Assembly: GCA_031763025.1 (NCBI GenBank)
Contig: JASSKH010000011.1
Coordinates: 12,746,580-12,810,579 of the forward strand
Direction of reading: 5' to 3'
Origin: Macrocystis pyrifera
Lineage: Eukaryota > Sar > Phaeophyceae > Laminariales > Laminariaceae
Length of the DNA stretch: 64,000 nucleotides
Every line of letters starts with the position of its first letter. The first letter of the stretch is position 1. The notes beneath the pieces were generated by a model. That model was not told where the DNA came from and ran no database searches. It saw only the letters and a program-made list of their open reading frames with translations. Shown here in pieces: positions 1-64,000 of the stretch. Made by a program: the position numbers and the translations under genes.

Positions 1-96
1 TCCCTAGAGAGAAACGCCTGCCGCTTCGAGCGAGAACGCCTGCGAGAGGTGGAGAGAGAGGAGGCCAAGGGAGAGGTGCAGCTGATCAAGGCCACG
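1..96 (+). CDS. HDAC gene exon 1 (partial): coiled-coil segment
   Basis: Open from the window edge in frame 1 to donor ACG|gtgaga. Encodes a Glu/Arg/Lys-rich helix containing RERLREVEREEAKGEVQL and ends in phase 0. The start codon and true 5' boundary lie upstream. Confidence 0.6.
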
Positions 97-3000
97 GTGA
101 GAGGCAATGGCTATTCTAACGGCTAGATACATACCTGGTTTATAGTGCATAATAGATGGAATTATATGTTTGAGATTGTATGATCGATGTCTAACGGTCA
201 ATGTTTTCGCAACGCCCGAAGTGTAATGGTATTGAATAGTCGAGATTTTACCGTGGATATTCAACGGTCGATGTAGAACGGTCATTTTTTCCGGCGGTAG
301 AGCAGGGTAGAGGCATAACCGTCATTCTTAAGTAGTCGAGATTTAACGATCGATATTCAACTGTCCAGATTATCCGTCGGAGACGGTAAGGTTCTCATAT
401 CCAAATTTTTACGGTGGAGACTCATATCAAAATTTTAACGGTGGAGACCTAACGATTTTTTTCCAGTGATCGAGATTCAACCGCCGATATTCAACGGTCA
501 ATATGATGTGATCAACATTAAACGGTCAAGATGTTGATGGTCGAGACCTAACGGGAAAAAAAAAGGTAATGGTCGAGAGGTTTAACCGTCGGTGTTCAAC
601 GGTCGATATGAAAACAGTTGATATGCGACCGTCGAGGTTTTAACTGTTGGTATCCAACAGTCGATATCTTACTGTCAATATCCGAAGGTCGAGATTTAGT
701 GGTTGGTGTTCGAATCTGGTCGAGATTTTTAAAAAATGTCGATATTCAACGGTCGAAATGATGAGATCAATATTGAAATGAACCGATAATGTTTTCAATA
801 TTAAACGGTCAAGACTTACACCTAGCGGTCATTTTTTTAACAGTCAAGATTCAGCCGTCGATATTCGACGGTCGACATGATGTGTTTGAGATGAGTTTTT
901 TTCAGTATTCGGCGGTCAATATTTGGTGGTCGACACCGAACGTCGTTTTTTTTTTGTTGAGGTTTAACCTTCGATACTCAACGGTCGATATATAAACAGT
1001 TGACATGCGAACGTTGAGATCAACTGTCGATATCCAAAGGTTCGAATTTTTAGCAGTTGCTATTCAACCATCGAGATCCAACGGCCGAAATCTAACGGTC
1101 GATAAGCAACGGTTAGATTTCAACGGTCGACATGCACCGGTCGGAAGGTAACGATAAAAAATTAACGGTTGATATGCAACGGTCAACATTCAACGGTCCA
1201 CTAACCCTATACCTGGTACCTGGTAGGTCATTGCTGATTCCACGATTCAATTGTCCAATGTTCCCGGTCAGTCCAATTATCCTTGAACAATATCTGTGCG
1301 GTTGCCATGTTCGTGTGAACAGGCGGAGGCAAAGGAGCAGAAGGCTGACCTCGCCCAGCTGGAGTTGATCGCGAAGAAGGCTTTCTCCGCTAAATCGGCC
1401 CTGGTGAGTAGGAGAGACAGAATTGACCACTTTTAAAACAATCTTAAGACGGCACTCACGTTTTTTTGTCCAGAACTACGTAGCTTTACGATCTGGGCAA
1501 GCCGATCAACGGACAAAATCTTCCTAAAGCCGCATGTCGCGAACCACTGCATATTAGACTATGTACAAAAATTGGAAACACTAACCCTGACACACCACAC
1601 TGCTTGTGCCAAAGAAAAAAGTACGTAAAAGTTCCGACCTTTTTTTTTTCGAATCGATCTCGCCGGGATATCCGCGAAAACCTTTTTTGACACTAAATTC
1701 GTATAAAAATTGTCGTTCTCGATCAAAATGAAATTTGGTAGAGACTGTGCTGAAGACACAAGGAGATCTTTGATGTAAGTCTCGTTGCCCAATTCGCCAC
1801 GCATCAACAAATATTACCAGAATGCGAGCCCAAATACAAGTCAAGAAAAAAACGAAAAATATGGCATTTCTGCCATGCCCCGACCAATATTGAGAATTTT
1901 ACTCTGAAGTCAAGGATGGCGGACGGCAAGTGTGTTGGTTAGTACACGGTATATACTACTGTGTCCAAATTTCAGGTCCAAATGCGTAAAATTAGTCGGG
2001 GCGTGGCCAACCTGCCCTAAAAACAATATTTCGGCTGGCCCAGCTCGTAGTGTGGGTCATTTTTGCAGTTGGCGAAAGGGCTTAAGATCCCCTCTTTGAT
2101 AAAACAAGGATGACGATTTTGGTGTCATCGTTCGCCTGTATGCGAGCAGCGTGGTAAGGGGTACGGGTAGGATGAGGTTTGCCCGTGTCGTACGATTGAC
2201 TCCTTGTTGCGTTGTAATTCGGATAACAATTTGTATCATCATCCCCCCTGATCGCGCAGTGGCCGCCGACGTGCTGTGATGTCCGTTTTTTACCATCAAT
2301 TTGATGTTTTATGCTATAATCAAGTCCCAACTGGGTTAAGGCAGATAGGACTCCGCGACTACTGCCTCAGTCAGTTTGCCTCCCCCCCCCCCCCGCAATG
2401 TCTGCCTGGTTGGTGAAAACCCGACGTGCTCCGTCCCAGCGTTGTAGGGATGCGAGGGTCTATGGTCATATGACTACGGCCATGCACGATAATAAGTACA
2501 CCCCCCCCCGCACTCCCTCGTTTTTTTTTTATGCAGTTGCTGTCTCTATTAGAAACCACGCCAGAAAAACAAAAACAATATCGACGGTGCGCTGTCCCAT
2601 CCACGTGCAGAATGTTCGCCTCACACCACACGTTTGCACTTTCGTTTGTTTTTCTTTTTTTGCCAAATTCGACCGCCACAGATCGCTTGATTTTTCTGCG
2701 GACGATAGATCTTGACGTGTTGAACCTCTCCACACACACACCCCGCCTATTAGTAGGATGCAGCTCACCCTTCATGCGACTCGCCGAACACCTCACGGAA
2801 CACCTCACGTTTCGCTTAGCGCTTGGTGCGAACAACGTCTGAAAACCCGACGTGCTCCGTCCCGGCATTGTAGGGATGCGAGGGTCTATGTATGGTCATA
2901 CGACTACGGCTATGCACGACATGAGTACCCCGTCTACTTATGTTTTTGTGGGCTTCCCTGTCAGGAGCTTCTCAAAATCAAGTCGATTACTCGCTCCTTA

Positions 3001-6000
3001 CGATGTTTCGATAGTGCACGAAGCGACTGAAAAGCGAACCTATGATACTGTACTTGTCTCCTTTCTTGTCTCCCACTTCCTTTGTTTGCGATCCCGCGCC
3101 TTCCTCTGTTTGCAATCCTCCGCCTCCCTCTGTTTACAGTCCTGCACCTTCCTCTGTTCGCAATCTTGAACCTTCCTTTGTTTTTGCATTGCTGCGCCTC
3201 CTGTCGTTTGCAATCCTGCGCCTTCCTTTGTTTGCAATCCCTTCAGGCGTTCCAAGCCGCACTCGAGTCCGAGAGGGAAAACGCGGCAGCGAATGAGATG
3301 GCGGTGGAGGATGGAAAAAAGCTGCTCAAAGCCCTCAGAGACGAGCGGAAGAGTCTCAAGGTATACCAAACAGCTTACAGAAGTAGACGTGACGAAAGAG
3401 AAAAAAAAACACAGCATGAGAATAAGAGCATAAGGCTCGCTTTGCGAAGGGCGCAAGAACTATGAATTAAGAAAGCGTTCTCAGTGACGAGAGCTACAAT
3501 AAACCCTACCTGGTATAAAATAGTAGTATATGCTCAAGGTTTTTGAAGGATGGTGTCACATCTATAAGGCTCTAAGGCTTGCTCGGATTATATGTTTCTT
3601 GGCGAGCCTGTATTGTAATATTCAAGTGTTTTTGTTTCGAGCTCGTTGGTTTTGTTTTACCGTGTAAGTACGCGCGATAGAAGTCTCACTATTTATAGTA
3701 TACCACAGAGCTTGCAGAGATGATCTTCGACGAAAATCCTCGATCTCACAGCTTTGTTTTTTATGTTTTATTAATATCTTAACATACGAGTTATAGGTCC
3801 ATCAGTTTTTACTGCTGCGCAGCTCAACTCGCACGATTGCTTTTGGCAGCGCGTATTTTTGTGCTGGTTTGGTCACCACGTTTACCTTCCAGCTCAGCTC
3901 GCTGTACCGAGTATTGTCGTTTTGGCGTTTTTTTTTGTGCTGGTTTGTCCACGAGCCACTCTTGGGTTTCCAGCTTCGTGATCACACCCGGAGATGGACG
4001 TAAAACTAAAGCTCCGACACCCACACTATCCGTTTTCGAGACAGAGAGAGGAGGTAGGGTAGGGGGGGGGGGGGTATACGTAAAACCAAGTAGAAGAAGT
4101 TGTGAAAAAAACGATTTTCGTAAAATTCGTCAGAAATCCCACTGCATTTTTTTTTTTTTCGGTTTCGTTTTTTTTTTTTTCGCCGTGTTTGTTTAGTGGT
4201 GTGGTGTCGTTCTTTCTCTTTCGTCGAACACCCCTGCACGAAAAACAGATAAAACGATATACACTCATTCCCGAGGCCACACTGAAAAAAAAAAAGTAGA
4301 CTGGTGAGATTTCTGGACGATGGTAGAAAATTACATCGTTTCTTCCACTTGGTTTGGGCATACCCCCCCCCCCCCCCCTGTCTGAGACTCGAACGAAAAA
4401 AGCGGTGTGTCGTTTTTTTTTTTTTTTTTTGGTGCGAATACCCCTGGCTCGGCTCGCCTTCGTTTGTTTTTGTTGACTTTTTGCTGTGGTGTCATTGATC
4501 ACTTTCACTTTTTTTGGTTTCCAGCTCCTCTTGCTTAAGTTGTTTTTGTTTTGTTCGGGTTATGTATATACCTATTCGTAGCTTTCTAGTATAGTACATT
4601 TTCTTCATAGCCGTTGATACGCCCGTCCAACGGAAATAATCAACCCCTTTATTGGGGATTCACTACCGTTATGGAGATAAAATACTTAGAATTAGAGTCG
4701 CCTTTAGGTACATGTACACTGCAGTACTAAAGGCCTTAAGCAGTGCACTAGGGAACAGCACGCCGATGCGTACCAGTAGTGGTTGCTCTTGCTTTATAGC
4801 CGTTGATTGTCGCACGTTGACTCTTGGCTCGTCCATCTCGCACAAGGAGCGAGTGTCGGAGAAGGAGAAAAAGGCCGTCGAAGCGTCCGGGCAGGAGGGT
4901 TTCCTGGAAGAAAAGGCGTTGCTGTTTGCGCGCGTGAGGGGGGAGTGGGCGTCGCTCAGGTGCGCTTTGAGGAGGAGGGTGGGGGCGGCAAGGACTCTCC
5001 TGCTGACGGATGGGGCTGCCGCCTCCACGCGGTACCGGAGGACAGACTCGAGCAGGTGAGAGTTGTGGACGCGCGTTACCAGATAGGTGGCAACATATTC
5101 ATACCCCGGACAGACCATCTGCAGATCATACAGATCATGATCTAGATGATCTAGTTCCTCGGCTGCCATTGTGAGAGGTCGCGCAGAATCCACGTAGTAC
5201 AGATCCAACCCAGGGTTTTATGTGCTACTGATAGATGGTGCAGATTGCAGGGGTTCTCACCTGGCAGCATGAGCTACATCATACAAGATCGGGAACGGAT
5301 TATCTATCTGCCTTGATTGATCTAGGTCATGAACTGTGGGAATGATCTATCTGATCTGTCTCAGGCTTGTAAAAAATTTGGGAGCAATCCCACGGCAGGG
5401 GTAGTCTGCACAACTTTTTTTCATTCTGAGGCAATATTGTTCTGACCGTTCGAGCTCCTCAAGTGAACCACTCTTCAATAGACCGGTTACCATCACAAGC
5501 ATGATGCTTTTATTTTTTATTTTTTATTTTTTTTAATCATCACTTTCACTTTCCAGCTTTTAACTCGTAGGAGACCCTCAGCGGTCTTCTTCTGGACAAG
5601 CCGTGGTCACAGGTGTCGTCCCTTCTCCCCCCCGGTACGTGCATTTATTTTTCATCGCGCACAGGGTTCAGCATTCCCACTGCTCGTCGATTTTTATCAA
5701 ATGTAGCCAACTCACGCTTTCGCGCTTTCCACTAATAATCAATTTTTATGCAAGAACAAGTCCTTACGAGTATGCACTCGGTGAGACTTGAACCCACGAA
5801 ATTGATCTTGGTAGGCACGCGGACCACCTACTAGGCCCGTAGTATATTTGTTGTAGGACTAGCGCATGGAAACGCTGGTCGGGCTGGGTGAAAACATACA
5901 TGTTGAACAAGGGGGCACCCTTACAAGGGCTATGTATTGGTGAATAAGGCACCACCTTTGAAGAGGTATTGCTCTTCGGTCAGAATGTTACCGACCCGAC

Positions 6001-6470
6001 GGGGCTCTTCGACCGCCGGAAACTGTATATACCCAACGTCGTCGGAGTACCGTTTCGCAGTGTTTTTTTTAACCATTTTGTCGTGAAAGGCTTGCAAAGG
6101 CGATATTATGTACGGGATGGGTCATCGATCGGGTCACGAACATGTCATTTTTATCTTTTCAAAACGAAAAATAAAATGCGGGCGAGCGTGAAGTATGAAA
6201 CCTGTGTAACCGAGGAAGAACCCTCGCCGAGTATTGTGCAGTATTTTTTGTGAAACCCTACCGAACATGGCATGCATCGGTGCTGCTGGTGTGCTGGTGC
6301 TGGTGCTGGTGGTCGCCTTCACGCGATACCGGGGGGTAGACTTCACCGGGTGACGGTGGTGGTTGTGTTGGTGTTGGTATTTGTACTGGGGTAATTCTTA
6401 TTTTTATTTTCGGGGGCGGGGGCGGGGGTTACCGATTTCATGCGGTGCCTGAGGACATACTCGATGAGAT

Positions 6471-6511
<41 letters not shown>

Positions 6512-9500
6512 CGTCGTAGGGGTGCCGTTTTCACGCGGTGCCTGAGGATAGGCTCGAGCAGGTGGGTGTCTTTACGTCGTGTTGGGAGTGTTGGTGCTAC
6601 TGCTCATACTGGTGTTAAGTGTTGGTGTTACAATTGGTGCAGTATTGTGGGGGGGGTGAGGGGTTGGCGCGGTGGGGTAGTAGTGATGAGGGTGGGGTCG
6701 ATGGCAGTGGTGATGGGCGTGGAGGCGGTAGTGGTGGTAGGGGCGGCGGGGTTGGCGGGGGCGACTGTATTGGTGTTGGTGCTACTGCAGTGCTGTTGCG
6801 GGTGTCGGTGGCATCGGTGCCGGTGTTAACATGGATGCTGGTGTATTTTGGTGTCGACATGACAGCAGTGGTGCTGGTTAGGGTTGGGGTATTGAACACT
6901 GTGCTAGACGTGTTGCTGTTTTGCTATTTGTTGTTGCTGCTGTCTGGTGGAGTTTGGTGTTGTCGTGTGTTGGCTTCGCCCTTGTTGATGTTGTTGATGC
7001 TGCTGCTTCTACCTTCGGTTCTTCGCGTGGTTTTCTTCAGCTGACCAAAACGATGTCGGCGTGCCTCGACCACCGCCGCTCCCGCGCTTGTGCAGCCCCG
7101 CCGGATGGACGAAGCCTGGCGCGCTCTCTTGTTCCTGGAAAAGTTGTACCCCAACGAGGTCAGTCCACGATTGATGCTGCCGGTGGTGGTGGTGGGGATG
7201 TTGTTGTCGTTTCAGCTGAAAGAGACCTCTCCATTTCAGTATTCTATAAACACGCCCCCTTGATGTTTTTTGCAGACGCAGCTGAATTATTGAGTATTAG
7301 GAATTCTAACGGGGGGCTGGGGGGGGGCTCGATTACCAAAAATCGAAAAAGCGGTACAAAATTAAAATGCGGCAGCTTTCGGTTTCTGTGAAATCGAGCG
7401 ATCTAACAGTGCAGGCGAGCATATCATCCATGCTATAGCTGACATATTTTGTGTTTCTTAACCCTTTTCGGTGATTCTTGACCCTTTTTTTTCGGTGTTT
7501 CTTAAACCTTTTCTTTTGTGCTTCTTAACCCTTCTTTTTCGGTGTTTCTTTACCCGTTTTTTTAGGTGTTTATTAACCGTTTTTTTTGGTATTTCCCAAC
7601 CCTTTTCAGTGTTTCTTAACCCTTGTTTTTCGATGTTTCTCAACCTTTTTCGGTGTTGCTTAACCCTTTTCGGTGTTTCGGTGCCCAACTATAGCGACTA
7701 AATGAAGGATAAGTTCGGTATAATGACCCGTCTACGAGTAGTGTGAGTTCGTAGCAGTGCGAGTAGGATCAGGCTTCAACCCGTGCCGTGCCGCTCCTTG
7801 CGTTTTACTTTGGGCGCCACGTTTTATCATCCCCCCAGCCAAGCATTGGCCGATTCTGTTATCGCCAAGCACTGGCCGATTCTGAAATGACCATTTTTGT
7901 TGTTGTGAATATTCTCATTTTGAAGCTCCGAAACCGTCACTACGTCTCATCGATGATTTTTGCAGCTGCAGCTGGAACCGTCCTTTTCCTTTTCGATATT
8001 TTTCTTGTTGTTCTATTCTAACACGCCCCCTTGATGATTTGTTTTTTGCAGACGCAGCTGAAACGATCGGTGGACCGCGCGTGGGTGGAGACGGTGAAGC
8101 CGGAGACGATGCTGATGTTGGCCCACAGCCGTACGTACGTGGACCAGCTGAGGACTAGGGTTGACGAGGCCGGGTCCAGCGTGGAGTGCCTCACTGCCGT
8201 AGACGGGAGCGAGGATGGTGCTGGAGACGTAGGAGGTCGCGGAGGTGAGAAATCGGACTGATCACGATCTATATCCCGAGCTAGATCACGTGCTAGTACG
8301 GGGGGACCATACTGCCTGTAGTAAATAGGACCGAATATTGCTAGTAAAAATAGGTAAATGTATACCTGGTAGGTTTTTGTGTGTACCGTAGGTCCTATTT
8401 ACTATAGTCCCCGGTAATAGATCGTGTACGGTATTATTCGTCACGATCTGCTGTAGATCATCTGTTGATCGTCGAGGTCTACGGTAGATAATGCATTAAT
8501 CGTCACGATCTAGATGATCTGTTAATCGTGATTTGTTGGTCATTATGTGGATCATGTATCACAGTGGACCTATAGTACACAGCACCCATCATATACACAA
8601 CAAACATACACCTGGTATATTCCAGTATTTTTAGTGAGCATATTTGGTCCTCCCTGACTACTAGGTTCCCCCGCAGTGGTGATCATCGTCACGATCTTGT
8701 ATGTCTGTTTTTCGTCGCGATCCACTTTAAGTAGATTTTTCTCTGAGTTTGTCACGATCTGCTCCCGATCGTCTTCTAATCGTCATGGTCTAGATCGCCT
8801 GTTGATATCACCTTGATTTTAATTAATCTATGAGCTGTGACTATATAGAGTAGAGAATCTACTCGTCGTCACGATCAACTGGAGATCATCTATTGGTAGT
8901 GATCGTCACGATGTGCAGTGGGGCGTCTATTTATCGTCGCGATGTACTGTACATTTTTCTACTTTTAATAGTTGTCACGATCTATTTTAAGATCGTCTTT
9001 TTAATCGTCATGGTCTAGATCGTCTATTACTAGTAAATCTCCGCGATCTACAGCAGTAGTATTAGTAGATAATCTATCAGCTGTCACCACCTACGCTATC
9101 ATAGATGGTCTTTTCATCGCCGTTACGATCTAGCTCAGCTATTGATCTCGTCACGATCTAACAGTAGACAATCTATTAGCTGTCACGATCTAGATAATCT
9201 ATTGATAATCACCACGATCTAGATCATCTGTTGATGTCGCCACGATTTAGACATGATGTTAATCGATCCACTATCACGGTGGAAACTTACTGTATTAAAA
9301 TTTATAGTAATCAGGACCAAATATGCCTGCTAAAACTACTTGAATATGTGGGGTTTTGTGTGTACGATGGGTCTTGATTACTGTGATCCCCCGCAGTAGT
9401 TGCCTTCCACGTGAGCTTGTGCAAGTGCCGTTTAGTGCAGACCCCACCCTGCTAAACCAAGAACTGCGTCAAACAGATCGACCCGGTGTAAAGAGCTGCG

Positions 9501-10636
9501 TCGAACAGATCGACCCCGGGTCTTAAGTGGTCTTGCGGGTCATATTAAATTAAGGTTATAGCTGCCCCGAGAGGTCTAGATCATGAAATGGTGGGGCTGG
9601 GCACCGGCACAGTATGTACTAGCAGTAGTAATCAACTGGTTGACCTGGCCAGTGTATTCGCCTGTAGTTTTTTTTATCGTACGTGCGCCCAAGGGACACA
9701 CCATATTATAGTACGGAAACCCACCAATTGCGTTTCCGGAGGAGGGAAGGGAGGGAGGAGACAGTATACTGCTGCAATCCAGTATTCTGGTTGATTTTGA
9801 CGACAGTGCAATCGCCACTGATTGAGGCAGCCAGTGCCCAGCCCTTTCAAATGGGGATCCATCTGATCTGATCTGTTCGATGTGCTGTCGATAATACTTC
9901 ACGTCTCGTTTGTCGGTTCGCGCAGGGAGGAGTGGCGGAGGCGGTGCACACCAGGGGCACGGGGGGGGAGGGGCAACGGTGCGAGAGACAAGGCGGAGAG
10001 AGCGATGGCGGTGTACGGGAAGGATACCGTGGGGAACAAGCGGTCGTGGGAGGCGGCCATGACGGCTGCAGGTGCGTGTTGGGACGCGATGGTTACGCAA
10101 CGGTGAAATGACGATTGAATTGCGGCTTCTTGACGGTTACATGGCGTGTTGGTGACGGTTTCATATCGGTTACACGACAGGACATCAACTTTATTGGTTC
10201 GTGTTTCGTGTGTTTAGAGAAACCGCCCGTCTGCCTCTGATAGCCATCCACACATCAGACAGATCATCTACAGATCATTCTGGGTTGATGATCTAGATAT
10301 TTCAGGGCAGATGATATGTAAGGATCTGTATGCTCTAGCTCATCTACAGATAATTTCCAGTTGATGATCTAGATATTTCAGGGCAGATGATCAGTATGAT
10401 CTAGCTCATGTTGCAGAGTGGGAGCCGTATGATCTGCATGATCTAGGACACGTTTCCTGGGTTGGATATGTACCGTACAGATCCTGCGCAAACCTCTCAT
10501 GACGACAGCTGACGATCTAGATCTTTCCGGCGTAACTATCCGACGCCCAATTTACTCTCTTTTTCTCCACCTCCTGCTTCCCCTTTCTCTCTGGACTTGT
10601 GTTGTTGTTTGCGTCACGGCTACTGCTGCTGGTGAC

Positions 10637-10694
<58 letters not shown>

Positions 10695-11728
10695 ATGATG
10701 ATGGCGATCATAATGGCGATGCCTCTCATGGTGGTGATGATTGTGATGATGCCGCAGGGGCGGTGCTCGAAGCGGTGGACCGCGTTCTCCACGGCGAGGC
10801 GCACAACGCTTTCTGCGCCGTGCGCCCGCCGGGGCACCATGCCGGGGTGGAACTGCACTGCATGGGCGCCGTGTCGAACGGGTTTTGCATCCTCAACAAT
10901 GTTGCTTTGGCGGCCCTCTACGCTCATCTCTATGGGTGAGGGCTGATTTCCGTTCGCTTTGCTTTGCTTTGCTCTGCTTTTATTTTGCTTTACTTTGCTC
11001 TGCTTTGCTTTGCTTTGCTTTGCTCTGCTTTGCTTTGCTTTGCTTCGCTTTGCTTCGCTTTGCTTTGCTTTGCTTTGCTTCGCTTCGCTTTGCTCTGCTT
11101 TTCTTTTGCTTTGCTTTGCTCTGCTTTTCTTTAGCTTTGCTTTGCTTTGCTTTGCTTGCTTTTCGAGATTGCTTTGTCTCGCTGTGCTTTGGTTTTTCTT
11201 TGCTTTGCTTTGCTTGATTCCTGCGCGCTCGCTGGTCATTGGCGTGGTCTTACGGTGATGTCACGTGTTGTATGCGCTCTGTGTTGCGTATGGTATGTGC
11301 CTGTGTGGTGTATTAATCTTCGTATGTTTCAGGTACTTTGCGCCCTCCGTACACCCCCCCCCCCCCCGATTCTGCCCGTTCAGGTAGGCCGCGAGAGTTG
11401 CTATGGTTGCATGTTCTTGCATGTTGTTGTGCATGTGTTATACCTGGTATACCAGTGCGTGTACTATCGGTCTTACGTGTTTTCAGTGTCGTTACATGAT
11501 TGCGCTTTTTCGGGTGTGTCACATGCACCGCGATTGGTGCAAGCAATGTCTGCCTGGGCGGTGAAAACTCCACGTGCTCCGTCCCGGCATTGTAGGGATG
11601 CGAGGGTCTATGGTCATACGACTACGACCATGCATGATATCGAGCACACCACCCCCCTCCACACACGCTCCGTCTCAAAAGGGATGCGTGGTCAACAGTT
11701 AAATGGCTAAGGCAAGCAACAGATGACC

Positions 11729-11775
<47 letters not shown>

Positions 11776-14700
11776 CCATAGTTGAGAGCTGTATGGGAGA
11801 AAGTAACAAAAGGGCGAGCTGAAATAAGGTGGGATAGCGTAGTTGAGAAAGTATGGAAGGGTCTAGGGGGAAACCAAGAAGAGGCGATGGCCGCCGGGAG
11901 GTTTGGGAGGTGCAAGGCAGAAGTAGAAGAAAGGATAGCAAGAGGGGAAAAGCTAGCGCAAAAAAACAAGGTGGAATCGGAGAAACACTTACTGTAGAGA
12001 TATACGGGGGATTGAGCGAAGGAATAGGAATGAAAACATATGCATGGCCCAATGGACTTCGCAAAAACGCTGAAATTGCGATTTCGTGTAGGTGACCTGG
12101 ACCTGCCACAAAAAAGAACGAGGTATACCAGTAGCCGGGACGGGGAAGTAGATGCAAAGATGTGCCCGTGTGGCAAACCAATAGAGTAGAACTCACATAG
12201 TAGGAGAATGTGAAATGTACAAGGAGGCACGGGATGAGAAAAATAGACGAATGTGACATGGAGGATTTTGATACACTAGATAGCAGCGAGAAAACGATCG
12301 CTATCCTAGGAGACAGATGGTGGCCACGGGCCGCCAAACAGGAAGGTGATAAGATTAGCGAAAAGTTTCTATGTAGTACATGGAAACAACGTAATGAGCG
12401 CCCAAATGTAGGAGGTGTCTCTATTGGGAGTAGGAACGGCGCTCCGTCTCGAAAGGGATGCGTGGTCCATGGTCAAATGACTAAGGCAAGCAACAAATGA
12501 GTACCCCCCCCCCCCCTCCCCCCCATCCACACCCCCACCGCCACCTCCAACCCCACTCTCACCCCACCTCCACCCCCGCCCCCACTTCCACTTCCACCTG
12601 CACAGGTACATGGCGAGAGTGGCCGTGGTTGACTTCGACGTTCACCATGGAAACGGGACCCAAGACGTCCTCTGCAGGACCGAGCACCCGGTTTCCTGTA
12701 CGCATCAATTCACGCGTTCAACCGGGGGGGAGGGGATGCTTCTCAGGCTAAAATTTTCCCGGAACGGGTGCAGCAGGGGAGGCCCACGGCAACGTTCTTA
12801 ACATACCCCTGGGGGATCAGGTGAGGATTTTTTATTTTTATTTTTGGGGGGGGGGGAGGGAAGGTTAGTTGTCCAAAATATTTTTTCTTGCTTAATATCT
12901 CTCTTTTGGACTTTGAGCGGGAAAAAAATGGTGGTACGATTTGCGACGATTGCGGCAACGGGGGGATGATGACACACTTGTGTCCGAGTTAGACCAGCTG
13001 TTGTTATGGGGAATTTTTCCTTTGCTTGCGCCGGGAACTGAGTTTTAACGCTTAACATACGGGTGTTACTCGGCGGGAAAGTCAAAAACACCGGTAGACT
13101 CCTCAGAGTGCTCCCCGGAATTTTCCGAGAGTTTTCTTGTTGAACAGTTTTCCGTTTCTCCAGAGCTTCAGTTTGGTTTTTGGCGCAGCTAATCAGTCTT
13201 CTCTGGAGGGTCAAAAATAAGTACTGTTCGTCAGAACTGGGGCCAGAAATTGTGGATTTTTGAAGATTTTTGATGAAAAATCATGATGTCCCCAGAACTG
13301 GCCCTATGGATGAACAGTCAAACTACGACTCTGGAGAAACGGGAAGCTGCTCCAGAAAGCTCTCGGAAAACTAAGGGGAGCATCCTCTGATGACTATACC
13401 GGTGGTTTTGACAGTCCCGCGGAGTAAATCGCGGGTTTTCGGCAAGAAAAAAATAGTTCTTGAAGCCTTTTTTTTGAGTTGTCCCCTATGAGTTGGTCTT
13501 ACCGTGGGATATAAAGCAAGAACTTGCACCGCAGGGCCGCGAGAAGATCTATGACATTGGACACGTGTAGTGCTCGGCGCTCACGCCGCTCGTATGTATA
13601 CAGGCGTTTGTTAGCGCCAATCGATTTCGTCGTTGTTTCGATGGCTGTGTCTTAACACCCAGAAGGGGCAATAGATTAAAAACCGTTTTCCTCTTGACCC
13701 TTCTAGGGCAAAAAGTGCTGTCCCGTTTTGGAGACAAGCCACTGAAACTCTAAAAGCAGTTTGTTGCCTAAACGGGACTGCAGTCCTTTCTGCAAGGGTT
13801 ACAAAAACGATTTCGAGGGGCTATTTTGACCCCTTTTCGTGCATAATGCAGTCCCATTTTGGAGACAAACCAGTCAAGTTCTAGGTGGTTTGTCCCCAAA
13901 ACGGGACTGTCGTACTAAGAGGGTCAATAATACCTGGTACTCAGAAGCCACGGTGTACCCAAACATAGTGTACCTGCAGACAGTAGTACCCCGTAGACAC
14001 CATATTTATTTTGTTTTTCAACTATTACGGGGGGGCATAGTAAATAGGACCTACGGTAGACACAAAAACCCATATGTTTTGCTTTTTTTACTAAACATAT
14101 TTGGTCCTGTTTACTATGGTCCCCCGTAATACTATATTTCCCCCGTGTTTTTTTCTCGTGAAAAAATGAGTGCGTTTACGGACAGTTTGGCAACGTTTTG
14201 GTACATCCTCTGGGGTATCAGGTGTTTTTTTTTTTCGCGTTTTGTTTTCACGGAAAGTTTTTCGACTCCTTTTTTTTTTTCGCTGTAACAGCCGATTTTC
14301 AATGTTCCCAAGTTTGATTTTGTACCGTGTAACACGCAGGATAACACGCCTCCGTGACAATGAAAACACAAGTAAATATGTATCGATTTATCGGACTTTA
14401 GATGTAGCGTATCGATATTTTTTTCGTTTAACGATATGATATCGAAAGTATCGAAATATCGAACTTTCGGTACCGTTCGACGATTTCTGACCGTTTACGG
14501 TTCGCGCTTCGCGCTCTATCTCTGCACCTCGTGGGTGGGAGCATTGTGCCAAATGGGATAACATCCGGGTGGGATCAGCAAAGCCAAGCAGGGGCCTGTC
14601 TTGTTTTCCCGCGTTTTATGGAGATTTTTCCGAGAAACTTATTTATCTATAAGATGGACTCCGTTGCATATTTTCCTGCTTTTGTGTTGTTTTGTCTTGT

Positions 14701-15411
14701 GCTACAGGTCCAGCCCGCGGCGTTCCACACGGCGACGTCAAAAGTAACTATATATCGATTTGTCGGACTTTCGATGTAGCGTATCGATCATTTTTTTTCG
14801 TTTGTCGGTATCGATATCGAAAGTATCGGTAATGATTGATATCGAAATATCGAACTTTTCGATACATCTTACCGATCTTTTTTGTTCGCTTATCGATATC
14901 GATTTATCGAACTTTCGATATATCGCACCGATCGTTTTTTTTTTTTCCGTTTATCGGTATCGTACCGAGCTCAATCCATCAATTATTGATCATTTCCTGT
15001 TTTTGTGCTGTTTTGTCTTGTGCTACAGGTCCAGCCCGTAGCGTTCCACACGGCGACGTCACAGGTGGTGGCTGCCCTCGAGGCGTTTAAGCCGAACCTT
15101 ATCCTGCTGTCTGCTGGCTTTGATGCTCATCAGGTGATGAAAACTCTAGTGTGTGTGTGTGTTTTTTTGCCGTCTCGTCTTTGTGTGCGCTATTTCGTGG
15201 GGGTTTCGCGCTATTTCGTTTGTCTGTTTTTACTTACCGTTTGTTTCGCTATTTATTTATTTATTTATTTATTTTTTCACTTGTTTCGTTTTTTTCTTCC
15301 TTTTTTTCCTGTCGTTTCGTTTTTTTTTTCTTGTTTTTTGTGCTTTTTCGGTTCGTTAGATTTGGCCGTTTCGGTTGCTCAGTCGTCCTTGAAGTTGAAG
15401 TGGGTGATAGT

Positions 15412-15452
<41 letters not shown>

Positions 15453-16176
15453 ACTCGATACTCGAGAGAGATGTACTCTATACCATGCATGGCCGTAGTC
15501 GTATGACCATAGACCCTCGCATCCCTACAATGCCGGGACGGAGCCCATCGGGTTTTCACCGACCAGGCAGGCATTGCTTGGTTGCATCAACCGCGAAGCG
15601 CCGTAAGGTGTCCGGCGAGTCGCATGAAGGGTGAGCTGCATCCTGCTAAGAACCGCTTGTCAGGCGGACTTGCGTGTGGATGACAGCTTCAATGAGTTAG
15701 TTTAGTTTCCGGTGTGGCCACTTCGAGAGGTAGCAATGGGAGTACTATCTAACTACCTCTTGGGTGGGAGGGAGTTGGTGATTGTGGGTGCGATGGTGGC
15801 GTGGTGTTGGTGCTGGTCGTCCTTGTTGCCGATGTTGCTGTGCCGTCGCTGTCAATACTGGAGCTGCTGGCGGCAGTCGTGCTCGTACTGGTGTAAGGTA
15901 CACCTACTAGAACTGTTCGGCGCTGGTGGCTTATCTGGCACTCTATGTACAGCATCAAGTAGTACAGCCGTACAGCCTCTGCTTTGATGCAACTACACAG
16001 CCCGGCCTCCCGTTGCCGCTTCGTGTCGAACTGCAACAAGTCGTGGAGTCAGGGCTATGAACTCCGCGCGTGTGGCGTGCGGATATCACCAGCAGACGTG
16101 TGTGGAAAGCACGGGGACGGGAGAAGTTGGGTATTTGGGTATTTGGGTGGACTAACCAGGGGACCGAACAACTCCA

Positions 16177-16212
<36 letters not shown>

Positions 16213-19075
16213 CTTCGGCCACACCAGACAAAAAGTACAACGAATTCGACGCCGCATCCATATGCTAGAAAGTCCGCCTCACAAGCAGTGCTGAGTAGGA
16301 TGCAGCATTCACCCTTCACGCGACTCGCCGAACAAGCTCACGGCGTTTCGTGCTTGGTGCAAGCAAATGTCTGCCCGGTCGGTGAAAACCCCGACGTGCT
16401 CCGTCCAGGCATTGTATATAGGGATGCATGGGTCTATGGTCATGCGGACACGGCCACCCAAATAGCATGAGTACCCCTCCCCCCCCCCCCCCCCCCCCCC
16501 CCCCCCCTTCGCGCTCATACGACCAACCCACCAATTTGATACCTGGTGGCATCGCGCAGCCCGGCATCCAGTTGGTACATTGTCGCAGGTGTCGACCCTG
16601 GATTATATCTCGGGGGGGGCTGTTTTCTAGCACGTGCAGATACAACAGCACCGACACTTCCGGGTTGGCACCTATAGAGGTGTTTTTATTACGGGCACAG
16701 GTTACTTAGATTTTTTTTTTTTTTCTGCTTCTTTCATAAATATGTGCTGGAGCTCACCCCCCACCCCCCCCCTCCTTCCCTTTCCCCCGCCCCCGAGCTG
16801 TACAATGAATCAACCAATCACCGGTCTCAAGGCCGATCCGAATCAGCTGGGTACCCTCCACGCCCAAACCTTTTGACGTTTTCGCTCTTCTAAAAAATGG
16901 AACACCCCCCCCCCCCCCCTCCATTCCTCATCCCCCCCTCCGAATTTTGAACAATCAATCCACCGACCACCGACCGCAAGGCCGACCCGTCGCAACTGGG
17001 CACCCTCTGCGCTCAAGATTTCGAGGTTTTCACTCGCAGGATGGTGGTAGCGGCGGAGAGGCTGTGCGGGGGTCGGCTGGTGTCGGTCCTGGAGGGGGGC
17101 TATGCGCTGGACTGCCAGTCTACTGTGCGCCGTTCGGGGCATTCGTGAGTGTGAAGAGCAAAAAAAACGATCTGAAGCCTTTCGGCGTTGCTGTTGCTGC
17201 TGTTTTGGTTGCTGTTTGGTGCTGTTGTTATTTTTTACTATGATGGGTTTCGATTTTGGTGTTCGAAGTTAGTGGTGTTGTGTGCTGGGTGTTTTGTGTA
17301 TTGAGTGTTGTGTGCTGCGACTGTCAGTACTGTCTACTCCTGTGCGACGTTCGAGACAAGGGCGAGTGTGCCGCTCGATCTGAAGCGATTCGGCGTTGTG
17401 TGTTAGGTCTCTTGGGTGTTGTGCTGTGTGTCGTTTGTTGCAGCTGTGCGTGGTGTTGGGTGTGTTTCGTGTTTCGCGCTCTGTATTGCAACTTGGGTGT
17501 GAGTGTCGAGTGTTGGGTGCTGTGCGTTAGGTGTGCTGTGCGCTTGTGTACTCTGTGTTGGTTGCGAATGTTGGGTGCTGGGTGCTGTTGTCTGCGTCTT
17601 GGGTGTTGGATGTTGAGTCTCGTGGGTTTCAGTAGTCTGCTGTGCGTCGGTCGATGGGTGTTGGGTGCTACTGACTCCGTGTTGGGTGTTGCGGGTGTTA
17701 GTCGTCTACTCTGCGGCGGTCGGGACAAGTGTGTGTGTGTGTCGCACGACCTGAAGCGTCACGGCAGGCTACAGTCGTGGTTTGTGTGTTGTGCGCTGAT
17801 TGTGTAGAGCTGTGTGTTGGGTCATATGTGCGTATGTCCGGGTTGTGGTGTGCTTCGTGTGGTTGCTGTGCACCACGTTTTATCATAATTTGTGTTTGCT
17901 GAAGGAAAAGAAACGGCTCTCAAAAGGTTCAAGACAGATCGACGCGTCGCTTTCTATAATACCATGGTCGTGGGTTGAACCCTTGACAGACAAAAAGGTT
18001 GGTTTGCTTGATATTGTATTACGGGAGTCCATAGTTAATAGGACCTATGGTATATACAAAAAAAAAAAACTATATATTTACCTATTTTTACTAACAATAT
18101 TTGGTCCTAATTACTATGGTCCCCCGTAATAGTTTTTATGTGTTGGTTGTTTTGCTCGTGTTGTTGCTCCTTCTGTCCCTTGGTTGTTTCCCTTTATACC
18201 CGCGATGAAAGCGTCACCTCTAAAATCACCATCGCCAGATGGCGGCAAGCTACGTTTGACCCGTCAACGGAACTCAAACGACAACACAAACAATGCCATT
18301 AATACGTGGCGGCCTTAAAACAGAAAAATTAAACCGCAGTATGTTTTCATGTTATGTCCACTAATTCGCTCGTTCTAGAAGGTTTGTGTTTGTTGTGTTG
18401 ATGCTGCTGCCCTTTTGCGCGCCCGCTCAACCGCCGCTGATACCATCGTCATCGACATCGCCACCGCCATCGCCACCGAACAAATAAATGCAGGCGACCG
18501 CCGTCTCCCGTCGGAGGCGTTGTCGGCAAAGGCGGGAAGAAAACTAGGGGTGCCGCCTCCGAGACGCTGGCTGACTGCGTGCAGGTACGCGGGTTGTGTG
18601 TGATATTGCGATAGCGTTGGTGCGGTCGGATTTTGTCGTTCGCTTGAGGAACGGGGGGGGGTGTACTCGATAGGAGAGATGTACTCGATCTCATGCATGG
18701 CCGTAGTCGTACGACCATAGACCCTCGCATCCCTACAATGCCGGGACGGAGCATGTCGGGTTTTCACCGACCAGGCAGACATTGCTTGCACCAAGCGCGA
18801 AGCGCCGTGAGGTGTCCGGCGAGTCGCACGAAGGGTGAGCTGCATCCTACTAAGAACCGCTTGTGAGGCGGACTTGCATATGGATGACAGCTTCAATGAG
18901 TTAGTTTAATTTCCGGTGTGGCCACTTCCAGAGACAGCAATGGGAGTACTATGTAACTGCCTCTTGGGTGCCGTACCTTGAACACTACGTGATACGATCA
19001 ATTCCCTTGAGCAGAGTATAGGTTCTTTACTTCGCACAAATGATCTAAACTAGACGACCAGCTGTGGGCGACCGC

Positions 19076-19108
<33 letters not shown>

Positions 19109-20866
19109 GGTACCCTGGATGTCTAGCTCACGTCGTGAGCGGCATGTTTTACAGTGTCGTTGCCAACCGACGCCAACCCAAACCATAATATAGGGGGGGG
19201 GGGGGGGGGGGGGGGGGGGGAGAAAGCTCTAGGGGATAAGGACGCCTTCCACGATCGGGGTACGGTGGTGTACCCATTTTGAGACCAACCCGTGACAAGA
19301 GCTACTGTAATAAACGGTGTCTTATCTCCACTATGGTCTTATCTTTTACTGTTGAACGAATGATCCCATACCAAATACTACACTGTCCCTAATTATGAAC
19401 AGCGTTTTGATTGAATATTATTACGGGGGTCCATAGTTAATAGGACCTATGGTATACATAAAAACCTGTATATGTACCTATTTTTCCTAACAATATTTGG
19501 TCCTATTTACTATGACCCCCGTAATAGTATTGAAACGGTCCTAAGAATTAGGGACAGAGGGGTAGTAGATTTTTTTTTTTCATGACAAGCCGATTTACTT
19601 GGGCATTATCTGCTGTATGGCCTTGCTAGCCCTCTTCGGACTTGAGCGGGGAAGGTTGCCGATGAAAAAAAGTGTCGATTGTTACAGCAACGGCTGCTGC
19701 GTGATTGGGGTATGATGCAATGGTTGGTGTCCGAGAGACAATGGTTGAATGCAAGGAGTCGTACGGGACGGGCGCCTCAATGACCCGAGGAGCAGGTTAC
19801 GTTTTTCTACTCGTAGACGGTTGGAAACGCCAACGTTGTCCTCGTTGCGGTCGCTACCGGATAGCCGTCCGATGGGTGCACCGTTACCGCACGCAGCACT
19901 TTTTGGCCGAGATGTTTCTGACCGGTGTGGCTTTTTTTTAGGTGAGGCACTGAGGCACTATTGTAGCATCTAGAATCGTTTCCTATCGTTTTCGTTTCAG
20001 ACCTAAGGCCCATCGGGTTAGTTTGCCCATCGGGTTGATTGATATGTACTTTTTTTTTTTCTTCTTGAAACCCAGCTTTTCGGGTGACTTACTCACATGG
20101 GGAGCCTCAGAAAATGTAGGTGCTGCCTCTGGCGATGGTACGGTGATATCACATTATGATGGTGATGATGATATCCTCGCTGTCCCTTTGCGCCATCTGT
20201 CGCAAACAGTAAGGGTTTTCGGGACGATGCCACAGAGGTGAGGTGCTTCCTCTCCTGCCCCTCCCACGTCGATTTCCGTCTGTATGTCGGCCTCCATTCA
20301 GCATCAAGTATTTTGGGAAGGATGGCGTATGAGCGTGAACCCCCCCCCCCTGTATGGAAGACACGTATTGACCGCCCAAAGTGTTGAAGGTGCCTCTGTT
20401 AAGAGTAGGAACAGTGCTCCGTCTCGAAAGGGATGCGTGGTCAATGGTCAAATGACGAATACAAGCAACACATGAGTACCCCCCCCCCCCCCCCCCCCCC
20501 CCCCCCCATCAGAAATTAAATCATTTCATTGACGTTGTCATCAATGAGCAAGAAAATCCGCCTCTAAAGCGGTCCTTCGCAGAATGAAGCTCACCCTTCA
20601 TGGACACTCGCCTATCACCTCACCGTGCTTCGCTTGGTGAAAGCAGTGTCTGCCTGGTCAATGAAAACCCAACGTGCTCCGTTCCGGCATTGTAGGGATG
20701 CGAGGATCTATGGTCATACGACTACGGCCATGCATGACAATGAGTACACCCCCCCCCCCCCCACCGCCCCCCTTTTGGTCGGTGAAAACCCGATGTGCTC
20801 CGTCCCGATGTTATGGAGTTGTGAGGGTCTATGGTCATGTGACTATGGTCATACGTGATATCGATT

Positions 20867-20899
<33 letters not shown>

Positions 20900-21176
20900 C
20901 CCCCGCCTTCCCTTGTTACATATGTAATCCCACCCATCACAGCATTTTCGAGAGGGATATCGTATTAATTACATATCTTCTTCCCGGCCGCCGCCGCTGC
21001 TTTCATGTTGCTGCTTTCGTGCTGCTGGTGCTTTCGTGATGCTTCTTTTCTCGCTGCTGGTGCTTTCGCGCTGCTGCCCTGTGCCGCGGCCGTTTCCGCT
21101 GCTGTTGACGCATTTTTGACAGGCGCACTGCAAAGGCCTTGTGGATGGTGTCATCGGGGGCATCGACGACGACTGA
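1..21176 (+). CDS. Histone deacetylase gene with N-terminal coiled-coil region, 13 inferred exons, 5' end outside the window
   Basis: Zn-dependent deacetylase of the arginase/deacetylase fold, expected to remove acetyl groups from histone or other lysines. Exons inferred from splice sites, phase and family match: 1-96, 1323-1403, 3247-3360, 4847-5055, 7096-7158, 8052-8244, 9926(or 9955)-10071, 10758-10935, 12606-12820, 15029-15133, 16981-17144, 18494-18584, 21123-21176. Catalytic blocks occur in family order: RPPGHHAG, DFDVHHGNGTQ, PGTGAAGEAHGN, SAGFDAHQ, LEGGYAL. The metal-ligand Asp/His residues and the Tyr of EGGY (His in class IIa enzymes) are present, so the active site looks competent. 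Exons 1-4 encode charged helix joined in phase 0, suggesting a coiled-coil/HDAC fusion; two adjacent genes is the alternative. Exons 4 and 9 each show single-base shortfalls, so a young pseudogene or consensus error is possible. The class II assignment rests on motif style only. Confidence 0.87.
97..1322 (+). repeat. Intron 1 with degenerate ACGGTCGATAT minisatellite
   Basis: From about 180 to 1200 short blocks such as AACGGTCGATATTCAACGGT recur every 20-45 bp with variable spacing, together with the reverse form GACCGTT. The array has no reading frame and stops about 100 bp before exon 2. A doubled TACCTGGTA motif lies near 1209-1221. Confidence 0.8.
1323..1403 (+). CDS. HDAC gene exon 2: coiled-coil segment
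   Basis: Acceptor gaacag| and donor CTG|gtgagta bound exactly 27 codons, phase 0-0. The product (AEAKEQKADLAQLELIAKK...) has the charged alternation of a coiled coil and continues exon 1. Too short to be found as an ORF alone; splice sites plus phase support it. Confidence 0.65.
2395..2509 (+). mobile_element. Type A poly-C-tailed SINE-like repeat, 5'-truncated
   Basis: Starts at AATGTCTGCCTGGTTGGTG and runs through CTCCGTCCCAGCGTTG, GGGATGCGAGGGTC and GTACA into C9. A C tract at 2383-2394 on its left is probably the tail of another copy. Confidence 0.8.
2757..2930 (+). mobile_element. Type A poly-C-family repeat, tail missing
   Basis: GATGCAGCTCACCCTTCATG through GGGATGCGAGGGTC to the CATGAGTACCCC end, where the C tract is only four long. 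Confidence 0.78.
3040..3246 (+). repeat. Acceptor-like minisatellite before exon 3
   Basis: About seven units of roughly 28 bp (TTTGTTTGCAATCCTGCGCC plus TTCC). The last unit, ending cccttcag, is the working acceptor, so the array is expanded intron 3' end sequence. Confidence 0.75.
3247..3360 (+). CDS. HDAC gene exon 3: coiled-coil segment
   Basis: 38 codons, phase 0-0, between cccttcag| and AAG|gtatac. Encodes ALESERENAAANEMAVEDG followed by a KKLLKALRDERKSLK helix. The acceptor is the last unit of a minisatellite built from acceptor-like sequence (3060-3246). Confidence 0.68.
3361..4846. other. Intron 3, no gene seen
   Basis: AT-rich with homopolymer stretches: G13 near 4060, T runs at 4147-4180 and 4413-4430, C15 near 4365. 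A short match to the 3' end of the tRNA-derived SINE (minus orientation) lies at 4491-4527. Confidence 0.6.
4847..5055 (+). CDS. HDAC gene exon 4: end of the coiled coil and N-terminal HDAC motif, one base short
   Basis: The 5' part, after acceptor cacaag|, reads ERVSEKEKKAVEASGQEGF..., continuing the coiled coil in phase 0. The 3' part makes sense in another frame, CRLHAVPEDRLEQ|, matching the HPE.R.E block at the start of class II HDAC domains. Decayed copies of the 3' end at 6.3-6.6 kb differ mostly at third positions of that frame, which supports it. The length of 209 nt is one short of phase 0-0; the likely site is the G run near 4940. Donor CAG|gtgaga. Confidence 0.55.
5095..5350. repeat. 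GATC-palindrome repeat in intron 4
   Basis: Repeated CAGATCATACAGATCATGAT / CTAGATGATCTAG blocks just after exon 4. The same motif pool returns at 8250-9290, 10240-10510, 31920-33100 and 39150-39670. Confidence 0.7.
5510..5840 (-). mobile_element. tRNA-derived SINE, copy 1 (minus)
   Basis: Reverse of the copies at 27.7, 47.6 and 60.5 kb. T-rich at 5510-5534 (the A tail), then ATCACTTTCACTTTCCAGC, then GAGACTTGAACCCACGAAAT (B box on the minus strand). The A-box end is most diverged. The adjacent 5840-5960 matches nothing recognised. Confidence 0.88.
6310..6561 (+). repeat. Three decayed copies of the exon 4 3' end
   Basis: At 6310-6350, 6427-6468 and 6521-6561. They resemble the exon 4 stretch encoding CRLHAVPEDRLEQ; the last reads CRFHAVPEDRLEQ followed by |gtgggt, the second YRFHAVPEDILDE. 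A G39 run (6472-6510) separates the second and third. Confidence 0.78.
7096..7158 (+). CDS. HDAC gene exon 5
   Basis: 21 codons, phase 0-0, between cttgtgcag| and GAG|gtcagt. Encodes PRR followed by MDEAWRALLFLEKLYPNE, corresponding to the helix after the HPE.R block. An upstream acceptor at 7039 (cttcag|ctg) opens a different frame and was not chosen. Confidence 0.6.
7249..7287 (+). repeat. Decayed copy of the exon 6 acceptor and 5' edge
   Basis: AACACGCCCCCTTGATG then ttttttgcagACGCAGCTGAA, nearly identical to 8021-8062. The frame stops after five codons. A second, weaker copy (tttttgcagCTGCAGCTGGA) is at 7951-7980. Confidence 0.75.
7445..7690. repeat. Minisatellite CGGTGTTTCTTAACCCTTTT
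   Basis: Ten or so 20-29 bp units with variable T runs. Both strands stay open by chance (Lys/Arg-rich on minus), which explains ORFs there. Confidence 0.85.
8052..8244 (+). CDS. HDAC gene exon 6: MLAHSRTYVDQL block
   Basis: Follows tttttgcag| in phase 0 and ends in phase 1 at G|gtgaga. Contains PETMLMLAHSRTYVDQLR, the equivalent of the family's LL.VHs..Yv..l motif. The 3' half is Gly/Asp-rich linker. Two decayed copies of its 5' edge lie upstream (7249, 7951). Confidence 0.75.
8297..8416. mobile_element. TTACGGGGG MITE carrying a TACCTGGTA insert
   Basis: Inverted ends TACGGGGGGACCAT / CCCCGGTAAT; the inner inverted block GTAAATAGGACC / GGTCCTATTTAC is intact. TACCTGGTA at 8363-8371 replaces a single TA of the family sequence. 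About 10 bp extra near the left end. Confidence 0.9.
8561..8680. mobile_element. Diverged MITE related to the TTACGGGGG family
   Basis: Retains TTTTTAGTGAGCATATTTGG and GTTCCCCCGCAGT on the right; the left end is eroded. Contains ACACCTGGTATA at the same internal place as the insert in its neighbour. Confidence 0.6.
9287..9400. mobile_element. MITE family 2 (GTAATCAGGACC)
   Basis: Inner inverted repeat AGTAATCAGGACC / GGTCTTGATTACT and right end CCCCCGCAGTAG; sister copies at 39182 and 57148. Otherwise similar in plan to the TTACGGGGG family. Confidence 0.75.
9593..9845. mobile_element. 255-bp MITE with GGGCTGGGCACTGG ends, copy 1
   Basis: Ends GGGCTGGGCACCGG / CCAGTGCCCAGCCC. Internal TGACCTGGCCAGT and GTACGTGCGCCCAAG are shared with 28640-28888 and 55223-55483. 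Lies about 80 bp before exon 7. Confidence 0.88.
9926..10071 (+). CDS. HDAC gene exon 7: SWEAAMTAAG block
   Basis: Ends AVYGKDTVGNKRSWEAAMTA then AG|gtgcgt in phase 1, matching the family's (s)yeAAl.AAGa helix before the catalytic histidines. The 5' edge is uncertain. The better acceptor (cgcag| at 9925) needs one extra base in the G8 run at 9961-9968; an alternative acceptor at 9954 (ccag|) is in phase as it stands. Confidence 0.65.
10240..10510. repeat. GATC/ATCTAGAT repeats in intron 7
   Basis: TGATGATCTAGATATTTCAG and GGGCAGATGAT occur twice each in tandem; same motif pool as intron 6. Confidence 0.7.
10625..10750. repeat. (CTG)n(ATG)n microsatellite ending at the exon 8 acceptor
   Basis: Nine CTG triplets followed by about nine ATG triplets and an imperfect GATGATG tail, reaching within 8 bp of the exon. 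Confidence 0.85.
10758..10935 (+). CDS. HDAC gene exon 8: RPPGHHAG catalytic histidines
   Basis: Between gccgcag| and TATGG|gtgagg, phase 1 to 2. Reads GAVLEAVDRVLHGEAHNAF, CAVRPPGHHAG, then NGFCILNNVALAA. The paired histidines are the general acid/base residues. A (CTG)n(ATG)n microsatellite abuts the acceptor. Confidence 0.92.
10955..11220. repeat. CTTTG minisatellite at the start of intron 8
   Basis: About 50 copies of TGCTT/TTGCTTTGC with TCTGC and TTCGC variants. The minus strand gives a long artefactual Lys/Ala/Gln/Ser ORF. Confidence 0.9.
11545..11660 (+). mobile_element. Type A poly-C-family repeat, 5'-truncated
   Basis: AATGTCTGCCTGGGCGGTG to GATATCGAGCACACCACCCC. Runs directly into the type B end that follows. 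Confidence 0.8.
11660..11774 (+). mobile_element. 3' end of poly-C-tailed LINE (type B), C45 tail
   Basis: CTCCGTCTCAAAAGGGATGC to AAGGCAAGCAACAGATGACC followed by A and about 45 C, the longest C tract in the window. Only about 70 bp of the element remain. Confidence 0.8.
11775..12515 (+). mobile_element. 5'-truncated poly-C-tailed LINE, C-terminal coding part
   Basis: Broken into several frames but clearly a LINE C-terminus. FRVGDLDLPQKRTRYTSS precedes a zinc-knuckle-like CPCG...HIVGEC (about 12162-12213), then AILGDRWWPRAAKQEGDKIS and NVGGVSIGSRNGAPSRKGCV to MTKASNK, a TGA, GTA and C14. The stop lies only three bases from the C tail, so there is virtually no 3' UTR. It sits in HDAC intron 8, and its tail merges with the pyrimidine tract of exon 9. 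Confidence 0.8.
12606..12820 (+). CDS. HDAC gene exon 9: DFDVHHGNGTQ metal-binding block, two single-base shortfalls
   Basis: Starts cctgcacag|, reading YMARVAVVDFDVHHGNGTQ; the Asp and His are Zn ligands. Family-like sequence then continues in two other frames: FLYASIHAFNRGG from about 12690, and PGTGAAGEAHGNVLNIPLGD from about 12758 to donor CAG|gtgagg. Each switch equals one missing base, next to a ccc/gg/ttt run and a ttttccc run. Counting both makes the exon 72 codons with correct phases. Either consensus error or early decay. Confidence 0.85.
12985..13510. repeat. Long imperfect palindrome (foldback element) in intron 9
   Basis: The left arm at 13060-13165 (ACACCGGTAGACTCCTCAGA, GTTTCTCCAGAG) is matched in reverse by 13330-13430 (CTCTGGAGAAACGG, ACTATACCGGTGG). 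Inner blocks CAGAACTGGGGCCAG / CCCCAGAACTGG also pair. Arms of 150 bp or more are about 75-80% matched by eye. No ORF. Confidence 0.78.
13697..13926. mobile_element. Two adjacent MITEs with CCCGTTTTGGAGACAA arms
   Basis: 13697-13798 and 13829-13926. Each pairs a CCCGTTTTGGAGACAA-type arm with TTGTCCCCAAAACGGG-type sequence inside GACCCTT/AAGGGTT-like ends. Relatives occur at 27.6, 31.0, 47.0, 55.9 and 57.0 kb. Confidence 0.78.
14025..14129. mobile_element. TTACGGGGG MITE
   Basis: TTACGGGGGGGCATAGTAAA to CTATGGTCCCCCGTAA, flanked by TA on both sides. One extra G in the left end. Confidence 0.93.
14375..14985. repeat. TATCGAT-rich repeats in intron 9
   Basis: TATCGATTTATCGGACTTT and close variants at 14384, 14750 and 14895, separated by T runs and GATATCGAAAGTATCG. 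The same sequence type appears at 53285-53560. Confidence 0.75.
14664..14740 (+). repeat. Copy of the exon 10 acceptor and 5' edge
   Basis: Matches 14984-15061: TTTTGTCTTGTGCTACAG then 33 nt of exon with only one or two changes (VQPAAFHTATS versus VQPVAFHTATS). It then breaks into TATCGAT repeat. The splice acceptor is intact. Confidence 0.88.
15029..15133 (+). CDS. HDAC gene exon 10: SAGFDAH block
   Basis: 35 codons, phase 0-0, between tgctacag| and CAG|gtgatg. Contains VVAALEAFKPNLILLSAGFD then AHQ; this Asp is the third Zn ligand of the family. A partial copy of its 5' edge and acceptor lies about 320 bp upstream. Confidence 0.92.
15134..15412. other. Start of intron 10, no gene seen
   Basis: T-rich with TTATT microsatellite (15254-15285) and poly-T clusters. 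Confidence 0.6.
15413..15770 (-). mobile_element. Type A poly-C-tailed SINE-like repeat, near full length (minus)
   Basis: A G run of about 38 (C tail on minus), then TACTCGATACTCGAGAGAGA, GACCCTCGCATCCC, TCGGGTTTTCACCGACCAGG, AAGGGTGAGCTGCATCCT and 5' sequence to CTCTTGGGTG, sharing its 5' limit with the copy at 18652. About 320 bp without the tail. Confidence 0.85.
15771..16182. other. Intron 10 middle, no gene seen
   Basis: G/T-rich repeats to 15900, then unique sequence ending in a C27 run (16183-16209) that does not follow the GAGTAC end typical of tailed elements. Confidence 0.5.
16264..16508 (+). mobile_element. Type A repeat, 5'-truncated, C-rich tail of about 35
   Basis: AAGTCCGCCTCACAAGCAG start, through TAGGATGCAGCATTCACCC and GGTGAAAACCCCGACGTG to ATGAGTACCCC and the C tract at 16472-16507. 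Confidence 0.83.
16770..16876 (+). repeat. Decayed copy of the exon 11 acceptor and 5' edge
   Basis: tctcaag|GCCGATCCG reads ADPNQLGTLHAQTF then stop, against ADPSQLGTLCAQDF in the intact exon about 150 bp downstream. The preceding CAATCAACC...ACCG intron bases also match. Confidence 0.88.
16981..17144 (+). CDS. HDAC gene exon 11: VLEGGY block
   Basis: Acceptor ccgcaag| joins HQ to ADPSQLGTL, completing the family pattern GFDAH..DP..L. It continues DFEVFTRRMVVAAERLCGGR and LVSVLEGGYALDCQ. The Tyr in EGGY is the transition-state residue of active HDACs. Ends in phase 2 at ATTC|gtgagt. Confidence 0.92.
17145..18018. repeat. Intron 11: G/T-rich minisatellite, no gene
   Basis: From 17200 to 17860, GTGTTGGGTGTTGTG-type blocks dominate, with longer repeats such as GACCTGAAGC / GATCTGAAGCGATTCGGCG. 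ORFs on both strands are by-products. Confidence 0.75.
18019..18129. mobile_element. TTACGGGGG MITE
   Basis: Subtype GTTAATAGGACCTATGG; internal A run of 12; flanked by TA/TA. Confidence 0.93.
18494..18584 (+). CDS. HDAC gene exon 12
   Basis: Acceptor atgcag|, phase 2; the frame carried from exon 11 reads through Gly/Lys-rich linker to SETLADCVQ, ending phase 0 at CAG|gtacgc. This resembles the ....v..hv..l helix after EGGY in class II enzymes. It contributes 31 codons with the carried bases. Confidence 0.65.
18652..18970 (-). mobile_element. Type A poly-C-family repeat, near full length (minus)
   Basis: G9 then TGTACTCGATAGGAGAGATG, and the same body and 5' end as the copy at 15413; about 90% alike by eye. 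Confidence 0.86.
19079..19221. repeat. A30 and G28 homopolymer tracts
   Basis: A run at 19077-19106 and G run at 19193-19220, with unique sequence between. Neither is joined to a recognised element end. Confidence 0.7.
19382..19556. mobile_element. Small TIR element (CTGTCCCTAATT) split by a TTACGGGGG MITE
   Basis: Outer ends ACTGTCCCTAATT / AATTAGGGACAG; the MITE occupies 19421-19524 at a TA. Removing it leaves an outer element of about 70 bp. Confidence 0.85.
20383..20508 (+). mobile_element. Type B LINE 3' end, C29 tail
   Basis: Translated end SRNSAPSRKGCVVNGQMTN then TSNT, TGA GTA and the C tract, as at 12.5 kb. Further coding remnant may extend upstream to about 20280. Confidence 0.82.
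20553..20763 (+). mobile_element. Type A poly-C-family repeat
   Basis: AAATCCGCCTCTAAAGCGG to GACAATGAGTACA and C14. A second, 5'-truncated copy follows at once (20770-20897, from GGTCGGTGAAAACCCGATG to a C30 tail). Confidence 0.82.
21123..21176 (+). CDS. HDAC gene exon 13: C-terminus
   Basis: Acceptor ttgacag|, phase 0, reading AHCKGLVDGVIGGIDDD then TGA. AHCKGLV completes the AHv.aLv helix begun in exon 12, which supports a terminal exon 2.5 kb downstream. Confidence 0.65.
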   Translation, partial: AHCKGLVDGVIGGIDDD

Positions 21177-23220
21177 ATGGTAGCATGCAATGCAACTCTT
21201 GCTTGCCGCTTGCTCTCTCTTGTCGTGTCCTGCCTTGTCATGCCTTGCCTTGCCTTGCCTCCTGCTAGCAGGTGTACCGCTGGGGTGTAATTGTAGCGCT
21301 GCTGTATGGTAGCTGGTAGCCCTTTGCGTACGGCAGAACCCCCCCCCCCCCCTCCCCGAAAAGTCTGATCGTGGTTGAAGCCTTTGGTCTGTGTAGCACT
21401 ACGGCAAAAAAAAACAGACACCTCTGGTCATGGTGATGCCTTTGGGCTTGTGGACACTGCTGTATATAGCTCCTAGGTGCGGCAAAATAAAGCACCTACG
21501 TACTCGTGATTCTATTTTTGGGTGTTGGATTTGGGCTGCTCGGGAGTGGGAGGAGGGGGGTGTATGGGGGATATTAGATTAGTAGGCACATTCCAGCATT
21601 GGTGCTGCTGCTACTGCTGCGGTACGTGCGGAGATGACAAGCATCTCTTGCGAATACAGGCGTCTCTTGCAAATAAGGCATCTAGCTCGTCGGGGTTGGG
21701 CGTGTAACTTTCCCCCCCAAAACGATTTTTGAGAGTGACGTGTAGAGCGACTACTGTAGCTCCCTTCTCATGCTGAGTATCGCGAGAAACAAACTGCTCA
21801 GCACGGCTCTTGAAAAACCGGGCAGAATCACCGATTATTTGCACTTCCACTACGTCTGCTACTACTACACTCTACCGCTGCTTGTAGTGGTCGTCGGTTT
21901 TGCTTCGTGTTGACCTTACTGCGGTGATGTTTGATGGTGGTGCTGGTGGTGGTATTGGTGGTAGGGAAAGGACCTTGGTCGTTTAGGACTGGGGTGGGCT
22001 TTTTCGTATTCTGTTTTCCCATCGTCTGGCCGTCTGAAAGCGTGTCTTATAGCGCCCTTGCGGCGAGAAATGAGTACTAGGGCGTGTTGAAGATGCGGAC
22101 GGGACGGGATGGGATGGGATGTCTGGTTTGAGTTTTTTTTTTTTTTTTTTCCAAAGGTCGGGACGATGGTTGAAGCGCAAAGGTAGTGGCAAGGACGACG
22201 TGGTAACGCCTCGAGATGTAACATTCATTAATCGTCGGCTGTGAACCCGCACCAAAAGCTGAACAAAGATCAGGAAGAGTGTATAAAAAACTATCCGCCC
22301 CAAATCACCGACCCCGGGATTGTTGTAGCCGAACACAAAATACACCCGTGTGTTTTGTTTTTTTTGTTTTATTTTGGGACCGCCGTGCGCGTCGGGATGG
22401 TCTGCAGCTGTGAACGTGACTTTTGGTTTTGGTTCGCTTTTTCCCGAACTTTTTGCCTCCTTTTTTTCAGGGTGTTTGACTGTGGGAATCTTGGCTATGG
22501 TATGAGGATCTTTGGTCGTGGCATTTTTGTTGTTGTGAAGATCTTGGCTGTGAGAAATATCTTGTTATGAGGTTTGTTTTCTATTTCACCTTGAGAATAT
22601 TTGGTCATGGGGATGTTTGGCTTTGAGGATCTTGGGCTGTTACGATATTGGGCTGTGATAATTGCTCGGGTGGCCGAGGGGTTCTGCTGGCCCGTCCATC
22701 AACGTTGGCTGTCTGTCGCTCGTGTCGTGTGGCTTGAACATTGATGTACCCACCCGCTGCGGTGTCGGATGCGTGTGAGTCATGGACGGCGTGGGTTGCT
22801 TCTCGTACGGGCGGGGGGTGGGGCGGGGGGGCTAGCGTTGTGTGCTTGATACCTGGTGTATATTTCTCTCCACGGGTACATTTTCTTGCCGGAAGAATGG
22901 TGCTGGGGCCTTACTGCAAGCAAAAGTCCAAACAAGTCCGACAAGAACGTTGTCCGTAGCAAGCCAAAAATGCCCTCAAACGTTGCTATGCCGGTGGTCT
23001 TAACGCCAAGTGACGGTGGAAAAAATCAGCTCAAGGCCTGCTTGCTCGTAAAGGGCGACACTGCTGTTGTACTTATGTCACGGATAACCGTTTTTTATCA
23101 AACCCCTTGTAGTATAGCACTGCAAAAAGCCTCCCACGCTAGCTTCTACTGGTACAACTTGAGTGCAGTGTTGTCCCCGAACCGTGAATGGATGCGATTC
23201 CAAAGGGGTCTGCCCGATAC
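21177..23220. other. Intergenic region downstream of HDAC, no gene seen
   Basis: Holds CCTTG repeats (21232-21260), a C14 run at 21341, a T18 run at 22134, and a degenerate GAGGATCTTTGGTCATGG repeat (22480-22680). ORFs here are short and without codon-like pattern. Confidence 0.6.
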
Positions 23221-23224
23221 TTTT

Positions 23225-23475
23225 GGGGGGATTTTACATGTCGGTTTCGGTATGGTTCCGATTCGGTCGTGTTCGGCTCAGTTGGGTTCTGATTCGGTTC
23301 GGTTCTTAATTTGGTTCGTTCGGTCCGGTCCGGCCCGGTTCGGTTCGGTTCGGGTCGGTGCGGTTTGGTTCGATTCGTTTCGGTTCGATTCGGCTGGTTT
23401 GGTTTTAGTTCGGTTGGGTTCGGTTCGGTTTGGTTTTGTTCTGTTGGGTTCGTTGTTCGTGTTTTTTGTCGCAGT
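23225..23475. repeat. GGTTC minisatellite
   Basis: About 35 degenerate GGTTC/GGTTCGGTTC units; opens frames on both strands. Confidence 0.85.
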
Positions 23476-24124
23476 TGTGTGTGTTCTTTCCCAGCAGCCA
23501 GCGAGTGTACCTGCGACTGCTAGCTTGCATCTGCTGTGAGTTAGTTTGTTGGATTGAAGGGCGAACCCACCCATCCACCTCCTCCCCAGCGTTTGGCGGC
23601 CAGGTGTGAGGAGGTTGATGTTTATGTCTTAGTTGAAACAACGGGTATGTACGTACGTAGTGTGGTGTGACAGGGAGAGGACCGGGTATAATAGGCCATG
23701 CGTTTGGAAGTCGAGCGATTAATTTCTAGAAATAATATAGTTATCTGAACAGCCAAAAGACCTCGTCGGCTTGGCTGTGGAGGCTTGCGGGACAAGAGAA
23801 GGAAGACTCGGCCCGCCCACGCACGACACCGACAGAGCCATGATACACCATTCGTAACGAAACACGTCAAACAAAACATTGCAGCAAGCAATATGTAAAC
23901 AATACTAATAATACTGTAGGTACCCCCCGATTTGGGGGGCCGCAATGTGTGCGTACGCACGGAGCGCTTCTGCCCTCGCCTCTTAAGGAGGTGGACCAAT
24001 ATTTATGTCGTCGCCGTTGGCCAACATCTCTATCTCGGAGGTCCCATTACAAACGAGTGATCTCGGATCTTCAGGTTGGTAGGCTATTCAGGTATTTTGG
24101 TTCCTGCTGGGATCAAGGTATGGG

Positions 24125-24175
24125 CGAAGACCCAACCCAATCCCTAACCCTAACCCTGACCCTAACCCTGACTCC
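24125..24175. repeat. Interstitial telomere-like CCCTAA repeat
   Basis: CCCTAACCCTAACCCTGACC followed by CTAACCCTGA: five or so near-perfect CCCTAA units. Shorter traces at 35880, 53760 and 56735. Confidence 0.7.
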
Positions 24176-24314
24176 AAACCGCAGCCGAAACGGGCGAAAA
24201 CTGCGCCGCGTTTGCATCTAACCAGGAAGTTTCTCAATTGCGGACGGCGATTCCGAAGTGCAGACCACGCTACACAGTTTTCAAGATAAAACATCCCTAA
24301 AGATCCTAGCTCAC

Positions 24315-24462
24315 AGATTGCAAAACCTACTCCTACCTCGAGCTCAATTTGTAGTTGTGTTGTTTGTTTCCCTTTCAAGTTTGACAGATTTGAATCCTCT
24401 CCTATCTCGAGCTCAATTTGTAGCTGTGTTTGTTTCCCTTTCAAGTTTGGCAGATTTGAATC
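24315..24462. repeat. Tandem duplication, two units of about 67 bp
   Basis: CTCGAGCTCAATTTGTAG through CCCTTTCAAGTTTG to AGATTTGAATC, repeated with few changes. Confidence 0.88.
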
Positions 24463-27220
24463 GAGTTCAGTCGTTCTCGCAAAAATGGCAGACGAAGAGG
24501 TGTGTCTGAGAGTATTACAGAGGTTTGTTGTGAATTGCCGTGTCTCCGATCCATTCTGCCAGCAGCAGTAGTTTGGTTGTGAAGTGCCACACATCTACGA
24601 TCTCCAATCCATTCTCTGCTAAATTCTGCTGAAGGGTACACACTACTTCTTACTGCTCCTCCTGATGATGATGTGAATGCCCCATACCGGCAATTATTGT
24701 ACCAGTTATACCACGGATAGGCTAGTGGTATGGTATCCCCGTATCCCTCTATTATGTGCCTGCTCTTGATACCAGGTATTACAGCAGTATTGATAGTATC
24801 TGCTATGGAGGAGGCGTTACTACGAACTTGTATTATTTGTTATTTCCCTTCCGAAAGGCAGAAAGAAACCTCTCGCTCCCTCTCGCCCCTTCCTTCTGGT
24901 CAGAAGAAATCAGCGCCAGGCAAAAGAGGAGCTTCTGCGTATAACATCAACTTCCACGGTGAGTGACCAGTATGTTATAGAAGCAGCAGTATAGGGGCCG
25001 TCCCTCACTGCTGTCCTGTGTCTACTACCTGGTAAATAAGTCTTATTCTGGTCAGGCGCTGCCGCCTTATAACTGATAAGCCCTGCTCACAGATGGCGAC
25101 TTGTGGTCGGCAGTAGTTTATTTACATGGACGATATTATTGTTGGGCTGTCCTATTTTATATGCGATGTGGTGGTTGATCAAGTTTGTCTGAACCCGATG
25201 TGGTGGTTGATCAAGTTTGTCTGAATCCGATGTGGTCGTTGATCAAGTTTGTCTGAATCCGAGGACATCATCTTCCCCTTGAGTTTTGCCCCAAGATCAC
25301 CACACCATGGCCACAGCAGCAACAACAGAAGCAGTAGAGCAGCTGTAGCAACAACTTGCAGCACCAGACTGAACGGAGCAAGCAGTGTGCCCCTGTGTAC
25401 TGCTACTACTGCTGTACACAACGGCAGTATTATTTGTTTCCAAAAAATTGGAAAAACACATTTTGTATGTTTTTTGGTTAAATACAGATACTCTGTGAAC
25501 TGCTGAACTTTGCAAGGTGCTTGGTGCATGTGTCGCGTGTATACTCTGTACTTTCTCGTCAAGGACACATCTGCTGCTGACTCCCCTAGATACTAAAGTA
25601 GATAGTGCTACGAACGCCACGACAATGGCGTTCTTAGCCCGTATTATTTTGAGAGGTTCATCTACGACGAGGTACAGCAGCAGTAAAAACTGGTACAGAA
25701 GTGCTGTACGCGTACTGCTACTGCTGTCTGTACTGCCAGCTGCTGCTGTCTGCTGCTGCCCTTGTTCGTACCTGTATTTTTTTTACACAGTGTGGAATTT
25801 AAAAATTTGAACGAACAGCGAAGCCTAATTTTAATTTTTTGGGATAATATTTCTTGAGGTTGCGCCGCAACATGATGCGTGGCCTTTGGCCTTTGGCCTT
25901 GCTTGTACCGCCACACGACGAGGCCACAACGAAGCCACAACACCACTGCATCCAGTAGTTGTGCGCTTCCGTACATGAGCCGGCTGATACTACCGGCGCG
26001 CGACTCGCTCCTCGCTGCTCTGTGCCCATCAAAGCTCTGCTGCTGCGACGCTCCGTGCATCTTCCTCCCTTTTCTCTCGCTCCAACGCCGCACGGTCGAC
26101 CCTCGCCTATTGCTTCCGCGACACTACTTTAAAAAGAAGAGCGTTTTCCAGTCAAAGGTGTGTGATAGATGAGTGATCATGAGATGACAAATTGCGTGCG
26201 GCTGCTGCTGCTGCTGCTGCCGCCGCTGTACTACCGCAAAGCAAGCATTTAGCATATATTATAGTAGGAGTAGAAGCAGCAGCTACTGTGACAGATAGCC
26301 GCAGCGTTACGCGAGCAAGCAAAGCGTGTCTCCTGCAGTGCGGGTAGGGCATGTGGCAGAAGGGAGCTTCCGTGTACTCGTAGAAGAGCTGTTTTTGTGG
26401 GATGACGAGGAACGCATCAGCTTAGAATCCCCCCTCTCGGTAGTACCAACGTGATACCTGGTACATAATGGGTACCCCCCCCCCTCCCTTTGGCCTCCTG
26501 TTGACCCTGGCTAGGTGCGAGAGCGTGGTGTATCACGGGGCGCGGGGGGGGGGTGGGGGAGGGGCGGTTGTGAATGTCCGGGGCTACTGCTCTGCTGTAT
26601 CTGGTGCTGCTTTCTTTGCGCAGTACTTGGTACGAGTACGAGTACATGATCAGTTCGGTTGGGTTGGGTCTACGTATGATCTGCACCTACGTCCACGGGA
26701 GGAGTTGCTTTCGTTGATTGCCCTCCCAAGGCAGCAAGGCAGCAAGCAGTCATGAAATGATCATTATCCCTCAGCAGCAGCAGTGGCAGCAGCAGCACAG
26801 GCAGCAGCACAGCAACAACAGCAGCAGTAGGAGCGGGTGCGCCGTCTACACGTATTGTGCTAGCCTGTCGTTTGTGTGCTGGCTCGCCTGTTTCCCGCTC
26901 TACGTCATGTACTGCTGTGTGTTGTAGCTCGGAGCTCGCAACCCTGCATTCAAGTGTACGTGTCTCCATGGTCTTTGCTTGACAGAACCTGACCCTCGCG
27001 TGACCCACAGGTGACAATAGTTGCGTTTTTTTTGCGTTTTACTGCTGTTGTTCTGGGTTGCTTATGCCGTAGGTCCCATTAACTATGCCCCCGCGTAATA
27101 TGATAGCTGTAGCTGTCTTGGTTTCTGATGGGGTCCATTTTCCATTTCCGTTCTCTCTTTCTTGCAGCTGTAAAAATTTAACGCTGTCGCCGTTAATATC
27201 ATCCCCGGGTAGCCGGGTAG
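24463..27220. other. Intergenic, no gene seen
   Basis: Contains a 31-bp unit three times (25164-25260, GATGTGGTGGTTGATCAAGT), CTG/CAG microsatellites (26200-26225, 26777-26830), scattered TACCWGGTA motifs and the right half of a TTACGGGGG MITE (27068-27102). Confidence 0.6.
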
Positions 27221-27324
27221 AGTCTGATGTGAATATCAAACGTGTCTTATATTTACGTCCAGATTCAGAGTGGTGTCTATTTATCCTCCAGTATTTCTCC
27301 AGTACATTACAGTAGTGCGACCGC

Positions 27325-27455
27325 TGTACGTGTTTTATGTGTTCCTTCACATCCAGCACAAGGGCCTTTCTTTTTGGTTCAGTTCATCAAAAGGTTTTAT
27401 GTGTTCCTTCACATCCAGCACAAGGGCCTTTCTTTTTGGTTCAGTTCATCAAAAC
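27325..27455. repeat. Tandem duplication, two units of about 66 bp
   Basis: TTTTATGTGTTCCTTCACAT to GGTTCAGTTCATCAAAA, two nearly identical units; a recent event. Confidence 0.93.
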
Positions 27456-27585
27456 GTCATCGGTCAACGGATGTTACCTTGCGTCACCCCACGTCCGAAT
27501 GCCTCCCTGTCCTTGAACGCAAACATTGATGCTGATACTACACGAAAACTGCTGCTGTATATAACGCGGTTGCATTTTATGTCAT

Positions 27586-27690
27586 GAACCCTTTTGGTAC
27601 TGTTTGTTAGTACTGCAGTCAGTCCCGTTTTGGGGACAAACTACGTAGAATTTGACTGGTTTGTCCCCGAGACGGGACTGCTGTCCGGCG
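27586..27690. mobile_element. MITE with CCCGTTTTGGGGACAAAC arms
   Basis: GTCAGTCCCGTTTTGGGGAC / GTCCCCGAGACGGGACTG pair across a short loop; left end AACCCTTTTGG. Same family as 13.7 kb. Confidence 0.82.
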
Positions 27691-27739
27691 AGGTTGCTTT
27701 TCGTACACAGCTGCGGGATTAAAACTGCTGCACTGCTAC

Positions 27740-28045
27740 AGGTGGCTTGGTAGGTGGTCCGCGAGCCTATCAAGATCAATTTCGTGAGTTCGAGTCTCAC
27801 CGAGTGCATGCTCGTAGGGACTTTTTCTTGCGTACAATTGGTTAGCGGAAAGCGCGAGAGCGTGAGTTAGCTGTACATTCGATGAAAATCGACGAGCAGT
27901 GGGAATGCTGAACCCTATGCGCGATAAAAACTAAAGGCACGTACCGGGGGGGAGAAGGGACGACACCTGTGACCACGGCTTGTCCAGAAGATCGTCGAGG
28001 GTAAAACCTCCTACGAGTGGGCTGGAAAGTAAAAGTGATGATGAA
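27740..28045 (+). mobile_element. tRNA-derived SINE, copy 2
   Basis: GTGGCTTGGTAGGTGG is A-box-like; GTGAGTTCGAGTCTCAC is a perfect T-arm with B box. The body runs through AAAGCGCGAGAGCGTGAGTT and GTGACCACGGCTTGTCCAG to GGAAAGTAAAAGTGATGATG. It lies 100 bp before the P5CR first exon. Not a functional tRNA: the rest of the cloverleaf is not maintained. Confidence 0.9.
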
Positions 28046-28143
28046 ACTATATATTACACCTGGTACCTGGTGCTTAATACGGTTGTATTTTTTTTGTGTG
28101 TATTTTTTTTCTCGTTGTCCTGTTAATGTTTGTTTTTCAACAG

Positions 28144-30044
28144 CTGCTGGGAGGGCACCGAGATCGACCAGGAAGTCCAGCTGAGCACCATGCCCGCCAC
28201 CAACCCCAAGCTCGGATTCATCGGAGCAGGCATGATGTCGAGCGCGATGATCAACGGAATCATCGCCGCGAAGGTGACTTGTTTTTGTTTCACATACAAA
28301 TCAAAATACATACGAATTCCATTTTTTTTTTCTGTTCTTGTTTGTTTTGTCGTCCTTTTAATAACTTTCCAGCTGAACTCAAAGGAATCAGTGCGATTAT
28401 TTATTCGTACGCATATGTTGCGGTGTTGTCATCATTAATATTAATAGTGCCTTTTATTAGCCCTACTCCTGGGAGTACCGTGTATCTTAAGAGACGAAGT
28501 TCTCCAAAACATGCTTTGCAGGGGGCGCACCGGACGAAAATGGCGGTTTTGGGAAGATATCGTCGAGACCTTTCCGTATTAACGCCCCGCTCGGCGTTTT
28601 TTTTTTTTCACTCTCCCCTTTGTCGAGAAAATCTTACGGCAGGGCACTGGCACAATATGCACTGGCAGTAGTAATCCACTGGTTGACCTGGCCAGTATAC
28701 TTGCCACTACTTCTAATATCACGTACGCCCAAGAAACCTGCCTTAGTTTTGTGCGGAAACCCACCACACGCGCTTCGGGAGGAGAGAGTAGGGAGGAGAG
28801 ACAGCAGTATACTGCTGCCATCCAGTATACTGATCGGTTTTGGCGACAGTGTCATTGCTACTGACTGGGTCAGCCAGTGCCCAGCCCTAGAAAATCGTCT
28901 TTGAGATTCGTCTGAGAGAGGGAATGTTGTATCTTAAGGGCTATACGGTAGCTGCCCTTAATGGGATCAATTTGGCTTCGTCAACATTTTTTTTCTTGTC
29001 AGCACTTTTTACTCTTCCGGCCTCAATGGAGTCAGTTTGGCTTCGTTTTTATTTTTTCGTCGATACTATTGCTACTTTTCCGGTTCGACTCGTGGGTGTG
29101 CTTTTCCTACAAACGGACTCATCCCCACGATAAGGTACTGCTGTACTCTTTTTTGTTTTCGTTATGGTCGTAATTTTGTGCTCTCCAGTTCCAACCTCTT
29201 CCGAGTTAGGCTGCTGGAAAGTGAAAGTGATTTAAAAAAACAAAACAAAACAAAAAAAAAAAGTCGAACTCGTGGGAGGTTTTCATGATAGTGTGCTTTA
29301 CTGTAGTACGTCGTGCAAGTATGCGCGGGGGAAATATAGTATTCAGCACCAAATATTGTGTGTAAACGTAGGCGGGTGCCTGGTTTTTGGGTATATATCT
29401 TGGGTTCTGCTTATTACTAGCATGTACTACGGTTAGTATCCCCCCGTTTAATTAATGGTATATCATATGGAGGTACCAACCCTGGTTGATATTACGAATC
29501 GGGTAGGTACCGGGGTACAGGAGAAGGAGATAACTAGATGTGCCCTTGGAGATGTTGCCCTCAGTGCAATCATCGCGGCTACTGCTGTAAGGTGCCCTTG
29601 ATTCGTCATCGTTTTTTGCGTTCCAGCTCAATTCATAGGAGGTGTCGTCTGTATCTGCGTCTGTGCCTGCGCCTGTGTTTTGTGTGTGTTTACAGGTGTA
29701 CCTGTATCTGTGTCCGAGTCTGTGCCTGTGCCACATGTCTGCGTCTGTGCCTGTATCTGCTTCTGCACCTGTGCATGTCTCTGTGTTTTCTCTCTTTGGT
29801 CATCTATAGCTGTGTTTGTCTGTGTCTGCTGTGTGTCTCGTGTCTGTCTGCTGTGTGCCTCTACCTCTACCTGTTTCTGTGTCTGCACACGTGGCTACAT
29901 CTGATGCTCCTGTATATGTGTATGCACCTGTGTCGACCTGTGCTTCTAGATGTGTATTTCTGTGTCCGTGTCAGTTATGTGTATGCACCTGCGTCTGTGG
30001 CTGCGCCTGTGTACCTGCATCTGTGACTGCGCCTGTGTTACCTG

Positions 30045-30075
<31 letters not shown>

Positions 30076-33000
30076 ATTATCTGTTTATACCTGTATCTGC
30101 TGTGTCAGCGTCTGTTTATACCTGTATCTGTGTATTATCTGTTTATACCTGTACCTGGTATCTGCTGTGTCAGCGTCTGTTTCTGATCCGTATCTATCTG
30201 CATCTGTGTTTGTATGTGTCTGCTCGGCCCAACAGGTGACGAAGCCCGACCACATTATCGCTAGCGACGTGTACCAGCCCAGCCTCGACAGACTGTCGAC
30301 GTCGGGCATCCGGACGTCTCAAAACAACATGGAGGCGAGTGGCCGACCATGCTCCATAAGACGAGACACAGGCCTGACATGCCTCTGCATCGCACCGCTT
30401 TAAAATCATAGCAGCGCAGCAGATCCCTCAACAGGAGTAAAAGGTTCCGTCCTGCGTTCGTCAATACGTATTGCATGTTGTTGAGTTGCCGCCATGTACC
30501 GACGAGGCGGGAAAAACTGCGTGGAATGAGTGTGGAGTGGTTTGTGGGATAGGACATACAGTAGTGTCGCTCCCTCTATAGTGCTACTATTAATAATAGT
30601 ATGCGGCAGTCAGCCAACAATACCGACGGTATAGCGGCAACGAACCGGCACTATTTACGCCGCACACTGCCGCACTGTCGCACTGGTTCATACGTTCATA
30701 CATGCCAAGCGATCTCACCGGCACTATATATAGGGCAGCCGGCAATATACCATACTCAACCGGCACTACAGAGCTATAGAGGGACCACTACTGTAAAGCA
30801 ATCACCAGCGCTGTTCACGGGTCATGACTCGACCCGACAAAAGGTCTTCAAAACCTCAAGGGCCGGGTCGGGTCGGGTCGGGTCGAGTCGGGTCGGGTCA
30901 GAAGGTATTCTAAGAATCTCGCGGTTATAGTCTAGTCGGGCCGGGTCGGGTCGGATGGGGATAGGTTTCCCTATCCGACCCGACCCGCAAGTTTTGAACC
31001 GACCCGTGAACAGCAGTGCTGGAAGAATCAGGCATCAACCCTTTTAGTTAATACTGCAGTCCCGTTCTGGAGACAAACTACTTACAAATAGAGTGCTTCG
31101 TCTTCTATACGGGACTGCAGTACTAACGGTCCTACTGTAGAAGGGTTAATGATGTTTGAACGGCATCCTTTCTGGGGACGAGCTTGTATAGAAGGAAAAG
31201 GGCTCTTGTGCAGAAGTGCGCGTGTTTTGTGTGTTTATTTTTGCGCGCGCTTGTTTTGTTTTTGTGTTGCCTGTTTTGTGCGTATTTTGTGTGTTTTGTA
31301 TGCTTGTGTGTCTGAGCGGGTGGTTTGTGTGTATTCTATCATAATCGCCATCGAGCACACTCGTATCCTACAGCAGTACTTATCCTTGTAGAAGGGCTAA
31401 AAGTCCATGAGTTTGATTACGTAGTTGATGAGACTACTCGTAGTCTCCTGCTGTAGTTGGTTATACCTGGTAATTGTTACAATATTCTTATTTCACCTGG
31501 TACTTGGTCAGTTTGAATATTTTGGTCATTTTCGTCATTTTGGCGTTTTTAATCCTTGGATCACTTTTATTACGCCCATATGATTCAAAACGCAAAGCAG
31601 TATTTGAATATTTCCAGTCGTTTTTTATTATTATTATTGTTTTGTCAATTTATTGTCACATCTTGATTTTTTTTTTGTTTCTTGACTATTGACGATGACG
31701 GTATCGATGATGTCAGGTTGTGTCGGGCGCCGACGTGGTCATCTTGGCGGTGAAGCCCGACATCATCCCCGCGGTGCTCAAGGAGATCGACCAGCACCTC
31801 ACGAAGGACTCGCTCGTCATCTCCATCGCTGCGGGCGTGCCGCTGGCCGTCTTGGAGCAGGTTAGTGCACGAAAGAAAATGATTCGTACTCACACCAATC
31901 ATGTCGTATAAGATCCCCACATCATGATCTGGATTTTTTGCCAGCACCTCGGATCCCCAAATCATTTTCTAGATTTTTGCCAGCACCTCACAAACGAATG
32001 ACTCTCGCATCGTCTCCATCGCCAGGGGCGTGCCAACTGGCCGTCCCAGAGCAGGTGAGCGAACGAACGAAATGATTCTTACTCGTACAGATCAGATCCT
32101 CAGATCATGATCTAGATCTTACCAGCACCTCACGACCATCCCCCATCGTCGTGTCCCTCGCTTGCGGGCGTGCCCCTGACGGTCTTGGACCAGGAGACGC
32201 ATCGAGTCAAACCGATTCGAACTCGTGCCCAAATCATGATATAGTCCCTACGGGCGGGCAGACACCTGATCTTCGTGATGTACGTGATCTAGACTGGGCC
32301 AGCTATTACGGGGGGCCCATAGTAAATATTACCTGCGGTACACACAAAAACCTGTATATTTCCCTAATTTTACTGACAATATTTTGTCCTATTTACTATG
32401 GCCCCCCGTAATGGATCACCTCATTGTGTCTAAAGCTGCGGGCGTGCGCCTCTGGCCGTCTTGGAGCACGCGGTTTAACGAAATAAACTTGGTTTGTACC
32501 ATTGCGGGGGACCATAGTAAATAGGACCCACGGTACACACAAAAACCTTTATATTTGACTATTTTTTACTAACAATATTTGGTCCTATTTACTACAGTCC
32601 CCCGTACTATTTATAGTACAGATCAGACCCCCAAGTTGTCGTGATGTTAGTGCAGCAGACTCGCTCGTCGTCTCCGTCGCTGCGAGCGTGCCGCTTTTGC
32701 CCATCTTGGAGCTGAGGTGGATATAAAAAAAAGAAGAATGATTGGGAGACATTCGTACATACCATATCCCCAAACGATCCTCTAGATCTGTCAGGACATA
32801 GATGATGTATAGATAATCTGTCAGGAGATTGATAATGTAGAGATGATCTGTCAGGAGATAGATGGTTTATAGATGATCTGCATGGTCTAGATGATGTATA
32901 GATGCTCTGGCAGGAGATAGATGGTGTATAGATGATCTGTCAGGAGATAGATGATGTATAGATGATCTGGCAGGAGATAGATGATGTGTAGATGATCTGG

Positions 33001-36000
33001 CAGGAGATAGACGATGTATAGATGATCTGTCAGGAGATAGATGATGTATAGATGATCTGTCAGGAGATAGATGATGTATAGGTGATCTGCATGATGTGAT
33101 GAAGATGATGTTGCCGTTTGGACCAGATGAGTGAACCAACCAAAAAGGGCTCGAACCAGATTCTCCTACTATTACGGGGGACCATAGCAAATAGGACCAA
33201 ATATTATTGGTAAAAATAGGTAAAATATCAAGGTTTTTTGTGTGTACCGTAGGTCCTACCGGTATTTACTATGGTCCCCCGTAATATCATATGCCTGGAA
33301 CATGTGTACCTTATTGTTTTTATGTTATTTTCACTGTACGAGAGGGCGGAAAGGGCAGTTTCAAGTCAAAAGCCACCTGACAAGGCCGCAGCGCGCAAGC
33401 AAGCCTGTCAAAACCACAACCACGACTTTTAATTTCACCCCTCACGACCTACTTGATATGTCCAGTCAAAATTAGCGACCGTTTGTACCCGTTTTTTTTC
33501 ATGCATCGACCTGCTCTTCCCCGCCCCCCCCCCCCCCCCCCCCCCCCGCCTCCTTCCCGGGTTTGTTTTTTCTCTTGCCTCACCAGGAGCACCGCACCCG
33601 TGGTTGTCTGAGGTGTGGCAGCAGCAACGCAAACAACCTGACTCCCTCCCCACCCTCTTCCCACCTCCCACCTTCCCCCTCCTCGTCTCTCCCCCTCCCT
33701 CGTTTCCCCTCCTCCTCCCTCTCCCCTCCCCGTCCACCCTCCCCCCAACCCCCCCCCGCCCCCTTGCGCCCCCCCCCCCCGGGCTTTTCAGTTGGCGCCT
33801 GGCAAGCGAGTGGTGAGGGTAATGCCCAACACCCCCTGCCTGGTCTCGGAGAGCGCTGCCGCGTTTGCTTTGGGATCTGTTGCTACGGACGAGGACAAGG
33901 AGGTAGTTCAGAGTCTTCTCGGGGCCGTTGGCTATGCTTGCGAGGTCAAGGAGTCGCAGCTTGATGGTGAGGAGTAGGGGGGGGGAGGGGATGTACTCAA
34001 TATCATGCATGACCGTAGTCGGGGGGGGGGGGGGGGGGGGGTGAACTGAGCTATAGCTAGGAGGGGTTGGGCGGGGGCGGGAGGGGGAGGGGAGCTAACT
34101 GGTCGGGAGGTCGAATGGGGGGGGGAGTAGGAGAGGAGGCGAGGGGCGGGGAGAAGGGGGGGGGAGATGGAGGGGGACTAGGGGGGGCGTCAACGCTAAC
34201 TGATCGGGGAGTGGAATGGGGGGGGGGGGGGGGGTTGGGGAGGGGATGGGGAGGAAGGGAGGGGAGAAGGGAGGTGGGGGAGGGGGGTTTACTCATGTCA
34301 TTGATGGCCGTAGTGGTATGATCATAGACCCTCGCACCCCTTGGAAGGGTGGGGGGGGTGCAGGGGGTTTACTACATACCAGGGTAGACGTAGCGAGCGA
34401 GAAAAATTCACTCGGATGGAGGTTAAGGAGGACCAACAAGCAAGACACGGAGATAGCAATTGACTGCACGCAACAAGATGGTGGAAAGGTCCAGGCCGTA
34501 AAACACTATTAACAACGCACTTTTTTGTGGGGGAAACTAAACATCTTGGCACTGCCGTACGTATTTTTTCCAACCCCTCTTGTTCAGCCCTTTTGCTACA
34601 GCCACGCGTGTCTCGCTCGCAGCAACGCCGCTTACCCCCCCCCCCCCCCCCCCCCCCCCCCTCCCTCCTCTCTCTCCTCCCTCGCGCGTTTTCCCCCCCC
34701 CCCCTTCTCCCATCCCTTTGTTCACCACGCTCTTTCATCATCATCTTCATCATCATCATCGTCATCATCATCACCATCAACCATTGTCATCACCATCAAC
34801 CATTGTCATCACCGTCAACCATTGTCATCTATCAATCACCATAATAATCACCACCACCACCATTATCATCCTCATCATCCTCATCATCGCTATCGACTTC
34901 TGGCGTGGTTGCGATGACATACACATACAATACACAACACCATTGAAAAAATATATAACAACAGCGGTGACGGGGGTCAGTGGCAGCGGGCCGGCGTACA
35001 TCTTCGTGCTGATCGAGGCCCTCGCCGACGGCGGCGTCCGCATGGGCTTGCCTCGCGCCACGGCTCTCAAGCTGGCGGCGCAGACGGTCAAGGGAGCCGC
35101 GACTATGGTGCTCGAGACCGGGACACACCCAGGTGCCAAACACATGAGTACCTGGTACCAATAGTATACCACTGTTTGTAGTATTCCATACACTTTTTTC
35201 AAGTCTCATTCCATGGTGGGGGTTTGCACTTCTTGGACAGCTTTTTTTTTCTAACCTCTGGGGCTCCTAAAGGGAGCAAACTGTCGGTTTGTGTTTTCGG
35301 TTTGTGTTTTGATATATGTTAACTCGCGAGTGGAATGCGTTTGGTCTGGTTGCGGAACACCCTTTTCGCCAAGGTCATGTTTTAGGTGAGATATTGACCT
35401 CCTTGTACCCTAGTATATGCATGGAGCTCAGAAAACAGTAAGCCACCACTCCTAAGGGGGCATTGGTCCAGAAATGCTATTACATGTTGCATGTTATTTC
35501 GGGAGACCACAGTAAATAGGACCAAATATTGTTAGTAGAAATAGGTAAATATATAGGTTTTTGTGTGTGCCGTAGGTCCTATTAACTATGGTCCCCCGTA
35601 CTAGGGATGTACAGAGCGAAAGAGGCTTGCCACGATAGGAGTACGTATAGATGATACCAGGTAGCACTTTTTTGGCCAATCTATTTTCTGACTGAGATGG
35701 GGCTTCCCGGTCTCAGGTTAGGAACTACAGTGTTATTAAACTACTACAGGTAACCCCACACTTTTTTTTTTTTTTTTTTTTTTGAAATTACAAGAAAAGA
35801 ACAGAAGAATCGAGAAAAGCCTCTTTTACCGTGGTCGGGAAAAATAAACGAGAGCGCTGAAAACCGCCGTCTAGCCAAAACCTAACCCTAACCCATCATG
35901 CTGGGGTGTACTGTATCGTACATGTCGCTCTGCTTTCGATGATCCTCCCCCCCCCCCCCCCCCCCCCTATGACTATGGCCATGTATGATATCGAGTACAC

Positions 36001-36243
36001 CCTCACCCCCCCCCCCCCCCCCTTATCCCCCCTCCCTGAAAGGAAAAGCCGCCTCTTAAGCGGTTCTTAGTAGGATGCAGCTCACCCTTCGTGCGACTCG
36101 CCAAACGCCTCACGTTTTCGCTTCGCTCTTGGTGCAAGCAATGTCTGCCTGGAAGATGAAAACCCCGACGTGCTCCGTCCCGGCATTGTAGGGATGCGAG
36201 GGTCTATTAAGGTCATACGACTACGCCATGCATGACAATGAGT

Positions 36244-36281
<38 letters not shown>

Positions 36282-36482
36282 CCTCCCTGCACGCTCTGCA
36301 TTGCCTCTCATCGCATTCCGTTGGGACGACTAGCCGTCCTGAAGGACCAGGTCTGCAGCCCGGGAGGCACGACGATCGCTGCTGTCGAAGCTCTGGAGAA
36401 GAACGGATTCCGCGCCGCCGCTATAGCTGCCGTCGTAGCTGCCACCACGAGGTCCGTGGCAATGCGCGACTCCAAGAAATAG
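28144..36482 (+). CDS. P5CR: Pyrroline-5-carboxylate reductase, complete, six coding exons
   Basis: Reduces 1-pyrroline-5-carboxylate to L-proline with NAD(P)H, the last step of proline synthesis. Coding exons: 28190-28273, 30236-30334, 31717-31860, 33792-33966, 34965-35132, 36334-36482; 819 nt, 272 residues plus stop, the usual family length, with no frame break. The N-terminal Rossmann motif is [17 protein letters not shown]; the C-terminal dimer/substrate domain has [13 protein letters not shown] and the signature [18 protein letters not shown]. Introns join in phases 0,0,0,1,1. The first exon begins after an acceptor at 28143, so the 5' UTR is probably spliced; ATG at 28190 is chosen because it opens the Rossmann fold. 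No clear targeting peptide is seen, suggesting a cytosolic enzyme (inference). Confidence 0.96.
28190..28273 (+). CDS. P5CR: P5CR exon 1 (coding): dinucleotide-binding motif
   Basis: [20 protein letters not shown] opens the protein; GxGxM is the NAD(P)-binding loop. Donor AAG|gtgact, phase 0. The frame stays open upstream to the acceptor at 28143 ([15 protein letters not shown]), so a longer N-terminus is possible. Confidence 0.93.
28640..28888. mobile_element. 255-bp MITE, copy 2, in P5CR intron 1
   Basis: CAGGGCACTGGCACAATATG to CCAGTGCCCAGCCCT; the best preserved of the three copies. Confidence 0.88.
28889..29634. other. P5CR intron 1 middle, no gene
   Basis: Includes a SINE 3'-end fragment with A-rich tail (29185-29265), and 29310-29455, which may be a badly eroded MITE (GGGGGAAATATAG...ATCCCCCCG). 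Confidence 0.55.
29635..30225. repeat. CTGTGTCTGTGCCTGTATCTG minisatellite
   Basis: About 590 bp of 6-bp-based CTGTRY units filling the 3' part of P5CR intron 1 up to the exon 2 acceptor. Ser/Val/Cys-rich ORFs are artefacts. Confidence 0.9.
30236..30334 (+). CDS. P5CR: P5CR exon 2, ending at a GC donor
   Basis: 33 codons, cccaacag|GTG to ATGGAG|gcgagt. Reads [20 protein letters not shown], the second beta strand of the Rossmann fold. The only phase-consistent donor begins GC; it is needed to reach VVSGADV in exon 3. Confidence 0.9.
30568..30786. mobile_element. 215-bp TIR element (GTCCCTCTATAGTGC), copy 1
   Basis: Ends TCCCTCTATAGTGC / GCACTACAGAG...GAGGGAC. Interior GCGGCAGTCAGCCAACAATA is shared almost unchanged with 40882-41084. 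Confidence 0.88.
30828..30995. repeat. GGGTC/GACCC inverted satellite
   Basis: Runs of GGGTCGGGTCGGGTCG followed by CCCGACCCGACCC. Relatives at 57585-57735 and 58240-58512. Confidence 0.85.
31034..31147. mobile_element. MITE with CCCGTTCTGGAGACAAAC arms
   Basis: CAACCCTTTTAGT / GAAGGGTT ends and TACTGCAGTCCCGTTCTGG / ACGGGACTGCAGTACTAA arms. Confidence 0.83.
31717..31860 (+). CDS. P5CR: P5CR exon 3
   Basis: 48 codons, gtcag|GTT to GAGCAG|gttagt. Contains [20 protein letters not shown] and [16 protein letters not shown], the conserved [10 protein letters not shown] strand and iSi.AGv block. Its 3' half recurs as decayed copies through the next 0.9 kb. Confidence 0.95.
32305..32411. mobile_element. 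TTACGGGGG MITE inside the exon-copy array
   Basis: TTACGGGGGGCCCATAGTAAA to CTATGGCCCCCCGTAA; inserted after the array formed. Confidence 0.92.
32502..32607. mobile_element. TTACGGGGG MITE inside the exon-copy array
   Basis: Left end TTGCGGGGGACCATAG, right end CAGTCCCCCGTAC; slightly eroded termini. Confidence 0.9.
32775..33105. repeat. 30-bp minisatellite GATGATCTGTCAGGAGATAG
   Basis: About ten units with TGTC/TGGC and one TGCATGG variant; lies in P5CR intron 3. The units are contiguous, without spacers. Confidence 0.92.
33172..33284. mobile_element. TTACGGGGG MITE with a TACCGGTA insert
   Basis: Perfect outer ends flanked by TA; TACCGGTA at 33257-33264 replaces TA in the inner inverted block. 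Confidence 0.93.
33520..33791. repeat. Poly-C and pyrimidine-rich tract before P5CR exon 4
   Basis: C22 run at 33525, then CTCCC-rich DNA and further C runs up to the acceptor tttcag. Confidence 0.8.
33792..33966 (+). CDS. P5CR: P5CR exon 4
   Basis: Acceptor gcttttcag| follows a long C-rich tract. Reads [20 protein letters not shown], the RvMPNtP motif, then a [15 protein letters not shown] helix. Phase 0 to 1, donor GATG|gtgagg. Confidence 0.95.
33967..34345. repeat. G-rich tract with type A tail fragments (minus)
   Basis: Fragments ATGTACTCAATATCATGCAT (33990) and GGCCGTAGTGGTATGATCAT (34304) are type A 3' ends. Between them lie G-rich repeats with a duplicated GCTAACTGATCGGGGAGT-like block. 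Confidence 0.75.
34637..34890. repeat. C24 tract and CATCAT/ATCAACCATTGTCATC repeats
   Basis: Fills P5CR intron 4 from the C run to about 75 bp before exon 5. His/Ser-rich ORFs are artefacts. Confidence 0.85.
34965..35132 (+). CDS. P5CR: P5CR exon 5: GSGPAY motif
   Basis: Acceptor aacaacag|, phase 1; reads [20 protein letters not shown], then the ADGGV.MGLPR helix and [11 protein letters not shown]. Donor CCAG|gtgcca, phase 1. Confidence 0.95.
35498..35601. mobile_element. TTACGGGGG MITE in P5CR intron 5
   Basis: Left end TTTCGGGAGACCACAG eroded, right end CTATGGTCCCCCGTAC; body standard. Confidence 0.9.
36040..36278 (+). mobile_element. Type A poly-C-tailed repeat, C33 tail
   Basis: AGCCGCCTCTTAAGCGG to GACAATGAGTA and C33. 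A tail fragment of another copy (35967-36022, GATATCGAGTACACCCTCAC) precedes it. The tail ends 55 nt before the last P5CR exon. Confidence 0.86.
36334..36482 (+). CDS. P5CR: P5CR exon 6: family signature and C-terminus
   Basis: Acceptor gacgactag| (phase 1) gives [20 protein letters not shown], the P5CR signature, and ends [11 protein letters not shown] then TAG. The acceptor has a weak local pyrimidine tract; the C33 tail of a repeat element ends 55 nt upstream. Confidence 0.95.
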
Positions 36483-36648
36483 ATGGCAGCGCGCCTCAGC
36501 ATAGCGCATTTCCATAACCATCCCTGTTTTGGGCTCTGTGGTGCCGAGGAGCAGTAGCTAGTATCAATAGTACCCCAAAAAAATACGCAGAATATCCGAG
36601 ATGTTTTAGAGTCGTATGAATACTACAGTAAGTATAAGCTCGATCGAT

Positions 36649-36652
<4 letters not shown>

Positions 36653-36713
<61 letters not shown>
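36653..36713. repeat. (GA)n microsatellite
   Basis: About 28 GA units with one or two interruptions. Confidence 0.93.
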
Positions 36714-36714
<1 letters not shown>

Positions 36715-36897
36715 CCGTGTCGTACCCGCAGGATTTTTCACCAATCAAGAATTCCAACCTGAAAAATTGACAAATCAGAAGTTCGCGGGCACGAAACGTC
36801 TTTCTACTGTTTGTGTAACACCCGAGGTAACCACGCCCTCTCTCCGCTGGGAGAAGTTTCCGAGCCGACTTTCTCCCAAATTAGGAGGAGGGGGAGG

Positions 36898-36965
36898 GGG
36901 TACTCATTTGTTGCTTGCCTTAGTCATGTGACCATTGACCACGCATCCCTTTCGAGGCGGAGCAC
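36898..36965 (-). mobile_element. Type B LINE 3' end (minus)
   Basis: GGGGGTACTCATTTGTTGC, TTGACCACGCATCCC and TTTCGAGGCGGAGCAC are the reverse of the 12.5 kb end; only about 65 bp. Confidence 0.75.
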
Positions 36966-37554
36966 TTAGGGGGGGCAGGGGGGCAAAGTAGCATGCACAT
37001 CGAAAAACAGTGGCTTTTTGGGAGGATGGCCTCGTCGAGATGTTCAGCCATCATTGACGCATCATAGCTCGTCGTTTGTACTTTTTGCTTGGAAATTCGT
37101 CGCATGGGGGTTTTAATGAAGCAAAAACAAGAAAAGAATGGGTGTTTGTGTAAAAGTGGTCTAGGTGTTCATGTTGGGTGCCTTAGAACGCTTCGTACAT
37201 GTCCGTCCTGAGTGGTGCACTAGTAATAGTAGTAGCAGTAGTAGTACTACTACTGGACACAAAGTTGAGCAGAAAAGCCGCCGCCTTTTACTGACGGCAG
37301 TAGTGTCGTGGCTTTTATTTATTTTTTATTTTTATTTTTGTTGTTGTTGGGGGACTATTTTTTTCGACTCGGTGGTGTTTTATAGCGTTTTTTTCATCAC
37401 GGTACGGTACGGTACGGTACGGTACGGGCCCTCAATCGATAGTAGTGACGTCGGAATACTGGCGCAGGCGGAAAGTCTTGTCTCAAGGAAAGGTGTGTTC
37501 CACGCTGAGTTCGGTCTATCCGCTGCTGAGTTTCTTCTTTCGTGGCAGGCTCAA

Positions 37555-38250
37555 GTTCGTATAGGCCTCTTTATCAGGAGGGCTCTCTCTTGTGATACTT
37601 TCTTCCGGGGACTCTTTCCTTTGAATATTTCTTGGGGGACTCTTTTCTTTTGATATTTTCCTGCGGGGCTCTTTCTTGTGAGCAGAGAGTTTCTTTGGAG
37701 AGCTCTTGCCTTTCTCGTGAGATTTTCTCGTTGAGGCTCTTTCTTGTGAGAGCTTTTCTTGCGGGGCTCTTTCTTATAAATTTTTCTCTCGGAGATCTTT
37801 CGTACGAAAAAATCTTGCGGGGCTAACTCTTGCGAGGATTTATGGTGGGACTCTTTTTCTCATGAGAATTTCTTGCAGGGATCTTTCTTAAGATATTTTC
37901 TTGTGGGGGCTACTTCTTATGAGACTTTCTTTTGGGGCTCTTTCTCTTGCGATATTTTCTTGTGAGTCTTTCTCATGACGGTTTCCTCCGGGTGATTTTT
38001 CTTGTGACAGGTTTTTGCGGGGCTCTTTCTTATGAGAGGGTTTCTTGTGGTTCTCTTTCTTGCGAGATTTTCTTGTGGGGGGCTCCTTCTCATGAGAGAG
38101 TTTCCTGTGAGACTCTTTTCTTGTGGCGGTTTCTCGCAGGCCTCTTTTCTTTTGAGAACATCAGGTGTGGGCTCTTTCTTGTGAAGGTTTCTTATGGGAG
38201 TCTTCTTATGCGAATTTCTTGCGGAACTCTTCCGACGGGGCAGTTACTCT
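37555..38250. repeat. Minisatellite GGGGCTCTTTCTTGTGAGA
   Basis: About twenty degenerate 30-36 bp units alternating GGGGCTCTTTCTTRTGAG with TTTTCTTGYG. The ORFs within are Phe/Leu/Ser-rich, with no conserved frame across units. Confidence 0.88.
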
Positions 38251-39150
38251 TTTTTTGGTAGATCCGTGAACGCATTCATACAAGGACAGTAGTATGCCTG
38301 GTAGCATAATGTCATACCTGGTATATCCTCTATTAGGAAGACCGGCGGCCGTTGCTTACCTAATCGTACAGTAGTAGTGTGTTTTCGTTGCTGAAGAATG
38401 AAAAAAAAATGGTGGTCGAGAAAGGAGTTCCGTTGGCTATTGCGCCATTTTGTTGTGGGTAGAGATGGGATGGGGAATGCGATTTTTTTTTTCGTGTCCC
38501 TGTGAATGGAAAATGGGGGTTATTTTGGGTCGTATTGCGGCATTTTCGTGAGGGGTTCGGGGGGGCGATTTTTTTTTTTTTTCGTCGTACGTATTCCTTC
38601 TTGGTTGGGAATTGGAAAATATTTGGCTGTTGTTCGACAGTTTTTTTTGTGGGTAGGGAAGAAAGAGGTCGGGGCTTGGGGTTGCTCGAGTTTTTTTTTC
38701 TTCTCTGTATTCCTTTTTTCTAAGGAAGCCTTGTTCGTTCGTTCGCCGTGTTTAGAGCTCGTACTGCTTTGTACGGAAGCCTCCAATCATTTTTTTCCCC
38801 TGCTTGATGGAGCTCGTACGATTTTGCAGGGAAACGTTATGGTAATCCTGTCGCGTACTAATTTTGTAGGAAAGCATCACAACTTCCGCTGTTCGTGGAG
38901 CTCGTCGAATGATACTGTTTTTGTAGGGAGCAATCGCCGTTTTTGTAGTACCGCGCTATTGATAGAGGTTTGTGCTTCTTTAAGGCGCAGCAAGAGAGCT
39001 TTCATTTTGCTTGCGTTTTTGTGAAGCTCATACTCTCGTGCATTGTGCATTGTGCATTGTGCATTGTGACTTTTGCATGTTTTTGTCGTCGTCGTCGTCG
39101 CTGTCGTTGGTGAGAACGATATGCCACGGCAGCCCCGTTTTTATGATACA
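38251..39150. other. Intergenic, no gene seen
   Basis: T-rich and repetitive: TTTTTTTCGT, AGCTCGTAC and GTTTTTGTAGG scraps recur, plus four GTGCATT units at 39041-39066. Confidence 0.55.
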
Positions 39151-39181
39151 AAGCTTACACTTGTCGGACAGATCATCTGTT

Positions 39182-39372
39182 ATCACGGGGGAACACAGCA
39201 ATCAGGACCAGACATGCTTGGTGAGAATACCGGATTATGTATACCACTCTGATCCAAAATATAAGGACGGTTTGTATTGAGTAATTTTATGCTAACGGTC
39301 CCTATATTTCGGGTCAGAGTGGTAGTTTTTTTTGTATATGATGGATGCTGATTACTGTGGTCCCCCGCATTA
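39182..39372. mobile_element. MITE family 2 split by a nested 79-bp TIR element
   Basis: Outer ATCACGGGGGAACACAG / CTGTGGTCCCCCGCATTA. The inner element 39244-39322 has ends CCACTCTGATCC / GGGTCAGAGTGG flanked by TA, and AAATATAAGGAC / GGTCCCTATATTT inside. Removing it with one TA restores the family sequence TGTAGTTTTT. Confidence 0.9.
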
Positions 39373-40640
39373 GATCATCTACAGATAGATCATATGCAGA
39401 TATATCATGTACAGATAATATAGACCTTAACCTACCATTACGAGATGTTTTGTATGTTATGTACAGGTCATCTACACTTGCAACCCAGGAAACACGTTCT
39501 AGACTATGCAGGCGTGTACAGCTACAGAGTAGCTCCCACCGGCAGCATAAGGTACATTCCCATACAGATCATACAGATCAGGAATCTATCTATCTTTCCT
39601 GAAAAAAGCACATATTGATCTGCAGATGATCTGCAGATGATCTGGGGATGATCTGTAGCCTATCTGTAGATGATCTGTCTGGGGTGTGAAAAGAGGGGTA
39701 AGTGCTCTATTAATAGTCTCTCGTCCTATCCCCTGCTCCCTACAATATACACACACCAACGAAGCATATACCTGGTACATGGTTTCCAGGTTATAAACCA
39801 CCCGTACCCGTATTCCTACATCCTGTGGGCCTGTACCGGCCTTCCAAAGGTTACTCACACAACACCAGCCCACCCTGATCAGCCGTGTGTAAGTATGGGC
39901 AGAAAGGGACGGTTCGGGGAAACATCGGTCGGTTTTACGAACTATTGCTTTGAAGTATATGAATAGAACACGAAGATAGATGTGGCTCCTCTAAACCCAC
40001 TCCCGCCGCCTCTATACCCTGGGAGGCTACGAGTACGTAATACTTTTTAATTTTTTTTCCGCCCCAGATGGTACCATATACTATCTTAGCCCTTCTTTTT
40101 TCTCTCTTCCTCCTATTCTAGTCGGAATTCAGATCCGGGGTGACACACCAGACTCTCTTCCCCCTCTCCACCACGTACGGCTCGTTCCGTGTTCATTCAT
40201 CGCGAGCAGTCTCCAGCTCTTTCTTCTCTCGTCGACTCGGGTCGAATTTGCATCCACATACTTGTGCCATATGCGCTCTCAGCAGTTGATTATTTCAATT
40301 TTTGTAAAACGAGCTCCAAGTCTCACCACGGCAGTGAGACTTGAAGTCAAGAGAATCAATTTCTATTAATAGCAGCGTTCGAGGGTAACCACCAGGCTAT
40401 CGGGGCGACCGGTGTCATAGTATTCATAGTATCCCGTTTCTCCTCTAGTATTGTCGAGGAGGCGTGTTTCTGATTAAACGCCCCGACCGAAATAATTTAC
40501 ACAACCCCCCTGCTCTCAGAAACTCTTGAGAGCCAGGAAAGTGGGAATCATCCCGACAAGATATCAATTTCTGTGAGTAATTGCACGCGGTTAGCTCGTA
40601 CCTGCAGCATGGTAGTCGGGGCCACAGCCCTATGCTGCTC
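39373..40640. other. Intergenic, no gene seen
   Basis: GATCATCTACAGATAGATC repeats to 39680, then mostly unique sequence with short ORFs. None shows recognisable domains. Confidence 0.55.
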
Positions 40641-40881
40641 CTTTTTTTATCCGGTACCAGGTGGGGGTTAGGGTTATAGGGTCAAACGTGCCCAAACTTC
40701 TTGAAGGAACGTCGCAAGGGAAAAAGGGGGGGAAGCCTAACCGTAATAGAAAAACGCCAAATACCACAGTAGGTGGGGGTGTGAGTTTGGCTGACTTTAA
40801 GTCGCCGACTTGTAGTTATACTGCCGTAGTAGCTGCCTATTTGGTACCAGGTAGGTATTATATACCAAGATGTACACTAAT

Positions 40882-41084
40882 GGTCCCTCTATAGTGCTAT
40901 TATTAATACTAGTATGCGGCAGTCAGCCAACAATACCGGCAGTATAGCGGCAACCAACCGGCACTATTTACTCCGCACACTGCCGCAATGGTTTATACGT
41001 TCATACATGCCAAGCGATCTCACCGGCACTATATATAGGGCAGCCGGCAATATACCATACTCAATCGGCACTACAGAGAGGGAC
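40882..41084. mobile_element. 215-bp TIR element, copy 2
   Basis: GGTCCCTCTATAGTGC to GCACTACAGAGAGGGAC, about 95% identical by eye to 30568-30786, in the same orientation. Confidence 0.9.
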
Positions 41085-41124
41085 AATTGCTGACATGTAG
41101 ATACTACTGTAGTTAATTGCAAGG

Positions 41125-41335
41125 GTATGTTCAGCAGGGTATATCGGTACCCGGGTTTTTTTTGGTGGGCGCATGTGCCGAACTTACCGAAGTGTCGGGT
41201 GTCTGTGTTGACATCGTACCGAACTTACCGAACTGTCGGGTTATCGGTATTGAGGTCGTACCGAACTTATGCCGGAGTGCTGGGTACCGGTGTCAAGGTC
41301 TTGCGGAACTCTCGGTGTAAAAGGCTCGGTAGGGT
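41125..41335. repeat. ACCGAACTTACCGAACTGTC repeat
   Basis: Three to four units of about 50 bp centred on CGTACCGAACTT and GTCGGGT.ATCGGT. Confidence 0.75.
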
Positions 41336-42121
41336 ATTTACCGAGCAAATACTGTGCCGGTGACATAAATCGGTACCGCAGGTATTACGCACCTTTACCA
41401 GACTAACGTACGAGCCCTTTTTTGGTTATAGTCGCGTCCGGCAGTTGGGGGAGTTCTGACCGGCGCGTTAGCTTTGAAAGGAAAAAACCCCCCGATAAGT
41501 CGGTTATAGTGTTGGATTATACCTCAAGAGCGTTGATTTCTCACAGAGAGGTGCGGGGGTGCCATCGTTTCGCATAGCGCTCGATTTTTTTTTTCCAGAA
41601 AACCGGAGGGGTTTTGCCATTACCGAACAAGGTGTTCCCGGAAAAATCTGGTGAGAGGGAGAATCTATTCCCGAAAATGAAATGATCAACTTTATGGCGC
41701 AGACCTTTTTGTCGTTGCCGAGAAAACTATACTGACTGTATGTAGCGCTGTGAAAAACGATCGCATCTCCCTGCTGGGCAAAAATTCAACGCTCTCATCA
41801 CAGTACTTTTGTTCGCCAACTACAACAGCTTACAGTACACAGCTGTACCACTGTTAATAGTCGTGAAATCGATACATCAGGAAGGCAACTCACACAGCCC
41901 TGTCAAAATCACCCTCCCCGGCCTCCCATCTCGAACGAGGAGAGGAGCACATGTGTGAGGGGGGGGGGGGGGACAGGGGTGCATCCATGGAAACGAAAGA
42001 ACATATATATCATGACTATAGCCGCACTACTGCAGCACTCCACAGCCAGCAAAGGGGGAAGGGCGAGAGAAAATGCATTCTGATGGCGGAAGAATGCAAG
42101 CTATACATATCGCTCCTACTA

Positions 42122-42226
42122 TTTCGGGGGTCCAGAGTTAATAGGACCTATGGTATACATAAAACCTATATATTTAACTATTTTTACCAACAACTTTTGG
42201 TCCCATTTACTATGGTCCCCCGTATT
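42122..42226. mobile_element. TTACGGGGG MITE
   Basis: TTTCGGGGGTCCAGAGTTAA to CTATGGTCCCCCGTAT. Inserted in sequence with no other feature. Confidence 0.9.
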
Positions 42227-42794
42227 ACTACAGTTAGTTGTGTACATCCCCAGCGAGCCGGGGAGGCGGGGGGGGCGATGATTCATTCTGATGACGCAAA
42301 AGAGGACATGCTATATACTGCTACACCCAGAGCGAGGAGCATTGGGGGGGAGAGGGGGTCATCGTTGAACAAGGCTGAGCAAAAAACCCAAAGAAATGCA
42401 TTGTACAATACGAGGTACCATTGTACCAGGTATACTGTATGAGCGGCCACGTTATATTACCGAAATCACGCCCGAGATAGGCCGATAAGCGGTGTGTGTG
42501 GGGCGTGGCGGGGCGCAGGAGGACGAGAGAAGGATAATATCGAGTGTATGCATACTTCTATAGTACTATTACATTAATATTAATACATTACGGGGGACCA
42601 TGGTAAAAAGGATCAATTTTTTTTATTTCTTTTTTTATTGTTTTTTATAAATTTTGAAATACGCCACAATAATTGTAAAATTAGCTAAAATTGGAATATA
42701 GACGAGGCGTATTATTACGCAGCTTCCAAAGTTGAGTATCAACTATTTAATCAGTCGAACTCACAGCTGACGTATTTTATTTACGTCAGCTGTG

Positions 42795-44696
42795 TGTGTG
42801 TGTGTGTGTGTGTTCTTCACATTAAACCGTTCTTCTACTCGTCGACATCCAGCAAGCCCAGTGTCCGTGCTGATTCTTCACCCTAGAAAGATACGAGCTC
42901 TGTGGTCACAGACTACGACACAGAGATAACACACCGTAATGCATTAATAGCCTACGTAATACCATGCCTTCGCACTAGGTGCGGCCGACACAACATACAT
43001 ACATACGCCAGCAACCAAAATACACCATAAAGAAAGAGAAGCAACGAAAAAACCAAACCGAAAAAGAACAAGAAAAAGAAAAAGAAAAAGAAAAGGAGAA
43101 GAATCTCAAATAAATAAATAAAATGGGAAGCCAAAGCTCAGACACATACATACTTACCCCGAGCATGAGCCAAAAGGGACGTGCAAGGGGAAAGATACGA
43201 GAAGGAAAAAGGGGACTATGCATCCCGGTGAACACTTAACTAAGTAAAAAGAGCAATAGTGAGTGGGCCAAAATACGCTCGTCACCCACCCACTATGTAG
43301 TTCTTCTTTCATAAGGATAAGAAGGGAAAAAAAAAAAAAAAAAATCAAAATGCATACCGAACGGCCGCAGCAGTTGGCGGTACGAGTAGCAAAGAAACGT
43401 CCAACCTATTAGTCGGCCTGGTACCTTGCTACCCTATCTGCGGTCTCTCTGCTACTCTCTTCTACCGCGGTTTCCCTTCTACTCCTCCTGTTCCCCCCCC
43501 TGCCCCTATACACTTGTACGGTGTTCCCTCTACCCCTCCTGCTGTTACCCCTCCCCCCATTCCCTCTAACACTACCTGCAGCGGATGCACGGCGCTGTCT
43601 ACTCAGCTTTGCCTCAGCCTCGTGCCACCTGCCCATGAACTGTTCAGCTGCTTCGAGGATTCCCCGGTACCACTTTCCCGTCTGTTTTGCTGCAGTGGGC
43701 CACAGTGCGGTCCCAACTCCAAAGACTAAGGGGGAGTCTTCCGTTGATCCCTCTGAGGCTTTGAACACTCTAAGGTCCTCAGCAATTGCCCTAGGCCAAG
43801 TCTTAGGCTGCCCGCCTGGTTTCGGGCTCCCCCCACCAGCGATCGTCCCGAACATCAACCGACTGGGCAATCGCCCCTCGTGTTGCCGCACCACAGCCCC
43901 CGCAAAGAAGAGTCGCCGTTTACGGATGGTCGTTTCGATACTTTCGCATCGTGTTATCCTGAGCGCCTTCGCATACGAGAGGGTGGTGTGGTCGGTGCGT
44001 AGTCGGCGCTGGAAACCAATGACTCGCAGAAGGACTTCGTGGTGGGCTGATCGAAGCTTGGCGAAGTGGTCCGCATTGAGGGTCCACGTCACGCAACCGT
44101 ACAGCAAGGTCTCAATCACCTCGGCCTTCAGCATCCGGACTTTCAGACTAAGCGGTGCGTTCGTCCTATCGTACAGTTCCGGACCATACCGTTTGAGGCA
44201 TGCCCGCATCAGACGGATTCGTCGCTCGATTTCGAAGGAGAGGTCAGCGTTCTCGTGGATAATGCCTCCTAGGTACAAAAACTGGGTCGTCTGTTTATAC
44301 TTTTGGCCTGCAGCTTCGATCGCGAGCGGTGAGGTGGTAAACGTCTGATCCGGTGTTCGTAGGAGCATCGTCTCTGTCTTCTTCTCGGATACCGTGAGAC
44401 CTACTGCTTCGAAGACAGTCACGATGACTGTCATCATTCTCGCAAGGCCTTCCGCCGACTTCGAGACTATTCCTGCATCGTCTGCATACAACATGCCCCA
44501 CACAGCCCTTTGCACGCATGCCAACGGTTCCTCTTTTCCGACAACCCTGTCCTCTTCGAGATGAACCAAATCCCTTACGATGCATTCGTCTTTGCTGAAG
44601 CGTACCAGCACGATGTGTATCGCAGCGGCGAAGAACACGTTGAACAGTAACGGCGATAGTACGCAGCCTTGCCGCTGTGAGTTCGACTGATTAAAT
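42795..44696 (-). mobile_element. 5'-truncated non-LTR retrotransposon (LINE) with CA-repeat tail
   Basis: Flanked by identical 16-bp ATTTACGTCAGCTGTG at 42779-42794 and 44697-44712. The 3' end on minus is GGTTTAATGTGAAGAA followed by about ten CA units. The 5' junction cuts reverse transcriptase domain sequence and carries about 22 bp (CTGTGAGTTCGACTGATTAA...) matching the adjoining target, as filler. The 3' UTR is 43408-42795. Confidence 0.88.
43409..44683 (-). CDS. LINE reverse transcriptase, C-terminal part, open
   Basis: Open across about 425 codons. It starts inside the RT domain at SQRQGCVLSPLLFNVFFA (44683 downward), then WGMLYADDAGIVSKSAEGL (catalytic YADD), VSEKKTETM, FLYLGGII and a long C-terminal region with KAEVIETLLYGCVTW and LPSRLMFGTIAGG. 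The C-terminus is Arg/Gly-rich. No endonuclease domain is present: it would lie upstream of the truncation, so the copy cannot be autonomous. The ORF being intact suggests a fairly young insertion. Confidence 0.9.
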   Translation of the reverse strand, partial: NSQRQGCVLSPLLFNVFFAAAIHIVLVRFSKDECIVRDLVHLEEDRVVGKEEPLACVQRAVWGMLYADDAGIVSKSAEGLARMMTVIVTVFEAVGLTVSEKKTETMLLRTPDQTFTTSPLAIEAAGQKYKQTTQFLYLGGIIHENADLSFEIERRIRLMRACLKRYGPELYDRTNAPLSLKVRMLKAEVIETLLYGCVTWTLNADHFAKLRSAHHEVLLRVIGFQRRLRTDHTTLSYAKALRITRCESIETTIRKRRLFFAGAVVRQHEGRLPSRLMFGTIAGGGSPKPGGQPKTWPRAIAEDLRVFKASEGSTEDSPLVFGVGTALWPTAAKQTGKWYRGILEAAEQFMGRWHEAEAKLSRQRRASAAGSVRGNGGRGNSRRGRGNTVQVYRGRGGNRRSRRETAVEESSRETADRVARYQAD

Positions 44697-44887
44697 ATTT
44701 ACGTCAGCTGTGAGTTCGACTGATTAAATAGTTGATACTCAACTTTGTTATTGTTTGTAAAAATCGATAACTACGTAACTATGTAGATTTTTGTGTGTAC
44801 CGTAGGTCCTATTTACTTTGGCCCCCCGTAATAATAGTACGTGGTAACGGTACATACATGTAAAGGGCGAAAACGCGACGTGATGCT

Positions 44888-45743
44888 ATGTTGGATATAC
44901 GAAGTAGTCAAAGAGCTGGCTATCCACGCGGAGGAACCCGGACCGGTCGCAGAGACTACCGGCACAACCGGCACGCTGCATTTACAGACACCAACAAAAG
45001 CATCCTGAACAGCCCCCGGTCGACTGCTTGTCTGTTACCAACGCTGCGCTCGCTGTATCAGCAACAAACAGTTTACAAAAAAAACAACAACGACTGCAAT
45101 AACCATGCACTCGTACAGAGTATGAGAGTAGTACTCGTAGTACTGCATCCTCTGCACGCATACACACACGTCACAACGGAATGGCACATCAACTAATAAA
45201 CTCGCGGGAGTACGCACTTGGTGCTGCATCGATTCGCAGGAGTATATGCACTACTTGGTGCTGCATGCACTGGCTGTGCTTGTGCTGTTGGTTATCTTCG
45301 TGGAAAAGAAGCCCAGTCGTTCTCGGCTTTCTCCATATGTCCGGAAAACTAAGTATTGTATTATCTTGATAAAAAAGATAAAACGATCCTTTTACATTTA
45401 AAGACAAATCGTGAAGTACGGGGATTTCCACGGAGGCATTGTCGATAGGGGAGACTTTTACTTTTTTTTTCGGGTCAACGCTGTGTTTCCAGCTGAAATC
45501 TCCCGCTCTCCAGCCCAGGAGACAGCAGTTGGGCAACACGGGTTTGGAGAAAGAACGAGAGCAGAGAGAACCCGTTTCGTTGAATATCATCTCGTAGGCT
45601 TTGTCTGCGTCTCCATATCCGCAGCGCCCAAGCCCTAGCGGCTCCCACAAGAGGAGCACGGAGCGCGGAGACCAGCTGCAATCTGCGACAGGAGGAAGAG
45701 AGAGCAGAGAGGAGACTGTTAATAGGAGCTGGTTGCCTTCGAA
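44888..45743. other. Intergenic upstream of the tentative gene, no gene seen
   Basis: Mixed-composition sequence; a short SINE-tail-like TTTCCAGCTGAAATC at 45485. The purine-rich stretch 45690-45743 could be a 5' UTR of the 45.7 kb gene. Confidence 0.45.
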
Positions 45744-48047
45744 ATGAACCGGAGAGTGCTGGAGCTGTTTGCGTTGACGCCGCTGCTGCTACATGCTTCT
45801 TCGTCGTCCGGGCTCCGCGGAGCTAAGCGAAGCAACCCCGCCGCCATGGATGGAGCCCTCACGCTAAGCGAGGAAAAGGAGGAGGGCATGCGGGTGGGCG
45901 GGAGGAGGCTGCTTGTCGGCCAGGAGAAGCGTGGGCGTGATACGGCGGCGCGGGGGCAGAATTTGGACGCAGGTTCAATTTTCGAGGGACCGGTGCTGGC
46001 GACATCACCATTGGATTGTCATGAGCCCGAAGTCGAGCTGGATCCGGTGAGACTCTCCTGCTATGTTTGATCGTCGTGGGGCCTGGTCATGTGGTCTTGT
46101 GTGTCTGTGAGCTCGCCCTGCCGTGGCTGGTGTGTTGGTCCTGGGAGAGGGCAGGGTTGTTTTTTTTTTTACGGGTTCGGCAATTAAAAATTCAACCTCC
46201 CGGGCCAGGGCTGCGTTGTTTTTGTTGTCTGTAGCGCTCCAAACGAACACTTACTATTTATGTACTCCATGCTCAAGCAAGTTTATGACATCGACATAGT
46301 CTACAGCAGCAGTAGCGCGGCAGCAAGCAGCAGCAGCAGCAGCAGCAACGACGGCAACAGCAGCAGCTGCGAGCAGTCAGCCGGGGCTTTCGGCTTTTTG
46401 TGTTTTTATGGCATCGTATCGCAGGTTTGACGACGGCCTCGAGCCTGACATCTGCGTGCTTATACAGCAAACCACCACCAGGAATTAACTGCGTACAACG
46501 CAATACGTGCGATGGCTGATAGGCTATGCGTGCATGGTTTTACGTAAATTTTGAAATACGTTTCAAACTTTATAAAATACGTTTGTGAGAGGCGACATAA
46601 ACATCCATGATCATCCATGTGAAACAACATACCAGGTACATACCAGGTTCGTACCAAAAAATATACCTGGTACGTATATTTTCTGTTTTTTTTTCTTGAG
46701 ATTTGTACGTACCACAACAACCACTCGAATTTATTACGAAAAAAAATGTGAGTATTAATACGAGTTTTCAAAGAAGCTGTGAGTGCCTTTCTGCTGTGCG
46801 AAAATGTAAGGACCTTTCATATTCAAATATCAAGATCAAAACGGCCCTTACTTTTCCTCCCATTAGATCGGCACGTACCAAGAGGGCATGCAGGTACTTG
46901 GTTTTTGTGTGTTCGAGGTATGTACGCAGCAGCAATACCGTGATGCGCTGGTAGGACTGCAGTGCAGTCCCATTTTGGGCACACCCAAAACGGAACGGCA
47001 GTCCTAAAAATCAATACAATTTTTCGGCTCGACTTTTTTGAACGAAGCATGCATCAAAGAAGCCGTTTTTTAAAAAAAATATGTGTACCAGGTACAATGT
47101 ACAATATTGATAATATTAATATTAACAGCAGTACTGCTGTTGAGCTAAACTGCTGCTGTACTGCTGTTTGCTCCTATTATAGTCACCGAAGTTACTGAGT
47201 GTATAGTATTGTACATTGTCTATAGTAGTAGTGTTGTTGGCCCAGGATACGAGTCGCGAGCGCGAACTTTGTGAACACATCTATCATATTGCGTAATATC
47301 AGGAGCGCAGCAGCAGCAGCAGCAAGCAGCAGGCTGTGGGTATCTACCATTTCACCAGTTCACCTTGAACCTCGTCCCACTCGCGCTCGCCTTGAATATA
47401 ATACCCGTGTGATATTGATATTAGCATTTAAATGATCCTTATAATTACGGCCAGACCGAGTGGTATATTTGTTTCAAGTATTTTTATTTGTGGCAGCGCG
47501 GTATACGTATGTATCATATGAATATCATATACCAGGTATTTTTCATACCAGAACCGGTAGTGGCGGCGTCCCCGGTGGCTTGGTAGGTGGTCCGCGTGCC
47601 TATCAAGATCAATTTCGTGGGTTCAAGTCTCACCGAGTGCATGTTCGTAGGGGCTTTTTCTTGCATAGAAGAGATTGTGGAAAGCGCGAGAGCGTGAGTT
47701 AGCTAGATTCGATGAAAATCGACGAGCAGTGGGAATGCTGAACCCTATGCGCGATAAAAACTAAAGGCACGTACCGGGGGGGAGAAGGGAAGACACCTGT
47801 GACCACGGCTTGTCCAGAAGGTCGTCGAGGGTAAAACCTCTTACGAAAATAGGCTGGAAAGTGAAAGTGATGAGTAACAACAACAACAACAACGAGTATC
47901 AGGTATCATCGTGTATCCCTCGGGTATTGTTGAATTGTTCGAGCCTCGATTCTTTTGTTGTTGTTTCAGGTGGTTGATACGGGCAATGATGGCGTCGTGA
48001 GCGTGAGCAGTGAACAGGCATGGCTGTACACTGTACCTTTCGAGTAG
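45744..48047 (+). CDS. Tentative two-exon gene for a small protein with signal-like N-terminus
   Basis: Not recognised. Exon 1 (45744-46046, 101 codons) begins MNRRVLELFALTPLLLHASS, a positively charged start plus hydrophobic run like a signal peptide, followed by charged sequence, and ends at GATCCG|gtgaga. Exon 2 (47970-48047) follows ttgtttcag| in the same phase and reads VVDTGNDGVVSVSSEQAWLY before TAG, giving about 126 residues. A tRNA-derived SINE lies in the proposed intron. Support is the signal-like start, GC-rich codons, and matching donor, acceptor and phase. More exons or no gene at all are possible. Confidence 0.33.
46303..46375. repeat. CAG microsatellite
   Basis: CAGCAGCAGCAGCAGCAGCA plus interrupted units. 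Confidence 0.85.
47405..47462. mobile_element. Remnant of the CCACTCTGA TIR element
   Basis: Right end ATGATCCTTATAATTACGGC...AGACCGAGTGG followed by TA; the left end is eroded. Confidence 0.6.
47562..47895 (+). mobile_element. tRNA-derived SINE, copy 3, with CAA-repeat tail
   Basis: Keeps the 5' GGCGGCGTCCCCGGTGGC, A and B boxes and the full body. The tail is GATGAGTAACAACAACAAC rather than pure A. Confidence 0.9.
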
Positions 48048-49500
48048 CGAGGTGGCCTTGCCTCCCTCTCGAGCTGTCTCTAGCGGCTGTCAGATCACCC
48101 ATCACCCTGATGGTGTCATTGCATTTTCACTTTTTGTACTGCTTTGGCGTCGGTGTGGGAACATGAAGTTGGCGTCGTGGGCAATCGAACGTGCGACAAC
48201 ATGTTCAATATGTCCGCGGTCCGCCTCCGACGCCCCTCCCCTTCCCCCCCCCCCCCATACCCCGCCCTACCTCCCTATCCCCCGCACCACCCCCCCACCC
48301 CGCACCGCCTATATACCCCCCCAGCCCACCCCCCCGCTACCACCCGTGCAAATAAACTACTGCCTACGGTACAAGTGCTATGTAACATGAACGACTATTA
48401 ATATTGACACAAACAGGGTACCAGGTACCTACGAAGTACTGCTGTGGTGTGTGGTGTTTCTTATCCTGCTCGCATACATGATACTGCATAACAAGGGGAA
48501 GGGGGGTCGGGGGGGGGGGGGGTTGGGGAGGGGGGGAGGGAGGCGGTCTGCCCAGCAGACTGACGCCTGGGTATGGCCATCATCGTCATGATGCGCTCCG
48601 TTCTTTATTTAGGACCCAAGTAACTAGCATGGTGCCACCCGGGCAACTGCGCGTGTCTGTATGCACCAGTGCCTGTCTTTCGTATTATCTCCCCCCCCCC
48701 CGCGTCCTTTTTGTCCCTTTTTGTCCCTTTTCTTTTTTTTCCTCTTTCCGTTTTTCCTGTTTGCTTTGTGTCTCTGTTTGTGTCTCCCTTTTTTTTCTTT
48801 TTTCTATCTGCTGTTTCGTTTTGGTTTGCTTCGTCGTCTTCCTTTTCTTTTTCGTTGTTTTTTGTGTGTTAGACCTGTGCCAATGGAAACGCGAAGTTCG
48901 AAAGTTTTTTTTCAAAAATATTGCTTAAAAAAAACAGCCGAAAATATCCTCGTGCCGCCGGTGTGGGAAAAAAAGGAAAAAAAATGTTGGATTTTTTCTT
49001 CGTTTTTTGCCAACGGCCGCAGGCGGCGCAATTTGTTTTCTCTCGTTGCAAATTGTCAACAAGCTGATCAAAATCAGCTCGTGCGACGATAGATGCTCGA
49101 TCTCGACATAGACTCAGCCCAAGGCCAACCTCCTAAAGGATATCAAACCCCTGCTCGTACACCCCTACCTAGTTTAGATGGTCTTCTTCCTCACTGCTGT
49201 GTCAACCCTTGCCTGTCTTCTTAGTTCAACCAACTGCACCCGTCATCAACTCTACGAACCTCTTGCCCATCCCCTCTGTTCACGCATTCCAACGATTCAA
49301 TACCTCTCCACTAACCCCAGATTTCCTCCGTTCAATCTTGGACGTAGATGTGCTATTAATAGGGTTATCATGTATTTTCGTTCGCTTGTTTTTGTATTTC
49401 TACCGAGGTATTCTTCCACTCGAGACAGAGTTTTTAATAGTATAGTTATTGGAGCCTGTCCTGCGACCACAGAATGCATTGGATTGTTGTGGCGATGATT
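48048..49500. other. Intergenic, no gene seen
   Basis: C-rich (48240-48350), G-rich (48505-48545) and T-rich (48700-48860) blocks; the rest unique. Frames are by-products of base composition. Confidence 0.55.
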
Positions 49501-49559
49501 TAATCAAGTAATGTGAGAACAATAACAACAAAAACAACAATCTAATATCATCTATCTAC

Positions 49560-51015
49560 ACTGCTGTTGTGGCATAGTTTTGTGGCATGTATCTCTCTCT
49601 CTCTCTCTCTGTACTAGGATTGAAGGATCGACACGGGCACTGGTTGTGCTGCATGTGCTGGATGTCGACGGGTACAATGACAAAGGACGTGAACGTGATG
49701 CAGACATTGTGTCATATCAGCATATCAGCATGGTACATGCTTTTTCTGGTGTATGATGGTTACCGTTAGGTATGTACTACTACTGTAATAATGGATGTAT
49801 GGTATGTGCGTGAGTATAAAGTGTGAAGTGTGAAGAACTTTGTGAACTTTGTGAAGCAGCGAAAGACTGCAGTAGCACTACGTACGACAATCAGTTTTTA
49901 TTTTTATTTTTTGCGCTTGATACTCTGTAATTTTCATTGTATTTGTTTCCCTTCCTTTCTTCTGTTGACGAGGAGTCGTGTGGCTTGGGTGGATGACGAG
50001 CCTGCTTTGCTAGTTTCGTATTGCCTGACTGCTGACGCCGAGGGGTGGGGCACACAGCAGTAGTTGACGAACGCAGGACGGAGACGGCAGACAGGCAGGG
50101 TAGCAAGGTCCCAAACCGACTATTAATAATAGGGGGAACCTGGCTATGCTACTCATACCACAAACTGCTGCCGCCACCTGGGGAGTACTTTGTGATTTGG
50201 TTTGCCTGTTATTTTCCCCTGATTCTTAGTCTCACTCTGTTTATACCTACGTAGAGTGGTGTGTGTGTGTGTGTTTTTTTTTTTCAAGTGCCTGCCACAT
50301 CCCCTGCGGGGAGGCCCGACAGTTTTTTTTATAAAAAAAATCTTCTTCTCTTGCTCTCTTGCGATTTGTTTTCTTTGTTTTCTTTGGTTTTCTCTCTTTC
50401 ATCATAGAACATGTTTGTCGTGCCTGTCATATCCAGTATGATGGCATGTATGTGCATGGCATTGCATTGTCTACTAAGCTGTGCTTCATACCAGGTACTG
50501 GTACGTATCAACGTAGTACGATGGTTTGTTGCTATACTGAAGTATATACATATACCAGGTATATTTTAGTTTTTTTTTTTTTTTTTTTTTTTTGCTTCTT
50601 TTCTCTTTCGAATTGTCTTTGTTTTTGTTTTTGTTTTTCTCTTTGTTTCGTTTTTGTTTTTCTAAGTCATGGAATGTGTATGTCGTGCCTGTCGTACGCA
50701 GTATGATGACATGGCATTGCATTACATACGTGGCAACGTAGTATCTCTGTGGCGTAGCTTTGTGACCACAGAACTTGTATCTCTCTAGGTTTGAAGAATC
50801 GGCACGGACACTGGTTGTGCTGGATGTCGACGCGTAGAAAGAACGTTTAATGTGAAGAAAACAACAACAACAACAACAGTATCTCTGTGGCGTAGTTCAG
50901 GACAGAACTTGTTATCTCTCTCAGCTCTCAGGATTGAAGAATCGGCACGGACACTGGTTGTGCTGGATGTCGACGGGTAGAATGCACGGTTTAATGTGAA
51001 GAAAACACACACGAC
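49560..51015 (+). repeat. Cluster of LINE-family 3' ends, plus strand
   Basis: Core GCACGGACACTGGTTGTGCT then GGATGTCGACGGGTAGAA, as in the 3' UTR of the 42.8 kb LINE, at about 49630, 50800 and 50940. The last two form tandem units of about 138 bp (50739-50877, 50878-51015) ending GGTTTAATGTGAAGAA plus CAA or CA repeats. Confidence 0.82.
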
Positions 51016-51086
51016 AATCACCCATCACCAACAAATTTCGGCAATTTTTTCGATGCGCATATACAAAAAGCGAAATACGTGCTTAC

Positions 51087-51113
51087 TTGTACTTGTACTT
51101 GTACTTGTACTTG
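51087..51113. repeat. (TTGTAC)n microsatellite
   Basis: Five TTGTAC units directly against the TA flank of the next element. Confidence 0.9.
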
Positions 51114-51115
51114 TA

Positions 51116-51199
51116 CCACTCTGCCCGAAAGTCTAAGGATCGTTTCGATATTAATATGAAGACCAAGCGGTCCTTATATACGGCCAGACTGAGTGTGGT
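51116..51199. mobile_element. CCACTCTG TIR element
   Basis: CCACTCTGCCCGAAAGTC with AAGGATCG on the left; CGGTCCTTATATACGGCCAG and TGAGTGTGG on the right; left flank TA. Relative of the element nested at 39244. Confidence 0.78.
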
Positions 51200-52089
51200 G
51201 CCTATTATTAATAATAGAGTGTGTTTCACATTAAACCGTTCTTTCTTTCTACCCGTCGACCTGTTGATAGCACGTACGAGTGGCTTTAGACTGCGTGCGT
51301 ACGGGTCGTAGCTGGTTTGGACTACGCACGTACGTAAAGTTTTCAGGAACCCAGTGCAGCCTACGTGTGATATCACCCATCAATGTATGATACCAGGTGT
51401 ATGAAACCAGGTGTGATACCTGGCATTTTTTTTTTCGTTCGCTTTCTTTCCTTTTTTTGTTTCTTGGGTTTTATCTCTTTCATACGTAGAACATTTGTGT
51501 GTGTCGTGTCTGTCGTATCGAGTACGAGAAGATGGACTGAGAGCATTTTTTTAGGCACGACATACAACATTCTATGAAATAGAGAAACAAGAGAAAACAA
51601 AGAAAAAAACAAAAACAAAGACTAATCGAAAGAGAAGAAGAAAAAACAAAAGAAATGGAAGAAACAAACTGCTGTCGTGCCCCCCGCAGGGGATGTGGCA
51701 GACACTTGAAAAGAACGAGCTGGAAAACAAGAAAAAGAAGAAACACCACTACTTGTAAACAGAGTAAGACTAAGAGTCAAGGGAAATAACATGCAAACAA
51801 GAGCACAAAGCACCCTCCAGGTAGCGGCAGCAGTTTGTCGTAGGAGTAGCATAGCCAGGTTCTCCCTGCTAGTCCGCCTGGGACCTTGCTACCCTGTCTG
51901 CCGTCTCCGTCCTGCGTTCGTCAACTATGCCCCGCCCCTCGTTGTCAGACAATACGAAACGAGCAAAGCAGGCTCGTCATCCACCCGCGCCACACGACTC
52001 CTGATCAACAGCAGAAAGGAAGAGAAAGAAATAAAATGAAAAATCACAGATGAAAAAAAGGAAGACAAAGGAAGACCACGTTCGAACCA

Positions 52090-52705
52090 GCTGCACCAGG
52101 TGGCGGCACGAGTTGTATAGGCATGTTCTACTTTCTAGTCGGCCTGGTGCCTGCCTTTCTACCCTGTCTGCCATCTCCTTCCTACTTTCGTGCACCGCAG
52201 TTTCCCTTCTACTCCTCCTGTTCCCCCCCCCCCCTCCCCGCATTCCCTTGGTCGGGTTTTCTGCCGCTCCTCCTGTTGCCCCCCACTCCCCCCATTCCCT
52301 TCGCCACCACCCACGGCAAATGCACGGCGCTGCCTGCTCAGCTCAGCCTCATCCTCATCCTCGTGCCACCTCACCATGAACCGTTCGGCTGCTTCGAGGA
52401 TCCCCCGGTACTACTTCCCCCCCTTTTTTGCTGCGGTGGACCAGCGGTCTCAACTCCAAACACAAAGGGGTCAAGTTCCGTTGACCCTTCAGTGGCTCGG
52501 AACTCCCTAAGGTCTTCGACTATGCATCTATGCCAAGTCTTGAACTGTCCGCCAGGTCTCGGGTTCCTCTCCCCACCAGCCATCGTCCCGAACTTTGCCC
52601 GACTGGGCAATCGCTCCTTGCTTTGCCGTGCCACGCGCCCCCCGCAAAGAAGAGCCGCCGTTTACGAATGCATGTTTCGATGCTCTCGCAACGTGTCATC
52701 TTGAG
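52090..52705 (-). mobile_element. Fragment of the same LINE family, C-terminal coding part, frame-broken
   Basis: SKERLPSRAKFGTMAGGERN, FKTWHRCIVEDLREFRATEG and VRWHEDEDEAELSRQRRAFA on minus match the 43.4 kb ORF C-terminus, across at least two frames. A related + strand 3' end is at 52745-52825. Confidence 0.83.
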
Positions 52706-52825
52706 GACAGAGATTGTTGCATCTCTCTATTATTAATATTAATAGTAGGATCGGGGCATCGGCACGGACACCTGGTTATTCTGGATGTCGACGGGTAGAA
52801 AGAACGGTTTAATTTTAAGAACACA

Positions 52826-53960
52826 CAGACTGCCACAAGGAAGAGTAGCTTGAACAGCCACGAACTCGTATAAACTTCTGTCGCTTTGGAACTCGCGCAG
52901 CAGAATATTTGCAACCATCGTCAACTTGCGTGCGTGAGTGAATGGTGTTCATATTGATGGTATCGTACTGGTTGTTGCTGTTGCTGTCGTCTCATGCAAC
53001 GTGTGTCGTATTCTGCTGTTTTACTGACGTTGTTCGGCCACAAGACAAGAAAAATGCAGGCCCTGTGCTAACTCTAACCCTGGCCCTTTTATCGTTAACA
53101 TAACATGACATAGTCATAATATGATAATATCATAATATGATATGATATGGTGGTACTGGCTGAAGTCTAACTCCTGGCGCCGTGCTCCAGTGGAAGAATG
53201 AATCAGGAAGAAATAAAAAAATCGCGCTGACTACTATTAATAGCTGTCGCATCGCCAACAATGACAAATGATTACGGCGTGGTGAGCAGTTTCGATAATC
53301 GAAATATCGAACTTTGGACATATCGTTTACGAGTATATAGACAGCAGTAGTAGAAAAACGTGTTTCCCCCCCTTATTACTTGGAATCCCCGTGCTTTTTT
53401 ACGCAGATACATACTGACCGAAAGCTTCGGTACACATATCAGATATCGAAATCGTATCGATTCGTTTTTTTTGCTAGAATCGGTATTTTATCGAACTCGA
53501 TTCCGATAACCGATATCCGATATCCACCACTGTTGTCCGATATCCGATATTCTGGCAAAATAGTGGACGACGGCTTCACGCGTCTCTTTCTTTTAACATC
53601 GCCTTGGGCGTTCGTTGGCAATCTTGCGTTGGTGTGATCCTCGCGTAGATCTCTGCCCTTTCAGGTGAACTTAGGATGTGCCCGAACAGCAAATAGAGCC
53701 TTTCCAAGCGCAGCGATCAGCTGGCACACAAACCCAGCAGGCCTCTCTCTGGTTATATAGGGTTACAGGGTTAGCGTTAGGGTCAGAGTTCCGGGTCGGG
53801 GTGGCGGCTGCCGTTAGCGGAAGCCGAACATTATCTCACCGTCGGGAAAATATCCCTGACAGTTTCGCGCCTAAACCCTACCAGGTGCCTCGTGAGAATG
53901 CTGCTGCACTGCTGTATAACGGCATGATTTTATTCGGGCACGGCTGAGGTAAATCGTTTG
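52826..53960. other. Intergenic, no gene seen
   Basis: TATCGAT/GATATCGAAAT repeats at 53285-53560, telomere-like GGGTTAGCGTTAGGG traces at 53760, and a CATAATATGATA repeat at 53110-53145. Confidence 0.55.
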
Positions 53961-54261
53961 AACGGGGAGATTTACGCCAGCTTTGCGGGGTGTGGCCAGC
54001 TCGGTGTGGCAGCAGCGGTGTGTCCTACTGCCGCTTGCTGCTGCTGTAAGGTTCGGAGGTAGAGGTTGATGTCTCGGGTCCGAGTCCGCATCGAGTCCGA
54101 GGCCGCTGGTCGCATTTTAAAAGCCCTCACAGCCACCGTTAAAGTTGCCGTCCCGTCGCCCATCACACCCCACCCCACTGGCCACAAGTGAACTGCCCCG
54201 GGCATTTTTTTCACCATGTAATAATGTGGAAACAGCGTATTAAGCCCCCAACTGCTGTTGG

Positions 54262-54352
54262 AGGTGTCTTTATTAGGAGTAGGAACGGTGATCCGTCTCG
54301 GAAGGGATGCGTATTCAATGGTCGAATGGCTAACGCAAGCAACAAGTGAGTA

Positions 54353-54386
<34 letters not shown>
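54262..54386 (+). mobile_element. Type B LINE 3' end, C-rich tail of about 30
   Basis: SRNGDPSRKGCVFNGRMANA then SNK and TGA, GTATG and the C tract. WKQR and VGGVFIRS are still readable upstream (54222-54285). Confidence 0.82.
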
Positions 54387-54387
<1 letters not shown>

Positions 54388-54516
54388 CCCCCCCCGCCAG
54401 TCGGTGAGTGGTCGCCCCTATTAATAGTCGTCCTGCGCTTTGCAGCTGCTGTGTGCCGTTTCCGCCCAGCCTCACCTCAGAGGACGATCCCCCCTCGCTT
54501 CGGCAGTAACTGACTA

Positions 54517-54621
54517 TTACGGGGGCTCATAGTTAATAGGACCTATGGTGTACATAAAAACCTATATATTTGACTATTTTTACTAACAATATTTGGTCCT
54601 ATTTACTATGGCCCCCCGTAA
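54517..54621. mobile_element. TTACGGGGG MITE
   Basis: TTACGGGGGCTCATAGTTAA to CTATGGCCCCCCGTAA, flanked by TA/TA. Confidence 0.93.
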
Positions 54622-54864
54622 TATTAATGATCACATTATTAGTGGTACGCGACAGCAGCAGTTAAGAATCTCCTACTTTGACTAAGAAGGCTCGCGGCCT
54701 GTTTAATAGTGTGGTGTTGATGTTGAGCATGGGCTCTTAAATGCTGTTGTATCGGATTTAGAAAGGCGTTCCTCGCTGAGCACAACTGCGTGTAATCCGT
54801 GTCGTATACACGCACGGCAGCAGTGTCGCTGTACACATTCTTGGCGTTGAAACAAAATCAGCCT

Positions 54865-54927
54865 GAAATTCTTGTCATGTACCAAAAAGTTTCAGCCTGA
54901 AATTCTTGTCATGTACCAAAAAGTTTT
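54865..54927. repeat. Tandem duplication, 36-bp unit twice
   Basis: CAGCCTGAAATTCTTGTCAT then GTACCAAAAAGTTT, perfect repeat; very recent. Confidence 0.95.
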
Positions 54928-55222
54928 ACACGTGTCCGTGTACTACTGTTGTAAACTAGTGTTCTAAACTGCTGTATATTTACGTAAGCGTTGTTTTTGT
55001 GAAAATGTTGCACAAATGACTGGTGCTATTTCTTGTCCGAGCTTCTGCCCAAGTCCGCTTTTCGGCTGGGGTCGGAGCTGTCGCCCGTTGTCCTCGACGT
55101 TTTCGTGTGTGTATACTGGTGCGCGCTGGGTGTGTGCGGGCAGCAGCCGTGACAATGGATCCCTCCGTCGGTCCGTGTCCAGCCGTTGAGCTTCTTGTTG
55201 TGTGGTCGCTCTTGAAAAAAGT

Positions 55223-55483
55223 GGGCTGGGCACTGGAAGAGTATGTGCTGGCAGTAGTTATCTACAGCAGTAGTGATTGACCTGGCCAGTATATTCGCCA
55301 GCAATTTTTATCGTACGTACGCCCAAGAAGCACGTCATATTATTGTACGGAGACCCACTATTAATACGAGTAAGAGGGTTTCGGGAGCACAGAGTAGAGA
55401 TGCGAGACGGTTATTATAGTGTGTTGATGCATTTTAATGGCGGTACTATCGCTACTGACTGAGTCAGCCAATACCGAGCCCTG
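55223..55483. mobile_element. 255-bp MITE, copy 3
   Basis: GGGCTGGGCACTGGAAGAG to ATACCGAGCCCTG. Contains ACTATTAATACGAGTAA where the other copies read ACCACACGCG or ACCAATTGCG. Confidence 0.85.
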
Positions 55484-55971
55484 TAAAACAACGAATTACT
55501 CTATTATTTTCACACTATTGTGTCAAGTCAAGCCATCACTTGATTGATTTCACCCAGCCACACTCTATGTACCGTAACATTCTACTATTACTAGTCATAC
55601 TAAGGGGACTATGGTGCCGAACGACACGTGTGATAGGATATTAATAGTCAATTTCGGAGCAGATTTTGTCGAAAACGCGGGAGGCTTCGGAAAATATGTA
55701 CGCTTACGGGTAGTCGAGAGCTTTCCGTAGACGTATCGCTCTGCATCAGAGAGCATTAGCGTTTGCGCTCTCTCCGTCGTAGCATACCAGCGTGGCGAGG
55801 CGACCAAGGTGTATCGATCGTGCGTGTCATCCCAGCAGCCATTTCGGTCTATTATTGTAATATTAGTGTTAATAGTTTGTCCACAAAACGGGACTGCAGT
55901 ACTGAAGAGGTTGATGAGTGCTTCGTACCTGGTGTGCGTACGGTATGTACGCTGGCGACCTGGGAACACTG

Positions 55972-56087
55972 TTACGGGGGGCCATGGTAAATAGGATCTA
56001 CGGTACACACAAAAAAACCCATCTATTTCCCTATTTCTACCAACAATATTTGGTCCTATTTACTACAGGCAGTATGGTCCCCCGTTA
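55972..56087. mobile_element. TTACGGGGG MITE with a TACAGGCAGTA insert
   Basis: Standard ends; the inner block reads TTTACTACAGGCAGTATGG where the family has TTTACTATGG. A half copy of the CCCGTTTTGG family (55858-55912) precedes it. Confidence 0.92.
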
Positions 56088-56099
56088 CATCAATCCTAC

Positions 56100-57030
56100 A
56101 ATCCCACCAGTTCTGTACCTCGACTGATTAATTAGTTTGATGTCACCCTACTAATAAATATTGTTCTTAAGCTGTTGTACCTTGTAGTGCAATAGCAATT
56201 ATAGCCCCTCTGGTGTTTGATGTTATTTTTTGTTGACAAAACCGGCGGGGGGTGGGCGGCAACACCTCATTTTTTGGGGGGGAGGAAACACGTTACCATA
56301 TTTCTTGCCAACCCTGACGACGTACGTAACAAAAACCTCGAGAAGGGCCCAGACTTTTTTTTGCGCCTCCTAAATTGGAATCTCGCATATGGTACAGTAA
56401 ACGTACGGCTCTTTTGTAAAATTCACGCAAGACAAAATTATCAATTTTTGCTCAATTTCCTGGTTTGTTGCCTCAAAACAGCCTCATAGACTTGCTTACA
56501 CGTCCCGATAGTTCAAAGCATGGATATACCGGTGCTGCTGATGTTGAGAGGTACCAGGCACGCAAAGAGTGTTTAGAGTGTGCAAAATGTCTTGAAACCA
56601 TTGGCAACAGCAGTAAATATGGTTACTCGAGGGCGTGCGCTATGTGCTTCCTGCACAAAACTCTGTGCAGGGCCTTTGTCGTCAATTCCAACCTTGCACG
56701 TGGACCCAGACCAACCCAAGCCCAGACGTGACCCTGACCCTAACCCTACCCCGAACCCTTTGGGGGGCTCGAGGTCGGCAGGGGCAGTCACGCGGCTCGT
56801 TTTGGTGACGTTTTTTTATAAAAAACGCTGCGCGGCCGAAAGATCCGCCTTGACCAATAAGACCCGCATCCTGCACAGTTTTTGGTGCAGGGTGCAGCTG
56901 CACATAGGTCGAGTCTTATTCGAGAGGAGTTCGTATTGGGAAGCTGTTGATGGAAGTCTTTAGTAATAGTTCTATACTGCTGCTGTAGTTCATCGACAGG
57001 TATTAAAATTGTCTTACGTATTGTTGTAGG
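56100..57030. other. Intergenic, no gene seen
   Basis: Unique sequence with short ORFs; ACCCTGACCCTAACCCTACC (about 56730) is telomere-like. Confidence 0.5.
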
Positions 57031-57041
57031 TTGACCGTTTT

Positions 57042-57140
57042 ATGACTGTTTAAGACTACAGTCCCGTTTTGGAGAAAAAGTTGTTGAAACTTGAGTGCGT
57101 TGTGCCCAAAACATAACTGCAGTCCTAAGAGGGGTAGACA
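57042..57140. mobile_element. MITE with CCCGTTTTGGAGAAAA arms, eroded
   Basis: ACTACAGTCCCGTTTTGGAG / GTGCCCAAAACATAACTGCA; right outer end GTCCTAAGAGGGG. Confidence 0.72.
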
Positions 57141-57147
57141 GACTATC

Positions 57148-57256
57148 ACGGGGTAACATAGTGATCAGGACCGAATACGCTTGGTCAAAATACTGGAATG
57201 TGTAGGTTTTTTTGTGTGTGCGATCAGTCCTGATTGCTATGGGCTCCCGGAATAGT
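57148..57256. mobile_element. MITE family 2
   Basis: ATCACGGGGTAACATAGTGA / GGTCAGTCCTGATTGCTATG-type inverted arms; lacks the nested element of 39.2 kb and so serves as its empty site. Confidence 0.8.
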
Positions 57257-57584
57257 GATAGGAGGCGAGAGCATCGCTCGTAGTCTGTCACCAGGAATGT
57301 AAGTTTACCGCGTTTGTGAGCCGTGACGGACCGGTAGGTAACGATTCTAGCTGTATGCCATTACCGCTCGCCGTGACGTACCGCTCGCCTGGAATCTCGC
57401 ATGTCAGTTACAGGCAGGGGATGCATATCCTTATATTTCCCCGCTCAAGGAAAATCGTTGAAATGTCTACTGGACACGAGCAAAGAGCTTCTATGGTGTC
57501 ACCTGGACACGAGAAAAAAGCTTCTATTGTGTCACCTGCACGAGCAAATTGCAGAGCTGTTGGCGCGTCAGGTCAAACATCGCG

Positions 57585-58515
57585 GGCCAGGTCGGGTCGG
57601 GTCGGGTCGGATCGGCGCGTCGACCCGTGAGATTTTGGAAGCCTCCTGACCAGACTCGACCCGACCCGACCCGTGAGATTTTGAACACATTCTGACCCGA
57701 CACGACCCGACCCGCCAGATTCCGATTGACGCGTGATATACGGATTATGTCGCGGGTTGGCTCATCTCCACCTGCAAGACCATTTATCTCGACCCGCGGA
57801 TCCGACCCGTGGGTCGACACTTGAAAAAAACAATTGAATATTTTTTTTTTTGTTGTACCCCACAACTGCCTGGTCGGTGAAAACCCGACGCGCTCCGTCC
57901 CGGCAATGTAGGGATGCGAGGGTCTACGGTCATACGACTGCGGCCATGCATGATAATGAGTACACCTCCCCCTAAGGCAGTGTTGTGTGGCCTCGCTGTC
58001 GTGGATATTGATGGATGCGGACATGCGCATATATACGTATTTGGTAGTGTTTTAATGTTTGATGATGATGCCAAACGATATATATACATTTGGCAGTGTT
58101 TTAAAGTTTGATTATGATACCAAACGAGTACCATTCAGTGTTTGTACGAGAGGACCCTTTGGGAAGCAAGCGGGATGTTTTTTGAAACGTCGGATCAGCG
58201 GGTCAGCAGAAAACAACTCGGGGGTCATGATGGCCCGACCCGCGAGGGACCCGTTTGTGGCGGGTCATGAAACATGACCTCACCCGACCCGTGAGCTTTC
58301 CGTCACCTCTTGCCCCGACCCGACCAGTCCGCCCGTGGAATTTGATAAAGCCTTGACCCAACCTGACCCGACCAGTGAAATTTGGTTTTTTTTTTTTTTT
58401 ACCGAACCTTACTATTAATAGACCCGCGAAATTTGAAAACCTCTTGACCCGACCCGCCCGGACCCGTGAGGTTTTGAACACTTGTTGACCCGACGCGCGG
58501 GTCGGGTCATGACCC
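57585..58515. repeat. GGGTC/GACCC satellite blocks around a type A repeat
   Basis: 57585-57735 and 58240-58512 hold GGGTCGGGTCGG and GACCCGACCCGTGAGATTTT units. Between them is a tailless type A copy (57855-57970). ACTATTAATAGACCC at 58408 interrupts one unit. Confidence 0.82.
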
Positions 58516-58559
58516 GTGGACAGCCCTGGACAAGTGGGCCATGTCGTTCAATAAATAAA

Positions 58560-60520
58560 TACGGACTACTTCTTGGAATGAGAGGGAGACCGTAGGCAGG
58601 GCCTATGTCGGCAGTAGATTTTGTGTGTTTGTGATGTTGAAGGTTGAAGTCATGCATGCAAATGCAACATTATTTAGTGAAAAAGAGGTGCTGAAAAACG
58701 TGCTAATCTAGCTAGAGTCTCTTCCAAGTAAAAACAAAATTCCAGGGGTATCCAATGCAGATGCAGGCGTTTTTCTCCAGGAATTTTTCGTTTGTTTCGT
58801 TGCCGCGAAAAGTAAAGACGGAACCTCGTGCGTACGGGTTTCGTGACCGGTAATTACCGCTGTGCCGGTACGTAGCGTTCATCAGCGTCACCCTTGTCTA
58901 TCACGCGTACAAGAACTTTGATGGTCTCTGATGGAGAGCTGATGAGAGGACGAAATATGTACAATTGTGCAATTGTTGCTGTTGTTCTCACATGAAGTCT
59001 CAAAACGAATGATGGAGTCCGTACTGACACAAAGGTGCTGGAGTCCTATTATAGGAAGATCAGAAAAAAAAAAATCGAAATTCGGCTGCCTAAAAATGCA
59101 CGAGACGAAGAAGACGCACACAAGATGAAATCAATGTGCAAACTGAACTATATTAACATGGCCGCGGGTGTATACTCTCAACTACTGCACAGAGTTCCTT
59201 CCCACCGTTTCCCACAACTAGCCAACCCGTGGCTGCTGACTAGAGCACAGTGTAGTTGTTGCCGTCTGGAGTGCTGCCTGCACCGTACGAAACGCACGGC
59301 ATTAATAGTCGTGAACACAGAGAGGGACACGCCTCCCTGCTGTCAGGGGTGTGCTGTCACAGTGACCACTCGCGGACATGCAGTGAAAAAGGAGCAAACG
59401 AACCTAAAACCACCACATAAGTATCAAGTATCAACCATCGCCACCTCTTCCCAGACTGTCTGAGACAAGAGACAAGAGACAAGCGACAAAAGGTGCAGCA
59501 CAGCTATTACAGTAATATGATATTATACCACGTCCCTGATAATTGCGGGGGTCATTCCCCATGAAGGGTACACAACTACAACTCGCCAACACTGCAAATA
59601 CCAGTGACGTTAATAGCAAGTACTCGTACATAATACTGCCTCGTGAAAAACAAAACCAAAAAAAAAAAGCGATGACTGCTTCTCTCGTGATGGTGTGCGC
59701 GCCGGTCATGGGTCTCCGCGTGACGTCCTGCTGCCGTTCTTCATGGCCGCCTCGTCCATCGCCCTAGCCCGATCGACCCGCTCCTTAGCACGTGCTCTCG
59801 TTGCCGCTCGCTTCCAGTCCATTCCCTCTTCTCCCGCTCGTCCCGAAAAACAAAATGGGCGTCGCGGTTGCGGTTCTGATATGAACAAAAAAAAAAAACT
59901 CGCGTAGGGTGAATCCGTCTCTTCAATCCGTCTCTTCCCCGCTCGTCGACGCTCTGTCTCCCTCCTCCCTCGTCGTCGAGTCCAGCCTCCTACCGACGCA
60001 ATAGACTGATGTGCCGTAGTTTGGCCTGTGGTGGCGCCTGCCTCCGCGCACGGACACCCCGTACATACCCTTGTGGTGCTGTACGTACGTACGTACTTCT
60101 CTTCTTGAACGTGAAAAAAAAATAGACGTTTTGACTCCACGCTCCTCTCTCCTCTCTCTCTCTCTCTCTTGTTTGTACATATGTATACGTACATTTTTGT
60201 TTACGTGGAACTTTTTTTTTTTTTTTTTTTTTTTTTTTCAAACTTACCTGGAATGTTTTGCTCGAAACTCATGCGATCCCAATATTTGCAAGCTTGGAGC
60301 TTGGTGTCATACTTTGATCTAGAGTGTGTTACATTCCGTACGTACACACGATGGATGTTGTTGATATTGATAGAATGTTACGGCTGTGTAGAGCAAGATG
60401 CCGCGAGGGAAGATTCTACAGATATACGCACAGAGTAGGCGGTGCGGACCTTTCCACCCTTATCCCACCCCATCCGGACCTGATGCCACCCTCATATGAT
60501 CCCAGCCACAATGTGTGCTA
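58560..60520. other. Intergenic, no gene seen
   Basis: Includes a T20 run and CTCT microsatellite at 60155-60240. Minus-strand 59706-59870 reads an Ala/Arg-rich helix, but no supporting splice context was found. Confidence 0.45.
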
Positions 60521-60533
60521 CTATTACGGGGGT

Positions 60534-61035
60534 GCCGGCGTCCCCGGTGGCTTGGTAGGTGGTCCGCGAGCCTATCAAGATCAATTTCGTGAGTTCGAGT
60601 CTCACCGAGTGCATGCTCATAGGGACTTTTTCTTGCATTAAAGAGATTGATTAGCGGAAAGCGCGAGAGCGTGAGTTAGCTGTACATTCGATGAAAATCG
60701 ACGAGCAGTGGGAATGCTGAAACCCTATATGCGCGATAAAAAATAAAGGCACGTACCGGGGGGGAGAAGGGACGACACCTGTGACCACGGCTTGTCCAGA
60801 AGATCGTCGAGGGTAAATAAAACCTACTCCTACGAGTGGGCTGGAAAGTAAAAGTGATGATGAAAAAAAAAAAAAAAAAAAAAAAAAGTTAATAGGACCT
60901 ATGGTATACATAAAAACCTACTCGTATATTTATACCTATTTTTACTGACAACATTTGGTCCTATTCAATATGGTCCCCCGTAAATACCTATTTTTAGTGA
61001 CAACATTTGGTCCTATTTAATATGGCCCCCCGTAA
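60534..61035. mobile_element. TTACGGGGG MITE split by a tRNA-derived SINE
   Basis: Left end TTACGGGGG at 60534-60542, then the SINE, then AGTTAATAGGACCTATGG at 60889 resumes the MITE to CCCCCGTAA near 60983. The right third (CCTATTTTTAGTGACAAC to CCCCCCGTAA) is then duplicated to 61035. A TACTCGTA insert is at 60919-60926. Confidence 0.9.
60543..60888 (+). mobile_element. tRNA-derived SINE, copy 4, A22 tail
   Basis: GCCGGCGTCCCCGGTGGC start, GAGTTCGAGTCTCACCGAG B box, and a poly-A tail at about 60865-60887. The best full-length copy, inserted just inside the MITE left end. Confidence 0.93.
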
Positions 61036-61468
61036 TAAAACGAGCTCTCCGTAGCATCCGCCGGAGGCCCACCATCCACCCTGATCACACACACCTCCAC
61101 AGGCACAGCGGCCACGGAATTTTTTTTAAAAAGTAGAGAAAGAAAAAAAGACGAACTCGCGTAGTACCAGCCGGAATCGAGCGCGGGTGCCACGTAAGAG
61201 CAGGAAAGGTGGCGGTTATAACCCCGGCTCTCAGTCGGCGGCGCAATATAATATCCCCGGATCTCCGCCCCCCTTGCGCGATCTCACGTATCGTATTGTC
61301 CGCCAACTGCCCGACACCCCCGCAACATATTTGAACAAAAAGAAAAATGACAGATGTGTCATCGAACTTTTCTCGATTCTCTTATCTTGCAACTCGAATA
61401 CCTGGTATTAATACATATTATTTATTATTGATACCTGGTACGAGTAGTGTCATATTACCTGGATATCA

Positions 61469-61781
61469 TGTGTTAGCCTATCTGAGTAAAGTACTACTAA
61501 TACTATTAATACTGCTCTGCTGCTGTCACGACTCGCAGTCAAACATTTTTTTTTTCTGGAACGAGGTTGCTCTCGTATACGCCTCATTCCAGAAAAAAAT
61601 ATGTTTGACTGCTATTAATAGTCGTGACAGCAGCAGTATTAATACTATTACGGGGGGCCAGAGTAAACAGGACCTACGGTACGGACAAAAACCTATATAT
61701 TTACCTATTTTTACAAGCAATATTTGGTCCTATTTACTATGTTCCCCCGTAATAGTAGTTTACTCAGATAGGCTAACACAT
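61469..61781. mobile_element. Foldback element (TGTTAGCCTATCTGAGTAAA arms) with a TTACGGGGG MITE in one arm
   Basis: Arms of about 95 bp pair through CTGTCACGACT, CAGTCAAACAT and CTGGAACGAGG / CCTCATTCCAG. The MITE (61648-61752) lies in the right arm; removing it with one TA gives CTACTAATAGTATTAATACT, matching the left arm. Confidence 0.9.
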
Positions 61782-61904
61782 TATTCCCCCCCCAGACCCC
61801 CCCCCACCCTCAATTTTCACCAGAGTGAGTCCCCCCCAGAACAGACCCCCACACAAGAGTCCCAGCCCCCCCAGTCCCCAGGCAGTTTGTTAAACAACCT
61901 TTGT

Positions 61905-61976
61905 TTTGGACAAAAACCTATTATTCTAAGTTTATACAAGCAATATTGGTCTTTTGACTATGATACCCCCGTAATA
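61905..61976. mobile_element. Degraded TTACGGGGG MITE
   Basis: GGACAAAAACCTATTATTCT to TGATACCCCCGTAATA; the left quarter is missing. Confidence 0.7.
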
Positions 61977-62277
61977 GTAGTTTTAAACAGCAGTGGGTAT
62001 AATATATCCTCATCAGGAATGGTATCGTATGAGTGTTTACATTTCATACGCTACGTACCAGCCCCGGCCTTTCTCGTGATAAGGCATGCCATGAGAATAT
62101 CCTGATACAGCAGTGGGTGCCGCGAAAATACGACGATCTGGAGTGATTGTATAAAATACGAGGGCTCCGCATGGGTGCCTGCCGGCACCCATGCTCCTGA
62201 TAAGGAAATATACCTCAGTGCCAGTTCGTGATTACTTTTTTTAAGCAATATAAATACACCATTCGATCTTACTAAGT

Positions 62278-62383
62278 TTACGGGGGTCCATAGTTAATAG
62301 GACCTATGGTTTACATACAAAACCTATATTTTTACCTATTTTTACTAGCAATATTTGGTCCTATTTACTATGGTCCCCCGTAA
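62278..62383. mobile_element. TTACGGGGG MITE
   Basis: TTACGGGGGTCCATAGTTAA to CTATGGTCCCCCGTAA; the left flank is GT rather than TA. Confidence 0.92.
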
Positions 62384-63680
62384 TAGTAAAAACAGGGTCA
62401 GGTCAATGCCAAGTGGTGCAGGCAAAAGGCAATGCCGAGTTTCAGTTCTCAGTATTACTTGACCTTTCTTTTATGGATTTTTTTTGTTTGCGACGTTGTT
62501 TCGTTTTTTTTTTTAGCGATTTCTGATGCCGAGAATCAGAACCGTCTATTATTAATATTAATAGTATGGGGCAGGAAATCGTCGATACTTTTGATTTTAG
62601 TTCCTGGAGGGGGCAGAAGGATCGTATCTTGAGGCGGAACAGAAGTATCTTTTTATTTCTTTAGTAGATATAGTAGATACCTGGCAGCTGGATATGATTA
62701 GTTTCGAAGTGAAAAACGTCTGCTATGAGTACGACCGATTGACTGGTTGAAACCCAACTTTGGAAGCTGCGTGATTGCGTGATGACGTCAGACACGCTCA
62801 TCGGGCGCGCTTTTTGTGGATATTTTTGGTTTTGCTTTGTACATCTTCCCAAGCAGAACATCTCTGAACTACTGCTGTGCTGCTGCTGCGGTAGTAGGTA
62901 GTACTCGTATCTCAATGCGCCTCCAGAGATCAGACCCTTGCCGCAGCAGTAGACAGTCCGGGCATGTACGACCGCTTGTATGATATCCTCCGATGTGATT
63001 GGTCGGTTATTCTTATCGAACTTACAACACTCGGCCGAATTCACTCTTCAACATCCTCTGCCAATCAATACATTCCTCCGCCGAAAACGAATGACTTGCC
63101 GATTTATAAAACACCAAATGTATCACCGGGATATCCAGCGATGCCAATTATCTGGTAAAAATATCGGCGTTATACCCCGAGAAGGCGCGTTTATAGTCGA
63201 CTCGCGAAGAGAGAGGGGCAAGGGGCAAGGGAAGGCAGCCACCGAGTAAGGCGAAAGACCGGCGAGGAGGTCGAACAGGCGGATGGCGGCCCGCACACCA
63301 AGGGAGTCGGGAGAATAAAGCGGTATAGCATCGGCAAGGCGGAGAAACGAACCTCGGAAAAAAAAGAGCTAATATCGAGTCTGTCTCTCTTTGCGGAGCA
63401 ACAACAGCGAAACAAATCTCCAGGACCGAAAAAAATAGAACCTCCGTGTCTCCTCGCCCCAGCAAATGTCCCTCGAGTTCGGGTCGCCGCGCTCGTCAGT
63501 CACACGAGACTCCGAGAGACGCGCGCAAGGGAGAACACCCGACGGAGCCCGGCGAGCGCGCCCCTCGAGGAAAGCGGTCGAAAAAACAAGCACAAAGCCA
63601 GGGAAGCGAAGGCGTCTGGAGTCCTACCCTAAATTCGAGACGAAATCGGAAGCGAAGGCTTCGCTCACAGCAGTCGCGAA
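62384..63680. other. Right-hand intergenic stretch, no firm gene
   Basis: AACTTTGGAAGCTGCGTGAT at 62756 matches (reverse) a piece inside the 42.6 kb nest. GC-rich 63180-63680 is open on both strands; a first exon at 63466 is conceivable but unsupported. Confidence 0.45.
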
Positions 63681-63685
63681 GGATA

Positions 63686-63722
63686 ATATATATATATATA
63701 TATATATCTATATCTATATCTG
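63686..63722. repeat. (AT)n/(ATCT)n microsatellite
   Basis: About ten AT units followed by ATCTATATCTATATCTG. Confidence 0.93.
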
Positions 63723-63882
63723 TACCCTGGTAGTTGTTAATAGTGTGGAAAACGCTCTTTTTCAATATAAAACCTAGCCTCGGCCTGTATTCCGATTTTA
63801 TGTTCTTCTCTGTTTTTTTTTCCCCCCAACATCCCATTTATACATTTGTCGTTTCCTCTGCCTGCTCCCTCCCTGTAGTATT

Positions 63883-63985
63883 TTACGGGGGTCCATGGTT
63901 AATAGGACCTATGGTATACCTAAAAACCTATATATTTAACTATTTTTACCAACAATAATTGGTCCTATTTGCTACGGCCCGGGGT
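63883..63985. mobile_element. TTACGGGGG MITE, right end eroded
   Basis: TTACGGGGGTCCATGGTTAA on the left; the right end reads GGTCCTATTTGCTACGGCCC. Confidence 0.85.
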
Positions 63986-64000
63986 TGCGCAGTAGGCTCT

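Follow-up and report, generated by a model that had tools for sequence, protein, structure and literature searches.

Poly-C tracts as probable target as well as tail of an RTE-like LINE in Macrocystis pyrifera

An RTE-like LINE, found in several copies within a 64-kb stretch of DNA (the window) and in thousands across the assembly, very probably uses the C tract both as its tail and as its insertion target, always in one orientation. This reading is built on the flanks and orientation of the copies, on empty sites and target duplications, on a gain of C's at one site, on the encoded domains and on a non-autonomous partner family sharing both ends of the element. The assembly searched comprises 537 Mb in 223 contigs.

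Two long copies, assembled from loci L068 and L067 and from loci L084 and L070, have a common 5' end near ACAAAATCT, from which the L068/L067 copy extends for ~5.9 kb. This copy consists of a leader with tandem repeats followed by a single frame with an APE-type endonuclease and a reverse transcriptase, and L067 retains both in one frame, with a frameshift before the C-terminus. Its endonuclease domain scores above cut-off (Exo_endo_phos PF03372, E 9.5e-11), and the reverse transcriptase (RVT_1, E 1.7e-29) finds its best solved-structure matches in R2 and LINE-1 ORF2. By eye, the C-terminus with its CPCG...H...C stretch is stop-free across the aligned part in all but 8 of the best 150 of 13844 candidates. 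Together, these three regions bear out the LINE identity proposed from the letters alone (the sequence-only reading). Long matches among the loci retrieved by protein are 93.8-97.6% identical to L063. A first look yielded 13844 candidates for the C-terminus vs 1024 for the endonuclease piece, an excess as expected from 5' truncation, although the comparison is a rough guide with queries of different length. A LINE-type reverse transcriptase, an endonuclease domain, frequent 5' truncation and target duplications identify a non-LTR retrotransposon, whose very short 3' UTR with a simple repeat and single ORF for endonuclease and reverse transcriptase are features of RTE; the APE-like endonuclease counts against a clade with restriction-like endonuclease. 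RTE is therefore the likely clade, named from these features, although RTE target sites are described as apparently non-specific in the portion of PMC2887409 at hand and 25/29 left junctions here carry at least six C's (C6+).

The window contains the following LINE copies, partner copies and C tracts, where percentages refer to positions of the LINE, LINE63 and PART sequences.

11529-11648, plus strand: 5'-truncated copy of the partner, a ~500-nt non-autonomous family; 90% to PART 380-501
11667-11729, plus strand: 63-nt LINE copy, the 3' end module alone, starting GCTCCGTCTC and ending TGACCA; 90% to LINE 5812-5871
11730-11774, plus strand: C45 tract serving both as tail to the 63-nt copy and as left flank to the LINE copy that follows
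11775-12503, plus strand: 5'-truncated LINE copy covering the 3'-most ~730 nt of ~5.9 kb; its frame is decayed, the CPCG...H...C stretch is present, and TGA at 12498-12500 is followed by GTA; 87% to LINE 5125-5874
12504-12524, plus strand: C13-T-C7 tract behind this LINE copy
15412-15451, minus strand: C40 tract after the partner copy at 15472-15767
15472-15767, minus strand: partner copy; 89% to PART 208-501
18680-19181, minus strand: near full-length partner copy; 93% to PART 9-501; its 5' motif, also found in the LINE, is retained (88% to LINE 6-45)
19193-19220, minus strand: C28 tract immediately upstream of the near full-length partner copy
20340-20350, plus strand: C11 tract bordering the following LINE copy at its 5' edge
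20350-20478, plus strand: 5'-truncated LINE copy ending TGAGTA; 87% to LINE63 3399-3526
20479-20507, plus strand: C29 tract separating LINE copy and partner copy
20508-20748, plus strand: 5'-truncated partner copy; 81% to PART 266-501
20749-20762, plus strand: C14 tract
20776-20868, plus strand: second truncated partner copy of the same array
20868-20897, plus strand: C30 tract
36900-36965, minus strand: LINE copy of module length whose tail has decayed to CCCCTCCCCC; 95% to LINE63 3462-3526
54217-54352, plus strand: 5'-truncated LINE copy; 86.5% to LINE63 3404-3525
54355-54386, plus strand: C32 tract behind this LINE copy

All five LINE 3' ends named in the sequence-only reading are present (at 11667, 11775, 20350, 36900 and 54217), but the properties ascribed to them are not uniform: the long C tail holds for four (C45, C13, C29 and C32) and not for the decayed 36.9-kb copy, and the TGA-GTA end does not extend to the 11.7-kb copy (TGACCA) or the 54.3-kb copy (TGAGTATG). 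The 12-kb copy does keep the CPCG...H...C stretch, in a frame that by eye is broken. Head-to-tail arrays of LINE and partner copies occupy 11.53-12.52 kb and 20.34-20.90 kb, and locus L060 holds four LINE copies with C tracts between them. The window has 35 tracts of at least 10 C on either strand, 15 of them linked to an element in the correct orientation (median length 28) and 20 unlinked (median 14; p 0.0096). It also carries pieces of a histone deacetylase gene and a pyrroline-5-carboxylate reductase gene that appear split by introns, indicating a nuclear eukaryotic genome.

Assembly-wide, the end TGAGTAC10 occurs 2288 and 2393 times on the two strands (4681 in total), compared with 12 and 6 (18) for the reversed pattern, and is therefore not due to chance. 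A run of C6 lies within 6 nt of the exact 19-nt LINE 3' end at 1960 of 2319 forward-strand occurrences; the reverse-strand figure of 9010, in which the same site is counted several times, was left out. At all 30 loci retrieved through the C-terminal protein of the LINE, a run of 5 or more C begins 3, 4, 5 or 8 nt past the stop codon. Common forms of the end among them are GTACGCCAC, GTACGCCC and GTACCC, and the point at which the tract starts varies between GTACGCCACCC, GTACGCCC and GTACCC. Beyond the tract, the sequence is mostly locus-specific, apart from the duplicated loci L031-L033 and from L036, L047 and L058, where a partner element comes next. Copies thus mostly do not run on into conserved sequence past the tract, one of two objections that the sequence-only reading had raised against its own proposal. 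The other, that the tracts are assembly artefacts, is ruled out because thousands of copies carry them at one place and in one orientation; exact lengths remain uncertain and may be unstable or mis-assembled, since the duplicated loci L031-L033 differ (C26, C35 and C29). Many LINE copies consist of the last ~63 nt alone, beginning GCTCCGTCTC.

C tracts on the 5' side, and a shorter non-autonomous family with the same end and targets, go beyond what the sequence-only reading described. Among 23 truncated LINE copies in which both ends were precisely mapped (L037, where the LINE is interrupted by another repeat, was excluded), 21 have C6+ within 45 nt of the left end; the longest left-flank run has a median of 15, and the right tract a median of 20. 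Inclusion of six further junctions, four with C6+ (L072, L073, L084/L070, L067/L068) and two without (L069, L071), gives 25/29. Of the four lacking C6, L035 and L069 have C4, L059 has C5 within C-rich sequence, and L071 has none. L067/L068 was scored from the common 5' end ACAAAATCT, which comparison with L084/L070 places 13 nt upstream of the end initially assigned; its C6 ends 30 nt from that 5' end and counts only with this correction. At random window positions, C6 is found within 45 nt in 4.3% and G6 in 3.5% of cases. Both long copies with the 5' end ACAAAATCT are preceded by C-rich sequence, in one of them C40-TT-C6.

A larger set of 112 LINE and partner junctions was obtained from 170 matches by removal of 58 (22 duplicates, 14 without a 3' end and 22 near a locus edge); it still holds duplicated loci (e.g. 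L001/L005/L009) and diverged partner copies with imprecise 5' edges. Of these, 71/112 (LINE 44/52, partner 27/60) have C6+ in the 30 nt to the left, compared with 3.4% of random window positions, and 0/112 have G6+. Likewise, the module start GCTCCGTCTC has C6 within 12 nt upstream at 405 of 2171 reverse-strand occurrences and G6 at 2 of 2171; the 1739 forward-strand occurrences were left out, one site being counted several times. With left C6+ frequent and left G6+ absent, the orientation of insertion is fixed, sense-strand C's standing on both sides. Several LINE insertions lie directly behind the tails of older elements (L051, L055, L060, L061, L072, L073 and L084/L070).

Target duplications place the tract within the target itself. 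At L041, L059, L061, L062 and L063, target bases stand between the left C tract and the LINE and are repeated after the right tract: TACCCA (L041), TCCCCGT (L059), GCG (L061), TCCAA (L062) and ATGCTCCAA (L063). Over the 23 copies, 33 non-C letters beyond the tract match, whereas permutation of the right flanks among loci gives a mean of 14.3 and a maximum of 26, with 0 of 5000 trials reaching 33. Just 8 of the 23 copies match in at least two non-C letters, so that many duplications must consist of C's alone or be unreadable.

Locus L063, which sits inside another repeat family, allows filled and empty sites to be compared. A search with its joined flanks returned 186 candidates, and all 40 scored places lack the element. 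Three sister repeats were compared: L074 and L076 read CTCAAACT-C10-ATGCTCCAA and L077 has C9, whereas at the filled site CTCAAACT-C10-ATGCTCCAA stands upstream of the LINE and C22-A-ATGCTCCAA downstream. Therefore, the tract existed before the insertion and was part of the duplicated target, and at least 12 C were gained at or after insertion; a tail of C22 where the empty sites have C10, plus one extra A, cannot be explained by target choice alone. A paralogue of L049 located within L061 has an uninterrupted C19. L056 has two paralogues in the window, at 52.2 and 43.5 kb, which contain C6 runs in C-rich sequence and not one pure tract. A pre-existing repeat in paralogous empty sites, as at L063 and L049 and in C-rich form at L056, is what characterizes LINEs that target simple repeats. 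At L044, the target alone accounts for the tail (C5-T-C5). A second flank search for further clean empty sites returned none, only the loci themselves, a duplicate of the L044 insertion and two weak partial matches.

These observations bear on the reading in which the tract arises solely at insertion, through slippage or from an RNA whose terminal C's were either appended post-transcriptionally or taken over from the parent tract, at sites as unselected as those described for RTE. The step from C10 to C22 at L063 and the greater length of element-linked tracts in the window agree with it. It does not predict C tracts in front of the element (21/23), target bases between left tract and element, or C tracts in empty sites, and the L044 tail calls for no such step. 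Left tracts and empty sites, together with the target duplications, contradict it as a full explanation, and we consider it unlikely; it survives as an additional step. The poly-C addition or slippage put forward in the sequence-only reading is retained in the same sense: some C's were gained, but because the tract also precedes the element, forms part of the duplication and occurs in empty sites, target choice is the main explanation and addition or slippage an extra.

Slightly less probable again is an origin of the left tracts at the end of reverse transcription, by addition of G's to the cDNA 3' end or by a jump from the 5' end of one RNA to the C tail of another, which would build arrays in one event. 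Head-to-tail arrays such as L060 and the seven LINE copies that immediately follow the tail of another element would fit. However, most left tracts in the 23-copy set are preceded by non-element sequence, several have target bases after them, and the empty sites carry the tract already. Random insertion with survival in C tracts alone, or two-sided tract growth by later replication slippage, draws on the instability of mononucleotide tracts and the unequal lengths at duplicated loci, but is highly improbable given the one-strand orientation (left G6 0/112), the non-C bases common to both sides and the inability of post-insertion slippage to make a tract in an empty paralogue.

The C-tract targets are shared by the partner family of ~500 nt, which carries both LINE ends along with the tracts. 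It agrees with the LINE in 35 of 40 nt near the 5' end and in 44 of 54 positions at the 3' end (E 1e-7; 40/56 in a second comparison), and sharing of the LINE 3' end is a feature of stringent-type LINE/SINE pairs, as is a common 3' RNA hairpin. In 55 of 80 partner matches kept for analysis, duplicated loci included (L001/L005/L009, L016/L023/L026, L003/L027 and L013/L030), the left flank has C6+ in 35, lacks C6 in 20 and never has G6+. A SINE in the strict sense would have a Pol III promoter derived from a small cellular RNA; no tRNA or Rfam match at gathering score was found in the window, which includes the near full-length partner copy. Single-sequence folds of the 3' module form two similar hairpins in many copies (z -2.0, -0.8, -1.9 and +0.3 in four), and a joint alignment of these hairpins gave no consensus structure and no covariation support. 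The 3' end common to LINE and partner suggests that the reverse transcriptase recognizes the last ~65 nt. The last ~20 codons fall in this shared module, so that one stretch may serve both as protein and as RNA.

From these features, we infer an insertion route that involves nicking, annealing, slippage and recognition of the 3' module in the RNA. The endonuclease would nick the G strand within a C tract, and the free ...GGG-3'OH would anneal to the terminal C's of the RNA, whose 3' end reads ...UGAGUACGCC(A)CC... (GUACGCC(A)CC). Target-primed reverse transcription would then begin at slightly different C's from copy to copy, and a top-strand cut 0 to ~10 nt past the tract would duplicate the C's together with those bases. 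Priming of the G strand on the C's of the RNA would explain the single orientation, the duplicated C's and the variable start points. Slippage, a C-tailed RNA or later growth of the tract may each have supplied the extra C's seen at least at one insertion. Each insertion would leave a C tract on both sides and thereby new landing sites, from which head-to-tail arrays of LINE and partner could grow. On a wider view, to which we give even chances, tail-to-target annealing in an RTE-like APE LINE has become true homopolymer targeting: any long C/G tract is used, C's are added and one tract becomes two, so that element, partner and poly-C tracts multiply together and the long C tracts (35 of at least 10 in 64 kb, 15 touching elements) are largely the product of the element. 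Poly-C targeting would then account for the accumulation of long C tracts in a genome, and the empty sites make the target model directly testable.

The LINE is a non-LTR retrotransposon and likely belongs to RTE, but departs from RTE as described in its target specificity. Lepidopteran and other RTE-clade LINEs have, according to the part of PMC2887409 at hand, the same single long ORF with endonuclease and reverse transcriptase, short 3' UTR with a simple repeat and many 5'-truncated copies. A near-absent 3' UTR with a simple repeat at its end is described there as an RTE trait; what the sequence-only reading regarded as unusual thus holds for the C's and not for the near absence of a 3' UTR. 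RTE sites are reported there as not apparently sequence-specific, with the repeats lying between the target duplications and hence new, whereas in the present element the repeat falls within the duplication and existed beforehand. In Ectocarpus, the abundant RTE-X is accompanied by RTEX-N1_Ec32, a ~600-bp non-autonomous family with the LINE 3' end; the origin of its 5' region was not found according to the portion of PMC12477816 available, whereas the partner described here also shares the first ~40 nt of its LINE. The terms 'poly-C' and 'homopolymer' are absent from the main text of that paper. Stringent LINE/SINE pairs resemble the present one in that the partner has the LINE 3' end, and some non-autonomous families (Bov-A2, RTE1-N1_LA) also take an RTE 5' end; no (C)n is among the 3' repeats given for plant and green-algal RTE and RTEX elements in the available part of that source (PMC3747384).

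The proposed annealing between tail and target has a parallel in the Tn-TA signature of Bov-B and Sauria SINE: a 2026 paper on Bov-B reports, in its accessible part, a link between the tail repeat and the first target-duplication base, suggesting annealing of primer and template, with a preference near three T's (PMC13295347), whereas here the homopolymer C tract is the site. Pre-existing simple repeats serve as targets for Togen ((TG)n) and some HERO elements (PMC4640811) and for Dong ((TAA)n) and TRAS (PMC2887409); their repeats are different ones, and none of the elements named in the portions of these two sources at hand targets poly-C. In the open-access PMC literature, no poly-C-targeting or poly-C-tailed LINE was recognisable from titles and the beginnings of abstracts, and poly-C as a target choice of a LINE appears new within the literature searched. 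HERO has a restriction-like endonuclease, as does NeSL, the clade to which Togen is related (PMC4640811, available part); among APE clades, site-specific LINEs are confined to Tx1 and R1 according to the accessible part of PMC13295347. The repeat-targeting LINEs with a stated clade in the literature searched, as far as the sources were available, belong to Tx1, R1 and groups with restriction-like endonuclease. Poly-C targeting by an RTE-like LINE would constitute another route to site specificity, through pairing of the G strand with the C end of the RNA and not through a long recognised sequence.

Many 3' ends of the LINE start at the same base of its 3' module (the last ~63 nt of the element), or just above it:

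Window 11667-11729 and 36900-36965, and loci L006, L020, L046 and L060 elsewhere in the assembly: LINE 3' ends with the common module start.

Across the assembly, C6 lies at most 12 nt upstream of the module start in 405 of 2171 reverse-strand occurrences. The common start hints at a strong stop or at a minimal mobile unit. In several copies of the non-autonomous partner the tail is doubled, reading ATCGAGTAC-ATCTCTCCT-ATCGAGTAC and then Cs, a pattern that a single jump by the reverse transcriptase as it began copying would produce:

Locus L058, about 2485-2516, and window 15452-15472: doubled partner tail.

Exons of a histone deacetylase gene (window 10442-12700) flank the LINE/partner cluster found at 11.5-12.5 kb; the gene is assigned by a Hist_deacetyl match, with the downstream exon near 12.6 kb identified by eye.

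Tandem repeats, possibly promoter repeats in the case of the LINE 5' leader, are as follows:

L068/L067 (one long LINE copy), element positions 212-858: ~62/125-nt tandem repeats (AAACCGGATTTAGACATGAA...) in the 5' leader.
Window 32755-33123: 30-nt tandem repeat (GATCTGTCAGGAGATAGATGATGTATA...), from repeat detection.

The insertion at L056 has C-rich empty paralogues in the window at 43.5 kb and 52.2 kb, the former close to a frame of another LINE family:

Window 43409-44698, minus strand: 429-aa frame with an RVT_1 domain match.

Repeat detection also identified a further repeat family:

Window 14021-14134, 19417-19530, 54513-54626 and others: ~110-nt repeat.

Its terminus, about ...CCCCCGTAA, recurs by eye at the end of the piece interrupting the LINE at L037 (about 1002-1110), and the family may therefore be a small DNA transposon.
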